Virus record (IMG/VR): IMGVR_UViG_3300030098_004888
Location: 1 to 56,666 of that record
Strand: one strand, 5' to 3'
Source of the DNA: a virus
DNA: 56,666 nucleotides
Below are positions 1 through 56,666 of the stretch, in pieces; positions within the stretch are counted from its first letter, which is position 1; each line of letters begins with the position of its first letter. The notes under the pieces are model-generated. The model did no database searches. It had not been told where the DNA came from and saw only the letters and a program-made list of their open reading frames with translations. The translations under genes and the position numbers were made by a program.

Positions 1-93
1 TTAGAAAAGCCACACGATTGGGACTTATTATCTTTAGAAGAAAAAGAAAGTAGGTTAAATAAAGCACTGGAACAAATAACTAAAACTAAATAA
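1..93 (+). CDS. C-terminal part of small early protein (cut by contig start)
   Basis: In-frame from base 1, with no start in the window; it encodes the last 30 residues and the stop of the protein found complete at 56240-56443. All 93 bases are identical to 56351-56443, so this is the same gene seen again after going round the circle. The C-terminus ends ITKTK, encoded by the ACTAAAACTAAATAA sequence that also serves as leader for the next gene. Function unknown. Confidence 0.85.
   Translation, partial: LEKPHDWDLLSLEEKESRLNKALEQITKTK
1..93 (+). repeat. Terminal overlap, copy 1 (identical to 56351-56443)
   Basis: Perfect 93-base identity with 56351-56443. Identity stops exactly at the end of the shared gene, where the two copies continue with different small genes and then become identical again (530-606 and 56590-56666). 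This is what a circular genome with two alleles at the assembly breakpoint would give. Confidence 0.9.
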
Positions 94-94
94 A

Positions 95-355
95 ATGAAA
101 GTAAAAATTCAACAAAGAAGTGTATATCACAAGTTCGCTGAGGTAGAAATAGATGTACCTAAAGATATTAAAGAGGAAGACATCCAAGATTATCTGGATG
201 ATAATGAACATCTATATGTGGACAAGATAGATAAAGCGATAAGTAAAGCTAAATATGAATATGGGTTTGGATTAGGAGATGGAATGGAAGATGAAAGAGA
301 GGAAAGCGAATGGAGATATGAATGTGAGAAACTAGAGTTAGGTGGACATTTATAA
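95..355 (+). CDS. Small acidic early protein, unknown
   Basis: 86 residues, acidic, with a patterned N-terminus (MKVKIQQRSVYHKF) and an acidic core; no signal peptide or membrane segment. The start lies one base after the preceding stop. It belongs to the cassette of the first contig end and is absent from the other end, where one unrelated 49-residue gene occupies the interval, so it looks dispensable or exchangeable. I do not recognise the family. Confidence 0.75.
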   Translation: MKVKIQQRSVYHKFAEVEIDVPKDIKEEDIQDYLDDNEHLYVDKIDKAISKAKYEYGFGLGDGMEDEREESEWRYECEKLELGGHL

Positions 356-373
356 TAACTAAAAACTAAAACT

Positions 374-529
374 ATGGGTAACTTAATAAAAGAAAAAGGA
401 TTAACACATAAAGAAGTTGTGGAGATTGTAAGATTGTGGTATACCAATGGAATGTATAAAGATATTTTACAAGATGAAGATGGAAAAGATTTAGAAGAAA
501 TATGTGAGGATATTTTATATAACAACTAA
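374..529 (+). CDS. Small early protein, unknown (51 aa)
   Basis: Starts MGNLIKEKGL and ends DILYNN. The start is fixed by a perfect copy of the 15-base leader at 362-376 ending in the ATG. Length and acidic charge match its neighbours. Part of the allele-specific cassette 94-529. No recognised domain. Confidence 0.75.
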   Translation: MGNLIKEKGLTHKEVVEIVRLWYTNGMYKDILQDEDGKDLEEICEDILYNN

Positions 530-542
530 AACTAAAACTATG
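528..542 (+). repeat. Early-gene leader repeat (AAAACTAAAACTATG)
   Basis: Type example of the repeated translation leader. Perfect 15-base copies also end in the ATGs at 374, 54973, 55309 and 55599. Shorter matches (10-13 bases) end in the starts at 2604, 3255, 4857, 51884, 52911, 55463, 55787, 55980, 56240 and 56600. There is no Shine-Dalgarno sequence; the A-rich leader is the likely initiation signal, as usual in Bacteroidota. The same 15-mer occurs at 9595-9609, where the transcribed strand is its complement. Confidence 0.85.
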
Positions 543-707
543 AAAGAAAAAACATTATCAGAACTTCAAAAACTAAAAGATAGGTTAGCTTGGTATGATT
601 TATTTGTGGATTATATTTATGAAATAGATAGTAATAAATATAATGAAGCGTGTGAATATGCAGATAACAAAATCTTTGATGTAATTAAACCAACTAAAAC
701 TAAATAA
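540..707 (+). CDS. Small early protein, unknown (55 aa)
   Basis: Starts MKEKTLSELQKLKDRL and ends KPTKTK; helical and charged. An in-frame ATG at 504 exists, but 540 is chosen because it carries the perfect leader and because 504 would overlap the preceding gene. The first 67 bases recur at the end of the window (56600-56666). Function unknown. Confidence 0.8.
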   Translation: MKEKTLSELQKLKDRLAWYDLFVDYIYEIDSNKYNEACEYADNKIFDVIKPTKTK

Positions 708-709
708 CT

Positions 710-940
710 ATGGAAATAAAAAAATTAATTAAAGAATTACAAGAGTGTTTAAAAGAGGGTAAAACTCACCTAACATTATTAGCAAACGCTACAAATGGAG
801 AAGATACAGATTTTGATATGTATATGAATGACCTAGAAGTATGGAAAGATGGAGAAGAAACTGCAACATTATTTATGAGCAATATAACAGAATTAGATGT
901 AAATGGAGAACCAATTAATCATAAACCAAAAAGAAAATAA
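710..940 (+). CDS. Small early protein, unknown (76 aa)
   Basis: Starts MEIKKLIKELQECL. A helical N-terminus is followed by an acidic segment with FDMYMNDLEVW, and the protein ends basic. Two bases separate it from the previous stop, so it is in the same transcript. Leader variant AACTAAATAACTATGG. No family recognised. Confidence 0.75.
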   Translation: MEIKKLIKELQECLKEGKTHLTLLANATNGEDTDFDMYMNDLEVWKDGEETATLFMSNITELDVNGEPINHKPKRK

Positions 941-942
941 CT

Positions 943-1167
943 ATGGAAGTAAACGAAGCAAAAGAGTTTTTAAAATCAAAAGGTTATTATGTAGATAACC
1001 TATGGCATATAGAAGATGTTAAAGATATTAGACCTAATAACCTAACAGATGAACAAGCATATGAGATATTAGATAAAGCAATGAACAATGAATATCTAAT
1101 GAACGAAACTTGGGAAACAATAGATATTATATATAATGATTTATACAAAACAATTAAAACTAAATAA
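943..1167 (+). CDS. Small early protein, unknown (74 aa)
   Basis: Starts MEVNEAKEFLKSKGYYVDNL, a pattern (short helix, then GYYVDNLW) seen in small phage proteins of unknown role. Ends KTIKTK, again from the leader-like end sequence. Spaced two bases from both neighbours. No catalytic motif. Confidence 0.75.
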   Translation: MEVNEAKEFLKSKGYYVDNLWHIEDVKDIRPNNLTDEQAYEILDKAMNNEYLMNETWETIDIIYNDLYKTIKTK

Positions 1168-1169
1168 CT

Positions 1170-1571
1170 ATGGAAAAAGACAAAAGAATACTAGAATTTA
1201 AAATTAATATAGTAGAATTAGCTACTACATTAGCACACAAAAGATTAACAGAAATACTTCCTGATGAGATTATAATAGAAGATGAGCATATGACTAAATA
1301 TACAGAGGAAGGACAAATAAGATTTGATGAGCTATACAACGAGTATTGGGATGAGATTGCTGATGCAATGATATATCCTTGCTATACTGGAGAAAAGTTT
1401 TATACTATATTCCAAAAGACAACTGATAAACTTTATGGTTTACACGAATATGATATAATAGAAAGAGTATGGGATAGCCAAAGCGAAGAAATGTATAGGA
1501 TAGACCCTATGAGAAAAATGTTTAGAACAAGGGGAGAGGCAGAAGAATATGTAAAAGAAATAACAGAATAG
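1170..1571 (+). CDS. Early protein, unknown (133 aa)
   Basis: Acidic soluble protein, starts MEKDKRILEFKIN, rich in E, D, Y and W. Tightly packed between neighbours (two-base gaps). No signal peptide, membrane segment or recognisable motif. Its position in the run of small early genes suggests a host-takeover or regulatory role, which is inference from context only. Confidence 0.75.
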   Translation: MEKDKRILEFKINIVELATTLAHKRLTEILPDEIIIEDEHMTKYTEEGQIRFDELYNEYWDEIADAMIYPCYTGEKFYTIFQKTTDKLYGLHEYDIIERVWDSQSEEMYRIDPMRKMFRTRGEAEEYVKEITE

Positions 1572-1573
1572 CT

Positions 1574-1828
1574 ATGGATAGTATAAAAGATAGGGTATCA
1601 AAGTTTAACCCAAATGCATTAACAGCAGATGGTTTTGATGAAGCTATAATGGGTATGTCTTTAAAGATAGGAAGAAAACCATTAGTAGCATACGACTATG
1701 AAAAATGTATATCTATACTTATTGATAGAGATGATATGACTAGGGAGGAAGCAGAAGAATATATGGATTTCAATGTTCTAGGTGCTTATATGGGGGAAGG
1801 AACTCCTGTATTTATATTAACTATTTAA
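1574..1828 (+). CDS. Small early protein, unknown (84 aa)
   Basis: Starts MDSIKDRVSKFNPNALTADG, followed by the segment FDEAIMGMSLKIGRKPLVAY. The middle (KCISILIDRDDMTREEAEEY, then MDFNVLGAYMG) resembles a pattern common in small phage proteins that I cannot name. Same operon, two-base gap. Confidence 0.75.
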   Translation: MDSIKDRVSKFNPNALTADGFDEAIMGMSLKIGRKPLVAYDYEKCISILIDRDDMTREEAEEYMDFNVLGAYMGEGTPVFILTI

Positions 1829-1837
1829 TTTAAAATT

Positions 1838-2077
1838 ATGGAAATAAAATTAGATTCACAAACATACATTGTAGACTATACACACGAAGAGGGTATGAAA
1901 AGTACAGACCCCTATATGATGCCAGATGACCCAGATGAAATAACTATTAATGAGGTTCATTGGGTAAGTGTAGATGAGTATGGTAATGAAACAATTCACG
2001 ACATAACAGATATGTATCACGAAAGGTTTGATGGTGAATTAGAAGACAAACTATGGGAAAAAATAAATAATAACTAA
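1838..2077 (+). CDS. Small early protein, unknown (79 aa)
   Basis: Acidic, starts MEIKLDSQTYIVDY; mixed beta/acidic composition. Last gene of the run that begins around 54973 and crosses the contig junction. It is followed by a palindrome (2080-2097) and a new promoter-like sequence. Function unknown. Confidence 0.75.
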   Translation: MEIKLDSQTYIVDYTHEEGMKSTDPYMMPDDPDEITINEVHWVSVDEYGNETIHDITDMYHERFDGELEDKLWEKINNN

Positions 2078-2079
2078 TA

Positions 2080-2097
2080 TTAGGGACAAGTCCCTAA
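2080..2097. promoter_or_regulatory. Palindrome TTAGGGAC-AA-GTCCCTAA, copy 1
   Basis: Perfect 8-bp arms around AA. Four more copies with the same arms but different centres lie at 50762-50778, 51532-51549, 54938-54955 and (degenerate) 51836-51851. It starts three bases after a stop codon and just upstream of a TATATTTA box (2110-2117), so it could be an operator or an RNA hairpin. Confidence 0.6.
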
Positions 2098-2121
2098 ATT
2101 AAAAATCACTATATTTATATT

Positions 2122-2520
2122 ATGAAGAAACACGAAATAAAACTAAAGGTAAGCGAGGAAGAACTAAACGAAATACTTGATGCTAATATGAGTAACAATG
2201 ATATGGTTGAAGCATTGATGTGTCAAGCAACAGGCAGTTTGTCTAGGTTTCTATCTAACAATGGGTTTAAAAAACATTTTCTAAAAAACTTGGGGGAAGT
2301 TATATTAAAACATCTTGTAAAAGATTTTGATAAAAAGAAATCTCTTGGTGCTCAGGATATGAGTGATATTTTTGACTTTGAGGACTTACTAACATTCTAT
2401 GTGTCTATTGACCCAGAAAGAAATACTGAAAAAATAAAGAGTTGCTTCACAGAAAAAAACCCAATAAAGTTTCTAATTGAAGACCTTCAATACTGGTTAA
2501 ACAAGGGGGATTGTGAATAA
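2122..2520 (+). CDS. Early protein, unknown (132 aa)
   Basis: Starts MKKHEIKLKVSEEELNEILD; helical, charged, no membrane segment. First gene after the palindrome at 2080, so probably the start of its own unit; the TATATTTA box is only four bases upstream of the ATG. It precedes the recombination operon. Family not recognised. Confidence 0.75.
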   Translation: MKKHEIKLKVSEEELNEILDANMSNNDMVEALMCQATGSLSRFLSNNGFKKHFLKNLGEVILKHLVKDFDKKKSLGAQDMSDIFDFEDLLTFYVSIDPERNTEKIKSCFTEKNPIKFLIEDLQYWLNKGDCE

Positions 2521-2559
2521 CTTTTAATAACTATTTATTAACAATATAATACAATTTAC

Positions 2560-2567
2560 TATATTTG
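2560..2567 (+). promoter_or_regulatory. Promoter -7 box TATATTTG for the recombination operon
   Basis: Exact match to the Bacteroidota -7 consensus TAnnTTTG in the 83-base gap before the ERF-like gene, 37 bases upstream of its ATG. No convincing -33 TTG. The following bases (GTATCCACT) are 7/9 like a DnaA box, possibly relevant because the operon encodes a DnaA-domain protein. Confidence 0.65.
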
Positions 2568-2603
2568 TATCCACTATAATTTAATTAACTAAAACTTAAA
2601 ACT

Positions 2604-3116
2604 ATGAAAACTATCAAGATTAAAGGGAAGGACTATGTTGAAGTGAATGAGAGAATTAAACACTTCAGAAAAAACTACCCAAACTTTTCACTATCATCAC
2701 GAATCGTTGAAATTGATGCAGAAACTTGCATTATTAAAGCAGAGATTAGAAACGAATCAGGTGATGTTGTAGCTACTGGTCATGCTCACGAAGAGAAGTC
2801 AGCAGGATATATTAACAAAACTTCTTTTGTTGAAAACTGCGAAACATCTGCTTGGGGTAGAGCATTGGGCAACTTTGGTATTGGTATTGATACTTCTATT
2901 GCTTCAGCAGATGAGGTTGATATTGCTATTAAAAAGCAAAACACTAAACCATCAGCAAATGGTGTAGATAAAAAAACAAAGCTAACAAAGAAACAATTTG
3001 ATGGCATGATGCAGTTTATAATTGATGGCAAGAAAGCACAAGTAATGAGTGCTATGAAGAAATATGATATGAGTAGTGAGCAATCTAAAGCAATAAACGA
3101 AGCATTACTTAAATGA
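2604..3116 (+). CDS. ERF/Sak-like single-strand annealing family protein
   Basis: 170 residues. The core FVENCETSAWGRALG followed by IDTSIASADEV is the hallmark of a large phage family grouped with ERF/Sak-type annealing proteins (from memory). The N-terminal part (NERIKHFRKNYP) and GHAHEEKSAGYINKTSFVEN also fit. The C-terminus is a lysine-rich linker with a small helical end. It is two genes upstream of a RecE-like exonuclease, the classic exonuclease plus annealase pair for recombination during replication. Cytoplasmic, DNA-bound. Confidence 0.7.
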   Translation: MKTIKIKGKDYVEVNERIKHFRKNYPNFSLSSRIVEIDAETCIIKAEIRNESGDVVATGHAHEEKSAGYINKTSFVENCETSAWGRALGNFGIGIDTSIASADEVDIAIKKQNTKPSANGVDKKTKLTKKQFDGMMQFIIDGKKAQVMSAMKKYDMSSEQSKAINEALLK

Positions 3117-3250
3117 AAAAACTAAAACTAAACTTCACAACATACAAAGGATTGGCTATGGGTTTTGTATGGGTAGATAATCACTTTGAAAAAGGAATTT
3201 GTTTTATACTTCCATTTTTCAGTATTGATTTTATGAAGAAGAAAAGATAA
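3113..3250 (+). CDS. Small protein between annealase and exonuclease (45 aa)
   Basis: ATG overlaps the TGA of the annealase (ATGA), indicating translational coupling. Starts MKKLKLNFTTYKGLAMGF, then the hydrophobic stretch GICFILPFFSIDF, ends KKKR. Possibly membrane-associated. The next leader begins right at its stop. Unknown function. Confidence 0.65.
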   Translation: MKKLKLNFTTYKGLAMGFVWVDNHFEKGICFILPFFSIDFMKKKR

Positions 3251-3254
3251 AACT

Positions 3255-4016
3255 ATGGACTTAACAAAATTTATTAACAAGTTTGCTTGTGATGAAGCAT
3301 ACTACGGAGACCACGACTTTATAACTAACAGTCAAATGGGTCACTTAAAAAAGTCTCCACTAGCTTATCAAAAGTATAAAAAACATGGAATGCCTGATAC
3401 TAATGCTCTTATATTTGGTAGAGCATTTCACTGGGCAATACTAGAACCTGAAAAGTTTGAAGAGAAAACACACATATTTACTGGCAAGGTTAGGAGAGGT
3501 AAAGCTTGGGATGAGTTTAAAGAAGAGTATGATAAGGATGCTAATTGCATATTACTACAAAATGAATACGATGATTTAAAGTGTATGCAAGATGTTATAA
3601 TGAGTAATGCAGAATGTCAAGAACTATTATACGGTGGTAAAAACGAAGCAGTAAGTTGTTGGGAGGATGAAGATTCAGGGGTTTTTTGTAAAGGGAAAGC
3701 CGACAAAGTAAAAAAAGATTGTGTTATTGATTTGAAGACAACATCAAGTGGCGAGTTACACTCTTTTAAGGGGTCTGCTTATAAGTATGGTTATAACAGA
3801 CAGAGTGCGTTTTATATGGATGGTTTCAATAAAAACAAGTTTATATTTATTGTTATTGAAAAATCTTCTCCCTACAACTTATATATATATGATTGTAGTG
3901 ACCAGTTTGTAGAAAGTGGCAGAGAAGAATATAAATATCTACTGGATGTTTACAGAGAATATTTTATAGATGAAATTAAAGTACCTAGTCAATATTATTA
4001 CAAAGGATTATTATAA
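3255..4016 (+). CDS. RecE-like PD-(D/E)XK exonuclease
   Basis: 253 residues, the size of the C-terminal nuclease domain of RecE-type exonucleases. Motifs: N-terminal ITNSQMGHLKKSPLAY; GRAFHWAILEPEKF (about 55-68, conserved H59); KGKADKV (D150); VIDLKTT (D159, K161); and YNRQSAFYMDGF in the helix after the active site. Together these make a metal-dependent nuclease that would degrade one DNA strand to give 3' tails for the annealase upstream. The 253-residue length excludes the full E. coli RecE form. Confidence 0.85.
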   Translation: MDLTKFINKFACDEAYYGDHDFITNSQMGHLKKSPLAYQKYKKHGMPDTNALIFGRAFHWAILEPEKFEEKTHIFTGKVRRGKAWDEFKEEYDKDANCILLQNEYDDLKCMQDVIMSNAECQELLYGGKNEAVSCWEDEDSGVFCKGKADKVKKDCVIDLKTTSSGELHSFKGSAYKYGYNRQSAFYMDGFNKNKFIFIVIEKSSPYNLYIYDCSDQFVESGREEYKYLLDVYREYFIDEIKVPSQYYYKGLL

Positions 4017-4026
4017 AAACTAAAAC

Positions 4027-4464
4027 ATGAAAAGCTATAGATTATTAGACGAAATATTAGATGCTTGTGCAGAGTATGTTGACATACCTCCTGAAGATTT
4101 AAGAACTAGAAGAAGAGACAGAATATCTGTAGATGCTAGAAGGGTAGCAGTAAATCTATTTAAAAAATTAAGACCACACTCTACCTTATCTACCATTGGA
4201 AGTATGATTGGTAGAGACCATTCTTTAATAGTATACTTGTTAGCTAACCACAATTCTTTAATGGAAACCGATAATACATATAAAGATTTTTATGATTGTA
4301 TGTATATGGTTTTTGAAAACAGAAAAGATGTTAACGAGACTTCCCCTCTTGAGGATTTGCTAAATAAACATAAAAAACTAAAAACAGAGTACGAAAATTT
4401 AAGACAAGAATATTTAACAATGGAATCTAATTACAATAAAATCAAACAATTAACTAATTATTAA
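4027..4464 (+). CDS. DnaA domain IV-like DNA-binding protein
   Basis: 145 residues. Residues ~1-90 match the C-terminal DNA-binding domain of DnaA: the helix VDARRVAVNLFKKL (35-48), HSTLSTIGSMIGRDHS (51-66) including the box-contacting GRDHS signature, then IVYLLANHNSLMETD. The AAA+ ATPase of DnaA is absent; instead residues ~108-145 form a predicted coiled coil. It could mark a phage origin by binding DnaA-box-like sites and help load the DnaB helicase encoded next, or occlude host DnaA from such sites. Confidence 0.85.
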   Translation: MKSYRLLDEILDACAEYVDIPPEDLRTRRRDRISVDARRVAVNLFKKLRPHSTLSTIGSMIGRDHSLIVYLLANHNSLMETDNTYKDFYDCMYMVFENRKDVNETSPLEDLLNKHKKLKTEYENLRQEYLTMESNYNKIKQLTNY

Positions 4465-4481
4465 CTTTAAAATTAAAAACA

Positions 4482-4754
4482 ATGAGTGAAACAAAAACAA
4501 CAACAGAAAAAATCTATGTAGGTTCAGGTAAGAGAGTTAAAGATTTTGATATGGTAAATATCACAATCAATCTTACTAAATTATCTCAAGAAGGTAAAGA
4601 GTTCTTCTTTGAGTATGATGGTAACAAGTATGCTAAACTAAATGTAGTTGGTAAAAAAGAAACTGATGAGTATGGTAAAACACACTATGTTGCAGTGGAT
4701 ACTTTTAAGCCTGAAGCTAAAGATGAAAAAAGTGGTAACGACCTACCATTCTAA
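4482..4754 (+). CDS. SSB-like protein with acidic LPF tail
   Basis: 90 residues. Beta-rich body (VKDFDMVNITINLTKL, KYAKLNVVGKKETDEYGK) compatible with a reduced OB fold, ending SGNDLPF, which closely mimics the DDIPF tail by which bacterial SSBs recruit partner proteins. Its position between the DnaA-like protein and DnaB supports ssDNA binding during replication. Shorter than classical SSB (~110+ residue core), so the assignment rests on the tail and context. Followed by a strong terminator. Confidence 0.6.
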   Translation: MSETKTTTEKIYVGSGKRVKDFDMVNITINLTKLSQEGKEFFFEYDGNKYAKLNVVGKKETDEYGKTHYVAVDTFKPEAKDEKSGNDLPF

Positions 4755-4816
4755 ATTTTAAAAAATAAGTCACAATCTTTTTCATATGCGTAAAAAGTCA
4801 ATGTTAATAATAACTT

Positions 4817-4848
4817 GAGGGGTTGGTGACTTGCCCCTCTTTTTTTTT
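4817..4848 (+). terminator. Rho-independent terminator after the recombination operon
   Basis: Stem GAGGGG (4817-4822) with CCCCTC (4834-4839), 11-base loop, followed by a T run at 4840-4848. Ends the 2604-4754 operon; the next gene begins nine bases later, so read-through or another promoter must serve the helicase operon. Confidence 0.85.
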
Positions 4849-4856
4849 CTAAAACT

Positions 4857-4994
4857 ATGGTAATTAATAACTTTGGTCTATATATTACATACTTTTGTAT
4901 GCTTTTAACTGCACCCATAACAATTTTGTTTATGCTACCTATATTAATACCTTCTTTTATACTTAATGTTTATAAAAAAATATACAGAAAATGA
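4857..4994 (+). CDS. Small membrane protein (45 aa)
   Basis: Preceded by leader CTAAAACTATG. Starts MVINNFGLYITYF, with a hydrophobic stretch of about 30 residues (one or two membrane passes) and a basic end KKIYRK, giving inside-positive topology. Stop overlaps the next start (ATGA). Role unknown; its place before the helicase genes could suggest membrane attachment or host interference. Confidence 0.6.
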   Translation: MVINNFGLYITYFCMLLTAPITILFMLPILIPSFILNVYKKIYRK

Positions 4995-5212
4995 GACATA
5001 AATTAAAAATAACAGACACAGATGTTGTCAACCTATTTAATATTGATTTTTATGAGGTTGATGGAAGAAAAATAATATTCTATTCAAAAGGGGCTAAATA
5101 TGATTCTATATTTGATTCAGAAAAAGAAGCATTATTGGTATTTGAAAAGATAAATAAATGTACTTCAGTTGAAGACTTAACTAAAGATAGAGCTAGAGTA
5201 AGAGAATGGTAA
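4991..5212 (+). CDS. Small protein upstream of DnaB, unknown (73 aa)
   Basis: Starts MRHKLKITDTDVVNLFNIDF; beta-like first half and charged end RARVREW. Coupled to both neighbours: its start overlaps the previous stop, and its last codons (TGGTAA) overlap the ATG of the helicase gene. Coupling suggests stoichiometric production with the helicase, perhaps as a loader or partner, but no motif supports a specific role. Confidence 0.7.
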   Translation: MRHKLKITDTDVVNLFNIDFYEVDGRKIIFYSKGAKYDSIFDSEKEALLVFEKINKCTSVEDLTKDRARVREW

Positions 5213-6525
5213 TCACATTTCCAAATAATAAACTAATTGAAAACACTGTTATTGGTTCATTGATGTCTGATGAAAAGGCATTAGTGAATAATATAAGGTT
5301 TTTAGAGGAGGATTGTTTTTATGACACTATAAATAAAAACATATTCAAATCTATAATAAACTTATTTAAAGATAACAAAAGCGTGGACTTAATGTCTGTG
5401 CATGCTCAATTAAAAAAAGATGGTTGTGATATAGAATATAGAAAGTTGGTTGATTTAGCAACCAGTACAGAAAACTACAGGATAACAGATAAGTGCCTTA
5501 TACTTAAAGAATATGCCATAAGGAGAAATCTTATAATATCCTGCAATGAGATAAGTAAAAAATCATTTGATGAATCAGAAGATGTTTTAGAAACTCTTGA
5601 AGAATCATCAAAAGCTATTGACAATATATCTATGATTGTCAACGTAAACCAATTCAATCCTATTGATAGGGTATTGGTTGAATCTGTAAAAGAAATAGAA
5701 GAAGCTGGCAAAAAAGATGGGGTTGTTCGTGGGGTGACAAGTGGCTTCTATGATATAGATAAGATTACTTCTGGGTGGGGTAAATCTGATTTAATTATAG
5801 TAGCTGCTAGACCTTCTATGGGTAAGTCATCAATGGCTAGGAGCTTTATATTAAATGCTTGCATAAAGCAAGAAGCAAATATTGCATTCTTTTCTTTGGA
5901 GGAGAGTAGAGCACAAATAGGTAAAAAGTTTATATCTGCTGTATCTGAAGTTCCTTATGAAAGAATTAAGCTTGGAAACCTAAGTGATAAGGAGTGGTCA
6001 AAAATACATAGTGCTATTAGAGAATTAGAGAATCTTAATTTAACCATTGACGACACAAGTGGTTTGAGTGTTTTTGAATTAAAAAGCAAATGTAGAATGC
6101 TAAACCACAAAAAGAAACTAGATATGGTTGTTATTGATTATCTACAACTAATGAGGGGTGAGGTTAAAAAGAATGCTAACAGAGAGCAAGAGATTAGTTA
6201 TATATCTAGGAGCCTGAAGGGACTAGCTAAAGATTTAAATATACCAGTAATAGCATTAGCTCAACTATCAAGAGCAGTAGAAATACGTTCAGATAAAAAA
6301 CCAATGCTATCTGATTTAAGGGAATCAGGCTCACTAGAGCAGGATGCAGATATAGTTTCATTTATATACCGACCTGACTACTATGGCATTACAGAAGTTG
6401 ATGGTCAGGATATAACTGGTCAAACTAAATTCATAATTGCTAAACATAGAAGTGGAGAACTTGGAGAACCTAAGTTGCAATTTCAAGCACAAAAAGCTAA
6501 ATTTACAGAAATAAATTTATTTTAA
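5206..6525 (+). CDS. dnaB: Replicative DNA helicase, DnaB family
   Basis: 439 residues, near full bacterial length (~450-470). The N-terminal domain (~1-140) matches the DnaB primase-interacting fold (ENTVIGSLMSDEKAL). The RecA-like C-terminal domain has Walker A ARPSMGKSSMA (K207), Walker B MVVIDYLQLM (D311), AQLSRAVE, LRESGSLEQDADIV and a C-terminal IIAKHRSGELG. A ring helicase unwinding the fork. No phage primase or polymerase accompanies it in this window, so it probably recruits the host primase and replicase. Overlaps the preceding gene by seven bases. Confidence 0.97.
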   Translation: MVITFPNNKLIENTVIGSLMSDEKALVNNIRFLEEDCFYDTINKNIFKSIINLFKDNKSVDLMSVHAQLKKDGCDIEYRKLVDLATSTENYRITDKCLILKEYAIRRNLIISCNEISKKSFDESEDVLETLEESSKAIDNISMIVNVNQFNPIDRVLVESVKEIEEAGKKDGVVRGVTSGFYDIDKITSGWGKSDLIIVAARPSMGKSSMARSFILNACIKQEANIAFFSLEESRAQIGKKFISAVSEVPYERIKLGNLSDKEWSKIHSAIRELENLNLTIDDTSGLSVFELKSKCRMLNHKKKLDMVVIDYLQLMRGEVKKNANREQEISYISRSLKGLAKDLNIPVIALAQLSRAVEIRSDKKPMLSDLRESGSLEQDADIVSFIYRPDYYGITEVDGQDITGQTKFIIAKHRSGELGEPKLQFQAQKAKFTEINLF

Positions 6526-6543
6526 TAACTAAAATTAAACACA

Positions 6544-6840
6544 ATGGCAAAAAGAAAAACACCAAAAGTTAAAAAAGAAAAACAACAAAAAGTTAATCCA
6601 CAAAAAGCTAGGGAAGATTATATGTCTAAGATGGCAGAAGATGTTCGCAAGCTTAGAGACAGCATAGTAAAAGAAGACAAAGAGCTAGGTATAAAGTTAG
6701 ACCTATACGCTGTCCTTTATAAAAATCTTTTACTAGAACACTACAAAACATTAAACATACACTATAACGATGATGAAGAAACAGAAAGCAAAAAACAATC
6801 TGTTATACTTGACAAGGATGGTAAACCAGCAAAAAAATGA
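6544..6840 (+). CDS. Lysine-rich protein, unknown (98 aa)
   Basis: Very basic N-terminus (MAKRKTPKVKKEKQQKV), helical centre (EDYMSKMAEDVRKLRDSI) and acidic/Lys C-terminus. Composition suggests nucleic-acid contact; context suggests replication. Its TGA overlaps the next ATG. No known family. Confidence 0.7.
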   Translation: MAKRKTPKVKKEKQQKVNPQKAREDYMSKMAEDVRKLRDSIVKEDKELGIKLDLYAVLYKNLLLEHYKTLNIHYNDDEETESKKQSVILDKDGKPAKK

Positions 6841-6926
6841 AAAGAATAATTTCAAACTTTTTCCCTGATATGGTAATATTGTTTTTAACAATAATGCTTT
6901 TAATTTTAGTTTTAATGTCTTGGTAG
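6837..6926 (+). CDS. Single-pass micro-membrane protein (29 aa)
   Basis: Starts MKRIISNFFPDM, followed by a ~17-residue hydrophobic helix ending MSW. Coupled to the gene before (ATGA) and directly abutting the next ATG. The gap would otherwise be the only unexplained one in a tightly packed operon, which supports a real gene. Function unknown. Confidence 0.5.
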   Translation: MKRIISNFFPDMVILFLTIMLLILVLMSW

Positions 6927-7757
6927 ATGGAAGATTCAATTTATGATTCTGATATAGAATTTCATGTATTTAAATACAAAACTAAAAAGGGTCGCAGATA
7001 TTTATCTAAAAAATTTGAACAGAAAACTATATCAACTACTGTTACAGTTGTAGATATAGATGATGCTCAATCAAATGTCTACCTCCTTAAAAGAATGGCG
7101 AGGTCGGCTGGCTTAAACCCAAATGCATTAAACACCGAATATAAAATAAAGATTGCTAAGTTTACTCTTGGTAAAAAAGTTGGTGTAAAAAGCAGACCAA
7201 ATTTAAAGATGGAAAAAGATTATAGGGATGTAGAAAAGTTGTATGGTATTTTAAACGAACCAAACATACTTGATGAAAGAAACTTTGAGGATGACTTAAA
7301 GCTTGGTGAAGAAAATGAAATGGTTGTTTCTAGGTTTCTAGAAAGCAAAGGTATGAGGTATATATCTAGTTGCACATATAAAGAATATGATTTACTTATG
7401 TGTGACAAAGATGATAACGAGGTGAAGTTTGAAGTAAAAACAGATGTGTTAGTTACTAAAGATAATGATACTGGGAATATAGTAATAGAGATTAGGTATA
7501 AGGGTAATCCTAGTGGTATATCGTCAACAGAAGCCAAATGGTTTGTTTATTATTATGCAAACCTAGACAAAGAAAATTTATGGATGATAAAGGTTGACGA
7601 CCTTAAAAAATTAATTAAGGATAATAAATTTAAAATAGTTATGGGTGGTGACAACAATGACTCCGAACTTGTTTTAATAAAAAGATATGATTACATTAGC
7701 AAGTTCAAAGTATATAATCTATGCCAAAAAGAAAATACAAAAGGAAAAAACCTATAA
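6927..7757 (+). CDS. PD-(D/E)XK nuclease-like protein
   Basis: 276 residues. Residues 1-120 are unrecognised, basic and beta-rich. From ~126 there is a nuclease core: LGEENEMVVSRFLESKGM (E128/E131), KEYDLLM (D155) and FEVKTD (E169, K171), the spacing of restriction/resolvase-type folds. Probably cuts or resolves DNA; a Holliday-junction or nicking role fits the neighbours (another PD-(D/E)XK protein and endonuclease VII). The 3' end overlaps the next gene by 37 bases. Confidence 0.7.
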   Translation: MEDSIYDSDIEFHVFKYKTKKGRRYLSKKFEQKTISTTVTVVDIDDAQSNVYLLKRMARSAGLNPNALNTEYKIKIAKFTLGKKVGVKSRPNLKMEKDYRDVEKLYGILNEPNILDERNFEDDLKLGEENEMVVSRFLESKGMRYISSCTYKEYDLLMCDKDDNEVKFEVKTDVLVTKDNDTGNIVIEIRYKGNPSGISSTEAKWFVYYYANLDKENLWMIKVDDLKKLIKDNKFKIVMGGDNNDSELVLIKRYDYISKFKVYNLCQKENTKGKNL

Positions 7758-8194
7758 ATAAAAAGGTTAGAAATGCAACTGTTTGCAGAAAAGATGGTAT
7801 AGAATTTAAATCTAAACTAGAACTATATACTTATACTAAGCTGAAACAGAGTAACTTAGGAGGGGAATATGAGAAACACAGATTTGATTTACTTGAAAAG
7901 TTTGAGTTTAAAGGAGAAAGTGTGGAAAAGCACAAGAAAAGAGGAGAGTATATATATGATAAAATTAGTAATAAGATTAGGGCAATAACATATACACCAG
8001 ATTTTGTTAACATAGATGATAGATGGATAATAGAGTGCAAAGGATATGCAAATGAACAGTTCCCATTAAGGTGGAAGTTGTTTAAAAAAATGATAAATGA
8101 CAATGGATTGGATTTTGATTTATACTTACCAACAAACCAAACACAAGTAGAAGAAACAATAAAATTAATTAATATTAAGAAACATGGTTCTTGA
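7721..8194 (+). CDS. DUF1064-like / T7 endonuclease I-like nuclease
   Basis: 157 residues. Basic N-terminus; KDGIEFKSKLELYTYTKL (conserved E), then YTPDFVNIDDRWIIECKGY (D, E-x-K) and LRWKLFKKM. This is the DUF1064 phage pattern, related to T7 endonuclease I, a junction-resolving enzyme. In the usual phage role it debranches replicating DNA before packaging. ORF overlaps the upstream gene by 37 bases, so translation is coupled or the true start is slightly downstream. Confidence 0.75.
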   Translation: MPKRKYKRKKPINKKVRNATVCRKDGIEFKSKLELYTYTKLKQSNLGGEYEKHRFDLLEKFEFKGESVEKHKKRGEYIYDKISNKIRAITYTPDFVNIDDRWIIECKGYANEQFPLRWKLFKKMINDNGLDFDLYLPTNQTQVEETIKLINIKKHGS

Positions 8195-8209
8195 TAATAT
8201 AACTGTAGT

Positions 8210-8626
8210 TTGGCCTTAAAAACCAAAAATAAAAAGTGTACTACATGCAAGAAAGTAAAGGAAGAAAAAGATTTTCCTAGGGGTACTCGTGGGGCTGTTT
8301 GTAAAGACTGTAAAAATAAATATGCCAGAAGAGTATATGACCCTGAAAAGCAAAGAGAAAAATTATATATAAGGAGATATGGTATTACCATTAAAGATTA
8401 TAACGAAATGTATATATCACAAGATGGAAAGTGTGCTATATGCAGAAAGGGAAAAACAATAAAAAATAATTTTTATGTTGACCATTGCCACAAAACAAAA
8501 AAGGTTAGGGGTTTGTTGTGTATGAGATGTAATTCTGGTATAGGTTATTTTAAAGATGATGAATCTTTAATGAAAAAAGCTATAGTGTATTTAAAAAACT
8601 CAACTAAAAATATAATTGTAAATTAG
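8210..8626 (+). CDS. Recombination endonuclease VII-like HNH nuclease
   Basis: 138 residues. N-terminal zinc ribbon C10-x2-C13 and C31-x2-C34; then DGKCAICRKG (C75, C78), VDHCHKTKKVRGLLC (D91, H92, H94) and CMRCNSGIGYFKDD (C104, C107), the endonuclease VII fold of T4 gp49 type that cleaves branched DNA before packaging. No ATG fits: an in-frame stop lies at 8195-8197, so TTG at 8210 is taken as start, preserving the ribbon. Its stop overlaps the stop of the convergent late gene. Confidence 0.8.
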   Translation: MALKTKNKKCTTCKKVKEEKDFPRGTRGAVCKDCKNKYARRVYDPEKQREKLYIRRYGITIKDYNEMYISQDGKCAICRKGKTIKNNFYVDHCHKTKKVRGLLCMRCNSGIGYFKDDESLMKKAIVYLKNSTKNIIVN

Positions 8627-8994
8627 TTTATCTTATCTAAAAGAATAGCAGAGCCTATTATTGAGCCTGCACCTATGAAAAACCACAACCCCTTTTTATC
8701 ATACCACTTTGGTTTTATTTCTTTATTTAGTTTCATATACAAATCAACTCTATCATTCAATAGGGATAACTCCTGGTTTGTATAAAATAAAAGTGTTGAG
8801 TCTAGTCTTGCTTGTTGCTTGTATAGGTCTACTTGTTTGTCTAATAAAGAAATGGTGTGACCTTGAATAGAATCATTCTGCTCGTACCAAGTCATAATAG
8901 AATCTAGCTTAACAACCTCTTCATCTGTTAATGTAGTTTGTGCAAGGGAGTGGCTTGACAACATAATTAATATAGCGAGTATTCGCTTAATCAT
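8623..8994 (-). CDS. Exported coiled-coil protein with C-terminal membrane anchor (spanin-like?)
   Basis: 123 residues. Signal peptide (MIKRILAILIMLSSHSLAQ), a long helical charged segment (~25-95), then a hydrophobic helix WFFIGAGSIIGSAILL near the end. Topology would put the coiled coil in the periplasm; with the membrane-anchored coiled-coil protein two genes upstream it could form an envelope-spanning lysis pair. Last gene of the - strand late operon; the ATG overlaps the previous stop by four bases. No sequence motif proves lysis. Confidence 0.6.
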   Translation of the reverse strand: MIKRILAILIMLSSHSLAQTTLTDEEVVKLDSIMTWYEQNDSIQGHTISLLDKQVDLYKQQARLDSTLLFYTNQELSLLNDRVDLYMKLNKEIKPKWYDKKGLWFFIGAGSIIGSAILLDKIN

Positions 8995-9245
8995 TTTCTT
9001 TTGGAACCTTTTAGTCTTGACTTTTCTTTCTTGCCCCTGTTTTTAGAAGCTGTTATTATGGTTACAGTTTTAGAGTAAACCCCTTTTGGGTGATGAACAT
9101 CCATACCATCTCCCTTTTTAACCAATCCACCTTTCATGGCTTTTCTTCTTGATTTGTTTCTAGCAACTCTATCCTTCTTAGATTTCTTTGAGCTTTGAAA
9201 CTTGCCATACTCTTTTTTATAATTTCTTTTTACTGCTTTAGCCAT
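8991..9245 (-). CDS. Small basic HNH-like phage protein
   Basis: 84 residues, very basic. The segments RVARNKSRRKAMKGGLVKKG and DGMDVHHPKG match a widespread short phage family with an HNH-like DVHH motif followed by SKNRGKK (from memory; role unknown). The second histidine/asparagine set of a full HNH nuclease is not clear, so catalysis is uncertain. Overlaps both neighbours by 4-8 bases. Confidence 0.65.
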   Translation of the reverse strand: MAKAVKRNYKKEYGKFQSSKKSKKDRVARNKSRRKAMKGGLVKKGDGMDVHHPKGVYSKTVTIITASKNRGKKEKSRLKGSKRK

Positions 9246-9543
9246 TTAATCTTTTCTTTAATGATTCTTTTGCTTTGCTAACTGATTTCTTTTTAACAAC
9301 TGGTTTCTTTTTCTTTGCCTCCTCTATTTCAGATAAGCCTTTTGTTATTTCTTCTGTCACTTCTTTTTTGTCTTCCTTAACTTCTTTCTTTTCTTCACGA
9401 ACAGAATCTAAGTCCTTCTTGTTTTGTTTAAGGTCGTTTTTAAGCTGTTTCTCACGCTTTCTGCTACTCTTTGATGAAAGACCTACAATCAGGGCAAGAA
9501 CCCCAAAAACACCTAATATTATTTTGGCAAGCTTTTTTAGCAT
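9238..9543 (-). CDS. Membrane-anchored coiled-coil protein (inner-membrane spanin-like?)
   Basis: 101 residues from the ATG at 9543: one N-terminal hydrophobic helix (IILGVFGVLALIVGL) then a ~65-residue charged coiled coil (KNDLKQNKKDLDSVREEKKE) and a Lys-rich tail, the Rz-like layout. The longer form from 9582 is rejected because it would run through the terminator hairpin at 9561-9593. A TATATTTG box ends five bases before the ATG, so its message would be nearly leaderless. Confidence 0.65.
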   Translation of the reverse strand: MLKKLAKIILGVFGVLALIVGLSSKSSRKREKQLKNDLKQNKKDLDSVREEKKEVKEDKKEVTEEITKGLSEIEEAKKKKPVVKKKSVSKAKESLKKRLNG

Positions 9544-9547
9544 AATA

Positions 9548-9555
9548 CAAATATA
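9548..9555 (-). promoter_or_regulatory. Promoter -7 box TATATTTG abutting the gene at 9543
   Basis: Matches TAnnTTTG on the - strand immediately after the terminator at 9557-9593 and only four bases before the ATG. It would restart transcription for the last three late genes after the terminator, with an almost leaderless mRNA. Confidence 0.55.
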
Positions 9556-9556
9556 C

Positions 9557-9628
9557 AAAAAACCCAGCAAAAGCCTGGGCATGATGCTGGGTTCAAAACT
9601 AAAACTATGTGCACTAATGTGCGAAGTA
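9557..9628 (-). ncRNA. Candidate anti-leader small RNA
   Basis: Read on the - strand, this ~70-nt interval has a 5' hairpin GCAC-ATTA-GTGC, then the unstructured segment CATAGTTTTAGTTTTG, then a terminator: AACCCAGCA (9593-9585), 15-base loop, TGCTGGGTT (9569-9561) and a T run to 9557. A TACCTTTG box sits just upstream (9639-9632). The segment is the exact complement of AAAACTAAAACTATG (9595-9609), which is the leader plus start codon of early genes at 374, 540, 54973, 55309 and 55599. Predicted role: base-pair with early mRNAs and block initiation late in infection. Seen: sequence, hairpins, complementarity. Inferred: transcription and function. Confidence 0.55.
9561..9593 (-). terminator. 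Rho-independent terminator of the candidate small RNA
   Basis: Nine-base perfect inverted repeat AACCCAGCA/TGCTGGGTT followed on the - strand by six T residues counting the stem end. On the + strand the hairpin is followed by CAAAACT, not a T run, so it is directional to the - strand. Confidence 0.75.
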
Positions 9629-9631
9629 TTA

Positions 9632-9639
9632 CAAAGGTA
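9632..9639 (-). promoter_or_regulatory. Promoter -7 box TACCTTTG for the candidate small RNA
   Basis: Fits TAnnTTTG on the - strand in the 135-base gap of an otherwise closely packed operon. No clear -33 TTG 17-23 bases upstream, so it may be weak, or the RNA may be processed from read-through of the late operon. The same octamer occurs at 53861-53868. Confidence 0.5.
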
Positions 9640-9678
9640 GTAAATATTTATACACCTTTAATTAATATTTATTCACAG

Positions 9679-9903
9679 TTATTTCCTGTTTGCAAACTTC
9701 TCAAGTCCTGCAATACCAAAGCAACCTAATACAACCATTACAAACGAATTATATATAGCTTCATTGATAACCAGGTCTTTACCAATCCAACCTGTAATTA
9801 CATCAGCTAGCATCACTATCACCATAATCAAAAAAGCAAGAAATCCTATTATGCTTTTCTCATTATACTTGTTATCATCTTTAAATATTTCTTTCCAGCT
9901 CAT
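9679..9903 (-). CDS. Holin-like small membrane protein
   Basis: 74 residues from ATG 9903 (MSWKEIFKDD), which begins seven bases after the upstream gene ends; an in-frame ATG at 9957 would add a Lys/Asn-rich tail overlapping that gene. Two hydrophobic helices (IIGFLAFLIMVIVMLADVIT and YNSFVMVVLGCFGIAGL), short connecting segment, basic end. Size, topology and position between virion genes and the spanin-like genes suggest a holin. No motif proves it. Confidence 0.6.
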   Translation of the reverse strand: MSWKEIFKDDNKYNEKSIIGFLAFLIMVIVMLADVITGWIGKDLVINEAIYNSFVMVVLGCFGIAGLEKFANRK

Positions 9904-9910
9904 ATTGTTT

Positions 9911-12900
9911 TTATTTTTTTTGTTTTTGTTCTTTTGTTTCTTGTTCTTTTCTGTCATCTTTTTTAGGTTTAAAAAACCTATTGTAAGTTCGTTCTATTAC
10001 TGTTGTTGGAAGAGGTAGGGGTCGTATCATATCAAAGAAATTTCCCATAAATTCATCCGTAGTATATTCATCTAGATTTAAAATTGCTTTTATAAATTCT
10101 GCTCCTCCTTTTACTGATTTTGCTAAGGTGCCTGTAACTGGGTCTATTTCAAAATCATATTGTTGTCCAAAAAATTGTTGGTAAAAATAAGTAATCAAAT
10201 CACCTACTATTGGGTAAAAAGCATAAGCACCAGTAGCTGTTGTTAATAAATGATTACCTATAACACTATCCCAAAGTTCATCTCTTTCATCTTCAGGGGT
10301 AAATGCATATTTTATAAGGCTTCCTGCCACTGTAAAAAGTTGAGGCAATACAAACCAAAACATTACCATTCCTTTTAGTGCTTGTCTTTGGCTACCCTTA
10401 CCAGTTTTAAAATTGTTGCTGTGGACATTAAAATTTCTAGCTAAAGCTAATGGGGAATTTAACAGTGTTGTAAAAAAACTATACGGACCTTTTTGCATTG
10501 CACCTAAAAATTCTGAGGCACCTGATTGCTGAGTCATTTCCCCTACAAACTCAACCTTTTTTAAAGCTTTTTCTGGACTAAGCTTTTCAACATTAATTAA
10601 ATAATTGTAATAAGGAATACCACCAAACATAAACCCTCCCATGTCTCCATATTTTGTTAAAAAGAATGCGTTGTTTCTCCATTTGCTCAGATTCCTTTTT
10701 AACCCTGTTAGGTCTTTTTCTAATTCAAGATAAAGCTCTTCGTTTATATTAAAGTTTGCAAACCTATCCTGAAGAATAGGACTCCTAGAAATTAAATCTT
10801 TTAACTGAGAAACAGTTTTTTTAGGGGTTGCTAACATTGTGCCAAAGTTTTTCAACCATTTACCAGCACCCATATATGAAGCATATCCTGCTGCTGATGT
10901 TAACTGCTTAATACCAGGATGCCAGTTAAATGCCAAAACAGAAGTTAAAAAATATCGCCTTGCACTCATTAATCCTGCTATATATCCATCTAGTGGTTCA
11001 GGTGTATTAAAAATAGTTTGAAAATGAAATGTTAATAAATTTATCATTTCAGCACCATCGGTTTTTTTCCCCTCAACTACTTTCTCACCTTTAAGTCCTT
11101 TTTTTCTTATTATTGTGTTAAATATTTTATTCCTTGTTTCTGGATATCTTTTTATTAATGCATTTTTAACCTTGTCAGAAAGTATAGTATTTTGCAGATA
11201 AAAACCTGTTGGCCCATATGCTATAAACCGAGACATATCATTTAAATAACTAACAGAATTTAGTATAAAGTCATCAGGTGATAATACTTTTTTAGCTTGA
11301 GGAACTCTGTCTATAAGACTTTTACTAAATACAGTTTTCAATACATCTGACGTTGGGTTTAAAAAATTAAAAGGAATATCTTCAGGTTTTTTATTTTGTT
11401 CTTTTTCTTCGCCAGTAAGAGTTACTTTACCAGAATATCCTTCTTGAAAAGTAGCAGGAATTTTAAACATTTCCATGCTTGTGTTATTTATTTCCTCTCT
11501 AAAAGATGGAAAAAACTCTACTATCATTCTATCTACAAACTCTTTTTGACCTGGTGTTAATATTTCATTAATAATCCTATCCCCTTCTTTTGTTAGTATT
11601 GCTTCTCCTTCTTCGTTTCTTTCTTTAATTATCCCATCTCTTATCAGGTATAGGTCGTTTTGTTTATTTTTAGTAAAAGCATACAAGCTCATTAATTGAG
11701 CAGAATTAAAATCAGGCTTACCTCCTGCATATTCAATTACAAATCTTTTGTTTGATAATTTATCTCTTTTGTTGTCTATTGTTTCTTTAGATATTTTTCT
11801 AATTAAATCTGTACCTCGTTTTTTTCTAGCAATAAAAATGTTTCTTCCTTCTTGTATTTTTTCCCTAACTAATGTAACCAAGTTTCCTTCAAATGTTTTA
11901 TTTGCAGGGTCTGTGTCTAAAAATTCAAGAAGAGTGTATAGATTTTCATTTTGACGTTCATATACACCCCTAAGGCCAGGAACAATATTAGATAGTTTAA
12001 ATCCACCAGTTTTTCTTTTACCCTTTTTTTCTATTCCTCCTTCTATGTCTCTAAGCATAAGGTCTATATCCTTTTTCCATTCTTTTCTTTGTTCTTTTTC
12101 TGATTCCTTTCTTTGCTCTTTTGCTGTTTTAATAAACCTATTTAAAAAATCTAATCTTTCTTTAACATATTCTAATGGGGTTTCAGGTAGTGTTATATCA
12201 TGAAAAGATAAAGCCATTAATCTATCCATTAAATTTTCAGGTATTTCATGTAAGCCTCTAACCTCTTCTAGTATATTTAAAGCCTCTTGTTTTATTTTCT
12301 CTGTATCTTTTTCTTTAATAGCTCTTGTAACATCTTTAAGAAATCCAATACCATCTACGGACAGTGATTTGTTTTGCCCTACAAAAGCTCCTGCTTGATT
12401 TTTTATATACCCCTTTGGATTTGATATTTTTTTTATTTCATTAACCAACTCTACTTTTTCAGCATGATTAACATCATCAAGTAATTTGTTTACTTTATTT
12501 ACAATATTTTTTATGTCCTTAGGGGATTTGCTTGTTTTTATTAGACTTAAAAGCCTATTAACATACTTTGAGTTTATTGTTCGTTCTGGGAATAAATTTA
12601 AAGTTTCTTTTACAAAATTTAAAACCTCTTCTCTACCTTCTTTTTTTGACAGGTCACTTACTTTTTGTAATTCTTTTAACTTTCTTTTAAGCTCAACTCT
12701 TTCAGTTACTTTTATAGTTATTCTTTTGTCTCTTGCTTTAAGACCCAAATCTTTTAAAGATGGTGGTTTTGGTTTTTTATATTGTATACCTAAAAATTTT
12801 CGGCTTTGAGTAATAGATGGCTGGGTAATAATTTTATCATATACTTTTTGTTTAGATATTGTTTCCCAATCAGAAATTTGTTTTTTTGTCCATATTTTAT

Positions 12901-15900
12901 ACCTTTCTGGATTAGAGTTAGTGTTTTCATTTCCACTTACTTCAAGATATTGTGTTGCTACAGGAACGCCAACTTCAAACCCCTCTGATTTTAATTCAGT
13001 TAAAGCAGCTAACCTATGTTGCCCTTCATTTATTATACCAGATTCAGCATCTCCCATTAACCTAAATATAGGAATTGCATCACCAAAGTTTAAGTCCATT
13101 TCTCCAACTTCTTGTGCTAACTTTGTGTCGTATCCTTTTTCTTTAATAGATTTTTTTAGTAGTTCGTAGTTAGCCCTAGTTAATCCAAACAGTTCAATAA
13201 CAGCACCATCTGGAAGACTTAATAAAAAATTTTCTTTATCTTGTTTGTGTGAGCCATCTTCATTATATTCTTTAGCTGATTGCGATAATTTATCAAACTC
13301 GCTTCTACTTGTATAATAATTAGAACTTAATTTAATAGCTTGAGAAGGGTCAACTAAAAGCTCCCCACCAACAGCAGCAGTTTTATTTTCTACATTATAA
13401 TTTTTTATATCCCCTCTTTCAATTTGGTTTTTAACATTATAATAATTAGGGTTTTCAATATATTGCTGAGGTAATAAATTTCCTTCTATTCTTTTTTCAG
13501 CTAATTCTTGTTCAGGTGTCTTTTCTGGTTTAGGTGTCTTTTCTGGTTTAGGTAATTTAGATTCTAATAAGTCCTGGGTTGGTTGGTCGTTTACTATTTC
13601 CACTTTAGATACCCCAGTTTCAACTTCGTTTATAAAATTATTATCTTTTATATTTTCTAAAACCTGCTCTCTGGTAACATCCTTATTATTTATTTTGTAG
13701 CTTGGTGCTGGAGTTCCATCTAAGTTAACTTCTCTTCTTTCTATTGTAATTTTATTTCCAGAACCTTGCGAATCATAAGTTCCTTTTAATGTTTCTATTT
13801 CTGTTTTTGCTTGTTCTGGATTAGTGTATTCTTTTGACTCTAAAAGTATTTCATTACCTGCTTCATCTTTAGAAAAAGATTCAGAGCTAACAACCACCCC
13901 CTTATTAGTATTAATGATTATTTTTTCTGGTGCAGAAAATACAGTTTTAGGTCTGTATCCAAACAAAGAAAGTATTTTATTTTTTATAGTTACAGGTATT
14001 CTTGGGTTGCCTAAACTTTCTATAGATTTTCTATTTAAAAGAATATCAAAAAGTGCTTTTTTCCTTTCTATTGGTAGCCTGTTCCAGTTAGCAAAAGCTA
14101 ATTGCATATTTTCAAGGCTAGTATTATAAATTGTTTCAAGACCTTTTTTTCTTAATTCTGCTCGTATTTTTGGAAGGGTTGCCCCTGATTCAAATAGAGC
14201 ACCAAGAAAACCAGATTGCTCTAATGTTTTAACTTCTTTGTTTGTAAGTTTTACTGAAAAGGGTTCTGCTGATGTTATTTTAACATAAGCTTCTGGTATT
14301 TTTGCAATACCTTTTAAGCCTATAAGATAAGCAAGTGCCATACCATAATCTTCGCTAGTAGGCATTCTTTTTTCTAATAGAGCTGGTACATGTGCAAAAG
14401 CAGCAAACTCTCCTGCAAACTCACCGACACCAGGTCTTCCAAACTTATTACCTATACTTTTCCCTAACCTACCACCTAAATATATAGAAGCACCTGTAAT
14501 ATAACCAAGAGAACCTTCTTTTAAAGAGTGAAAATAATTAATATCATCTATAACAGAGCCAATATTATCTCCATATCTATTTTTTAATTGTACTGCTTGA
14601 TTTAAAATATCTCTTTGAAATTCATAACCAGCAAAAGATGTAGCCACTGTATTTAATGGAATAAGTGTTTTATTTATGTTTATAGACAATCCCCTTTCAA
14701 GAATGTTTCTTTTAACATTAGGGCTTCTTAATGCCATTCTATCTATTGTTCCTTTAAACATAGTTGAATATAGTGTTCTAGCTTTAGAGCTACTAAGAAC
14801 AGCTCTACCAGAAGTAGAACCAACTTTACCCCAACCTGCAAAAAAAGGAAGGTCTAACAACAAGCCTAAAAAACCAGAAGCAAACTCCCCCTTGCCCCCA
14901 TATGAATCTAAGTATTGATTATAAGCTTCATCACTTATTAAATATGCATCTGTTCCTCTAGCTACATCAAAAGCTCTACCTAAACCAAATATGCTATTTT
15001 TATGATAAGCCATTTTAATGTTTCTACCAAAAGAACCACCCCATGCATTATAAAAAGCTTTATCTTCTTTTAATGAGTATTTATTTTTTATTGTATTATA
15101 CTCACCTGTAATATTATCATATTCATCTAAAAGATTAAAATAACCAGATTCTTTTAGTTTTTTTTCAAATTCATCTAATTGTCCCCAAGTATTAGTAAGC
15201 TCTTGGTAAGCTTTATGTTCATCGGTATCTAATAAGTCTTCATAATTAGAATATAAATTATTCCTTTTATCTACAAGACCATAATAATATTTTGTATCAG
15301 CACCTTGTTTTAACACTGTTTCAGGGACAATACCAAGAGATGTTCTTATTGTTTGTGTATTTTCTTTTTCAAATAAACTTATTTCGTTATCTAAAGAACT
15401 TATTTGGTCAGATAAATTAAAAATACTTTTTATTGTTTCATTTTGAAAAGAAACTTCTCCATTTTCTTCATTAACTAAAACCCCCAGTAAAGATGAAAGG
15501 TCATCTGATTTTTGAATTAATTGGTCGTAATCATCAAATTGATTTTCTTCTTCTACTTTAGTTATCTGTGATGACAGGTCATCTATCTTAACTTTAAGTG
15601 GGCCATCTGCATATTCGTTTTGTTCTTTAGAATAGTCAAACCACTTTTTCCTTAGGTCTTTTGGCAAGTCATCAACATCGTTAAGATTTAGCCCACCAGT
15701 TTTTATTATACTTTCAAATGCTACTGGATTTTCTGTAGCCCAAGCACCAAAGTCTTCCCAGTTTACTTCAACCCCAGCAGCAGTTTCTATAGCAGAAATT
15801 CTTTTATCTTCTTTCTTTCTCCTTTCAATAGCTTCTTCTCTTTTTGGTTGCATATATGAAGATTCAGCAGTAGCAGAATCTGTTCTTGCTAAAAAAATAC

Positions 15901-16243
15901 CTGGACCTGTAAAAGCAGAATCAGGAGTTCCTGACGTAACGCCAAAGTTGGGTGCTTGATTATTTACTTTATCAATTTCTTTATTTAATATTTCGTTGTG
16001 CTCTATGTTATTAAAAGTAGAAAAGGTTTGTGTAGGTTCTGGTGTTTCTTCTTCTTTTGAAAAAGCAGAGCTAAAAGTTTCAATATTTGTGTTTGGGCTT
16101 ACTACTTTATTATCTACCCCTATTTGATATAAAGATTCTATAGTGTTTTGGTCAGCCTCAGAAAACTTTCCAAAAGTTGTTTCGGAGCTAATTAATCCAT
16201 TTTCAACATAAGTGTTATAAAGTAACTCTAATTTATCATCCAT
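9911..16243 (-). CDS. Giant internal virion / polyvalent protein (2110 aa)
   Basis: Largest gene. The N-terminus has two ~28-residue repeats of type LYnTyVeNGLIs-T-FgkFseA (1-60). A low-complexity PEKTPKPEKTPEQE linker lies mid-protein. Near residue 1070, INEGQHRLAALTEL resembles ParB-superfamily DGxxRL motifs. A long lysine-rich coiled region follows, and the C-terminal ~500 residues are aromatic and partly hydrophobic (MFWFVLPQLFTVAGSLIKY). Large multi-domain proteins carried in podovirus heads and ejected with DNA look like this. It lies between two virion genes and the holin-like gene. Likely ejected with DNA into the host; individual activities unproven. Confidence 0.7.
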   Translation of the reverse strand: MDDKLELLYNTYVENGLISSETTFGKFSEADQNTIESLYQIGVDNKVVSPNTNIETFSSAFSKEEETPEPTQTFSTFNNIEHNEILNKEIDKVNNQAPNFGVTSGTPDSAFTGPGIFLARTDSATAESSYMQPKREEAIERRKKEDKRISAIETAAGVEVNWEDFGAWATENPVAFESIIKTGGLNLNDVDDLPKDLRKKWFDYSKEQNEYADGPLKVKIDDLSSQITKVEEENQFDDYDQLIQKSDDLSSLLGVLVNEENGEVSFQNETIKSIFNLSDQISSLDNEISLFEKENTQTIRTSLGIVPETVLKQGADTKYYYGLVDKRNNLYSNYEDLLDTDEHKAYQELTNTWGQLDEFEKKLKESGYFNLLDEYDNITGEYNTIKNKYSLKEDKAFYNAWGGSFGRNIKMAYHKNSIFGLGRAFDVARGTDAYLISDEAYNQYLDSYGGKGEFASGFLGLLLDLPFFAGWGKVGSTSGRAVLSSSKARTLYSTMFKGTIDRMALRSPNVKRNILERGLSININKTLIPLNTVATSFAGYEFQRDILNQAVQLKNRYGDNIGSVIDDINYFHSLKEGSLGYITGASIYLGGRLGKSIGNKFGRPGVGEFAGEFAAFAHVPALLEKRMPTSEDYGMALAYLIGLKGIAKIPEAYVKITSAEPFSVKLTNKEVKTLEQSGFLGALFESGATLPKIRAELRKKGLETIYNTSLENMQLAFANWNRLPIERKKALFDILLNRKSIESLGNPRIPVTIKNKILSLFGYRPKTVFSAPEKIIINTNKGVVVSSESFSKDEAGNEILLESKEYTNPEQAKTEIETLKGTYDSQGSGNKITIERREVNLDGTPAPSYKINNKDVTREQVLENIKDNNFINEVETGVSKVEIVNDQPTQDLLESKLPKPEKTPKPEKTPEQELAEKRIEGNLLPQQYIENPNYYNVKNQIERGDIKNYNVENKTAAVGGELLVDPSQAIKLSSNYYTSRSEFDKLSQSAKEYNEDGSHKQDKENFLLSLPDGAVIELFGLTRANYELLKKSIKEKGYDTKLAQEVGEMDLNFGDAIPIFRLMGDAESGIINEGQHRLAALTELKSEGFEVGVPVATQYLEVSGNENTNSNPERYKIWTKKQISDWETISKQKVYDKIITQPSITQSRKFLGIQYKKPKPPSLKDLGLKARDKRITIKVTERVELKRKLKELQKVSDLSKKEGREEVLNFVKETLNLFPERTINSKYVNRLLSLIKTSKSPKDIKNIVNKVNKLLDDVNHAEKVELVNEIKKISNPKGYIKNQAGAFVGQNKSLSVDGIGFLKDVTRAIKEKDTEKIKQEALNILEEVRGLHEIPENLMDRLMALSFHDITLPETPLEYVKERLDFLNRFIKTAKEQRKESEKEQRKEWKKDIDLMLRDIEGGIEKKGKRKTGGFKLSNIVPGLRGVYERQNENLYTLLEFLDTDPANKTFEGNLVTLVREKIQEGRNIFIARKKRGTDLIRKISKETIDNKRDKLSNKRFVIEYAGGKPDFNSAQLMSLYAFTKNKQNDLYLIRDGIIKERNEEGEAILTKEGDRIINEILTPGQKEFVDRMIVEFFPSFREEINNTSMEMFKIPATFQEGYSGKVTLTGEEKEQNKKPEDIPFNFLNPTSDVLKTVFSKSLIDRVPQAKKVLSPDDFILNSVSYLNDMSRFIAYGPTGFYLQNTILSDKVKNALIKRYPETRNKIFNTIIRKKGLKGEKVVEGKKTDGAEMINLLTFHFQTIFNTPEPLDGYIAGLMSARRYFLTSVLAFNWHPGIKQLTSAAGYASYMGAGKWLKNFGTMLATPKKTVSQLKDLISRSPILQDRFANFNINEELYLELEKDLTGLKRNLSKWRNNAFFLTKYGDMGGFMFGGIPYYNYLINVEKLSPEKALKKVEFVGEMTQQSGASEFLGAMQKGPYSFFTTLLNSPLALARNFNVHSNNFKTGKGSQRQALKGMVMFWFVLPQLFTVAGSLIKYAFTPEDERDELWDSVIGNHLLTTATGAYAFYPIVGDLITYFYQQFFGQQYDFEIDPVTGTLAKSVKGGAEFIKAILNLDEYTTDEFMGNFFDMIRPLPLPTTVIERTYNRFFKPKKDDRKEQETKEQKQKK

Positions 16244-16251
16244 AGCTTAAA

Positions 16252-17886
16252 TTAAAGTGGATTACCAAAAATATCTGTTTTAGGGCTTTCAACATTAAAG
16301 TTAAAATTATCTTCTTCCCACTTTTCTAAATCAAAATTATACTTACTACCTTTAAGGCTTTCTTTTAAAATATTTTCTATAGAACTATATGGAGTTAAAT
16401 AGTTGATGTTGTTATTAACAAAAACAACCCATTTTTCATCAGTAAATAAACCCTGTTTATCTTCATCTGGTATTAAGTCATAAAACTCCACAGGTATAAC
16501 ATCACCCTTTTTGAAATCTATCTTTTTATCTCTAGGAATCACTCTACTCTTTTCCCTAACTGTTATGGTATAATCTTTTGTTAGTGTAGGTAAAATATAT
16601 GTGCTAAGTATATCAGAGTTTTCAAATGAAGTTCCCCTGTCTTTTAATACAAAATCTTCGTCTTTTGTAAAATAGCTTCCAGTTATAGCTGCTTCGTGTG
16701 CAAGAACTTTTACTGGTATTTGTGGAATATTAACACCACTAACACTTACAAAATCATAACCAGCTTTTACCTCATAATTAATATCTCTTTCTTTGTCTCT
16801 ATTAGGGAACCCTAATATATTTTCATCATATAACTCATCTCCTTCTGGAAGTCTATACCAACTTTCTTTAAATTTCATTTTACCAAGAATAGGTTTTATG
16901 TTGTCATCAGAAATTATAGATGCACTTGATTTTGTTACAGTTCCGCCACCAGGAGTAAAATATAAATTAGAAGAAGTTTTTGGTTCATCTAAAAGTTTTT
17001 TTACACCCATTCTGTTTAACATAAAGTCTTGAAAATCAATCGTTAGCTTATCTTTTATTGCACTGTAGTTGGGTAAAAGCTTACCTTCTTCTATATTTTT
17101 TTGAATGGTTTGTAAAACATCTTCATCAATATCATCATCACCCATATAATACTTTAAAAAATTAGGGTTTATATCACTCATCTTTGAAAAATCCTGAAGA
17201 TATTGTTCAATAAAGTATTTTTTTTGCTCCTTGTCTTTAGGATTAAAATCCACAAAGAAAGAAACTTGGTCTTTCATTTTTTGTTCACTTGCCTCTGTCT
17301 TAGTTATATCATCAATTTCTTCAACATTAAAAACTTCTTTTGTTTTTTCTAAAAGGTCTTTTATAAAATCATAATCAACTGAACTGGCTAGTGAAGGTAA
17401 TTCAGAAAATAAAGGATTAGTTAGTATTGGAACACCATCATAATAAAACTGGTTGTCAACAAATGTTATTAAGTTGTCATCAAGAGAACTAACATTACCA
17501 TAATCTAAAAAATTAGTCCAACTTTCGTCAGTTGCTTCTTTTTGACCTGATTTAAATATGTTATCATAAACAGCACCTTGTGTGCTTGAGCCATCTGCAA
17601 AAAGATTTATTATGTTTTCTGCATTATCTATAGCAGATTGGTCTCCAGAAGGAATTATATTGTTTTTATAGATGTCTATCATTTTTAAAAAAACACCTCT
17701 ATCTCTATTCCAAACTTGAGTAGGAATTGAAAATGGGTCTTCTGTTCCTTTTGCTTTAGCGTATGATTGTAATGCTTTTAACCTTCTGTTGTGGTAATTA
17801 GAAAAATCTATTCCTTTGTGTGTAAAAACTTGTGCGGCACCTGTACCGATACCACTCGTTAGTGTTGAAGCTGATAGTTTAGCCAT
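16252..17886 (-). CDS. Virion-associated protein, unknown (544 aa)
   Basis: Starts MAKLSASTLTSGIGTGAAQV; the rest is acidic and helical without membrane segments. Sits between the Ala/Gln-rich internal protein and the giant protein with gaps of 2 and 8 bases, so the three are made together and may form the ejected internal set. The N-terminal 'SGIGTGAAQV' resembles the 'MGLGTGIAQT' start of the next gene, hinting at a shared packaging or localisation segment. Family not recognised. Confidence 0.65.
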   Translation of the reverse strand: MAKLSASTLTSGIGTGAAQVFTHKGIDFSNYHNRRLKALQSYAKAKGTEDPFSIPTQVWNRDRGVFLKMIDIYKNNIIPSGDQSAIDNAENIINLFADGSSTQGAVYDNIFKSGQKEATDESWTNFLDYGNVSSLDDNLITFVDNQFYYDGVPILTNPLFSELPSLASSVDYDFIKDLLEKTKEVFNVEEIDDITKTEASEQKMKDQVSFFVDFNPKDKEQKKYFIEQYLQDFSKMSDINPNFLKYYMGDDDIDEDVLQTIQKNIEEGKLLPNYSAIKDKLTIDFQDFMLNRMGVKKLLDEPKTSSNLYFTPGGGTVTKSSASIISDDNIKPILGKMKFKESWYRLPEGDELYDENILGFPNRDKERDINYEVKAGYDFVSVSGVNIPQIPVKVLAHEAAITGSYFTKDEDFVLKDRGTSFENSDILSTYILPTLTKDYTITVREKSRVIPRDKKIDFKKGDVIPVEFYDLIPDEDKQGLFTDEKWVVFVNNNINYLTPYSSIENILKESLKGSKYNFDLEKWEEDNFNFNVESPKTDIFGNPL

Positions 17887-17888
17887 TT

Positions 17889-19076
17889 TTATTGAATATA
17901 ATCAATTTTAGTATACTTTCCTTTTTTATTACCAGGAAGTTTTCCTCCATCCTCAAAACCACCACCTGAGGCAGCAGAACCAATAGCACCACCTGCTGCT
18001 TCACCTAACATACCTGCAACATCTTTATCTGCTCCACCACCACTACCACCAATAGAACCAAACAAGTCAGCAGAGCTTGATTTTTTATCTTTATCTTTAT
18101 CTTCTTCCTCTTCTCCATCTTCTTCTACCTCTTCACCAGCAGCAGCTTTACCAAATTTTTTATAGTGGTCAGATTCCTCTTCACTTCCATCAAACAAAAC
18201 AACTGGTGCCCCCATAAGAGCATTTTTCATAGAGTTTTTATGTATTTTTACCATCAACTCTTTCATATATTGTCTTAACTCTTCTGCATCTCCACTATCT
18301 ATTATTTCTAGTAATTTTTCTGAATCTGGTTTGTTTATAATCAACTCACCTCCTGTAGCTTCCCCAATCTTTTCATCACCATCCATTATGTCTATTGGGT
18401 TTGTGTCATGGTCAAATTCACCTGGTGTAACAATGCTTTTTGCTTTATTTTCTTCAACTGGCTGAGGAGTTCCAATATTTATATTAATCATGGGTGCTGG
18501 GTTTATTTCAGATGCAACCTTATACATTGCTCCAGGAACTATGTTTCCATGTTTAGCCCCCATAAAACTAGCAGCAGTTTTTTCTAGTCCTTGTAGTCCA
18601 CCCATAATGTTTTGTAGCCCTGCACCTGTCATGGCTTGAGCAGCTTCTTGCTCTTGCATAAGATTAGCCCTACCAACAGCTTGTGCTTTTTGTTTTTCTG
18701 CCATAAGTGCCTGTTCTCCTTGTCTTCTAGCTGCTTCTTCTTGCATAGCTACATTTTGAGCAGCTTGAGTTCCTTGACGAACCATACCTGGCATAGCACC
18801 CATCATTGCTCTGGCATCTCCACTAGCAGCTAAAGCACCCATTCCTTGTGCTTGTTGTAATGCAGCTTGCTCTTGCATTGCTTTTTCGGTATCAGCAGAC
18901 AAACCTTCAGCAGCTTTTTCTGCTTCCCCCATAACATTGTATTGAAGGCCACCAGCATCTATTTGCTTTTGAACACCCTTCATAGCTCTCTTGCCTCTTA
19001 CGGTTTGAGCTATACCAGTACCCAAACCCATTAAAGCAGAAACTACATACTTAGGATAGTAAGTTTTTTTAGCCAT
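17889..19076 (-). CDS. Ala/Gln/Met-rich internal virion protein (395 aa)
   Basis: N-terminal helix YVVSALMGLGTGIAQTVRGK, a long Ala/Gln-rich coiled region (~60-160), then a conserved-looking domain with GEFDHDTNPIDIMDG and EATGGELIINKPDSEKLLEI, and an acidic/Gly-rich tail. The TGGE-hhINP type motif is common in internal proteins of marine phages (from memory). First gene after the promoter at 19100; probably an ejection or core protein. Confidence 0.65.
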   Translation of the reverse strand: MAKKTYYPKYVVSALMGLGTGIAQTVRGKRAMKGVQKQIDAGGLQYNVMGEAEKAAEGLSADTEKAMQEQAALQQAQGMGALAASGDARAMMGAMPGMVRQGTQAAQNVAMQEEAARRQGEQALMAEKQKAQAVGRANLMQEQEAAQAMTGAGLQNIMGGLQGLEKTAASFMGAKHGNIVPGAMYKVASEINPAPMININIGTPQPVEENKAKSIVTPGEFDHDTNPIDIMDGDEKIGEATGGELIINKPDSEKLLEIIDSGDAEELRQYMKELMVKIHKNSMKNALMGAPVVLFDGSEEESDHYKKFGKAAAGEEVEEDGEEEEDKDKDKKSSSADLFGSIGGSGGGADKDVAGMLGEAAGGAIGSAASGGGFEDGGKLPGNKKGKYTKIDYIQ

Positions 19077-19099
19077 TTTTTAGTTATTTAAGAATTATA

Positions 19100-19107
19100 C
19101 AAATATA
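19100..19107 (-). promoter_or_regulatory. Promoter -7 box TATATTTG for the internal protein genes
   Basis: TAnnTTTG match on the - strand in the 39-base gap between the muzzle-like gene and the 17889-19076 gene, 24 bases before its ATG. Confidence 0.65.
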
Positions 19108-19115
19108 GTGAATTT

Positions 19116-22100
19116 TTATCTATTGGACAATTCACTTGGAGAGAAGCGATAATTAGTAGCAAAAAGCTCTACTTTGCTTCTTTCATCACACCTAAGATTA
19201 GTTCTTAGATAATATCCTTTAAAGGTATCTCCTTCTATAATAGGGTTTTCATCAACGTAAGCAAATTGGTTATTTAATGTTGGCCCAGTATATGCTAACT
19301 CTAACACTGCTGTAGTAGCATTTGTAACAGCAGTAATTGTTCCTATTAAAGCTGCACCATCCCCATATCTAACTACATCCCCTACCTTTAAATTAATATC
19401 AAAATTAATACCAGTCAATGCTGTTTGCCCATTAGTTACAGAAACATTACCCAATCCAAATAAATTAGTACCCTTGTTTCCGCTACCAGTAGTTTCCTCT
19501 ACATTAGCATATTTAAATGCAGCATAAAACATTCCTTCTTTTTCTGCAAGCTCCCCAAAATCTGATTGCGAATAACAATAAATATTTGCTAGTGCTACTG
19601 TAGCATTTTGAGTCAACTCTAAAGAAGTGTCATTTGTTATAGCTGCAACCTCACCAAGCTCTGTATTTTCATATCTTAATTTATCCCCAACAACTAAGCT
19701 GGTTGTAAACTCAGTATTAGTTCCAGTAACAGTAGCATCACCTACAGCAGTTGATATTGTTCCAACACCTTTTATGTTTTCCCCAAAACTTCCATTAGAT
19801 TCTGTTATAGCCATTTGACCAAGTATAGAAGCAGTCGTAGAAACCAAATTAGTATTTAATGATTCTACATCCCATGGATGACTACCCTCAAGACCAATAC
19901 CATAATATGTTTTATTGTTTGATGGTGCACTATTTGAAACAACATGTAACCTAGAAACAGATTGCTCACCATAAAAATTATTTCTAGGTATTTGGTATCC
20001 ATCAAAATCTATTGATTGATGATGCCTATATAACTTTCCTTTCTTAAATGTTAAAAAAGAAGAGTTTAAGTACTCCATATAATCAGGTTTGTAAGAATAA
20101 AAACTAGACCATTTGTTTGTTTTTTCTGAAAAAGCTAATGTTTCCCCTAATGTTATTTGAAGTTCTTTTCTTCTTTTGTCTGGGAAAACATAACCCCCAG
20201 ATGTTCCATCATAATCATTATCATCTTCATCAAAACCAAGCAGTGGGGCATTAAGTAATGGAGCTCGTCCAGAATATTCTTCTGCTGTTTTATCCCAGTT
20301 AGTCCCAGACCTTAATTTATTATTTATTTCTGTAATATTTCCTCTATCTACAATTCTTTTAGCACTAACCTCAGTTGTTCCACAACCAACAGGGTTTAAC
20401 TCTAGTGTAGATGCAGTAGGATTTATAAGGCCAGTTAATGTAGTAGCACCACTTGTAGGTGTTATTTTTAAATCTATAGGTATTTTTACGTCAAGTTGTT
20501 TTGCTCTTTTTAAAGTTTGTTCAGGCACAGAAATTTCACCATCTTTTATAACTCTTTCAAAATCATATCTTTGGTCAACACTAACTCCTTTTGATGTTGC
20601 TGCATATAAATCTTCTTCTTTTAAAGCTACAACATTTGTACCAGATAAGTTTTCTGAAGTAGGGCTTGTGTAATTAGCTGCTAAAGTTATACCAGTATTA
20701 CTGCCTATAGCACTTACTTTCCCTACGAAGTCAGCAGAATCCTGAACATATAAATAATCTCCAACTTCTACTTGCTCGGTAAAAGTTGTCCCAGAGCCAG
20801 TAACAGCAGTGTTCCCATTATTAACAGCTATTGTGCCAGCAGGCTTTGTTAATCTTCCATTACCCCTTTCTGTAGAAACTAATCTAACAGGTATATCAAT
20901 CTGGCCACCTGGTTTTTCTGGGTCTCCAAATCCTTCTTCATCTGTTAGCACATTAATTAACTGTCTTTCCCCATCAGAGTTTTCTACAAAAGAACCACCA
21001 TGAATACTTAACTCAACAAGGTTTAGTGTTTGAAAATTAATAATATACTCATTGTAAGCTGGGTCGTAACCACCAATTATATGAAGGTTGTTAACAAGCT
21101 CACTATAAGCATTAGATTTATCTCTAAAATAATCTACCATATTGTAGTCAGATATTTTAGTTATACCATCCATGCTTAATCTAATAGCAGCCCCTCTTTT
21201 AATATCAATAAAATAATCTCTAAATCCAAAGTTTGCATGAGATTCTGGATTTAAGCATATGCCATAATCTCCAGAATAAGTTTGCTGTTCTGATAATATA
21301 TCTCTAGTTAATCCTATTGAAGTTCCACCATCTGCTGAATTTATTATAGATTTATTTACAAGAACTTTAGAAACTTTGTTTTCTTGAAATAAAGTAATAA
21401 AACCTTCTTTGCCATGAATTTTTTGTATGCTACCAAACTCTATATTATAATCTCTAAAGTTTGCTGTAGAAACATTAAAGTTTGACAACCCATTTACATT
21501 TGTGTTTGGTGTATATGGGAAAGAATAAGTTATACTAGCTTCTCTTCTTTTTTGTTCTGCAAAATTAATGTAAGTGTGAGGCCTTCCTTTATCATAAGCA
21601 TTTGAAGTAAAAAAATCATTTACATTATAATCTTCTACATAGTGCTTTCTTTTTTGTTGTCTATATCTTTTTTCATCAGGGTTTAAATTTAAATGAACAC
21701 CATAATCATATAAAAAACTGGGGTCTGCGTATTTATGTCTAGGTGCAACTTGTTGAATTCCCCCCATTAATTGATTTCTTGGCTTAAAATATACATCACC
21801 TTTTGAAAATCTACCACTAGCTTGCCTTGGTCTTATAACAGTACCTGCACCACTGCTAATTGTTGTAAAGTTTTCCCCAACCCAAGTATATGTAACAAAT
21901 CTATCATGCCCTCCACCATCTAATGTTTGGCAAGCTATAACATGGTTGCCTTCAAGATAATCATTATCAGTTCCTGATATTCCACTAATAGTAACCAAGT
22001 CACCAACCTTTAAAGTAATATCATTATTTGTAGTTTCAATCATTAAATAACCACCTGGTAAATCTGTTTGTAAATCAAGTTTACTTAATGCTTGTATGGT

Positions 22101-24989
22101 TACAGAGCCAGTTCCTGCATCTGATTGGTCTCTAAAGTTTGCATCTCCTTTATGCAAACCAAATCCAGTGCCAGGATTTTCAATTTCTATTACATCACTA
22201 AACTCATAAAAAATACCAGCTTCTTCTGAGGCTACAATATCTTTTTTAGGTCTATATATTTCAACAAGAGAGTTAAGATAAACATCTGCTGTTTTTCTGT
22301 TGTGTTGATGTCCAGCAAAACCATCATCATCTACATTAGGGGCTGTAGTTGAGCCTGTGTCTACAGAAGAAAAAGGTATTACATTGTCACTTCCACCAGA
22401 AATATTACCATGGTCCCTAAAAATATACCTAGAATCAAAAAACTTAATTCCTTCAGGGTCTGATATTTTAATATACCAACCAGCCAAAGTAGTTGTTTTT
22501 TCAGAAGCTTCGTTATCGTCATCTTCTCTTTTTATCATTGTTATGGTAGGGTTTGCTACATATTCAGCTATTTCAAAATCATAATATTTTTTAAAATATC
22601 TTCTATCTCTTTCATCTTGACCCCTATTAGTTCCTATTGGAGCATAAGCCCCTGTTGCATCTGCTGTATGTGGATTATCATTTGGGTTGTTAGGTGTTGC
22701 ATTTGGTTGCAAATTAGATAGAGCCTGGTCATCTATAGAGCTAGGAATTAAGTTTCCATCATCATCAAAAAATCTACCAGGTGAAATAAAACTAATAAAC
22801 CTAACTCTATCTCCTTTTGTAGCTTCAAAATCTATTATAGAGCCCTCGCTATCCGAATAAGACTTATGTTGAGATTCCTCATAAGTTGACTTCATGCTTC
22901 TTAATCCCAAATATATGTTTCCATTTGAATCTTTATATCTTCTAGATAATATGATTTGTACAAACTCCCCAACTGATGTATTTCCAGAATAAACCCATTG
23001 ATAATGAGTAGCCCAAGTTGGTGGATTGTGCATAATATGCCAGTACATACTTGCCTTACCTAAGTTATTGTTGCTATCTAAAGTAGTGCTTGAAGCAGCA
23101 GTTGTAGATGTGCTAGTTCTTTGTGTAGCTTCTCTATTAGAAGGAAACTCTACATAAGCAGATGAGTCTTTGCTTTTGTTAACTGTTGAAACTCTACCTG
23201 CTTTATCATAATATATTATTCCAAAATCATGGTAAGCTCCTGACTTAAAAGAACTTTGATGATAAGAGTCAGTGCTTTGAAACCACATTGAATTATTATA
23301 CATAAGAGAATGACCACTAAAAACCCCTGTTCCTGTTGGTGCAAAAATTATAGTAACATCATTAGCTGATGTTCCAGATGTAACAGTCCATGTGTCACTT
23401 TGAGCATTTAAAAGAGTAGCTAATGATGCTGCAACCTCAGCCAAAGTATCAAATGTTCCACCATCATGATTTTCTTTTGTTATATCTAGCTCTGCATGAA
23501 AAGCACAGTAATTAGTTCCATTACTTTCAGATATAGCTAAATCTATAACAACATAACCATATGATTTATGACTAACATTAATATTACTATTAGAAAAATA
23601 TGCTTCGTCACCACTTCCTGTTGCCCCCAATATAACAGAATTACTATTATGTTTAGGATTATGAATACCTGCTTTAAAAATAAGTCTTGTATCTCCTGCT
23701 GGGAAACTACCAAAAATAAAATTATTATTTATAGTTGCAAAATTTATAAAAGTATCATCGTGTACAGTAATTATAGGTAAATCTGATATTCCATCATAAA
23801 TAAAGTTTTCATAGTATGGCTGTAAGTTAACATTAAAATTATCTCCATCTGTAGAAGCTGGTGTTTCTGTTAGTGTTGGTATTAAGTCATACCCTTCAAC
23901 ATAATTACCAAACATTAACCTTTTGTTTATAATGTCCATTGATTGTGCTTTCAAAGGAACAGCATCAAATAACTTATCCCCATCTACAGGGTCTATAGCA
24001 GAATATAAACCAGAGCCATAAAACTCAATCGTTTGTGTTGATGGTGTTGCACCACTAGAGCTAAACCAAGATGATACATTTGGTATAACATCAATAAGTA
24101 AAAAAACTCCTTCATTCCTATCTCTAGCAGCTATTTCTATTTTTTTTACAGTATCTATTCCATTTGTAACAACAATATCTATTCTATTTTCAAATCTTGG
24201 GTCTCTAGCAGTTCCAAAAATTTTATGGTATCTATCATAGTTTGTAATAACAACATTACTTATTGGAGACCAAGCAGACCTTTCGTTATCGTCATATATG
24301 TAGCGATATTTAAATTGATAAAGCTTACCTCGTATATTATTACTATCTCTAGATTTATCGGTTTCAACAGAAGCTGTAGGCTTTGTTCTAGGTGCATGTT
24401 TTATAACATCTATATATATATCTCTTTCTGCTATAAGGTTGGTTGTATTAATGCCAATAGTTCCATCATTTAATCTTTCACTATAGCCATTAACATAATC
24501 ACCAGCAGAATGCAATATAGCTTTCTGAATATTTATTTTTCTTGGCTCGTTTAAATTATCTGTAAAATATAAAAGCTTTTGAGATTCAGTTAAATCTATT
24601 GAGTCTACATCTTTACTTGCTAGCTTTATAACCTTTGAGTGGGTTATTAAATTTTCTCTTGAAAATCCAAGAATTTCATTTTCTAAAACTTTTGTTATAG
24701 CATGAGTCATTCCATTATATTCAAGTATGGAGTGTTTTGCTTGGCTATTCCATACAAAATAATAAACAGTGCTATCTGAACTATGATGACAAGAGCCTAT
24801 AACTCTATTTGTTCCTGTAGGTAAAGTATAAGAAACAAGTAAATTACCTTCTGAATTTTGAATAGTCCCAACATCATCTGAATCACTAGACGTATTTCTT
24901 ATGTTAAGAGCATATCTATAATCTCCATTCTGTATAATTCTTTCATCTGAATCTCTATCTAAGCCTCCAGTAAATATTCTCTTATCCAT
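19116..24989 (-). CDS. Large tail muzzle/nozzle-like protein (1957 aa)
   Basis: Starts MDKRIFTGGLDRDSDERII followed by NGDYRYALNIRN and VGTIQNSEGNLLV. That N-terminal signature (GGL-x-D-D-x-R-x-hxxGDYxxAhNhR...GNxxV) is, from memory, typical of the muzzle/tail-stalk protein of crAss-like podoviruses. The remainder is Gly/Thr/Asn-rich beta structure; three similar ~60-residue beta modules (TAVTGSGTTFTEQVEVGDYL and relatives) lie near residues 1390-1450, 1740-1790 and 1830-1890. Expected location: distal end of the short tail. Directly follows three ring-type genes. Confidence 0.65.
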   Translation of the reverse strand: MDKRIFTGGLDRDSDERIIQNGDYRYALNIRNTSSDSDDVGTIQNSEGNLLVSYTLPTGTNRVIGSCHHSSDSTVYYFVWNSQAKHSILEYNGMTHAITKVLENEILGFSRENLITHSKVIKLASKDVDSIDLTESQKLLYFTDNLNEPRKINIQKAILHSAGDYVNGYSERLNDGTIGINTTNLIAERDIYIDVIKHAPRTKPTASVETDKSRDSNNIRGKLYQFKYRYIYDDNERSAWSPISNVVITNYDRYHKIFGTARDPRFENRIDIVVTNGIDTVKKIEIAARDRNEGVFLLIDVIPNVSSWFSSSGATPSTQTIEFYGSGLYSAIDPVDGDKLFDAVPLKAQSMDIINKRLMFGNYVEGYDLIPTLTETPASTDGDNFNVNLQPYYENFIYDGISDLPIITVHDDTFINFATINNNFIFGSFPAGDTRLIFKAGIHNPKHNSNSVILGATGSGDEAYFSNSNINVSHKSYGYVVIDLAISESNGTNYCAFHAELDITKENHDGGTFDTLAEVAASLATLLNAQSDTWTVTSGTSANDVTIIFAPTGTGVFSGHSLMYNNSMWFQSTDSYHQSSFKSGAYHDFGIIYYDKAGRVSTVNKSKDSSAYVEFPSNREATQRTSTSTTAASSTTLDSNNNLGKASMYWHIMHNPPTWATHYQWVYSGNTSVGEFVQIILSRRYKDSNGNIYLGLRSMKSTYEESQHKSYSDSEGSIIDFEATKGDRVRFISFISPGRFFDDDGNLIPSSIDDQALSNLQPNATPNNPNDNPHTADATGAYAPIGTNRGQDERDRRYFKKYYDFEIAEYVANPTITMIKREDDDNEASEKTTTLAGWYIKISDPEGIKFFDSRYIFRDHGNISGGSDNVIPFSSVDTGSTTAPNVDDDGFAGHQHNRKTADVYLNSLVEIYRPKKDIVASEEAGIFYEFSDVIEIENPGTGFGLHKGDANFRDQSDAGTGSVTIQALSKLDLQTDLPGGYLMIETTNNDITLKVGDLVTISGISGTDNDYLEGNHVIACQTLDGGGHDRFVTYTWVGENFTTISSGAGTVIRPRQASGRFSKGDVYFKPRNQLMGGIQQVAPRHKYADPSFLYDYGVHLNLNPDEKRYRQQKRKHYVEDYNVNDFFTSNAYDKGRPHTYINFAEQKRREASITYSFPYTPNTNVNGLSNFNVSTANFRDYNIEFGSIQKIHGKEGFITLFQENKVSKVLVNKSIINSADGGTSIGLTRDILSEQQTYSGDYGICLNPESHANFGFRDYFIDIKRGAAIRLSMDGITKISDYNMVDYFRDKSNAYSELVNNLHIIGGYDPAYNEYIINFQTLNLVELSIHGGSFVENSDGERQLINVLTDEEGFGDPEKPGGQIDIPVRLVSTERGNGRLTKPAGTIAVNNGNTAVTGSGTTFTEQVEVGDYLYVQDSADFVGKVSAIGSNTGITLAANYTSPTSENLSGTNVVALKEEDLYAATSKGVSVDQRYDFERVIKDGEISVPEQTLKRAKQLDVKIPIDLKITPTSGATTLTGLINPTASTLELNPVGCGTTEVSAKRIVDRGNITEINNKLRSGTNWDKTAEEYSGRAPLLNAPLLGFDEDDNDYDGTSGGYVFPDKRRKELQITLGETLAFSEKTNKWSSFYSYKPDYMEYLNSSFLTFKKGKLYRHHQSIDFDGYQIPRNNFYGEQSVSRLHVVSNSAPSNNKTYYGIGLEGSHPWDVESLNTNLVSTTASILGQMAITESNGSFGENIKGVGTISTAVGDATVTGTNTEFTTSLVVGDKLRYENTELGEVAAITNDTSLELTQNATVALANIYCYSQSDFGELAEKEGMFYAAFKYANVEETTGSGNKGTNLFGLGNVSVTNGQTALTGINFDINLKVGDVVRYGDGAALIGTITAVTNATTAVLELAYTGPTLNNQFAYVDENPIIEGDTFKGYYLRTNLRCDERSKVELFATNYRFSPSELSNR

Positions 24990-24997
24990 AATTATAA

Positions 24998-25738
24998 TTA
25001 AAGTTTAGGAGATTGTTTAAATGCCTTTCTTGTTGTTTGAAGTGCTTCTTCTTTAGTAAATTTATTTAATCTAGCAACAGCTAATCTTTTTTCATTATAG
25101 TATTCTCTTCTAGCTGATTCTTTTTCATATTGAGGTATACCTCTTTTTCTTTGTATGCTTCTCCAATATATAAAAGACATTAAAGCTTCTTCTAAATATG
25201 GGTCAACATTTATTTCAGAATTTATTTCATCACTAGAGCCATCTGATATATATTCCAAAACAATAACAGAGCCTTTTGAGTCTCCATGAAATAAAAATCT
25301 ATTATTTTTTCTATCTTCTGTATAATATCCATTAGAATTATTTCCACCACCAATACCATAAATACTACCTAAGCTACCATCTAAAAGATAATTTCTAAAT
25401 ACAAAATAATCATCAGAATCTTGTAAACTATCTCCAAAAGAATTAGTAAACTCTGTATTTCTTACTCTTCTTCTATCTACCCCTAAAACATGAACTCTTC
25501 CATCAGAATCTACTTTGCCAATTTTTGTGTAGCCAATATAGTCTAAGGGAAAATCAACAGAACCATTAGAACCAACAGTTAACTCAATAGATTTAATATC
25601 TTTACCAGCATCCATATTAAGTTCTTTTAAACCTCTAAGGCCTATGTTTAAGTATCTTAAATATTCTGCTTCTGAGTTTTTACCTTCATCTATAAGAAGA
25701 TTTTGTATTATTTCGTCTAATGTTTTGCTTGTACCCAT
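24998..25738 (-). CDS. Tail ring / head-tail connector-type protein (246 aa)
   Basis: Starts MGTSKTLDEIIQNLLIDEGK, with LRYLNIGLRGLKELNMDAG, a helical start followed by beta-rich middle (VDFPLDYIGYTKIGKV) and a basic end with FIYWRSIQRKRGIPQYEKE. This layout and position (portal, capsid, then three small proteins before the muzzle) matches the ring proteins of crAss-like tails. Start overlaps the upstream stop by one base. Confidence 0.6.
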   Translation of the reverse strand: MGTSKTLDEIIQNLLIDEGKNSEAEYLRYLNIGLRGLKELNMDAGKDIKSIELTVGSNGSVDFPLDYIGYTKIGKVDSDGRVHVLGVDRRRVRNTEFTNSFGDSLQDSDDYFVFRNYLLDGSLGSIYGIGGGNNSNGYYTEDRKNNRFLFHGDSKGSVIVLEYISDGSSDEINSEINVDPYLEEALMSFIYWRSIQRKRGIPQYEKESARREYYNEKRLAVARLNKFTKEEALQTTRKAFKQSPKL

Positions 25739-26322
25739 TATTGTTTATTATCTTTTCTATCGTTAATATTATCTTCATTTGCTTGTCTCATTAAACCATA
25801 TAACTGAACAACACTTTTTACTATTTGTGATTCTAAATCTGCTGGTATTGGAAAGTTATCATTTTCTCCAAGGTCTTTAGATGAAACAATTAGTTTTACT
25901 GTAAACTCTGTTGAATCTAAAACAGTTGGAAAAAAAGTTAAAGTATTCCCAACTACATCATAAAACTTTCTAGTAGACTTACTTAAAGCATTAGAATACA
26001 TATTTGAAGAAGGTCTCCTTAAATAAAACTCTAATCCACTTGATATGCTATATATACCAACATTATTAGGTAAGTTAATAGGGCTGTATTTTAATACTAT
26101 CTGATTGTTACTAGAGGTCACAGTAAAAGAAGATAAAAAATCTCCTGTTATTTCATGCTCCCCCATTCCAGCATACCCCAGAATCATTTGCTTTATTAAA
26201 GCATCCCTTTCTTGTTCCACAAAAAGAATTACTTCTCTTATGTTTATATCAACATCGTCTGATATGTTTCCTCCTTGGATAACTCTTAAAGCTTGTTCTG
26301 CTATTGATTTTTTTGTTGCCAT
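25738..26322 (-). CDS. Tail ring-type structural protein (194 aa)
   Basis: Helical first 50 residues (MATKKSIAEQALRVIQGG...VEQERDALIKQMIL), beta-rich centre with FPTVLDSTEFTVKLIV, and a helical C-terminus. Resembles its two neighbours in overall plan, suggesting stacked ring proteins between portal and muzzle. One-base gap to the upstream gene. Confidence 0.6.
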   Translation of the reverse strand: MATKKSIAEQALRVIQGGNISDDVDINIREVILFVEQERDALIKQMILGYAGMGEHEITGDFLSSFTVTSSNNQIVLKYSPINLPNNVGIYSISSGLEFYLRRPSSNMYSNALSKSTRKFYDVVGNTLTFFPTVLDSTEFTVKLIVSSKDLGENDNFPIPADLESQIVKSVVQLYGLMRQANEDNINDRKDNKQ

Positions 26323-26323
26323 G

Positions 26324-27010
26324 TTATACTCCTGATTGTTCTTTTCCTATTGCGTAAGAAGATAGCTGACCTTCTCTTATGTGTATACCTAAATAGCTTA
26401 ATATTTTCATTGTTAACTCATTATGAGTTTGTTCTGGAAATTCAAAATCTGTGCTATTAGATGGGTTGTATATAGGGTTCCCATTTATTTCCTCAAAAGC
26501 CCATTGAGGTCTTGTGGGTCTTATTAAATATGTTGAATTAACAACTCCCTGTGTTGCTGGGCTTGTAACATCTCCTCCATCCCCATTATATATAACAAAG
26601 CCATTTCTTTGTTGTATCCCTATTGGATACTCTAAAGAAGGTGCTAGTATTGAACTATTTATTCTTTTTAATAATTTATCTTCATTTAAAAGCTCAACCT
26701 CTACACCATCAATACTTAGTGCTAATATATGAATATAATCATTTGGATACCCCCAAGCATTATTGTTTGCATTATAAGCTAAAGCTATATCATGAGCAAC
26801 AAAAGCCCTTAGGTCATCACTAGATTTTTGATTAATAGAAAAAGCATTTATTGGGGTTATTTGAGCTTGTTTTATATTATTATACCTTTGGGTAAACATT
26901 TCCATTTGTGCCCTATCAGCTAACAAATTAAACTCTGATGGCTTCAAAAAACCTCTTTGCTCTTTGTTCGCAACAACCCTTACCGTTCTATATATTTCGT
27001 CTATTGTCAT
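26324..27010 (-). CDS. Tail ring / adaptor-type protein (228 aa)
   Basis: Starts MTIDEIYRTVRVVANKEQRG then FLKPSEFNLLADRAQMEMF, a helical pattern widely seen in podovirus adaptor/ring proteins of marine phages. Middle contains IHILALSIDGVEVELL and beta segments. First gene of the tail transcript: a promoter (27027) and terminator (27038-27075) lie just upstream. Confidence 0.6.
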   Translation of the reverse strand: MTIDEIYRTVRVVANKEQRGFLKPSEFNLLADRAQMEMFTQRYNNIKQAQITPINAFSINQKSSDDLRAFVAHDIALAYNANNNAWGYPNDYIHILALSIDGVEVELLNEDKLLKRINSSILAPSLEYPIGIQQRNGFVIYNGDGGDVTSPATQGVVNSTYLIRPTRPQWAFEEINGNPIYNPSNSTDFEFPEQTHNELTMKILSYLGIHIREGQLSSYAIGKEQSGV

Positions 27011-27026
27011 AACAAATAATTATATT

Positions 27027-27034
27027 CAAAGATA
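27027..27034 (-). promoter_or_regulatory. Promoter -7 box TATCTTTG for the tail operon
   Basis: TAnnTTTG match on the - strand, 16 bases before the ATG at 27010 and immediately downstream of the terminator of the preceding unit. Confidence 0.7.
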
Positions 27035-27037
27035 CGA

Positions 27038-27075
27038 AAAAAAATAAAACCCCTACTTTAAAAGCAGAGGTTTTA
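27038..27075 (-). terminator. Rho-independent terminator after the 27097-27978 gene
   Basis: On the - strand AAAACCTCTGCTT pairs with AAGTAGGGGTTTT (13 bp, two G-T pairs, 3-base loop), followed by ATTTTTTTT. Separates head from tail transcription. Confidence 0.8.
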
Positions 27076-27096
27076 TCTAGTGAGGGGTGTTATATA

Positions 27097-27978
27097 TTAT
27101 GCTAATCTAGATAATCTTGACTTTATTTCTTCATATACAACTTTTCCATCTTGTGTTAAACAAAAGTCTACCATTTTATCCATAGGTTTAATCCCTATAG
27201 GAACATGAGTAATTCTGTTTTTAGAATCTCCTACAATCCAGGATATTTGGTTATTAGATATATCTAATATTTTATATTCTTTTGCTTTTAGCAATACTTC
27301 TCTCATTTCTCTTGTTGGGTCATTTAATCCAGCAATAAATGAACTAGGGTCTTTTTGTGCTATAAGCTTCATGTCCCATCTAATTTCATCAATACTGTTA
27401 TCTGTATTTACACCTAAAACTTTAGCATATCCAACTAATTGTTCCATAGGCATGTTTAAAGCTAATTGAAGTGCATTAATTTCTGCTTTTGCTTTACTAA
27501 CATCTTTTTTAGCATTAACTTCCATATCTTCTTTAAAGAAAGAAGGAACTCTTTCTGTTCTTCTGTTTGGATTAGAACTATTAGCATTACACATATCTAA
27601 AAACCTTTTTAATGTTGGGTTTGTTTTTGCAACAGTTAAAACACCATTGCTAAACATAATTGGCTCCCTTAATTTAGAATCTTTAGATTGTTCGTCTTTA
27701 TATATAGATGTTTCTCCAGGAACATATCTAATAGCTCTTTCTACATTAGTTTCTGGGTCATAAATTACATCTTCTGCTTTAATCATATAAGTTACAGGGT
27801 AAGTTGGCTTACCTGTTTTTTTATTTATACCATGTTTAATTAATTTATAAACAGATGGTTTTTCTATTTTATTACTAAAGCCAGGAATATTAAATGATTT
27901 TTTTTGCTCTGAAGTAGAGACTTTTGGTTGTAATTTAGGCTCAACCTTAACCTTTTGGGTTTTTGTTTTTGTTGTCAT
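27097..27978 (-). CDS. Head-region protein, unknown (293 aa)
   Basis: Lys/Thr-rich N-terminus (MTTKTKTQKVKVEPKLQPKV), then a mixed domain (VYKLIKHGINKKTGKPTYPV) and a helical C-terminal half (MPMEQLVGYAKVLGVNTDNS). Flanked by terminators on both sides, so it is a single-gene transcript or depends on partial read-through. Position between capsid genes and tail genes suggests head completion or a packaged protein; no motif identifies it. Confidence 0.65.
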   Translation of the reverse strand: MTTKTKTQKVKVEPKLQPKVSTSEQKKSFNIPGFSNKIEKPSVYKLIKHGINKKTGKPTYPVTYMIKAEDVIYDPETNVERAIRYVPGETSIYKDEQSKDSKLREPIMFSNGVLTVAKTNPTLKRFLDMCNANSSNPNRRTERVPSFFKEDMEVNAKKDVSKAKAEINALQLALNMPMEQLVGYAKVLGVNTDNSIDEIRWDMKLIAQKDPSSFIAGLNDPTREMREVLLKAKEYKILDISNNQISWIVGDSKNRITHVPIGIKPMDKMVDFCLTQDGKVVYEEIKSRLSRLA

Positions 27979-28004
27979 TTTATTAAATATTAAATTAAAT
28001 TAAA

Positions 28005-28039
28005 AATAAAAAAAGGGGATGGGGTTAACCACCCCCTTT
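28005..28039 (-). terminator. Rho-independent terminator after the capsid operon
   Basis: On the - strand AAAGGGGGTGGTTAACCCCATCCCCTTTTTTT: G-rich arm, TTAA loop, C-rich arm, T run. It lies between the 28091 gene and the 27978 start; the stem could also work in the other direction. Confidence 0.75.
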
Positions 28040-28090
28040 AAAGTTTATACTATCTATATATCATTTCAAGATAGTTGATAATTAGACTGA

Positions 28091-28474
28091 TTACGCTTGT
28101 GCTGGAGATATTGAAACCGAAGCTCCAGAAATTCCTGTAACATCAGTAGTACCATTAACAGCATCAAACAAATTAATAAAGTTTGGTGCACCAGCAATCT
28201 GTGGAGTTGCTATAATAGCGCATAACGCTTCTATAACAGCCTTTTGATTGTTGGTAGCAACTGTTAAAGTAACAGAATCTGTCTTATAATCAGTATTAGC
28301 ACCTTCACCACCACTAAAAGCATTTATACGAGGTTGAAATCGTAAAGCTAATCCAGTGTTGCCAGAAGCACCCATACTTAATAAGCGAGAAACAGGAAAT
28401 ACTGTTGAGCCATTTGTTTCATCATCATCATTGCCTATGGTAGAATCTTGTCTAACATACAAATATTTTTCCAT
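28091..28474 (-). CDS. Small capsid-associated protein (127 aa)
   Basis: Starts MEKYLYVRQDSTIGNDDD; beta-rich, Ala/Gly/Thr-rich, no Cys, ends ISGASVSISPAQA. Lies directly after the major capsid gene and before a terminator, the usual place for a decoration or minor capsid protein. Family not recognised; role inferred from position and composition. Confidence 0.6.
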   Translation of the reverse strand: MEKYLYVRQDSTIGNDDDETNGSTVFPVSRLLSMGASGNTGLALRFQPRINAFSGGEGANTDYKTDSVTLTVATNNQKAVIEALCAIIATPQIAGAPNFINLFDAVNGTTDVTGISGASVSISPAQA

Positions 28475-28500
28475 TTTTTCTATTTTTTAAAAGTTAATAA

Positions 28501-29940
28501 TTATGATTTCTTAATTAACATGTATCTGTTAGCTGCGAAACCTTCAAATCCTCGTTCTGTTCTATAGTGAGATAGTAACTTATCTGTTGTATTTGTTTTG
28601 TTTTTCAATACAGCAGAACCAGTCAACCAGTGCTCCATTTCACGAGAATATCCAGGAACAGCTTTATATCTAATTCTCAAAGAAGGAATAGACTCTCCAG
28701 ACTTAGCATCTCTACGAGTATCCATAGGAATAATCATTCCATATCCTGGAAAATTAAATGAAGTAGCTCCTAGCAATTTAGGATGATTAAATAAATCATA
28801 AGTTTTCTTATGGAAAGTATAACCTCCACGAGTAAACGAATTAAATCCTAATTGAACAGCTACATCTTTACTGTTATTAAATGTTCCATAATTAGCACCA
28901 CCTGCTGATACAGCAGTTTGAGAAGCTAATAAATCATCAACATCTAAAGATAAATCAATACCAGCATAAAGAGCATTTTCTTTAGCACCACGATGCTTAT
29001 CTAAAGATTTAACTATTGCATCAAAATCAGCCATTGTGATTGAAGCAGCACCTAAATCCATTGACTGTCCTTTATTTTCAATAAAAGGTAATAGACCTTC
29101 TGTACCATTAAAAGTTGAATTTAAAGCTGCTGCATTACCATAAGAGTCAGTAACTGAAGTGTCATTTGTAACAGCTTCACCTACAACCATCATAATCTCA
29201 GCATAGTCTAAGAAACGCTTATAAGTATCTTGCTCACCTTTTAAATACCAAAGGAATCCAGAACCCATGTTTTCATTTTCTACTTTAAAGTACACTACGT
29301 TAGTAGCTTCAGAACCAGTAACTTCAAATGATTCTTTTAAAATCATTACAGTATTACTGTATTCATGTAAATCAGGAGAAATACCAGTTGGCTGAACACT
29401 ACCTTCAGCAAACATATTACCTACAATAGATGCTTCGTAATTTGTACTTGTAGAAAATGCTGTTTTAAATGTAGTTAAAGGATGAATAGAAATCTGATTA
29501 GCAGATAAAGATACACCACCTTCGTTTGCATTAATCCCAGCTACATAAACTAAAGTACCATCTTGAAGCATTAAAATATCACCATTTCTTACTGGGTGAG
29601 CTTCTGCTGTACCTCCTGATAAAGAACCAGATTGAACTGTTAAAATTTCATCAGTTTTAGCACCTGCTGCCGCAGCACTAGCAAATTGCACCGTAAGACT
29701 ATTGTGATAAAAAGCCTCTTCAAAGTGTTCAAAAGTTGTTTGAGTTGTTTCTTTTTTGTTTCCAAGCAATTCTAAGAGACCTGTAATACCTTGCTCTCCA
29801 TATCGCTTAATTAGCCTTTCGTCAACGTCTCTTACATGAATACTATTCGTAGTAAGGGAGCTAACGTAGCTATCTGTTGTTGCTTCACGAGTTGCTGTTG
29901 GTTTTAACACCATCCCAGAAGCTAAACTTACTGTTGCCAT
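28501..29940 (-). CDS. Major capsid protein
   Basis: 479 residues, HK97-type size. N-terminus SLASGMVLKPTATREATTDS; an inserted beta segment (NGDILMLQDGTLVYVAGIN) resembling the modules of the tail protein; a central SLDKHRGAKENALYAGIDLS (about 305-325) which I associate with crAss-like capsid proteins; and the C-terminal WLTGSAVLKNKTNTTDKL and YRTERGFEGFAANRYMLI. Preceded by a scaffold-like protein and the portal. Forms the icosahedral shell; the phage-encoded double GroES may assist its folding. Confidence 0.85.
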   Translation of the reverse strand: MATVSLASGMVLKPTATREATTDSYVSSLTTNSIHVRDVDERLIKRYGEQGITGLLELLGNKKETTQTTFEHFEEAFYHNSLTVQFASAAAAGAKTDEILTVQSGSLSGGTAEAHPVRNGDILMLQDGTLVYVAGINANEGGVSLSANQISIHPLTTFKTAFSTSTNYEASIVGNMFAEGSVQPTGISPDLHEYSNTVMILKESFEVTGSEATNVVYFKVENENMGSGFLWYLKGEQDTYKRFLDYAEIMMVVGEAVTNDTSVTDSYGNAAALNSTFNGTEGLLPFIENKGQSMDLGAASITMADFDAIVKSLDKHRGAKENALYAGIDLSLDVDDLLASQTAVSAGGANYGTFNNSKDVAVQLGFNSFTRGGYTFHKKTYDLFNHPKLLGATSFNFPGYGMIIPMDTRRDAKSGESIPSLRIRYKAVPGYSREMEHWLTGSAVLKNKTNTTDKLLSHYRTERGFEGFAANRYMLIKKS

Positions 29941-29969
29941 TTTATTATTGTTTTAAAATTAATAATTGT

Positions 29970-31070
29970 TTAAATTAGTCCAGATGTTCGGTCTTTAGAA
30001 AGCTCACCTTCAATTTGGTCTAAAATAGATTTAGAACTTCTTTCGGTTGTTTTCTGTTGGGGAGTAAATGAAGGATTTTTAATATCCTTAATTATTTCCT
30101 CTCTACCTACACCTTTGTTTTGAGATGCTACACTCCTAACAATTCTATCAAAATTGTTAAGTATAAACATCTCCATATTTAGTTTTTCCATATCCCAATT
30201 TCCTGAGTTATCAGTATATCGGTTAAAAAAACCTTCAAGGTTTGAATTATTATTATAGAGACTATCTCTATCGTCATCATTTAACTGAAACGTAAATTCA
30301 TTACCCTTGTCATCCAATTCAAATGCAATTCCTTCTAGTTGTTCAACTTCTTCATCTAGTTTATCAAGCCAATCTTCTCTTATATTACCCATTTCTTCTT
30401 GGGATAAATAATTTTCAGATGGCTTTTTAACAGACTCTTGTAGCTTTTTTAGCTCTTCTCGTGCTTTAGCTGCGTCTTTTTTTAAGTTTATATTACCTAA
30501 AGTAACATCATCTTCATTGTATTTTTCTGAATCAGTCTTATATGTACTTCTAAAATAAAGGTCTATTTCTTTATCAGATAAATTAGGATTATTCATTTTT
30601 AAATTTTCCCTCATTATTTGCTCATCAGAAACCTCATCATAATTAGTACCATAAGCTTTGTAAAAATCAGAAACATTTCTTCCTGTTTTAGAAACAAAAT
30701 CATTAAGTCTTTGTAATTCTTCATTAGCAAATTCTTGTTTTTGATTGTTTTGCATTAAGGTAGAAACATCATCAAGTGAAGAATAGTTGGTGTTAAACTT
30801 CTCGTTAAAAGCACCTAACAAATCTTCATTTGTTAATTCATACTCATAATCATCAGATTCAGATTGATTATTATTTTCATTATTTAAAGAACTATTTTGC
30901 TCTACTTGTGGAGCTTGCTGTTCAACTTGTTGTTCAACTTGTTGTTCAACTTGTTGTTCAGATTGTTGTTCACTTTGTTCTTCAGCTTGGGGTTGTTGTG
31001 TTTGTTCTTGAGATTCATCAACTATTTTTACCCCTGTTGCTGCTGCAAAAGCATCTTCTATTCCAGCCAT
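29970..31070 (-). CDS. Scaffold-like assembly protein
   Basis: 366 residues, highly acidic and helical. Contains a degenerate QQVEQ repeat run (~27-60), DDYEYELTNEDLLGAFNEKF, then charged helices; ends QIEGELSKDRTSGLI. Located between portal and capsid genes, where scaffolds are found; composition (E/Q/N-rich, no Cys) fits. The repeat run makes a Gln-rich flexible segment. Promoter box at 31106. Confidence 0.75.
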   Translation of the reverse strand: MAGIEDAFAAATGVKIVDESQEQTQQPQAEEQSEQQSEQQVEQQVEQQVEQQAPQVEQNSSLNNENNNQSESDDYEYELTNEDLLGAFNEKFNTNYSSLDDVSTLMQNNQKQEFANEELQRLNDFVSKTGRNVSDFYKAYGTNYDEVSDEQIMRENLKMNNPNLSDKEIDLYFRSTYKTDSEKYNEDDVTLGNINLKKDAAKAREELKKLQESVKKPSENYLSQEEMGNIREDWLDKLDEEVEQLEGIAFELDDKGNEFTFQLNDDDRDSLYNNNSNLEGFFNRYTDNSGNWDMEKLNMEMFILNNFDRIVRSVASQNKGVGREEIIKDIKNPSFTPQQKTTERSSKSILDQIEGELSKDRTSGLI

Positions 31071-31105
31071 AATATTTATTTTTTTAAATTAAATTAAACT
31101 AAATG

Positions 31106-31113
31106 CAAATATA
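31106..31113 (-). promoter_or_regulatory. Promoter -7 box TATATTTG for scaffold and capsid
   Basis: TAnnTTTG match on the - strand in the 62-base gap after the portal gene, 36 bases before the ATG at 31070. Confidence 0.65.
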
Positions 31114-31132
31114 ATGATTATTTTTTTAATAT

Positions 31133-33544
31133 TTATATATTAGGTAACAAAGACTGTTGCTCTGGATTTTCTAAAGGTGCTTGTCTTTCTTTCCTTTGCT
31201 CTATCATTAAAGATTGATTATAATCACTTTTTTCATTTCTTTTATCTTTTCTATCTTCTTTTTCAGAATCTATTGATTGCTTTATTTGCAACTGCAACTG
31301 AAGTTGCTCCATCTTTCTTTGGTGTGCTGCTTGCTCTAGTTGTTCTTTTAACTGGTATTCTAGTTGCATTTTTTGAGCATCTGCTTGAGCCTGAACCGAA
31401 ACTTTTGCTTGGTCTAGCTGTGCAGATATTTGAGCTTCTTCTTGTTTTGCTTTAGAAGCAACCATTGCAGATTGTTGCTGAACTTGTGCATTCATATCTG
31501 ATTGTTGTTGAGATATTTTCATTTGTTCTTCTTGATATTTTTTTCTTCTAAAAACAAGCATTTGATTTGCTGCTTTAACATTTTTTATTGAACGAATCAT
31601 TATAGCATCCTCTATTCTTAGTTCTTTTTGAGCTAAGGACACTTGTATGTTTTGTTCTAATAATGCTTTTTGTTCTTCATCTGGAGCAACATCTATAAAT
31701 ATTCCAAAATGATGTAAAGACAAATCTTTTGTTAACCTTATAGATTCTAATTTATTATTCCCTAAAGAACTAGCATAAATATCTAAAGATTTTTTATGGT
31801 CTAAAACATCTTGTAATCTTAAAGAAATATTTTCACCTGTTCTTTTTGTTATGCTTAAAAAACCACTATTTATATTTTTAGTAGCATTGTTTGAAGCTAA
31901 CAAAGCTAATTTTTGAACACCAACTAAAGATTCTTTATCTGGTGTAGAAGCATCTCTTATTTCATTTACCCCAGTTACATCACGAATCATTTGAAGGTTA
32001 TATTGATATATTTGTATAAGATTTGAAATATCCCTTCCTATTCCGTTTTCTAACTCTACCACAGGAACTGCATTAGTCATAGAGCCATCATCTGCTTGCC
32101 TTCTATAATATATATTACCAGTTTGGTCGTATATTTCTTGAAGTTCTAATGGACTAAAGTTTGTTCCATCTCCTTTTGATACATTTTCCATAGAGCCTAA
32201 TTCAAAAGCAGCACCTTTTGGTCTGGCTTTAGCTAATAGTTGCTGTATTTTTAAATGTGCTAATTGTATTTGGTCTGCAAAAGGAATCATTCTATCTACC
32301 AAAGATTTATTTATCATTCTATAAACATTTGGTTGATATATTATATAAGATAAACTTGTTTCGGTTAAAGTTGATTTTGGCCTGGTCATATTTTTTGCTA
32401 AACCATAATCAAACATATAATCTGTGTTAACTATATATTTTCCTGTGTAAACAACTTTTACATTTAAATTTAGAGAACTTCTTTTGTTTTTTGATTTTTT
32501 TGGTTTTTTATATTTGGCTGATTTTTTATTTACAGAAAATCCACCAAAATTATTTTCTTTCTTTTCATATTTTAGCTCATTAACTGACATAAACTCAGCA
32601 TCTAGTATGCTTACACTAAAATCATCATATTCATAAGAATAAGAACCAAGTTTTGAATCATAATAACTATTATCTGAAAAACTATCTGGATTGTTATTTT
32701 TCCCTGTATAAGATTTTGCAATCTCTTTATATTCTTCTTCAGAAAATTGTTCTCCAGCCATTTGCTTTAAATCACTTATGGTAACATTATAAATTTCACC
32801 AGCATGTTGTATGTTGCTAAAATCTGGTTTTGTTGAATGAGATGTAACTAAATTAATTGGGTCTACATATCTTAATTTAATAGCACCGTCATTATTTGTA
32901 AATGTTTTTACAGAGCCAATACCTAAAACTATTAAATCCCTTATAACTCTATTTTTTACATCTTCAAAATCATTATTTTTAAAAACAAATTCTATTCCTT
33001 GCTCCATAGCTATTTCAATAGATTGTTTATAATTAAGATTCATATGTATATCAAGTTCTTCTTCTGATTCTGGAACAAAACCTTTTGGTCTTAAATCCAT
33101 TCCTGTTTTTTCACTTAACTTTGAAAGAAATTTATCAGCAATCATTTTATCGCTAAGTTTTTTTCTATCTTTCATTTTTTTATCTTGGGCTACTGGGTCT
33201 AATGCTGAACATAAAACATCGTAATCTTGATTTGAAATACTGCTATTTATAACATCAACAAATTTTGGAACAATAGAAACAGGAGACCAATCTAAGTTTA
33301 AATAAGATGTATCTCCTTCTACATCTAAAAGGTCTTTATATTTAGAAACATCTTGCATCCCTTGAGCATAACTTCTATTTTTTTCAAATCTTCTTTTTCT
33401 TTCGTTATCATTATTTTCTCTTCCATTCCAATCAGAATACATTTTTTTAAAATATTCTAATCCATATTCTTTTTTTTCTTTTTCTTCTGGAGAAACAAAA
33501 GGACTTGGATAACCACCTATTTTTTTAGTTTTATTATTTAGCAT
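31133..33544 (-). CDS. Portal protein
   Basis: 803 residues. The central region has typical portal features: LIVLGIGSVKTFTNNDGAIK, LRYVDPINLV, DVTGVNEIRDASTPD and VGVQKLALLASNNATKNINS. The last ~130 residues are a Gln-rich coiled coil (QQQSDMNAQVQQQ...), comparable to the helical barrel extension of P22-type portals. Overlaps the terminase stop by 11 bases. Forms the dodecameric DNA channel at one vertex. Confidence 0.85.
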   Translation of the reverse strand: MLNNKTKKIGGYPSPFVSPEEKEKKEYGLEYFKKMYSDWNGRENNDNERKRRFEKNRSYAQGMQDVSKYKDLLDVEGDTSYLNLDWSPVSIVPKFVDVINSSISNQDYDVLCSALDPVAQDKKMKDRKKLSDKMIADKFLSKLSEKTGMDLRPKGFVPESEEELDIHMNLNYKQSIEIAMEQGIEFVFKNNDFEDVKNRVIRDLIVLGIGSVKTFTNNDGAIKLRYVDPINLVTSHSTKPDFSNIQHAGEIYNVTISDLKQMAGEQFSEEEYKEIAKSYTGKNNNPDSFSDNSYYDSKLGSYSYEYDDFSVSILDAEFMSVNELKYEKKENNFGGFSVNKKSAKYKKPKKSKNKRSSLNLNVKVVYTGKYIVNTDYMFDYGLAKNMTRPKSTLTETSLSYIIYQPNVYRMINKSLVDRMIPFADQIQLAHLKIQQLLAKARPKGAAFELGSMENVSKGDGTNFSPLELQEIYDQTGNIYYRRQADDGSMTNAVPVVELENGIGRDISNLIQIYQYNLQMIRDVTGVNEIRDASTPDKESLVGVQKLALLASNNATKNINSGFLSITKRTGENISLRLQDVLDHKKSLDIYASSLGNNKLESIRLTKDLSLHHFGIFIDVAPDEEQKALLEQNIQVSLAQKELRIEDAIMIRSIKNVKAANQMLVFRRKKYQEEQMKISQQQSDMNAQVQQQSAMVASKAKQEEAQISAQLDQAKVSVQAQADAQKMQLEYQLKEQLEQAAHQRKMEQLQLQLQIKQSIDSEKEDRKDKRNEKSDYNQSLMIEQRKERQAPLENPEQQSLLPNI

Positions 33545-35552
33545 AATTATAATTTATTTTTTTTGAAACATTTCCTTTATTGTTAAATTTTTTAATAAAA
33601 GGAGAAAATTTTATTTTTGTTTTTTGTTTAATTATTTTTTGGGAAGCAAGCAGGGCTAAAGATGAAGATATACTTGCATCATATTTTGTTCTGTTTGTTA
33701 TATCAAATTCTGCCCAATCTTCTAAAAGCTTGTTAAAATAACAAGTTCCCATTTTTTCTTTTTCATAGTTATATCCTACATGGTCGTATATATAAGCTTG
33801 TGTTATTTCTGCTTGTGCATTTATAACAGCTTCGCCACTGCCAGGTATTCCTTTTGTTTTTTGACTTCTAGTATTAGATGTATGAGTTGATTCTGGTCTT
33901 TCCATTAAATAATCATAATACCCTCTTCTTTCAAAATATTTAATTATTCCAACTTTATTATTTTCAACTAATATTTGACAACCATAAAAAACACATTGCT
34001 TAATCATATCTTCATAAAATATTTCAGCTTTTGGTGGTCTATTTATATATTCACAAACAAAAGTTTCAGAAAAATCAAAAGACATATTAAATTTTACATA
34101 CACATGAGAAGCTGCATTAGACCTTCTTCCATCTGTTGTTGTATCATGGTCATATGGGTCACAACCAGAAACTATAGTTACATCATTACCTGGAAACTTG
34201 CGACCATTTTTTATAGATATTTTATTTTGTTGTTGCTTATCTGGTATCCAGCTTATTTCCCACTTTCCTTTATTATCAGGCATCCAAACAACTTTAGAAT
34301 CCTTAACCCCACCTTTCCATATAAAATTACCTTTAGTTGTTAAGTTTTCACAGCTATTGTTATAATCTATTTGTTCAAATATTTTTTCTACATCAAAAAT
34401 AGATTTATTAACATCACTTCTAAATGCTTCATCAACCGTATAGGGTCTTTGTCTTTTTTCTTCAGATAATTTTATAGTATCTTTTTTTAATGCTTCTCTT
34501 CTATTGTCTAAATATTTTTTAGCTTTTTCAATTTGGCTATTTCCATAGTCATCTATAAAACCCTCATAGCCATCATAAGCTGGTGTAAAATATGCATATA
34601 ACCCTGATACTGTTTCTCCATTTCCGTCTCTACCTTCAGTTAAAGAATCATAAAATATTTTTTTAAAGTTTTCTCCACCCCCCTTTGTTAATTCATTAAC
34701 AGTAGATGGCATAAAACACTTACCTATAACTTTACTACCTTGCGTTAAACAAGGTTTTACAACTTGCCAATTTTTTTCTATGTTTGCTTCTAGCCATTTC
34801 CCAGCTTCATCTGATACAAAAAATTTTAATTTAGCTGAATCATAACTATTTTCTTTTGTGTTTCTCCAATCTATTTTAGAGTTAAGTGCTTCTGACTTAA
34901 CTACCTTTTGATAGTTTTTGCTAATTTTTTGACCTGGTGCGGAAAAAGATAATTTAGACTTTGGGTTATCGGAACCATCAATAATGGGTTGAAAAAAATT
35001 AGGTAAACCACGAAACATATAAACAACCTTTTCAAAAAGGTCTTTAGCATCTTGACCAGTTTTTGAAAGCAATCCACCATGAGAATTATAAGAACTTGTT
35101 ATTTCATAAAGAGCCATGCAAGCTGCTTTCCAAGATGCTCCCTCTCGCCTGTGCTTAACCATAACCATTCCAAAACTTTTAGGGTCTTTTCTACAAGCAT
35201 CCCAAAAAGTAAAAAATCTTCTATCCCTATCTCTGTAATCTGGATAACCTATATCTATTTTGCACCATTGCAAATAATAATAATGATTTCCAGTAATATA
35301 AGTTGGTACTCCGTTATTCATAAACCAAACACCATTAACTCTTCTTTCAAACTCTTGGTTAATAAATTTTTCTTTTTTTTTAGCTGTTAAAAACTCAAAA
35401 TCTACATCATCTCTTTCCCACTTTTGGTTTTTCTTGGCTTTTTTTGAAAATAGTATATGTTTGCTGCTTGGCTTTTTAGGAAAGCCAATAGATAAATTAT
35501 TAATAGTTATTTTATCCCCTTTTGAAGAGTTGTTTAGGTAAACAGTTGACAT
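33534..35552 (-). CDS. terL: Terminase large subunit
   Basis: 672 residues. ATPase: Walker A variant VKHRREGASWK (132-142), lacking the usual GKS/T as in several podovirus terminases; Walker B LKFFVSDEA (242-250, D-E pair); MPSTVNELTKGGG coupling segment. Nuclease: VSGCDPYDHDT (D465), LVENNKVGIIKYF and a later acidic motif near ATNRTKYDAS (third catalytic Asp plausible). Pumps and cuts DNA at the portal. No small terminase recognised nearby; the 97-residue gene upstream is a candidate by position only. Confidence 0.92.
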   Translation of the reverse strand: MSTVYLNNSSKGDKITINNLSIGFPKKPSSKHILFSKKAKKNQKWERDDVDFEFLTAKKKEKFINQEFERRVNGVWFMNNGVPTYITGNHYYYLQWCKIDIGYPDYRDRDRRFFTFWDACRKDPKSFGMVMVKHRREGASWKAACMALYEITSSYNSHGGLLSKTGQDAKDLFEKVVYMFRGLPNFFQPIIDGSDNPKSKLSFSAPGQKISKNYQKVVKSEALNSKIDWRNTKENSYDSAKLKFFVSDEAGKWLEANIEKNWQVVKPCLTQGSKVIGKCFMPSTVNELTKGGGENFKKIFYDSLTEGRDGNGETVSGLYAYFTPAYDGYEGFIDDYGNSQIEKAKKYLDNRREALKKDTIKLSEEKRQRPYTVDEAFRSDVNKSIFDVEKIFEQIDYNNSCENLTTKGNFIWKGGVKDSKVVWMPDNKGKWEISWIPDKQQQNKISIKNGRKFPGNDVTIVSGCDPYDHDTTTDGRRSNAASHVYVKFNMSFDFSETFVCEYINRPPKAEIFYEDMIKQCVFYGCQILVENNKVGIIKYFERRGYYDYLMERPESTHTSNTRSQKTKGIPGSGEAVINAQAEITQAYIYDHVGYNYEKEKMGTCYFNKLLEDWAEFDITNRTKYDASISSSLALLASQKIIKQKTKIKFSPFIKKFNNKGNVSKKINYNYAK

Positions 35553-35576
35553 TTTTATACAGCATGCATTAATCTA

Positions 35577-35584
35577 CAAATATA
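35577..35584 (-). promoter_or_regulatory. Promoter -7 box TATATTTG for terminase and portal
   Basis: TAnnTTTG match on the - strand, 25 bases before the terminase ATG, in the 39-base gap after the 35592-35885 gene. Confidence 0.7.
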
Positions 35585-35591
35585 GCAAATA

Positions 35592-35885
35592 TTATTTATT
35601 TGGCTTCTTGGCAAACCTTTCAATAGCCCCAGCTTTAAAGTCTTTTTCATTATCTTCTAAAGTTTCTTCAACTTCCCCATTTATCATTGCTTCTATTTTT
35701 TCAATTTCTAGTATTAATTCTTTAGCATCCATAAAGCATTCTTTTTTAGCTTTAAAAGCATTTCTTGCTTTATCGTCTTGCAGCTCATCATCAATAGGTT
35801 TGCTAACTTCTTCAGTTAAAAGTTTTACTGCATCTTTAGCAGAATTAATTAATTCTAGTAATCTATTCTCTGTATTTTTATCCAT
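35592..35885 (-). CDS. Small acidic protein next to terminase (97 aa)
   Basis: Helical throughout (MDKNTENRLLELINSAKDAV; KEIL-type heptads), acidic core and basic end RFAKKPNK. Overlaps the double GroES gene by eight bases. Position directly upstream of the large terminase makes a small-terminase role possible, but no DNA-binding motif is visible; it could equally be an assembly cofactor. Confidence 0.6.
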   Translation of the reverse strand: MDKNTENRLLELINSAKDAVKLLTEEVSKPIDDELQDDKARNAFKAKKECFMDAKELILEIEKIEAMINGEVEETLEDNEKDFKAGAIERFAKKPNK

Positions 35886-36453
35886 TATAAACAGCTAAAA
35901 CATCTTCATTCCTCATTCTCATTAACTCTTTTCCTTCTATATCCATTTTATATTCTGAGTTTTCACTAAATATAATTCTATCCCCTATTTTTGCTCCTTG
36001 TTCAATAAGCTCATTATTAGAATATCTTAATATGCCATGAAGCTCTTCGTCTTCTTGGTCTGGTTTTACCCATATGCCAGAATCTGTTTTGCATTTAGAT
36101 TCATCTTCTAAAACCTGCTCTACAAAAACCCAGTTATTTAACATAATTATTTTATTATTCCTTACAACTGCATATGCCATATTTTCTTGTATCCTGTATA
36201 TTAACTTATCTTCAATAAAGGTAAACCTATTTTCTTTTGTTGTTAAAAAATGATGGCAATATATTTTATCCCCAACTTTAACATTTTTAACATTTTTACT
36301 TACAGCATAAACTATTCCATGCTGCCTGGCATTTAATTCAGGATTGTATGTTGGATTTAAATAAATTTCTTTTCCATTTAAAAAAACAGTATCCTCATGT
36401 GTTTTTTCTACTTCTACTAAAATGTAATTAGATAGTGGCTGCATATTCTTCAA
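35878..36453 (-). CDS. Tandem GroES-like co-chaperonin
   Basis: 191 residues made of two Cpn10 folds. Domain 1 (~1-97): MQPLSNYILVEVEKTHED, HGIVYAVSKNVKNVKVGDKI and EDKLIYRIQENMAYAVV. Domain 2 (~102-191): NNWVFVEQVLEDE, TDSGIWVKP, HGILRYSN, GAKIGDRIIFSENSEYKMDI and LMRMRNEDVLAVYNG. Both align to GroES landmarks (base strands, mobile-loop position, VGD/IGD turn, terminal DhLAhh strand). Would cap the host GroEL, probably to fold the capsid protein, as T4 gp31 does. Usual phage and bacterial versions have one domain. Confidence 0.85.
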   Translation of the reverse strand: MKNMQPLSNYILVEVEKTHEDTVFLNGKEIYLNPTYNPELNARQHGIVYAVSKNVKNVKVGDKIYCHHFLTTKENRFTFIEDKLIYRIQENMAYAVVRNNKIIMLNNWVFVEQVLEDESKCKTDSGIWVKPDQEDEELHGILRYSNNELIEQGAKIGDRIIFSENSEYKMDIEGKELMRMRNEDVLAVYNG

Positions 36454-36709
36454 AATTTAAATTATATTCTATTGCTACTGGTTGATTTTTAAAATCTTTC
36501 CAAAGGTAAGTAAAGCCATCGTCAAATCTTTTAACGTAAACATTATACCTTATTAAATTATATTCTCTAAAATAAGCTTCATCTTCTATTATATTGGTAA
36601 TTTTTGCACTACCACCCATAACAGTTTGCCCAACTAAATAGTTCATTCCATTTTTTAAATCACCTATAGTTAGTTTTCTTATTAATCCTTTTGTTATATG
36701 TTCTTTCAT
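36428..36709 (-). CDS. Unknown protein upstream of GroES (93 aa)
   Basis: Starts MKEHITKGLIRKLTIGDLKN; beta-rich with an aromatic centre (FDDGFTYLWKDF). Overlaps the GroES gene by up to 26 bases (17 if that gene starts at 36444) and the upstream gene by four, so it is part of the same coupled operon. Family not recognised. Confidence 0.65.
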   Translation of the reverse strand: MKEHITKGLIRKLTIGDLKNGMNYLVGQTVMGGSAKITNIIEDEAYFREYNLIRYNVYVKRFDDGFTYLWKDFKNQPVAIEYNLNFEEYAATI

Positions 36710-36966
36710 GCTTCTCCTATTTTACCATAATAATTAGACAAATCTATTTTTCCTTTTTCTTCACCAACCTGTTCAAGTATAGAATGAATGCACTCAATCA
36801 TATCTTCAGCTTCTATTAAATCAAAAACAGAAGCCGAAACACTAATTGCATTTTCTCCAGCAGATTCATCTATATAAGCAAAAACAAAAGAAATATCAGA
36901 GTCTTCGTTAATTTGGTATATTAATGTTTTTAGTAAATTTATTTTTTCTATTGTAGATTCTTTCAT
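36706..36966 (-). CDS. Unknown acidic protein (86 aa)
   Basis: Taken from ATG 36966 (MKESTIEKINLLKTLIYQIN), whose ATGA overlaps the upstream stop, rather than the in-frame ATG at 36975. Alternating hydrophobic/acidic strands (ISFVFAYIDESAGENAISVS). No motif recognised. Confidence 0.65.
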   Translation of the reverse strand: MKESTIEKINLLKTLIYQINEDSDISFVFAYIDESAGENAISVSASVFDLIEAEDMIECIHSILEQVGEEKGKIDLSNYYGKIGEA

Positions 36967-37328
36967 AACTCCCACCCAGTTAGATTTGTGTAATCTTCAT
37001 TCCATCCATTATCTTTTCCGTTCTTATCATAAAATTTATTTTTAAATTCTGGGTAAGTCATATTACTACCTTGTTTTTTTATTGCTACTTTTAAAAGAAT
37101 AAGGTAGCCAATTAAGTCAGTAACAGTGTCTTCTGTTTCGTCATTAATACCTTTATTAGCAATACGAGCTAGTTTATCATCAATACGAGCACATAAAGAA
37201 TCTACTGCACTTCCTTTTGAAAAAATATTTCTTGGATTGGTAGCTGAATCACCATAGTTTTGGTTTTTTTCTATTAGCAAGTCCCTAACAGAATCAGCGA
37301 CCTCTTTTATTAGGTCGGTGGTTTTCAT
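36963..37328 (-). CDS. DUF1599/MazG-like nucleotide-associated protein
   Basis: 121 residues. Motif LIEKNQNYGDSATNPRNIF, then SLCARIDDKLARI and DTVTDLIGYLILLKVAI: the helical all-alpha signature of the DUF1599 family, related to MazG-type nucleotide pyrophosphohydrolases (from memory). Probably acts on (d)NTPs or modified nucleotides, or reduces alarmone. First gene of a short operon starting at the 37352 promoter. Confidence 0.7.
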   Translation of the reverse strand: MKTTDLIKEVADSVRDLLIEKNQNYGDSATNPRNIFSKGSAVDSLCARIDDKLARIANKGINDETEDTVTDLIGYLILLKVAIKKQGSNMTYPEFKNKFYDKNGKDNGWNEDYTNLTGWEL

Positions 37329-37351
37329 TAAATTTAATTTTAATTATTTGA

Positions 37352-37359
37352 CAAATATA
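37352..37359 (-). promoter_or_regulatory. Promoter -7 box TATATTTG for the nucleotide/GroES operon
   Basis: TAnnTTTG match on the - strand in the 60-base gap after the 37389 gene, 24 bases before the ATG at 37328. Confidence 0.65.
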
Positions 37360-37388
37360 CAATTATATTGTATTAAACGCAAATATTA

Positions 37389-38090
37389 TTAATATTCAAC
37401 CCCAATCATTAATTTAATAGGTTGTAGTATATGTATTTTATCTTCATCAGCTAAAGCTTGTGGAGTAATTAAAGAATTTTGTAAAGTTATTTGAGTTGCA
37501 CTATCTACAGATTCTACTTTCCCAATAACAGCATCATCTTCAGCATGTAAAACATCTCCAGGAGCTATTATTTCTCTTGCGTCAACACCTTTTACTGTTA
37601 GTGTAGCACTCGTGTCAGTATGAGCACCATCCACAAGAAAAGAAGACCTTAAATCTGGCTCATTACCTGTTCTTGTAAGCCCAGCAACATATATAGACCT
37701 TTCTGTAGACTTAGGTTCTAATATTAAGCCAACAAGAGCATCTGGGTTAGCTGATGCTATACTTACAAAATCTAATCCAGCATCATAATCTCCTGTTACT
37801 ATTGAAGTAACACCTATTAGGTCGTCATTTGGAACCATGGATGCTGTAGAATTTATAGTTCCTAAAGTAAAATCATTTGATTTTGAAAAAAATAATTCCA
37901 AAGCAACATCTGCTGCTTTAGCTGCTGCATGGTCTCTGTTTATTACAGAAACACTTATTACTCTACAAGGCCCATTTACTGGTAAAGGAACTTCAGTCCA
38001 ATCAAAAACAACATCTTGTGTTGAAAACAAAGCAGCCTGAAGGCTAGCATTTATTATTGGTTTTACTTCTATATTTTTATACTTTGGCAT
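37389..38090 (-). CDS. Virion surface-type beta protein (233 aa)
   Basis: Starts MPKYKNIEVKPIINASLQAA; beta-rich, no Cys. The C-terminal ~70 residues contain IIAPGDVLHAEDDAVIGKV-type module like those in the large tail protein. Single gene between a divergent promoter (38125) and the 37352 promoter. Possibly a head or tail decoration protein, based on composition and on the paralogous surface genes just across the divergent promoter. Confidence 0.6.
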   Translation of the reverse strand: MPKYKNIEVKPIINASLQAALFSTQDVVFDWTEVPLPVNGPCRVISVSVINRDHAAAKAADVALELFFSKSNDFTLGTINSTASMVPNDDLIGVTSIVTGDYDAGLDFVSIASANPDALVGLILEPKSTERSIYVAGLTRTGNEPDLRSSFLVDGAHTDTSATLTVKGVDAREIIAPGDVLHAEDDAVIGKVESVDSATQITLQNSLITPQALADEDKIHILQPIKLMIGVEY

Positions 38091-38124
38091 TTTTTAATAT
38101 TTTATATTTGTAATATTGCAACAA

Positions 38125-38132
38125 CAAAGATA
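38125..38132 (-). promoter_or_regulatory. Divergent promoter, leftward -7 box TATCTTTG
   Basis: TAnnTTTG on the - strand, 34 bases before the ATG at 38090. Together with the box at 38146 it forms the back-to-back start of the two late arms. Confidence 0.65.
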
Positions 38133-38145
38133 ATAATTTTTTTTG

Positions 38146-38153
38146 TATCTTTG
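38146..38153 (+). promoter_or_regulatory. Divergent promoter, rightward -7 box TATCTTTG
   Basis: TAnnTTTG on the + strand, 30 bases before the ATG at 38184. A further TATATTTG at 38103-38110 could act as a second start. Only 13 bases separate the two opposite boxes, so late transcription leftward and rightward may be controlled together. Confidence 0.65.
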
Positions 38154-38183
38154 TTTCAAATAATTAATTTAAAACATTAAACA

Positions 38184-38681
38184 ATGGCAAGTACAGTTTC
38201 AGCCTCAACTTTAAAAGTAACTATTACAGAGTCTATAACTTTAAATGGCTCTAATCAAGGTGCTACTAATACAGTATCAATATCTAATGTTGATGAGGTA
38301 TTTAAAAGAATAATAACATGCCCAGCAAATAACGAAACTAGAATAGCTGACTTTCATAGTTCTGTTGCTGATGCAACAATTACTCCTTTTGATGTTCAAG
38401 ATGTTGTATATATGAGATTAACTAATCTAGATGATACAAATAATATAACAATCAGCTTACATATAGATGTTGGTGAAGATGATACAACAGCAGATGAAAC
38501 AGCTAGTATTTTAATACAGCCTGGTAAAAGTTTTATGATGGGAACACCTCATGATGGAATTGCAGTAGATGATACCAATGCTAACTTTGTTACAGACCTT
38601 GTAGACCTTGAAGCTATTGTAGTTCAACCAGGAGCAAATGCAGTAGATGTAGAGCTTTTTGTAGCAAGTGCATCTGCATAA
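38184..38681 (+). CDS. Surface protein paralog A (165 aa)
   Basis: Beta-rich, Thr/Ala/Asp-rich, no Cys. TLKVTITESITLNGSNQGAT, FKRIITCP, MRLTNLDDTNNITISLHIDV, GKSFMMGTPHDGIAVDD, VDVELFVASASA. About half the residues match the next gene at corresponding positions. Likely a repeated capsid or tail decoration subunit. Confidence 0.7.
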   Translation: MASTVSASTLKVTITESITLNGSNQGATNTVSISNVDEVFKRIITCPANNETRIADFHSSVADATITPFDVQDVVYMRLTNLDDTNNITISLHIDVGEDDTTADETASILIQPGKSFMMGTPHDGIAVDDTNANFVTDLVDLEAIVVQPGANAVDVELFVASASA

Positions 38682-38692
38682 AATAAAACAAT

Positions 38693-39178
38693 ATGGCAAC
38701 AACAGTAGCAACAGCAACATTAACTGTAACTCTTACAGAATCTATAACTTTAAATGGTTCTCCACAAGGTTCAACAAACACATTAAGTATTGGCTCTATT
38801 AAGGAAATATATAAAAGAATAGTTAGATGTATAGATGATAACGATTGTACAATAGCTACATTTCAAACTGCAACACATACAGCAGATAATGCTATAGATT
38901 TAGAAAATGTCAGATACATAAGGGTAACTAATTTAGATGATACAAACCCAATGAATCTTTCTTTACAAATAGCTGGAGGAGAAGATGGTTCCCCTAATAT
39001 GTCTGCAACAGTTCTTGTTAGTGCAGGAGAAAGTTTTGTATTATATAAAGTACATGATGGAATTGCAGTAAGCGATGCTAATGCTACCATAGTAACAGCA
39101 CTAACTGATTTAGAAAGTTTACTTGTTGACCCATTATCAGAAGATATAGATGTAGAGGTATTTGTAGCAAGCGTTTAA
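38693..39178 (+). CDS. Surface protein paralog B (161 aa)
   Basis: Same plan as paralog A: TLTVTLTESITLNGSPQGST, YKRIVRC, IRVTNLDDTNPMNLSLQI, GESFVLYKVHDGIAVSDANA, DVEVFVASV. The motif TESITLNGS, the TNLDDTN motif and the HDGIAV motif are shared, so this is a tandem duplication that has diverged. Eleven-base gap to paralog A. Confidence 0.7.
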   Translation: MATTVATATLTVTLTESITLNGSPQGSTNTLSIGSIKEIYKRIVRCIDDNDCTIATFQTATHTADNAIDLENVRYIRVTNLDDTNPMNLSLQIAGGEDGSPNMSATVLVSAGESFVLYKVHDGIAVSDANATIVTALTDLESLLVDPLSEDIDVEVFVASV

Positions 39179-39187
39179 ATATATATT

Positions 39188-39883
39188 ATGCCTGAAAAAA
39201 ACTTAATAAAACAGTTTTTAAAAAATAAAGAAACATCTTATCAAGATAGTCAAAAACTTAATCCAGAGCAACGTAAATTTGTAAATAAATTTTTTAATAA
39301 AAACAAAAAAGAAAAAGATTCTTCAAATCTAATAGAAAAATTTACAAACAAAAAAGCAACAGTTGCAGAAGACCCAAATGTTATAAACTTTGAAAAACTA
39401 AAAAAAGGTATTTCTGCTGTTGAATCCTTAGATGGTAAATTAATGATAAATCCACAAAGCACTGCTACAGGATTATATGGACAAAGATTTTCAGAACTAG
39501 AAAATTTAAATTTAACAAAGGGTCTTTCAAGGGAAGATTTTTCTAAAGATATTGATTATCAAAATAAAATTTTTGAAATGAGATATAACGACCAATTAAA
39601 AGACATCCCAGGTTTAAAGAAATCTGCTTACGATTTAACTGAAGAATATGAGTCTCAATTAAATGTACCAGATAAAAATGTTTGGAATTATAGTTTAGAT
39701 GAAGTAGCTGCTTTAGTTAATTTCTTAGGGAGAGGAGGAGCAAGAAAATATTTTGGCAATGTTTTAAGGGATAGAAGAACATTAGAAGATGTATTTCCAA
39801 CAAAATATGGTGAAGAAGCTGAACAAGACAATAAAACACCTGAAGAGTATTTAAGACTATACAGAGAGGGTAGAGATAAGTAA
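39188..39883 (+). CDS. Virion transglycosylase-like protein (231 aa)
   Basis: Basic N-terminal ~65 residues, then a lysozyme-like pattern: AVESLDGKLMINPQSTATGL (catalytic Glu in AVES) followed by YGQRF, and helices with RYNDQLKDIPGLKKSAYDL. The E-S-x-x-G...N-x-x-S-x-A-x-G-x-Y arrangement is typical of soluble lytic transglycosylase domains used in virions to open peptidoglycan during DNA entry. Context: between surface proteins and tail fibre. Confidence 0.6.
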   Translation: MPEKNLIKQFLKNKETSYQDSQKLNPEQRKFVNKFFNKNKKEKDSSNLIEKFTNKKATVAEDPNVINFEKLKKGISAVESLDGKLMINPQSTATGLYGQRFSELENLNLTKGLSREDFSKDIDYQNKIFEMRYNDQLKDIPGLKKSAYDLTEEYESQLNVPDKNVWNYSLDEVAALVNFLGRGGARKYFGNVLRDRRTLEDVFPTKYGEEAEQDNKTPEEYLRLYREGRDK

Positions 39884-39894
39884 AATAAATTATT

Positions 39895-40029
39895 ATGCCT
39901 AGAGGAATTTCTTTTAAATACACTAAAAATAAAAAAACAAAAAGACCTGGGGTTCATGCAAAAAGTAAAACAAGCAAAAACAAAAGTTCAAAAAATTACA
40001 GTAAAAAATATAATGGTCAAGGTAAATGA
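39895..40029 (+). CDS. Small basic phage protein (44 aa)
   Basis: Starts MPRGISFKYT; RPGVHAKSKTSKNK and NYSKKYNGQGK match a recurring short marine-phage family with the pattern PGVHAKTK-S-K-SK-YKKKYxGQG (from memory, function unknown). Very basic and without hydrophobic segments, consistent with DNA binding or packaging. TGA overlaps the next ATG. Confidence 0.7.
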   Translation: MPRGISFKYTKNKKTKRPGVHAKSKTSKNKSSKNYSKKYNGQGK

Positions 40030-41900
40030 TAAAAAGCGCAATAGAAAAAATAAGGGGACTTTATCAGTTAACAATAAAAGACGAATCAGTATCTGGTTTT
40101 AGAGGACTGTTTACACCATTTAAATTCGTAGCTGGAAAAATAGGAATAAATTTATTAGAAGGAGCAGGTCCAAAAGAAAAAATTCATTTAGGTTCTTCTA
40201 CTAGAATAGATGGTGGATTAAAAGTAAATAAAGGCTCTACTGGAGAATTTAGAATTAATGGTGCTTCTGACAATACATTATTTATAGAAGAATCTACAGA
40301 TTTTATTGGAATAGGAACTAACGAGCCAAGCACAAAACTAACTATTAAAGACGGTGAATTAGATATATTTGATACTACATCTAACCTTGGTGCAGAATCT
40401 TTAAATGATGGAGATTTTGATGCTACAACTTATTGGGAGTTTCAAGGTGGATTTAGTTTAAATACAACTGGAAAATATGCAGAATTTACAGCTCCATCAG
40501 ATACAACTTATTTTGAAAAAATAAATGAAGGTAATTTAGAATTACTAAGAGATAATAATTTTATAGCAGGTGTTATAGCAAATGCATCAACTTCTGCTGG
40601 GGCAGCAGCTTCCTCTGCTGATGATGCAGGTGTATATAGATGGTATGAATCAAATGACTGGACTGTTGAACAAAACAAAGCAACATTTGAACATTCTACA
40701 GGTAACGAATCTTTATTACAACAAAAAATTAGAGCAAAAGCACAAACTGCAACACCAGGAATAACAAGAAGATTTTTAAAGCTTGTATATACAATAACAG
40801 AATCTACTATAGCTGATGAATCTGGTAAATTTGCTATTGTTTTGCCAGGTGGGTCAGCACAAGAACTAAAACAAACATCTGTTGGAACTCACACTCATTA
40901 TATATATACAGCAACATCTTTACCAACAACAAACAGCAATGGTCATATAGTTCCAGTTCAACTATATTTTAATTATACTGGAACAACATCTACATCTAGT
41001 GGAGATAAAATAACTATATCTAATATTTCTTTAAGAGAGGTTCCAGGAGTTTTATTTCAAAGAACAATGGCAATAGACCCTGTTGCCAATGAATATTATT
41101 CTCTTACATATGATATATCAAATAGGTCTGGAAGTCCTAGTTGTACAGTAGGAACTATATTTTTAAATGGAGGAAGATTTAGAACATCAAAAACAATGAC
41201 ACTAAATTCTTCTAACTCTTTAATTATAAAACAACATCCTACTCTTTCTGGTGACTTTGCAATATTTGTAGATTTTGCTTCACCTGGAGAAACTTTTAGA
41301 ATAACCAACTTGGTTTATAAAAAAATACAAAGTAGGGTTACTACTTCTGCTGGGGCATTATCTATTGGTGGAAATCTGCAAATAGGTGCTGGTGCAGCAG
41401 CCACCGATTACACATTAACCTTTGATGGGGAAACTAATGATGGTGTAATTACCTGGTTAGAAGATGAAGATTATTTTAAGTTTAGCAAAGATGTTTCTGC
41501 TGGGTGGCATGGTGATGCTAGCACTATTAAGGTGCTTCCAAGAGATTTCGTAGGAAATGAAGATTCGGCTGGAGCTGCTATTCATTTTGATGATACAGGT
41601 ACAATAGGCATTATACCTAGTGATGCTGCTATGGAGTTATATGCATTTGTTCCAATACCTGTTGGGAAAAAAGCTACTCATGTTAGTGTTTTTGGTAACA
41701 ATACTAGACCTGTAACTGTATTTGAAAGCAATGTTAACAGTGGGACACATACATCTAAAGGCAGTGGTAATGTAGGTACAGAAATAGATATAACAGACTT
41801 TAACCATTCTGCAACCAATTATTTAACAATAAAAATAAATACCAATGCTACTACAAATGTTATTTATGGTGCTACAGTAACAATAGCAGATATTGTTTAA
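40026..41900 (+). CDS. Tail fibre / receptor-binding-type protein (624 aa)
   Basis: N-terminus MIKSAIEKIRGLYQLTIKDE; fibre-like repeats (STRIDGGLKVNKGSTGEF, DFIGIGTNEPSTKLTIKDGE) in 60-130; a carbohydrate-binding-like beta region (FDATTYWEFQGGFSLNT, ~135-200); Thr/Ser-rich C-terminal half ending NATTNVIYGATVTIADIV. Probably the receptor-recognition appendage. Coupled to the upstream small basic gene by ATGA. Confidence 0.7.
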   Translation: MIKSAIEKIRGLYQLTIKDESVSGFRGLFTPFKFVAGKIGINLLEGAGPKEKIHLGSSTRIDGGLKVNKGSTGEFRINGASDNTLFIEESTDFIGIGTNEPSTKLTIKDGELDIFDTTSNLGAESLNDGDFDATTYWEFQGGFSLNTTGKYAEFTAPSDTTYFEKINEGNLELLRDNNFIAGVIANASTSAGAAASSADDAGVYRWYESNDWTVEQNKATFEHSTGNESLLQQKIRAKAQTATPGITRRFLKLVYTITESTIADESGKFAIVLPGGSAQELKQTSVGTHTHYIYTATSLPTTNSNGHIVPVQLYFNYTGTTSTSSGDKITISNISLREVPGVLFQRTMAIDPVANEYYSLTYDISNRSGSPSCTVGTIFLNGGRFRTSKTMTLNSSNSLIIKQHPTLSGDFAIFVDFASPGETFRITNLVYKKIQSRVTTSAGALSIGGNLQIGAGAAATDYTLTFDGETNDGVITWLEDEDYFKFSKDVSAGWHGDASTIKVLPRDFVGNEDSAGAAIHFDDTGTIGIIPSDAAMELYAFVPIPVGKKATHVSVFGNNTRPVTVFESNVNSGTHTSKGSGNVGTEIDITDFNHSATNYLTIKINTNATTNVIYGATVTIADIV

Positions 41901-41906
41901 TTTTAT

Positions 41907-41914
41907 TATCTTTG
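41907..41914 (+). promoter_or_regulatory. -7 box TATCTTTG abutting the DUF5675 gene start
   Basis: TAnnTTTG match ending one base before the first ATG (41916) and four before the second (41919). If used, the transcript would start at about the second ATG and be leaderless. Confidence 0.5.
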
Positions 41915-41915
41915 C

Positions 41916-42392
41916 ATGATGGAACTAGAAGTGCTTAGAATCTCATCTGAAGAAGACTCAACATCAGGTTTGTTATTTGATGTAACAAACAAAAGAAAAT
42001 TTTTATGTTATACATTGGAAGATGAATATAGGGAAGAAAAAATTATGGGGGAGACTCGTATTCCTAGTGGGACTTACGAAGTGGTGCTTAGGAAATCTGG
42101 TGGATTCCACAATAAGTATGTTAAGCGATATGGTGAAATGCATCGTGGTATGCTGCATATTATTAATGTACCTGGTTTTGAGTATATTCTTATTCATACT
42201 GGTAACACTGATGAGCACACTGCTGGGTGTTTACTATTGGGGGATACGCAGACGAACAACCAGATTGCTAAAGATGGATTCATCGGTAGCTCAGGACAAG
42301 CCTATAAGCGAGTTTATCCGAAGATAGCAAAAGCTTTAGAAAAAGGTGATTGTGTAAAAATAACTTATATAGACTACGATGCAGTTAAATAA
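41916..42392 (+). CDS. DUF5675-like protein (putative cell-wall enzyme)
   Basis: 158 residues (157 if the second ATG is used). CYTLEDEYREEKIMGETRIP, then SGTYEVVLRK, NVPGFEYILIHTGNTDEHTA and GCLLLG match the DUF5675 pattern (TLE...GxTxIPxGxYxV...IHxGNxxxDTxGCIhxG) with His and Cys in L,D-transpeptidase-like positions. From memory this family is frequent in phage lysis or host-wall contexts. Next to the tail fibre; overlaps the next gene by 14 bases. Confidence 0.75.
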   Translation: MMELEVLRISSEEDSTSGLLFDVTNKRKFLCYTLEDEYREEKIMGETRIPSGTYEVVLRKSGGFHNKYVKRYGEMHRGMLHIINVPGFEYILIHTGNTDEHTAGCLLLGDTQTNNQIAKDGFIGSSGQAYKRVYPKIAKALEKGDCVKITYIDYDAVK

Positions 42393-43467
42393 AAACAAAG
42401 CAAAAAACACAATTTTTAAAGCAATACAAGATTTAGTATTTTTATTTATTATTGTATTTCTTATTATTCTTAGTTCTTTTAACTCACAAGCACAAGTTAA
42501 AAATCTTTTTAAATATTCTACATTTTATGCTAGTGCATCTATGGCTTCACCATTTGCTGTTAGTCAACAGTTTTATGTTGATGGTATAGCAGGTTCAGGT
42601 CAGCTAGTGGAAATAACAGAACAAATAGAGTCTAATTATATATTTAGTATTGGGTTAAGGAAAGTTGCTAGATTTGATTATCAAGTTAAAAAAGGAAGAT
42701 TTTACGATGGTTCTGAAAATGAAATATCAGATTATGCTACCATATCTAACGCACCAGGTTTAGAATACTTATTTGAATATAGTGCTGTTAGAAACAGAGG
42801 TGATGTATTTACCCAGCAAGAATATAAAGTTCGTTACATACATAATAGATTTGCTATAAAAGCAGCGTATGTAAACGATGGTCTTATTAATCTTAAATAT
42901 ACTTTAGGGGAAATAAGATATAGACAGAAGTTAGGTAATTTAGATTTAACAGCAGGTATAGCACATAGGTCACATCCTGTGTATGGATATAGCCCAGTAG
43001 ATGCTTGGTTTGCGATACCAGCTAATAAACATTGGTGGCAGTTAGCAAATGAGTTTGGATACTTTAGTGACCCTAACCAACACTGGACTAAAGATGGTGA
43101 GCTTATTGCAAAAACAGATAGAGAGTTTTATACTTATCATTTTGGCAAAGCAGTAACTGAATATAATAACAGAGAGCTAGAAGCATTAGGGTTAGTTCAA
43201 GAATTATCTGCTGTATTTGGTTTTGATTACTATTATAATAAAGAAAACTTTTGGATTCATGGATGGAGTTCTTTCTATCCTATTCATAAAGGTCTCAATG
43301 ATTTTTCGTATATTTACCCAGATAAAAAGTTTGAATGGGATGCTGGTTTAATCTTAGGCTCTAAGATAAATAAACATCTTGGTCTTTTTATAGAAGGTAG
43401 GCACCTTAAATTCTGGGATATTAAATCATATCAAATGAAAGCAGGTGTAAACTATTTAATATTTTAA
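42379..43467 (+). CDS. Outer-membrane beta-barrel protein (362 aa)
   Basis: Signal peptide with long hydrophobic core (LVFLFIIVFLIILSSF) and a Bacteroidota-like cleavage end SQAQ (~39). The mature part alternates aromatic/polar strands (YIFSIGLRKVARFDYQVKKG; KVRYIHNRFAIKAAYV; WQLANEFGYFSD) and ends MKAGVNYLIF, with the terminal Phe used for barrel assembly. Would insert into the host outer membrane late in infection. Roles: superinfection exclusion, lysis aid or altered permeability; none proven. Confidence 0.7.
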   Translation: MQLNKNKAKNTIFKAIQDLVFLFIIVFLIILSSFNSQAQVKNLFKYSTFYASASMASPFAVSQQFYVDGIAGSGQLVEITEQIESNYIFSIGLRKVARFDYQVKKGRFYDGSENEISDYATISNAPGLEYLFEYSAVRNRGDVFTQQEYKVRYIHNRFAIKAAYVNDGLINLKYTLGEIRYRQKLGNLDLTAGIAHRSHPVYGYSPVDAWFAIPANKHWWQLANEFGYFSDPNQHWTKDGELIAKTDREFYTYHFGKAVTEYNNRELEALGLVQELSAVFGFDYYYNKENFWIHGWSSFYPIHKGLNDFSYIYPDKKFEWDAGLILGSKINKHLGLFIEGRHLKFWDIKSYQMKAGVNYLIF

Positions 43468-43469
43468 AA

Positions 43470-43763
43470 ATGAAAGAACTATCCGAAGAAAGTAAATTTA
43501 ATATCAGTGTTAAAACATTAATAAGCATTGGAGTTGGTTTGTCGGTAGTAATAGGAATGTATTTTACTTTACAAGCAGATATAGCAGAAGCAAAAGAATT
43601 ACCTATCCCAGAAGTTTCTAGAACAGAGTATGATTTAAAAGACCAGCTTATTAGAGAAACTATTATGAACACCCAATCGGATGTTGAAGAAATTAAAGAA
43701 GACATTGAAGGAATGGATGAAAAGCTTGATGAGCTTCAAGAAATGATATTTGAATTAAAGTAA
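43470..43763 (+). CDS. Membrane-anchored coiled-coil protein (97 aa)
   Basis: One membrane helix (VKTLISIGVGLSVVIGMYF, ~14-32), FTLQADIAEAKELPIPE, then a coiled coil with VEEIKEDIEGMDEKLDELQE. This arrangement is common as a small late protein in marine phages (from memory) and looks spanin- or membrane-linker-like. TAATG overlap with the next gene. Confidence 0.65.
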   Translation: MKELSEESKFNISVKTLISIGVGLSVVIGMYFTLQADIAEAKELPIPEVSRTEYDLKDQLIRETIMNTQSDVEEIKEDIEGMDEKLDELQEMIFELK

Positions 43764-44137
43764 TGAAAAAATTATTATTCATATTGTTATTTATTTGTCT
43801 ATCTGCCTATGGCAGCGTAGAGTTTTTAAATAATGGTAATTTTAATAATAAAATATCTAAAGGTATTGTTGTTGTAGAATATTGGGCAGAATGGAATAAT
43901 ACTAATAAATTTAAGGAACTAAAAGATTTAAAAGATTGTACAGTTTATAGAGCTTGTATATCAAAATGTAGTGATGCAGCTAATGAATATGGAATAAAAG
44001 CTGTCCCTACAGTAATCATATATGATAATGGAGAGGAAATAGACAGATTCACTCCCAACATTATGTTGCAATTACAGGCAAGCAAATCAGATGTTCAATC
44101 AGCTATTGATGAAATAGTATTAAATAAGTTTCAATAA
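43763..44137 (+). CDS. Exported thioredoxin-fold protein lacking CxxC
   Basis: 124 residues. Signal peptide (MKKLLFILLFICLSAYG); thioredoxin-fold landmarks GIVVVEYWAEWNNTN (41-48 = WAEWNNTN where thioredoxin has WCGPC), YGIKAVPTVIIYDNGEE with cis-Pro at 82. The active-site cysteines are missing and other cysteines (C59, C65, C69) are elsewhere, so it cannot do classical dithiol exchange; more likely a binding or chaperone domain in the periplasm. Part of the envelope cassette 42379-44676. Confidence 0.75.
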   Translation: MKKLLFILLFICLSAYGSVEFLNNGNFNNKISKGIVVVEYWAEWNNTNKFKELKDLKDCTVYRACISKCSDAANEYGIKAVPTVIIYDNGEEIDRFTPNIMLQLQASKSDVQSAIDEIVLNKFQ

Positions 44138-44676
44138 TGAAAAAAATAAAATTACTTATAGCTTTATTAGCTTTTTGTGTTGGTGTATCAGCACAAATAC
44201 CTATACCTAAATTTATTTATTGTACGGAAGGAATATACCCAGATGAAATATCTTGGAATATAAAAAATTGTAGTGGTACAGAGTTAATTAGTGGTTATGC
44301 TGGCGACTCAACTGCTGCATTAATACCAGATGTATTTACTATATGCATGGAAGATAATTATGGAGATGGGTGGAATGGTGCTTATTTATATATTGTAACA
44401 GACCCATTCTTACCAACAGAACAAGTAGATTCTTTTGGTTTTTTATCTGATATTGATTGGATAGATTCTATAGGTGATTGGCCACAAATATATACAGATA
44501 CTGTTGTAGATGTAGGTTGTGCTTTTATTAGTATAAATGAAAGCAACACTGATAATTTATTTACACCAACAGAATATTATAATTTAGCAGGACAAAGTAT
44601 TAAACCTAATTTAACAGGCATATATATTGCTTCTGATGGATATATTAGAAAATTAATTTACATAACTAAAAAATAA
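44137..44676 (+). CDS. Secreted protein with T9SS-like C-terminal domain (179 aa)
   Basis: Signal peptide ending VSAQ. MEDNYGDGWNGAYLYI (71-86) is the DxYGDGWNG motif frequent in secreted Bacteroidota surface proteins. The C-terminus (147-179: EYYNLAGQSIKPNLTGIYIA, then RKLIYITKK) resembles the type A sorting domain of the type IX secretion system (YNhxGQ-x-h...L-x-GhYIh...K-hhh-K), so the product may be exported to the host cell surface by host machinery. Four cysteines in the mature part can form disulfides. Coupled to the thioredoxin-like gene (overlapping stop/start). Confidence 0.65.
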   Translation: MKKIKLLIALLAFCVGVSAQIPIPKFIYCTEGIYPDEISWNIKNCSGTELISGYAGDSTAALIPDVFTICMEDNYGDGWNGAYLYIVTDPFLPTEQVDSFGFLSDIDWIDSIGDWPQIYTDTVVDVGCAFISINESNTDNLFTPTEYYNLAGQSIKPNLTGIYIASDGYIRKLIYITKK

Positions 44677-44680
44677 AAAA

Positions 44681-44974
44681 ATGGCAGACAATTTATTAAA
44701 ACAATACATGGATGGAGGCAAAATGAAAAAGTACCCTGGTGGGGGTATGATGCCTGAAGCACCTAAAGACAAAAAAGTTGTAATTATGCAAGAGGGTAAT
44801 ATGATGCCTTCTGAAGCACCAGAAAAAGAAATGAATAAAGAAGTAGAAGGAGTTCTTATGCAATTAGTAGAAATACTAAAATCATGGCAAGATGGAGAAT
44901 ATGAATCTGATGCTCAAAAAGCTGACATGTTAGCTCAAAGTGTAGCTGAACTTATTCAGTCTTACGTAGAATAA
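44681..44974 (+). CDS. Virion-type small protein with GGG-MMPE motifs (97 aa)
   Basis: N-terminus LLKQYMDGGKMKKYPGGGMM, a repeated short motif (YxDGG/GGGMMPE/EGNMMPSEAPE), then helical (EKEMNKEVEGVLMQLVEILK). Related glycine/methionine motifs occur in 45722 (KYQDGG), 47682 (EEGAMMPG) and 48474 (KKGGT). Unknown, possibly packaged. Confidence 0.6.
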   Translation: MADNLLKQYMDGGKMKKYPGGGMMPEAPKDKKVVIMQEGNMMPSEAPEKEMNKEVEGVLMQLVEILKSWQDGEYESDAQKADMLAQSVAELIQSYVE

Positions 44975-44992
44975 TAATTTTAAAAACATATT

Positions 44993-45163
44993 ATGAAAGA
45001 AAAACTTTTATCATTTGGAAAAAAAGTATTAGCTCGTTTAATAGCTCATGCACATTGTGCATTATTAATACTTGCTGGTACGTTATTATGTGGTGCTAAT
45101 TTTTTTAAGTTTGCATTAGTAATACTTGTTTGGCTTTTTGTTGACTTCTATAGAAACGACTAA
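44993..45163 (+). CDS. Small two-pass membrane protein (56 aa)
   Basis: Starts MKEKLLSFGKKVLARLIAHA. Two hydrophobic helices (AHAHCALLILAGTLLCGA and FFKFALVILVWLFVDFY). The last TAA overlaps the next ATG (TAATG). Possible holin-class or membrane adaptor; no proof. Confidence 0.65.
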   Translation: MKEKLLSFGKKVLARLIAHAHCALLILAGTLLCGANFFKFALVILVWLFVDFYRND

Positions 45164-45330
45164 TGTCAAAAATTTGGGAAGAATATAAACATATAAAATG
45201 TGGAGACTTCCTAAAATGGTGGAGTAAAAAAACAACACAAGAAAAACAAGAGTGGGAAAAGAAAAAAGAACAACTAGATTTAGAATTAGAAAATCATTTG
45301 TGGGATAGAGAATCTAGAAGAAAATTTTAA
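45163..45330 (+). CDS. Small charged protein (55 aa)
   Basis: Starts MSKIWEEYKHIKCGDFLKWW, followed by a Lys/Glu helix (TTQEKQEWEKKKEQLDL) and ends WDRESRRKF. Start overlaps the previous stop and the next gene begins two bases after the stop. Function unknown. Confidence 0.6.
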   Translation: MSKIWEEYKHIKCGDFLKWWSKKTTQEKQEWEKKKEQLDLELENHLWDRESRRKF

Positions 45331-45331
45331 T

Positions 45332-45703
45332 ATGTATACCTATAAAGCAATATTAGACAGAGTAGTGGATGGAGATACTATTGATGTAAATATAGATTTA
45401 GGTTTTGATGTATCTATAAAAAAAAGAGTTCGTTTTGCTGGTATTAATGCACCAGAAAGTAGAACAAGAGATTTAAAGGAAAAAGCAAGGGGTTTGGCAG
45501 CAAAGGATAGGGTGAAAGCTATACTAGCTGAAAATCCCAGCTTTACTCTTGAATCAACAGAGATAGGAAAGTATGGTAGAGTTTTAGGTAGGATACATAT
45601 TAATATATTAGATGGTTGTGAGGGTCTAACACAAATATGTTTAAATGACCAGCTAGTAAAAGAAAAGCACGCAGTAGAATACTGGGGAGGCAAAAGAAAA
45701 TAA
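45332..45703 (+). CDS. Staphylococcal-nuclease-like thermonuclease
   Basis: 123 residues, near the size of a bare SNase domain. VVDGDTIDVNIDLGF (Ca-binding Asp), VRFAGINAPESRT (RxxGIxAPE), IGKYGRVLGRI (catalytic Arg), and the end AVEYWGGKRK. Lacks a signal peptide, so intracellular or packaged; may degrade host DNA/RNA or process DNA for packaging. Short gap to neighbours. Confidence 0.88.
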   Translation: MYTYKAILDRVVDGDTIDVNIDLGFDVSIKKRVRFAGINAPESRTRDLKEKARGLAAKDRVKAILAENPSFTLESTEIGKYGRVLGRIHINILDGCEGLTQICLNDQLVKEKHAVEYWGGKRK

Positions 45704-45708
45704 ATCAT

Positions 45709-45716
45709 TATATTTG
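45709..45716 (+). promoter_or_regulatory. -7 box TATATTTG five bases before the 45722 ATG
   Basis: TAnnTTTG match; the ATG follows at 45722, so the transcript would have almost no leader. Confidence 0.55.
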
Positions 45717-45721
45717 TAGTT

Positions 45722-47677
45722 ATGAAAGCAATGAAAAAATATCAAGATGGTGGCAGCCCAAAAAGAAGAACAGTTAAGTTTACGAAAGAAACTTTAGAAA
45801 CTGGTAAAAAAGGGAAACCAACCAAACAAAGAGTAACTAAAACTGTTACCAAACAAACCAAAAAAGGTACAAAAACTAAAACTAAAGAATTTACCTTAGA
45901 TAAAGGAGCTAGGAGAGATAAAATAAAAAAAGCATTAAGTGTTTTAGGTATGGCAGCAGGAATTGCACCTTTAGCTGTTACTCCAGCTTTTGCTCCATTG
46001 TCTGCTGGTGCAATAGCAGCAGGTAGAGCAGGAATAAAAGGAAAAGGAAAAGGTAAAGTAAGAACAGAAAAAGGTAAGACTATAAAATTTGAGCCAGCTC
46101 CAACCATGATGGAACAAGCAAAAGATGTTTTGTTCCCAAGTATGCAAGAAGGGGGTATGGTAGAGGAAGCAGAAACTAAAGGCCAAGCTAGAAGAAGAAT
46201 TAGGAGAGAAGATAGAGATTTTAAAAGAGCTACAAAAAGAGCTAACAGAGAACAAGAACAAGTTATGTCTCCAAGTATGGATGCTGAAATAGAAGCTCAA
46301 GACCCAGTAACACCAACAAGAGATAATACACCAAGTAATTTTCCTAAAACATATACTGCTTTTAAACAAATGTGGAGGTCTTCTGATGCTGGAAGACAAG
46401 GGGTTCCTGCTCCATCTAGAAGTGAGTTTAGGAAAATGAAAACAAAAAACCAAATAAAAGCAATAGAAGAAGCTAAGGAGGCACCAAAGCCAACTAGAAA
46501 AGATAGAGTTCTTGATAGAAAAATGAAAAGAGCACTTAAAGAAGGTGAAAAAATGATGGAAGCAAGTCCTATTATAGAGGCTGACGAACCAGATGCTGAT
46601 GATTTTTCTAGAAAACCTATTGAATTACCTAAAAAAGATTTAAGTAAAATAGAATCTCCTGCTTTATTAGATGACGAAACTAAAAATATTCCTGTTCCTG
46701 GAAAAGAAGAAGAGGAATATAAAGCATTATTAGAGCAAGCTATAAAAGACGGTGAATTAGGAATGCTAGATGCAGATGACCAAAAAGCAGCTAGGAAAAT
46801 GGGTCTTGCTTCACGAAGAGATATTAGAAAAGCTAACAAGGGAGAATCGTATTTGCCAGAAAAAAAAGAAACACCTACAGAACTATCTGCTGTAGATAAA
46901 AAAGAATTAGAGGAAATTATTCCAGATAGTCCTTTTGTAAAAAGTGACCAAGATGCTGTAGATGAAAAAGAAAATGAAATAGTTGTAGAAACTCCTGAAA
47001 CTGATAAAGCACCTATTAGTACAATTACTACAAGTGAGGATAAAAAACCTAAAAAAAGAATTTTTCAAAACTTCCTTCAAGAGTTTAAAGATGCTAGAAA
47101 AAGAGCAATGAAAACATCGGAAGAGCAAGGCTTAAGAACTAAAAGAGATATTAGAAAGTTTGGAAGATTTTCTAGACGAGGGCAAGAATATGATGAAGGA
47201 AAAGATATAAATATAGATAAAACAGGAATGAGGGGAAGGAAAGCTATAAGGCTAGAAGGAGCTAGAGTAAGACAACAAGACAAAACAGCTAGACAAGAAA
47301 AGTTTAATCAACCAGGAGAAGGTAGACCAAAAGTATTTAAAAATATATTTAAAGGTATGGTTGGTGCTGCTTTTCCTATAATGTCAGCTATTGTTGATAG
47401 GTCTAGAGCTCAAGAAGGAATCTACAAACCAGGAACAGAAATATATGATGCTGAAGGAAATGTTGTAGGAGGTAAGCTTAAAAATTTATTATTTTCTGGT
47501 CCAAATCCTTTATTTAATTTTTTACCATCTAGCTTACAAAAACAAGGTAGTGCTGGTAATGTTGAATTTGATAGTCAAGAATTTAGTGCATGGTATGAAA
47601 CTAATAAAGATGTTATGGGGTTAGAAGCAATGGACCCTAAAGAAGTTTTGGCTAGATATTTATTATTTAAACAATAA
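45722..47677 (+). CDS. Lysine-rich virion-type protein (651 aa)
   Basis: Starts MKAMKKYQDGGSPKRRTVKF; very Lys/Arg-rich N-terminal region, then a hydrophobic/alanine segment with IAPLAVTPAFAPLSAGAIAA (about 80-100) that could insert in a membrane, long charged linkers with repeated GLASRRDIRKANKG / GLRTKRDIRKFGRF motifs, and a folded C-terminal ~130 residues. Resembles large basic marine-phage proteins of unknown role. Possibly an internal virion protein injected with DNA. Confidence 0.6.
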   Translation: MKAMKKYQDGGSPKRRTVKFTKETLETGKKGKPTKQRVTKTVTKQTKKGTKTKTKEFTLDKGARRDKIKKALSVLGMAAGIAPLAVTPAFAPLSAGAIAAGRAGIKGKGKGKVRTEKGKTIKFEPAPTMMEQAKDVLFPSMQEGGMVEEAETKGQARRRIRREDRDFKRATKRANREQEQVMSPSMDAEIEAQDPVTPTRDNTPSNFPKTYTAFKQMWRSSDAGRQGVPAPSRSEFRKMKTKNQIKAIEEAKEAPKPTRKDRVLDRKMKRALKEGEKMMEASPIIEADEPDADDFSRKPIELPKKDLSKIESPALLDDETKNIPVPGKEEEEYKALLEQAIKDGELGMLDADDQKAARKMGLASRRDIRKANKGESYLPEKKETPTELSAVDKKELEEIIPDSPFVKSDQDAVDEKENEIVVETPETDKAPISTITTSEDKKPKKRIFQNFLQEFKDARKRAMKTSEEQGLRTKRDIRKFGRFSRRGQEYDEGKDINIDKTGMRGRKAIRLEGARVRQQDKTARQEKFNQPGEGRPKVFKNIFKGMVGAAFPIMSAIVDRSRAQEGIYKPGTEIYDAEGNVVGGKLKNLLFSGPNPLFNFLPSSLQKQGSAGNVEFDSQEFSAWYETNKDVMGLEAMDPKEVLARYLLFKQ

Positions 47678-47681
47678 TAAA

Positions 47682-48098
47682 ATGGCAAGAGCACTAAAAA
47701 AAACAGATAAAGAAAAAAACCCAGGTTTAGCTAAACTACCAAAAGAAGTTCGCAATAAAATGGGTTATATGTCTGAGGGTGCAGAAATGCCAGCACCAGT
47801 TGATAAATATTCAAGACAAAGAAGAAAAAGAGCTAGGAGAGCAAGAAAAGGTAAAAGACAAAAAGGTTCTAAGGGTTGTTATAAAGGTAAGTATGGAATG
47901 ATGTGCCCTGGAGATGTAGGTTATGATGCAACTATAGTTGTTGCTGAAGAGGGTGCTATGATGCCAGGAACAGATAGAAAAACTAGAAAGCGTTCAAGGG
48001 CATTAAAGAAACAAAGAAAAAGAAGAATAAAAGGTAGATGCAGAGGAGGTAGCTGCTCTTTTGAACATGGAGGTAAAATGGGTAGTTGCGGTTGCTAG
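47682..48098 (+). CDS. Basic Cys-rich small protein (138 aa)
   Basis: Starts MARALKKTDKEKNPGLAKLP; an Arg/Lys-rich run, MCPGDVGYDAT, EEGAMMPG, and a Cys-rich end (CRGGSCSFEHGGKMGSCGC). Six or more cysteines suggest metal binding or disulfides. Common small basic protein type in marine phages; unknown. Confidence 0.65.
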   Translation: MARALKKTDKEKNPGLAKLPKEVRNKMGYMSEGAEMPAPVDKYSRQRRKRARRARKGKRQKGSKGCYKGKYGMMCPGDVGYDATIVVAEEGAMMPGTDRKTRKRSRALKKQRKRRIKGRCRGGSCSFEHGGKMGSCGC

Positions 48099-48103
48099 AA
48101 TAA

Positions 48104-48481
48104 ATGAAATATATAATTATACACCCAGGTAGTTCTGTTCCACTTCAAATGGACATTTTAAAGAATAGGGGTTTTAGTTATATATTTAATAGGGATGGCT
48201 CGGTAACAAAATTGGATAAACCAGATTTTGATTCCGCATACTCCTTAGATACATTAGCAGGACCATCTATGCATGTTATATACGATGGGGATGGATATGC
48301 TGATGACAGGACATATAAACAATATGATGCTATGGAAATATTTATGAAGTATCATGTGTTAATATATCCAAAAGTAAAAATAGCTGGTATTTATCAGGTT
48401 GAAGAAACAAATGAACCTGGGTTTGAAGTTCCAGCATGGTTAAAAGAAATTAGTTTGATTAAGAACTCATACGATGGCTAG
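48104..48481 (+). CDS. N-acetylmuramoyl-alanine amidase-like protein (125 aa)
   Basis: Core resembles the amidase_2 / T7-lysozyme fold: MKYIIIHPGSS (first Zn His), FNRDGSV, SMHVIYDGDG, DDRTYKQYDAMEIF, and the C-terminal EPGFEVPAWL matching the DPG-hxhxxL end. The second His and the Cys/Asp zinc ligands are not obvious, so it may be a wall-binding or regulatory relative rather than an active endolysin. Overlaps the next gene by eight bases. Confidence 0.6.
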   Translation: MKYIIIHPGSSVPLQMDILKNRGFSYIFNRDGSVTKLDKPDFDSAYSLDTLAGPSMHVIYDGDGYADDRTYKQYDAMEIFMKYHVLIYPKVKIAGIYQVEETNEPGFEVPAWLKEISLIKNSYDG

Positions 48482-49121
48482 AATAGATAAAAAAAATATG
48501 CCTTGCAATAGGCCAAGAAAATCTCCCAAACCAGGAAAGAAAAAGGTAGTTAAAGCTTGTAGTGGTGGTAAAGAAAAAATCATACACTATGGAGCTACTG
48601 GTTATGGGCATAATTATTCTAGGGCTGCTAGAAAGTCATTTAGAGCTAGGCATAAGTGCTCTGAAGCTAAAGATAAATTAACAGCTCGTTACTGGGCATG
48701 TAAAGATTTATGGGCTGGGCCAGGTGGTTCTAAAAAATCATCACCAAAAAACAGAAAAGGTAAATATGTTTTAGGTGGTGTGTTAAAAAAGCAAACAGAT
48801 AAAGAAATGAAAATGTCTCCAATGTTATCAGGTGGTGCAAAAAGCATAATGAAAAAAGGTGGTACTGTACCAAAAGCAGGTATTGGTTTAATTATACCTC
48901 AAAAAGTAATACGAAAAAAAGGGGAAAAGAATTTTGAAAAAGGTAAAGAGTTGCTAGGGCCTTTATTAGGAATGATGAAAAAAGGTGGGACTATAAAAGA
49001 TGCATGTTACTATAAAGTAGTATCAAGGTATGGCCCTAAGACTTCAGCTTATAGAAGTGGTGCTATGGCTAAATGCAGAAAAATGGGAGTTAAAAACTGG
49101 GGAAATAAATCTAAAAAATAA
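48474..49121 (+). CDS. Fusion of two small marine-phage domains (215 aa)
   Basis: N-terminal domain: KACSGGKEKIIHYGATGYGH and YSRAARKSFRARHKCSEAKD, LTARYWACKDLWAGPGG (CxxK/RHKC metal-like pattern). C-terminal domain: DACYYKVVSRYGPKTSAYRS, KCRKMGVKNWG. Both domains I know from short phage proteins of unknown role (DUF numbers uncertain); here they are joined by a lysine-rich linker with repeated MKKGGT motifs. Likely virion-associated. Confidence 0.65.
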   Translation: MARIDKKNMPCNRPRKSPKPGKKKVVKACSGGKEKIIHYGATGYGHNYSRAARKSFRARHKCSEAKDKLTARYWACKDLWAGPGGSKKSSPKNRKGKYVLGGVLKKQTDKEMKMSPMLSGGAKSIMKKGGTVPKAGIGLIIPQKVIRKKGEKNFEKGKELLGPLLGMMKKGGTIKDACYYKVVSRYGPKTSAYRSGAMAKCRKMGVKNWGNKSKK

Positions 49122-49134
49122 TAAACAAAAAATC

Positions 49135-49326
49135 ATGGCAAAAGTAATTAAAAAATCAATTAAAGGTGTTTCGTTGGAGGGATTAACAGACAGACAAAAA
49201 GTAACAATGTCTAAACACTCTGTTCATCATACAAAAAAACATATGCAAGTTATGGCTAATGCAATGAGGAAAGGTAAAACTTTTACTGAAGCTCATAAAA
49301 TGGCAATGAAAAAAGTCGGAAAATAA
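49135..49326 (+). CDS. Small basic phage protein (63 aa)
   Basis: Chosen start ATG 49135 (MAKVIKKSIKGVSLEGLTDR), the first ATG after the previous stop with the AAAAAATC leader; the longer in-frame ORF from 49030 overlaps the previous gene. RQKVTMSKHSVHHTKKHMQV and KGKTFTEAHKMAMKKVGK match a recurring short phage family. Function unknown. Confidence 0.75.
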   Translation: MAKVIKKSIKGVSLEGLTDRQKVTMSKHSVHHTKKHMQVMANAMRKGKTFTEAHKMAMKKVGK

Positions 49327-49623
49327 ATGGCTAGGGTTGTTAAAAAAGACCCTGTAGTTGGGACTGGTAAAAAGCCAAAAGGCTCTGGTCGTAGATTATA
49401 TACTGATGAAAATCCAAAAGATACTGTAAGTATTAAGTTTGCTACTCCAGCAGATGCAAAGGCTACTGTAGCAAAAGTTAAAAGAATAAATAAACCATTT
49501 GCAAGGAAGATACAAATACTAACTGTATTGGAGCAAAGGGCAAAGGTAGCAGGCAAGCCACAGCAAGCTGCTATCGCTAAAAAAGGTAAAGAAGCAATAA
49601 GGAAACAACATGGCAAGGGTTAG
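49327..49623 (+). CDS. Small basic phage protein (98 aa)
   Basis: KKPKGSGRRLYTDENPKDTV and SIKFATPADAKATVAKVKRI belong to a recurring short marine-phage family (from memory), with IQILTVLEQRAKVAGK downstream. Very basic. Directly follows the previous stop and overlaps the next start by 14 bases. Function unknown. Confidence 0.75.
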   Translation: MARVVKKDPVVGTGKKPKGSGRRLYTDENPKDTVSIKFATPADAKATVAKVKRINKPFARKIQILTVLEQRAKVAGKPQQAAIAKKGKEAIRKQHGKG

Positions 49624-49975
49624 GAAAACAAAAAAAGGTTTAGCACTTAAACGATGGTTTAAGGAAGACTGGAGAACACCTCGTGGTAAGAAAGATTACT
49701 CTGGGGGTGAAAGTACATTCCGACCCACTAAGCGTGTTACCAAAGACACACCAGTAACTTGGAGTGAATTAACACCAGCAGAAAAAGCAAGGGCTGCAAA
49801 AGAGAAAAAGGAAAAGGGTAGAGTATCTAGATACAAAAAGAAAACAAAAAAAGCTGAAGTTGGTACTGTTATAAAAAGAAAAGTAAAAACTTACGCAAAG
49901 AAAAAATTTCCTAGGGATAAGAAAAAACAAAATCAATATTTCTACGGAACAATAAATAAAATAGAAAAACAATAA
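49610..49975 (+). CDS. Small basic phage protein, KGLALKRWFKE family (121 aa)
   Basis: KGLALKRWFKEDWRTPRGKK, FRPTKRV, VTWSELTPAEKARAAKEKK: a motif series (WFKExW ... RPTKRV ... TP.TW.E.S.AEK) I recognise from marine phages (possibly DUF6321; number from memory). Family members often carry Cys residues here absent, so a metal site is lost. Probably virion- or DNA-associated. Confidence 0.7.
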   Translation: MARVRKTKKGLALKRWFKEDWRTPRGKKDYSGGESTFRPTKRVTKDTPVTWSELTPAEKARAAKEKKEKGRVSRYKKKTKKAEVGTVIKRKVKTYAKKKFPRDKKKQNQYFYGTINKIEKQ

Positions 49976-49984
49976 TTTAATTTA

Positions 49985-50347
49985 ATGTATACACCCTTGG
50001 AAAGGGATTATCTTACACTGTATAGAAAGATAATAATATCCCTATCACATTTAAATGATATTAATCGCACACAGCTAGAATTTCTAATATTCCTATACAA
50101 TAAAGACTTTATTACTTGGAAAGAGGCATTTAAAGACTTCTACGCCTCTAATAAGTTCCTACATATACGAATACCTAGTTTAGAAAAGAAAGGGCTTCTA
50201 ACAAGCTATAAACCGTATTCTAAGCGGAAAGGGGAATCAAGAACATACTGTCTTACACAAAAGAGTAGACTGCTTGTAGCAAAAGTATACCGCATGATTG
50301 AGGGTAATGAGGACATACCTGATATTTATAAAAGGGGTGATATATGA
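49985..50347 (+). CDS. MarR-like winged-helix regulator (120 aa)
   Basis: Helix-turn-helix and wing pattern: DINRTQLEFLIFLYNKDFIT, ASNKFLHIRIPSLEKKGLLT, then the basic wing SKRKGESRTYCLTQKSRLLV (repeated charged turn, YCLT strand). Last gene of the + strand late arm, before a non-coding region. Could regulate early promoters or its own transcript; TTAGGGAC-GTCCCTAA sites downstream are candidate operators. Confidence 0.7.
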   Translation: MYTPLERDYLTLYRKIIISLSHLNDINRTQLEFLIFLYNKDFITWKEAFKDFYASNKFLHIRIPSLEKKGLLTSYKPYSKRKGESRTYCLTQKSRLLVAKVYRMIEGNEDIPDIYKRGDI

Positions 50348-50725
50348 GTAGGAGTGGGGTTATGTATGTATTTATATTTTTTTTTGTGTTTACCTAAGTG
50401 TTTTTTTTCTTGGGGGTGGGTTTGGTTTATTCCGTTTTGCTTTTGTTGATTTTGGCAAAATCTATTTTTATTTTTTTGGGTTTCTAGTAACTATTAAAAC
50501 AACATTTTGAAAAATTCAAACTATTTTTTTTAGGGTTTTTAGTATTTTAGTTTTTGAAACCAAAGAAAAGGAACGAAGTAACACACGCCAAAAAATAAAC
50601 CTTTACAAATTAGCACAATTAAATTGTTGATAACTTTGTTAATAACTAGAGTAGATTTATTTTCTATTAACAACAAATTAACGTATATTTACAATATTAT
50701 TAATATTAATTAAATTTATACAATT
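50348..50725. other. Non-coding T/G-rich region with promoter-like and DnaA-box-like sites
   Basis: No gene recognised. The first ~170 bases of the + strand are T/G-rich with T runs (possible weak terminators for the preceding operon), followed by an A-rich stretch. Inverse-complement reading shows TTATCAACA and TTATTAACA, 13 bases apart (about 50623-50645), each one mismatch or a variant from a DnaA box. TATATTTA at 50684-50691 is a variant -7 box for the next gene. Confidence 0.6.
50684..50691 (+). promoter_or_regulatory. Variant -7 box TATATTTA before the 50726 gene
   Basis: CGTATATTTACAATAT occurs here and again at 51477-51492. Departs from TAnnTTTG only in the last base, so it may be an alternate early-promoter class. 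ATG follows at 50726. Confidence 0.5.
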
Positions 50726-51229
50726 ATGAACACAAAAACACAAATTAAAAAAAGCAAAAAATTAGGGACAGTCCCTAAAAAACTTACTCCAAAAATGTCG
50801 CATTTTGTAAAAATGTTTGATGACATTTTAACGGGTAAAATGTCCAACGGCAAATTATCGGAGCAAGTAAGCGACATTATATTAAAAAATTCTAATGACG
50901 TTTTTTTGTTAGATGTTGCAAAGCATTTTTATCTAGATAGTGGTTATAATAGCCAAGCCGAAAAATTAAAAACTTTACGCAGAACAATAAACAGGGAATC
51001 AAAAAAATTATTTAACGATGATAAAATAAAAAATGCGATTTCGTTTAAATTGGTAAAGGGTGAAAATTTCAAAGAAAATAAAAACGATTTTTCCTTTAGC
51101 TATTCAAGTTTAGAAGTTAAAGAATCGGTTGTAAATCTTAATAAGTTAATCCAAAAAATTAGAGATAATAAATTAGATTTAACTGATGAGAATAAAAAAG
51201 AACTTTACGAATTGAGCAAAGGACTTTAA
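50726..51229 (+). CDS. Unknown early protein with own promoter and terminator (167 aa)
   Basis: Starts MNTKTQIKKSKKLGTVPKKL. Helical, Lys/Asn-rich. The codons for KLGTVPKK contain the palindrome TTAGGGAC-A-GTCCCTAA (50762-50778), so the element sits inside the coding region. It has a preceding promoter-like box and a following terminator, so it is a single-gene unit next to the candidate origin. A replication or autoregulatory role is conceivable, unproven. Confidence 0.75.
   Translation: MNTKTQIKKSKKLGTVPKKLTPKMSHFVKMFDDILTGKMSNGKLSEQVSDIILKNSNDVFLLDVAKHFYLDSGYNSQAEKLKTLRRTINRESKKLFNDDKIKNAISFKLVKGENFKENKNDFSFSYSSLEVKESVVNLNKLIQKIRDNKLDLTDENKKELYELSKGL
50762..50778. promoter_or_regulatory. 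Palindrome TTAGGGAC-A-GTCCCTAA, copy 2 (inside a gene)
   Basis: Same arms as the other copies but with a one-base centre. Lies in codons 13-18 of the 50726 gene, near the start, where an operator or RNA hairpin could affect expression. Confidence 0.6.
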
Positions 51230-51249
51230 AAACTCAATCAAACATTTTA

Positions 51250-51278
51250 AAGGGGTGCAAATTGTACCCCTTTTTTTT
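51250..51278 (+). terminator. Rho-independent terminator after the 50726 gene
   Basis: AAGGGGT (51250-51256) pairs with ACCCCTT (51266-51272) around GCAAATTGT, followed by a T run to 51278. Confidence 0.85.
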
Positions 51279-51306
51279 GCCCTCGTCCTAGCCCAAAAAT
51301 TCAAAA

Positions 51307-51340
51307 TGATAGTGATATGATAGTGAACCAATGATAGTGA
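51307..51340. repeat. Three TGATAGTGA iterons
   Basis: Exact copies at 51307-51315, 51318-51326 and 51332-51340, i.e. spacings of 11 and 14 bases (one helical turn). Located between a terminator and a tandem repeat array; typical of replication-initiator or regulator binding. Confidence 0.7.
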
Positions 51341-51343
51341 ATA

Positions 51344-51443
51344 TCCCTGCGTTCTAAAATTTTATCCCAATAATTTTGTTAGAAAATTCCCTGCATTTTA
51401 AAATTTTATCCCAATAATTTTGTTAATAACTTCCCTGCATTTC
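51344..51443. repeat. 44-bp tandem repeats, about 2.3 copies
   Basis: Units start at TCCCTGC: 51344, 51388, and a partial copy at 51432. The first two share most of TAAAATTTTATCCCAATAATTTTGTTA. AT-rich with an AAAATTTT core, as in DNA-unwinding elements. Probably an origin or control region; the TCCCTGC word also occurs at 55274. Confidence 0.7.
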
Positions 51444-51478
51444 ATTTGGGTTAATGTTAATTTGTTGTTAATTCTTCG

Positions 51479-51486
51479 TATATTTA
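51479..51486 (+). promoter_or_regulatory. Variant -7 box TATATTTA for the 51578 operon
   Basis: Shares the 16-base CGTATATTTACAATAT context of 50682. Precedes palindrome copy 3 and the ATG at 51578. Confidence 0.5.
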
Positions 51487-51531
51487 CAATATCATTAAAG
51501 CAAAAGCTATTTAATGATAGAAACAAAAAAA

Positions 51532-51549
51532 TTAGGGACTTGTCCCTAA
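51532..51549. promoter_or_regulatory. Palindrome TTAGGGAC-TT-GTCCCTAA, copy 3
   Basis: Perfect arms with TT centre, located in the 5' untranslated region between the box at 51479 and the ATG at 51578. Confidence 0.6.
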
Positions 51550-51577
51550 ACTATTAGAAACTAAAAACTAAAATAAA

Positions 51578-51838
51578 ATGTCTAAAATAGATTGGAGTAA
51601 ATTCAAAAATATTCAAGAGTTCTACGAATGGGAACGAGAGCAACAAAGAATTAAAAATAGTAAGCCAATAAATAGAGCTAAAAAAACTAGCGATGGTTGG
51701 TTTATTCCTGCGATGAATAGCAAAAGATATTCTTGTGAGATAAATAGACAATCATATAAAAAGATGACTACTCCAAGAATAAAAATGATGCAGAAAAAAG
51801 ATAGAATGCAAGAACGAAATATTAAAGTAAATTTCTAG
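51578..51838 (+). CDS. Early basic protein, unknown (86 aa)
   Basis: Starts MSKIDWSKFKNIQEFYEWER; basic C-terminal half with RYSCEINRQSYKKM and ends VKVNF-type. Ends in a TAG that is part of degenerate palindrome copy 4 (51836-51851). Start follows the leader AAAACTAAAATAAAATG. Function unknown. Confidence 0.7.
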   Translation: MSKIDWSKFKNIQEFYEWEREQQRIKNSKPINRAKKTSDGWFIPAMNSKRYSCEINRQSYKKMTTPRIKMMQKKDRMQERNIKVNF

Positions 51839-51851
51839 GGACTAATCCCTA
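51836..51851. promoter_or_regulatory. Degenerate palindrome, copy 4 (TAGGGAC...ATCCCTA)
   Basis: TAGGG and CCCTA arms around ACTAAT; the stop codon of the preceding gene is inside it. Imperfect compared with the other four. Confidence 0.45.
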
Positions 51852-51883
51852 AAATATATATTGTTTAACTTAAATTTAAAACT

Positions 51884-52039
51884 ATGAGCAGATTACAAAA
51901 AAGTTTATTTAACATCTTATGCCCAAGAGCAATACAACTATTTCAAATGTTGCATGAATTTGAATATATGAGATTATCTTCAAGTGGTAGAGAAACGCTT
52001 GACGAACTAGCAGAATTATTAACTAAACCAAATAGCTAA
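51884..52039 (+). CDS. Small early protein (51 aa)
   Basis: Starts MSRLQKSLFNILCPRAIQLF; helical with a ETLDELAELLTKP end. Leader TTAAAACTATG. No recognised family. Confidence 0.65.
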   Translation: MSRLQKSLFNILCPRAIQLFQMLHEFEYMRLSSSGRETLDELAELLTKPNS

Positions 52040-52051
52040 AATTATATAACT

Positions 52052-52258
52052 ATGAAAAAATTACTTTTATTAAATATAGTATTTAATATACCTATGAGCA
52101 AACCTAAAAGAGTAACTAACTATGTATGGATAAAATACAAGAGTTATCAGAATTTCTTAAAAGGAAAAGCAATAGTATCAAAAAAAAGCATAGAGGATAT
52201 ATACTACAACAACTTTAAAGAAAATATGCCCAAAAACACATACTATAAAATTAACTAA
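52052..52258 (+). CDS. Small basic early protein (68 aa)
   Basis: Starts MKKLLLLNIVFNIPMSKPKR, so the first ~15 residues could be a signal-like or membrane helix; if translation begins at the internal ATG at 52094 (MSKPKRVTNYVWIKYKSYQN) the product is a soluble basic protein. Function unknown. Confidence 0.65.
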   Translation: MKKLLLLNIVFNIPMSKPKRVTNYVWIKYKSYQNFLKGKAIVSKKSIEDIYYNNFKENMPKNTYYKIN

Positions 52259-52281
52259 TTATTAACTAAAACTAAAACAAA

Positions 52282-52902
52282 GTGGAAACAAAACAATTAA
52301 TTTATGAAATGCTAACTGAAAACACTGGTAAACACTTTTTAGATAGTGGTGGCGATGATAACAGATGGTGGCAGAGAAACCAAAAGAAAACACTACAAGA
52401 TTTTGAAGATGAAGAAGAAGAAACTATGCACAAAGATGGGGACTACTATTATAGAAATGTAAGTGTATTTCATTATTTAAGTCAGCTAGAATTAGATAAT
52501 ATATGTCGTGACTTCAACGAGCTAAACACAAATACAAAAGATTGGGAGGGTGAAGCTTATGGAGTATGTAAAACAGCTTGGAAATTCCTTAAAGTAGGTG
52601 GTAGAGGGTTTAGTTGTACCTCAGATTTCTTTGAGATTGAAGAAGGCAGAACATTTAACACGTACAACGGAGAAAGTGATTTAAGTCAAATACTACAAGG
52701 TACTTGGCTAACAATTAACGATGAAGAATATCTATTACTACAAATACACAATGGTTGTGATGCAAGAGGAGGATATACAGATGCAAAACTATTTAAAACA
52801 AGAGATGGATATGGTTTGATACACGAATACTTGCAAGAGTTTATGTATCAAGAAGAAATAGAAGAAGAATTAAAATATAGAGAAGAAACAATAACTAAAT
52901 AA
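52282..52902 (+). CDS. Conserved phage protein, NTGKHFLDSGG family (206 aa)
   Basis: GTG start at 52282 (VETKQLIYEMLTENTGKHFL) preceded by the standard leader with GTGGAAAC in place of ATGGAAAC. Motifs: ENTGKHFLDSGGDDNRWWQR, NVSVFHYLSQLELDN, FNTYNGESDLSQILQGTW, and YLLLQIHNGCDARGGYTDAK. From memory this family is widespread in phages of diverse hosts; function unknown. Confidence 0.75.
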   Translation: METKQLIYEMLTENTGKHFLDSGGDDNRWWQRNQKKTLQDFEDEEEETMHKDGDYYYRNVSVFHYLSQLELDNICRDFNELNTNTKDWEGEAYGVCKTAWKFLKVGGRGFSCTSDFFEIEEGRTFNTYNGESDLSQILQGTWLTINDEEYLLLQIHNGCDARGGYTDAKLFKTRDGYGLIHEYLQEFMYQEEIEEELKYREETITK

Positions 52903-52910
52903 TTAAAACT

Positions 52911-53138
52911 ATGAAGAAAATTTATCTACCATTACTCAAAGAACAAAAAGAACGTAAAGTTTTATTCTCATCTACTTTATCAAAGTATAAGTTTGAAACT
53001 GAAGAAGATAATAGGCACGAACTAGATGAGGAATTGTTCTTTAAAGATTGTGCAGAGTTCAGAAGAAGAAAAGAACTATTAAAAGATGACTCATTCTTTG
53101 ATGCATCTCACTTTAAATATAATATAATAAGGAGCTAA
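52911..53138 (+). CDS. Small early protein (75 aa)
   Basis: Starts MKKIYLPLLKEQKERKVLFS; acidic helical C-terminus. Leader TTAAAACTATG. Part of the early operon 51578-53569. Confidence 0.7.
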   Translation: MKKIYLPLLKEQKERKVLFSSTLSKYKFETEEDNRHELDEELFFKDCAEFRRRKELLKDDSFFDASHFKYNIIRS

Positions 53139-53154
53139 TTAAAATTAAATCAAA

Positions 53155-53430
53155 ATGAAAGTAAATGAAAAGCAATTAGAAGTTATTAGGATATGTAGAA
53201 AATACATACCTAATTTTTATGTCAATAAGAAATTTGATATAATAGAATTAATTTTATCTAATCCCTCGTTCGTTGAAGATGCACTTGGCTTTACGCAGTT
53301 CGCACAAGAAAACAAAATGAGTGAAGAAGATATTGTACAAACTATTATACACGATATAGCAGGAATGATTAAAGATGATGAACATTTTTTACCAAGAGTA
53401 AATGGATATTCAAATCTAACTAAAGCATAG
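53155..53430 (+). CDS. Small early protein (91 aa)
   Basis: Starts MKVNEKQLEVIRICRKYIPN; helical with FDIIELILSNPSFVEDALGF. No motif recognised. Followed by a short gene and a structured non-coding region. Confidence 0.7.
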   Translation: MKVNEKQLEVIRICRKYIPNFYVNKKFDIIELILSNPSFVEDALGFTQFAQENKMSEEDIVQTIIHDIAGMIKDDEHFLPRVNGYSNLTKA

Positions 53431-53440
53431 CAAAAAAAAA

Positions 53441-53569
53441 ATGAGAGTAGAAGTAAAACCACAATTCATTTTAATAACTGACGTTATAAATGGATACCTA
53501 GTAAAAGAAAGATACATTGGCTACACTATTAATGAAGCCAAGAAAAGATTCAAGTATAAATACAAATAA
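53441..53569 (+). CDS. Small early protein (42 aa), KERYIGYTINEAKKRF type
   Basis: Starts MRVEVKPQFILITDVINGYL; YIGYTINEAKKRFKYKYK at the end. I recognise the pattern LITDxINGxLVKxRYxGYTxxEAxxxF from Bacteroidota phages; role unknown. Its stop directly adjoins the structured RNA at 53571. Confidence 0.65.
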   Translation: MRVEVKPQFILITDVINGYLVKERYIGYTINEAKKRFKYKYK

Positions 53570-53570
53570 A

Positions 53571-53710
53571 GAGGTTAAAACCTTTACAAAGTAAGCGAAA
53601 TATAAGGGAGTTAATTATTTAAATAATTAAACACTTTGTAAGGGGGTTAATAGAGTGCCGAGAAAAAGACAACAAGGCAAATTGTCTACTGAATTTAACC
53701 ACCTCTTTTT
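53571..53710 (+). ncRNA. Multi-helix structured RNA with pseudoknot and terminator
   Basis: Helices: CCTTTACAAAGT (53581-53592) with ACTTTGTAAGGG (53633-53644), 12 bp; GTTAATTATTTAAATAATTAAAC hairpin inside it; TGCC (53656-53659) with GGCA (53676-53679); and AGACAA (53667-53672) with TTGTCT (53682-53687), the last two interleaved as an H-type pseudoknot. GGTTAAA (53573) and GGTTAA (53645) both match TTTAACC (53694-53700), and GAGGT (53571) matches ACCTC before a T run (53706-). Could be a stand-alone RNA or a cis-attenuator for the operon starting at 53917. Family not recognised. Confidence 0.55.
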
Positions 53711-53916
53711 TAAAACAAAAAAAAGCATAATATGGGCTTGATACATTACGTTCCTTTCTGTGAGTTTGCTATTTCACTTCTTTGTGTAGCTGTTATGACG
53801 AACGAACGATTTTTTTTGAGGGGGGTTAAATAAACTATGTGTTATTTAATCCTAACAAGGCAAAGGTACACAAAATATTTTAATAAGTCAAGTGTTTAAC
53901 TAAAAAAACTAAAATT
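53711..53916. other. Non-coding region with a - strand promoter-like box and hairpin
   Basis: No gene. On the - strand TTG (53889-53891), 20 bases, then TACCTTTG (53868-53861), followed by a hairpin GGATTAAATAA/TTATTTAACCC with loop CACATAGT (the same anti-start word CACATAGT as in the 9557 RNA). A T run on the - strand near 53718-53725 could end a ~135-nt transcript. On the + strand a T run at 53811-53818 follows a GAACGAACGA sequence. Confidence 0.45.
53861..53868 (-). promoter_or_regulatory. Promoter -7 box TACCTTTG with -33 TTG, leftward
   Basis: TTG at 53891-53889 is 20 bases upstream of TACCTTTG, matching the Bacteroidota spacing. It points away from the + strand genes, into a non-coding region, so it would make an RNA without a coding gene. 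Confidence 0.5.
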
Positions 53917-54114
53917 ATGGAAAATATTATTAAAGATTATGTTTTATACGATAGGGCAAACGATAGTTTGTTAAAATTTGATAATGGGGAGATAGTATTA
54001 TATGGGGATAAAAATGAGGCAATGGAAGATTGTTATGGTAACGAAGAAGTAATACAATTTGAAAATTTACCTAAAGACAAACAAAAAGAAATTATTAATC
54101 AATTAAATAAATAA
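53917..54114 (+). CDS. Small early protein (65 aa)
   Basis: Starts MENIIKDYVLYDRANDSLLK; acidic. Leader AAACTAAAATTATGG. Function unknown. Confidence 0.7.
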   Translation: MENIIKDYVLYDRANDSLLKFDNGEIVLYGDKNEAMEDCYGNEEVIQFENLPKDKQKEIINQLNK

Positions 54115-54118
54115 AATT

Positions 54119-54382
54119 ATGGAAGTAAAAAACAAACAAGCAAGAGAAAACTTTATAAAATGGTATTTTAAAAGTTATTCAAAATCTATTATGGAAGATA
54201 TGATAGAAGAATTAGTTAATGAGGGAACAAGTAATTGGAGTTTTGAAGGACTATTAGAAATTGCACAAGATATACCAGATAATATAGCAAATGAATTAAA
54301 ATACTCTGATTATTTAGATGATGAAATGAGGGCAGATTTAGAGGCACAAGATTATGATGTGTTTGGAGAAAATAAAATATAA
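54119..54382 (+). CDS. Small acidic early protein (87 aa)
   Basis: Starts MEVKNKQARENFIKWYFKSY; helical acidic with DIPDNIANELKYSDYLDDEM. Four bases after the previous stop. Function unknown. Confidence 0.7.
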   Translation: MEVKNKQARENFIKWYFKSYSKSIMEDMIEELVNEGTSNWSFEGLLEIAQDIPDNIANELKYSDYLDDEMRADLEAQDYDVFGENKI

Positions 54383-54400
54383 ACTTAAATAAATAAAATT

Positions 54401-54865
54401 ATGGAAACAAAAACTTATGTATGGGAAACTTATTATGATGTGTATGCTTATATTCAAAATGAAATAGATTTTTTCAAAAGAGATAAACAAGAATTTCTTG
54501 TGAGTATATTAGGAGATGAAGAAAGAGAAACTGAAAGTGTAACAGATAAGGAAATAGAAGAACACTTTAACAATGACTATTATATAGGGGAATATCATTG
54601 GGAATATTTTATAGAGGATTTAGAGGAAGAGTTTAGACAACATATTGGTAAAACAATATATGTAGAGGGAAGAAATATAGGATGGAGAAATAGAAGTGGG
54701 CATAAAGAGTTTGAACTAAAGAGTGGAGAAGATATATTTAGAGAGATAGCCCCTGAATGTGATTTAACATATTACATAACAAAAGAAAAAGAGGGGGAGT
54801 ATGAAGTGAGAATAAGCCACCACGATAGCCCAATGGGAGAGTATTATAACATTAAAATTAAATAA
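54401..54865 (+). CDS. Early acidic protein (154 aa)
   Basis: Starts METKTYVWETYYDVYAYIQN. Middle is acidic and aromatic (YIGEYHWEYFIEDLEEEFRQ), ends EVRISHHDSPMGEYYNIKIK. Last gene of the 53917 operon. No family recognised. Confidence 0.7.
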   Translation: METKTYVWETYYDVYAYIQNEIDFFKRDKQEFLVSILGDEERETESVTDKEIEEHFNNDYYIGEYHWEYFIEDLEEEFRQHIGKTIYVEGRNIGWRNRSGHKEFELKSGEDIFREIAPECDLTYYITKEKEGEYEVRISHHDSPMGEYYNIKIK

Positions 54866-54920
54866 AATGAAATTGTTGATAACTTTTTTGGGCTATTGAT
54901 AATTATATATGTAATATTAT

Positions 54921-54928
54921 TAACTTTG
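54921..54928 (+). promoter_or_regulatory. Promoter -7 box TAACTTTG for the final early operon
   Basis: TAnnTTTG match, ten bases before palindrome copy 5. This operon runs 54973 to the end and continues through the junction to 2077. The word AATTGTTGATAACTTT upstream (54869-) also occurs at 50622-. Confidence 0.65.
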
Positions 54929-54937
54929 TATAAACAA

Positions 54938-54955
54938 TTAGGGACTCGTCCCTAA
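54938..54955. promoter_or_regulatory. Palindrome TTAGGGAC-TC-GTCCCTAA, copy 5
   Basis: Perfect arms, TC centre, starting ten bases after the -7 box and so at about the transcription start, the classical position for a repressor operator; the leader repeat follows directly. Confidence 0.65.
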
Positions 54956-54972
54956 AACTAAAAACTAAAACT

Positions 54973-55209
54973 ATGGAAGCAAATGAATTTAAAAGTGCAA
55001 TGGCTTTTGACAGATTAGAAACAAACGATTCTTATGATGTCTATTGGCTACATTCAGAAGATAATAATAGGATAGAACCAGATGACTTATATCATTGTGA
55101 GTATAACTTTGAAGATGCTTGTAAAGAGATAGTTCAGAATGGAGAACCTTATGTTAACTACCACTTTGATGATGAAACTATTGAAGAGTGGTTAGAGGAA
55201 GAAAACTAA
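54973..55209 (+). CDS. Small acidic early protein (78 aa)
   Basis: Starts MEANEFKSAMAFDRLETNDS; acidic, ends EEWLEEEN. Perfect 15-base leader at 54961-54975. Function unknown. Confidence 0.75.
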   Translation: MEANEFKSAMAFDRLETNDSYDVYWLHSEDNNRIEPDDLYHCEYNFEDACKEIVQNGEPYVNYHFDDETIEEWLEEEN

Positions 55210-55308
55210 CGATAGTCAGGTTGAGGTTAGGCTAAACCAACTTTGTAAAACTATACTATTTGGCGTGTATAGTTCCCTGCTTTTTATTAATTATTAAAAA
55301 CTAAAACT
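55210..55308. other. Intergenic region with two hairpins
   Basis: AACTATAC (55249-55256) pairs with GTATAGTT (55267-55274), followed by CCCTGCTTTTT; upstream GTTGAGGTT...AACCAAC can form a bulged stem. No gene. May be a partial terminator or an attenuator. The word TTCCCTGC is shared with the 44-bp repeats at 51344; ACACGCCAAA/TTTGGCGTGT is shared in inverted orientation with about 50587. Confidence 0.45.
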
Positions 55309-55458
55309 ATGAAAGAACTAAAATTAGATGAACAAGAATTAGATTATCTAACAATGGTGGTTGAACAAAATTTAGATGATGAACCAGAAGAATATGGAGA
55401 AAACCACAAACAAATGTTAGAGGACTTATATAGTAAACTAATAATCTTAAATAAATAA
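55309..55458 (+). CDS. Small acidic early protein (49 aa)
   Basis: Starts MKELKLDEQELDYLTMVVEQ; perfect 15-base leader at 55297-55311. Helical. Unknown. Confidence 0.7.
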   Translation: MKELKLDEQELDYLTMVVEQNLDDEPEEYGENHKQMLEDLYSKLIILNK

Positions 55459-55462
55459 AACT

Positions 55463-55594
55463 ATGGAAACAATCAAAGAGCTAAAAGAATTAGTATCTCT
55501 TTTTAAACACAGAAAACTATTTACCAACGATAGTATAATAATGGTTGGAGATTTAGAAAAATTAGAAGAATTAATAAATAAAATTAAAAACTAA
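55463..55594 (+). CDS. Small early protein (43 aa)
   Basis: Starts METIKELKELVSLFKHRKLF; ends LEELINKIKN, coiled-coil-like. Leader ATAAAACTATGG. Unknown. Confidence 0.7.
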   Translation: METIKELKELVSLFKHRKLFTNDSIIMVGDLEKLEELINKIKN

Positions 55595-55598
55595 AACT

Positions 55599-55760
55599 AT
55601 GGAAACAAAAAACAACAAACAAGAACATTCTTTATTTATAGAAGGAAGAATAGTAAAAGTAAAATGTACAAAAGAAGAATTAACAAAGTATATGCAAAAG
55701 ATAAAAGACAAATGTAAAGAATTAGAATCTTTACAAAGCTTTAAAGGAGAATTAATTTAA
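55599..55760 (+). CDS. Small early protein (53 aa)
   Basis: Starts METKNNKQEHSLFIEGRIVK; Lys-rich helical second half. Perfect 15-base leader at 55587-55601. Unknown. Confidence 0.7.
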   Translation: METKNNKQEHSLFIEGRIVKVKCTKEELTKYMQKIKDKCKELESLQSFKGELI

Positions 55761-55786
55761 CCTAATAATCTTAAATAAATAAAACT

Positions 55787-55975
55787 ATGGAAAAGAAAAT
55801 AACTTATGATGACACAAGAGATATAGCTATCAGATGTGTTGACAAACTAATAGAATTAGATATTTTATCCGAAGAAGAACACAACTTTGAATTACAAGAT
55901 TTAATACAAGATGAAATAAATAATGTATTAGGATTAGATATAGATGATAACTTTGAAATAACTATTAAAAAATAA
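55787..55975 (+). CDS. Small acidic early protein (62 aa)
   Basis: Starts MEKKITYDDTRDIAIRCVDK; acidic with LQDLIQDEINNVLGLDIDDN. Leader ATAAAACTATGG. Unknown. Confidence 0.75.
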   Translation: MEKKITYDDTRDIAIRCVDKLIELDILSEEEHNFELQDLIQDEINNVLGLDIDDNFEITIKK

Positions 55976-55979
55976 AACT

Positions 55980-56222
55980 ATGAGAATTAAAATAGAAGAT
56001 TACTTTGGTAATGAAATAATAGAATTAAATGTTAAAAAATTACATAACAACAAATATGAGGAAAACATTTTTCATAGAGAAGGGATTGATATAAAAGAAA
56101 CAGATGAATATAATATAGCAGATGTAGATGAGGATGAGAATGGTGAATATGTAAGAGTACAATTAACCACTCGTGGCTTTTCATCCCCTCTATCAACAGC
56201 AATATATAAACTAAATAAATAA
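55980..56222 (+). CDS. Small acidic early protein (80 aa)
   Basis: Starts MRIKIEDYFGNEIIELNVKK; beta-like with acidic turn DVDEDENGEYVRVQL. Leader ATAAAACTATG. Unknown. Confidence 0.75.
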   Translation: MRIKIEDYFGNEIIELNVKKLHNNKYEENIFHREGIDIKETDEYNIADVDEDENGEYVRVQLTTRGFSSPLSTAIYKLNK

Positions 56223-56239
56223 ACTTAAAAAATAAAACT

Positions 56240-56443
56240 ATGGACTTAAAATCTTTATCAATGATTGCCCAAATGGGTAATGTAATGTTTGCTGACAACA
56301 GAAAAGACAGAACATCGTGGAAAGAACGCTTTGTATTTATGGCTAGTGGATTAGAAAAGCCACACGATTGGGACTTATTATCTTTAGAAGAAAAAGAAAG
56401 TAGGTTAAATAAAGCACTGGAACAAATAACTAAAACTAAATAA
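56240..56443 (+). CDS. Small early protein (67 aa), complete copy of the gene at 1-93
   Basis: Starts MDLKSLSMIAQMGNVMFADN; ends ITKTK. Leader ATAAAACTATGG. Its last 93 bases are identical to 1-93. Function unknown. Confidence 0.8.
   Translation: MDLKSLSMIAQMGNVMFADNRKDRTSWKERFVFMASGLEKPHDWDLLSLEEKESRLNKALEQITKTK
56351..56443 (+). repeat. Terminal overlap, copy 2 (identical to 1-93)
   Basis: Perfect 93-base match to 1-93. It lies inside the 56240-56443 gene, so the two contig ends describe the same locus seen twice. Downstream the two copies carry different small genes. Confidence 0.9.
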
Positions 56444-56445
56444 CT

Positions 56446-56595
56446 ATGGAAAGAAAAGAATTAATAGACAAAATTTTAAGTTTAGCAGGAGATGAATTTG
56501 AAACTAAAGAAGATTATATAAAATTAGCAAAAGAAACAACTGATGAGTTAGTTAAAAGATTAATTTACATTAACCAACAATTATTAAACAACTAA
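56446..56595 (+). CDS. Small early protein (49 aa), alternative allele
   Basis: Starts MERKELIDKILSLAGDEFET; helical, ends LLNN. Occupies the place held by the two genes 95-355 and 374-529 at the other end. Leader AACTAAATAACTATGG. Unknown function. Confidence 0.7.
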   Translation: MERKELIDKILSLAGDEFETKEDYIKLAKETTDELVKRLIYINQQLLNN

Positions 56596-56666
56596 AACTA
56601 TGAAAGAAAAAACATTATCAGAACTTCAAAAACTAAAAGATAGGTTAGCTTGGTATGATTTATTTG
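56590..56666 (+). repeat. Second terminal overlap (identical to 530-606)
   Basis: 77-base perfect match to 530-606, including the leader and start of the 540 gene. Together with 56351-56443 it brackets the allelic difference. Confidence 0.85.
56600..56666 (+). CDS. N-terminal part of the 540-707 gene (cut by contig end)
   Basis: Starts MKEKTLSELQKLKDRL with the AACTAAAACTATG leader; same sequence as 540-606. Truncated only by the window. Confidence 0.8.
   Translation, partial: MKEKTLSELQKLKDRLAWYDLF

Follow-up and report, generated by a model that had tools for sequence, protein, structure and literature searches.

The stretch of DNA analysed here (the window) comprises the 56,666 bases of a virus record that we read as a phage of marine Bacteroidota. 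Its terminase shared mostly 55-70% identity with many environmental viral contigs, and 38-43% with Flavobacterium phage elemo and a spring-water podovirus. Early genes are located on the + strand, from ~50.7 kb to the end and then from 1 to 8.6 kb, and the late operon on the - strand, where it descends from 38 to 8.6 kb; strand and gene content were the basis for assigning both classes. Positions 1-91 are repeated at 56350-56440 and positions 540-606 at 56600-56666, with different small genes between the repeats, and the two ends of the contig probably join up, with a strain variant. A gap in the early region (53571-53711, +) holds a candidate structured RNA of ~140 nt, closed by AGAGGTTAAA/TTTAACCACCTCT and a T run, with a fold z of -3.6 and no match in the Rfam scan.

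Near the lysis end of the late operon, a gene of 92 aa (9679..9957, -), without PHROG match but a probable holin by its place and transmembrane look, is followed by an Rz-like spanin gene (9238..9543, -; PHROG 1026/739) and a gene of 84 aa (8991..9245, -). The 135-nt gap between the 92-aa gene and the spanin gene is the widest of the late operon. According to the promoter scan and the sequence, a separate TATATTTG box (9555-9548, -) precedes the ATG of the spanin gene by 4 nt. Boxes of this kind were seen 4-7 nt ahead of several phage start codons (9555-9541, -, and 45709-45724, +, in the window; L152 7474 and L145 14912 elsewhere), which suggests leaderless or very short leaders in several phage genes.

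On its - strand, the gap contains an element (9639-9556) composed of a promoter box, a hairpin, a seed and a terminator. The -7 box TACCTTTG (9632..9639) is that of a Bacteroidota (sigmaABfr-type) promoter and has the TAnnTTTG form found elsewhere in the genome; the promoter scan revealed no TTG at the -33 distance and no clear -33 box. The 5' hairpin GCAC-ATTA-GTGC (9611..9622) is followed by an unpaired 16-nt seed, CATAGTTTTAGTTTTG (9594..9609), which is the complement of an early leader plus AUG, and by an intrinsic terminator (9556..9593) with the stem AACCCAGCA/TGCTGGGTT (9593-9561) and a T run (TTTTG) that reaches 9557. Promoter and terminator together would delimit an sRNA of about 70-75 nt (9554..9628). 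Folding of 9628-9554 yielded -23.6 kcal/mol, with a z-score of -3.8 against shuffles and the seed unpaired. Sequence and fold agree with the anatomy and the widest late gap that the original prediction had described, and the element looks like an RNA gene, with transcription inferred from its promoter and terminator. Opposite the early operon, at 53868-53780 (-), another TACCTTTG box with TTGAC upstream runs into AACACATAGTTTATTTAACCCCCC, and is perhaps a second, weaker seed-like RNA.

Leader plus start were listed for a hand-picked set of genes, and matches to the seed complement were counted as contiguous runs anchored on the ATG. Runs of at least 10 nt (10-15 nt) occurred at 15 early starts, or 14 without start 56600, which is the terminal-repeat copy of gene 540. 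All are on the + strand. The full 15 nt were found at genes 374 (AAAACTAAAACTATG, 362..376), 540 (528..542), 54973 (54961..54975), 55309 (55297..55311) and 55599 (55587..55601), 13 nt at start 56600 (56590..56602) and 11 nt at gene 4857 (4849..4859). The remaining runs measured 10 nt and precede genes 2604 (2597..2606), 3255 (3248..3257), 51884 (51877..51886), 52911 (52904..52913), 55463 (55456..55465), 55787 (55780..55789), 55980 (55973..55982) and 56240 (56233..56242). The best match of any late or middle gene was 5 nt (early versus rest, Fisher about 1e-7). In this gene set, the five 15-nt complements, the roughly 14 early genes matching over 10 or more bases and the lack of such matches before late genes were all recovered. 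AAAACTAAAACTATG was expected 0.005 times in the late half and observed once, and the 12-mer ACTAAAACTATG has seven occurrences in the genome, namely six early leaders and the element. Duplex energies of the own seed at starts in the window averaged about -10 kcal/mol; this AU-rich pairing is weak, and the energies distinguished starts from internal ATGs only weakly.

Start contexts in Bacteroidota are Kozak-like and A-rich (PMC7366714; PMC6847099), with A frequent at -3, -6 and -11 to -15 (PMC7366714). The early leaders resemble one another because they share this common A-rich context, with A at -3 and -6. The context is a translation signal and in that respect differs from the element, an RNA; it does not explain why an antisense copy lies between a promoter and a terminator.

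The closest known counterpart is FopS, a group of 14 paralogous sRNAs of B. thetaiotaomicron that combine an unpaired 5' seed with a terminator, described in a 2025 study of RbpB (PMC11697453). FopS pairs around the start codons of SusC-type mRNAs and blocks their translation, its seed consensus is printed as GTGTTTTTCATAGTATTAGATTTAAGGTTAACAAA, and RbpB binds these sRNAs around the conserved block CAUAGUUUUAGUUUUG (PMC11697453). The same study already mentions the FopS sequence for one Caudovirales phage (PMC11697453). Like FopS, the element has a -7 box of the sigmaABfr type, a 5' part left unpaired ahead of an intrinsic terminator (by folding, in the window and in relatives) and complementarity to the start-codon regions of several mRNAs, around which it is predicted to pair. 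The -7 box TACCTTTG also occurs in several FopS genes, the -33 TTG being absent at the element, and the FopS seed CATAGTATTAGATTT and the window seed CATAGTTTTAGTTTT are identical at 13 of 15 positions. Unlike FopS, with its many paralogs per genome, the window element is present in a single copy and carries an extra 5' hairpin; furthermore, it resides in marine Bacteroidota phages beside lysis genes, and is predicted to act on early genes of the phage itself. GibS of B. thetaiotaomicron likewise pairs at translation initiation regions through an unpaired 5' seed (R1 in that RNA), but is 145 nt long, with two seeds, a PM2 promoter and host metabolic targets (PMC7366714). The c4 RNA and DicF are, like the element, phage-derived RNAs that repress by base-pairing, but c4 serves the control of phage immunity, and the target of DicF is host ftsZ (review PMC12197685). 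In the literature searched, we found no example of a single RNA that fits the start signal of an entire early regulon.

The search for the same arrangement in related phages, another proposed check, revealed the promoter-seed-terminator element in more than 10 other marine Bacteroidota phage contigs, mostly adjoining a lysis gene. Because of this recurrence, we do not regard the seed match as chance. In G023, G013 and G011 the element lies directly behind an endolysin-like gene and is followed by a homologue of the 84-aa gene 8991-9245; there, TATATTTG or TATATTTA precedes CATAATGTTTAGTTTTG or CATAATATTTAGTTTTG, and a G/C-rich hairpin with a T run comes last. Searching with the endolysin-like protein of these relatives gave more lineages with other seeds (CATAGTTTTAGTTTTAAG, CATGGTTTTTAGTTTG, CATGATTTTAGTTTTG and CATAGTTTTAGTTCG). 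Of these, CATAGTTTTAGTTTTAAG, the seed of G026, G027 and G028, is identical to that of the window over 15 nt. A pattern scan also detected the element in otherwise different phages; counts from the second viral pattern scan and from the scan of genome contigs are to be read as at least the number found. Among these phages is G032 (IMGVR_UViG_3300020045_004605; 63.7 kb), unrelated to the window phage, with four FopS-like copies (L320:6180, L320:2710, L321:14139 and L321:10361), one of them directly behind a tRNA gene.

Although the seeds have diverged, CAT, the complement of AUG, was kept in all aligned copies. G026 and G027 carry a hairpin ACAC-ATTC-GTGT at the same pre-seed position as in the window, and comparison by eye of the stems GCAC/GTGC (window) and ACAC/GTGT (G026) shows a two-sided change at one pair. 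In G026 and G013 the ATG on the opposite strand runs at once into a stop, so that no gene begins with it in these phages; the small plus-strand gene 9607-9729 was rejected on this ground. Other searches gave no relatives: the exact seed plus terminator pattern was absent from the viral contigs, blastn against named phages returned no match, and the 2110-aa protein led to none. The 92-aa late protein gave many loci, and the element was not adjacent among the matches listed. Matches of a 53-nt probe in Olleya, Cellulophaga and Lak phages were discarded, as they came without a clear sRNA gene. Three bacterial chromosomes (L463, L490 and L572, two of them with titles that name Bacteroidales or a related group) have TTTTCATAGTTTTAGTTTT or TTTCATAGTTTTAGTTTT and a terminator behind a tRNA gene that looks like one for arginine, possibly a tRNA-trailer sRNA with the same seed type.

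A sequence-only model (R1) was built from 15 elements of other phages, leaving out the window and FopS. It gave five matches in the window, namely the element (E 0.0044), the antisense of starts 2604, 54973 and 55309, and a weak one at 54848-54872. On 601 kb of phage sequence, 46 matches were obtained: 15 sRNA elements (a number read from the listed sequences), 21 antisense to start codons and 10 others. In other words, 21 of the 31 non-element matches were antisense to start codons, versus about 2% expected. Moreover, this phage-only model matched nine of nine FopS loci in a Bacteroides genome (E 0.005-0.04), and in none of 2000 shuffles was the similarity to the FopS consensus as high as for 24 elements (phage plus two chromosomal). 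For the window element alone, comparison with the R1' seed GTGTTTTTCATAGTATTAGATTTAAGG gave p 0.058.

The curated covariance model of FopS (RF04319, BTncRNA_FopS; cut-off 56 bits) scored 64-79 bits on genuine Bacteroides FopS genes, and about 16-30 bits (E down to 9e-5), below the cut-off, on the element in many relatives. It had no match at gathering in the whole window and none at E<=10 in 9500-9720, and Rfam scans of the window and the phage loci placed no family at gathering on the element. The matches of RF04319 within the window all lay off the element; the best (4775-4849, +; 23.6 bits) falls in the 3' gap after gene 4482-4754 and contains TTTTTCATATGCG and a GAGGGG/CCCCTC terminator. 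Because the scores in relatives stayed below the cut-off and the window copy was missed, we call the element FopS-like and not FopS. Judging from sequence comparison, it probably works like FopS and is probably related to it.

The early bias recurred in other phages. Pairing of at least 10 nt with the phage's own seed, through the AUG, was found at 21-44% of early starts in G026, G027, G028, G025 and G031, compared to 0-3% of late starts and 1-6% of internal ATGs. The bias was small in G032 (12% versus 9%), and few early matches were found in G013 and G011, contigs without most of the early region. ACT precedes the ATG at early starts and at none of the late starts in the window, G026, G027, G028 and G025. 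Furthermore, the ratio of ACT to ATT before early ATGs was 64:56 with a CATAGT seed versus 7:36 with a CATAAT seed (p 3e-5, uncorrected for relatedness). This association is suggestive of covariation between seed and leader, without being proof of it. The matrices gave no sign of the covariation that had been proposed as a check: a strict anchored matrix showed no own-seed preference, and in a swap matrix the generalist seeds of G029 and G031, with G-U-permissive CATGG, beat the own seeds everywhere.

We favour, as somewhat better than an even bet, the reading that the element encodes a FopS-like trans-acting sRNA by which the phage represses translation of its early genes. Host RNA polymerase would start at the TACCTTTG box, with a TSS at about 9626 (-), and the terminator at 9593-9556 would end transcription; the resulting RNA would measure about 70-75 nt, with its end shielded by the 5' hairpin. 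The open 16-nt seed would pair with the A-rich leader plus AUG common to most early genes. Bacteroidota ribosomes would use this leader in place of a Shine-Dalgarno sequence, and pairing would occlude initiation because they depend on it. Synthesis of early proteins would then drop across the early operons, probably mainly after late copy build-up, possibly with help from a host RbpB-like protein. The proposed pairing of an sRNA seed with early leaders and AUG is strongly supported by the recurrence of the element, the models run in both directions, the early bias in five phages and the FopS analogue. The original prediction also had the RNA act when late transcription starts, which we do not uphold, as the common TAnnTTTG -7 box gives no timing; the position beside the lysis genes fits late expression or accumulation.

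The rival that we take most seriously, although we consider it unlikely, is a real sRNA acting mainly on host mRNAs. As a FopS mimic it would repress, for example, SusC/TonB receptors (superinfection exclusion), and the early leaders would match through the same strong start context. FopS represses SusC-like transporters (PMC11697453), the seed resembles that of FopS, and the elements of relatives gave sub-threshold RF04319 matches, all of which speak for host targets. However, exact 15-mers of any kind numbered 0-2 per genome in the 15 bacterial genomes inspected, whereas the phage itself is dense in the 15-nt match, with five exact early leaders in 57 kb, and its bias for early over late genes recurs in other phages.

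Much less probable is a decoy RNA, whose CAUAGUUUUAGUUUUG block would titrate a host RbpB-like RRM protein, with leader complementarity being secondary. RbpB does bind FopS around this block (PMC11697453), and the block is conserved across phages, but a decoy explains neither why it ends exactly in CAT in every copy nor why it matches early and not late genes. Slightly less probable again is that there is no RNA gene. A terminator of the late operon would then lie next to an early-leader copy that arose by chance or is a relic, or a 40-aa gene would begin here (9607-9729). The plus strand does show TAAAACTATG and after it 40 codons without a stop, but this reading frame extends across the promoter and into the end of gene 9679-9957, the low expectation for the 15-mer in the late half (0.005) argues against chance, and other phages have the same element in the same place. 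Least probable of all is that the element belongs to the spanin gene, as its attenuator or 5' leader, with conditional read-through of the terminator and a seed without a role in trans. Although that gene lies directly downstream, a separate -7 box precedes it past the terminator, and what follows the element in relatives is a different gene or a convergent one.

Returning to the FopS-like repressor of early translation, we tentatively extend this reading to a family, at somewhat less than an even chance. Marine Bacteroidota phages may carry, on the lysis side, FopS-like sRNAs that switch off the translation of a whole early regulon in trans, through a start signal (ACT-AUG and neighbours) common to the early genes and avoided by the late ones, with seed and signal changing together. 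If this is true, a lytic phage turns off its early proteins with one short RNA, rather than with a repressor or a new polymerase. The aim of this RNA would be the start signal common to the early genes, which suits Bacteroidota, with their starts lacking Shine-Dalgarno sequences, and control of the FopS type would reach from gut Bacteroides to marine phages. The element offers an RNA open to direct testing in phages with little-explored gene control.
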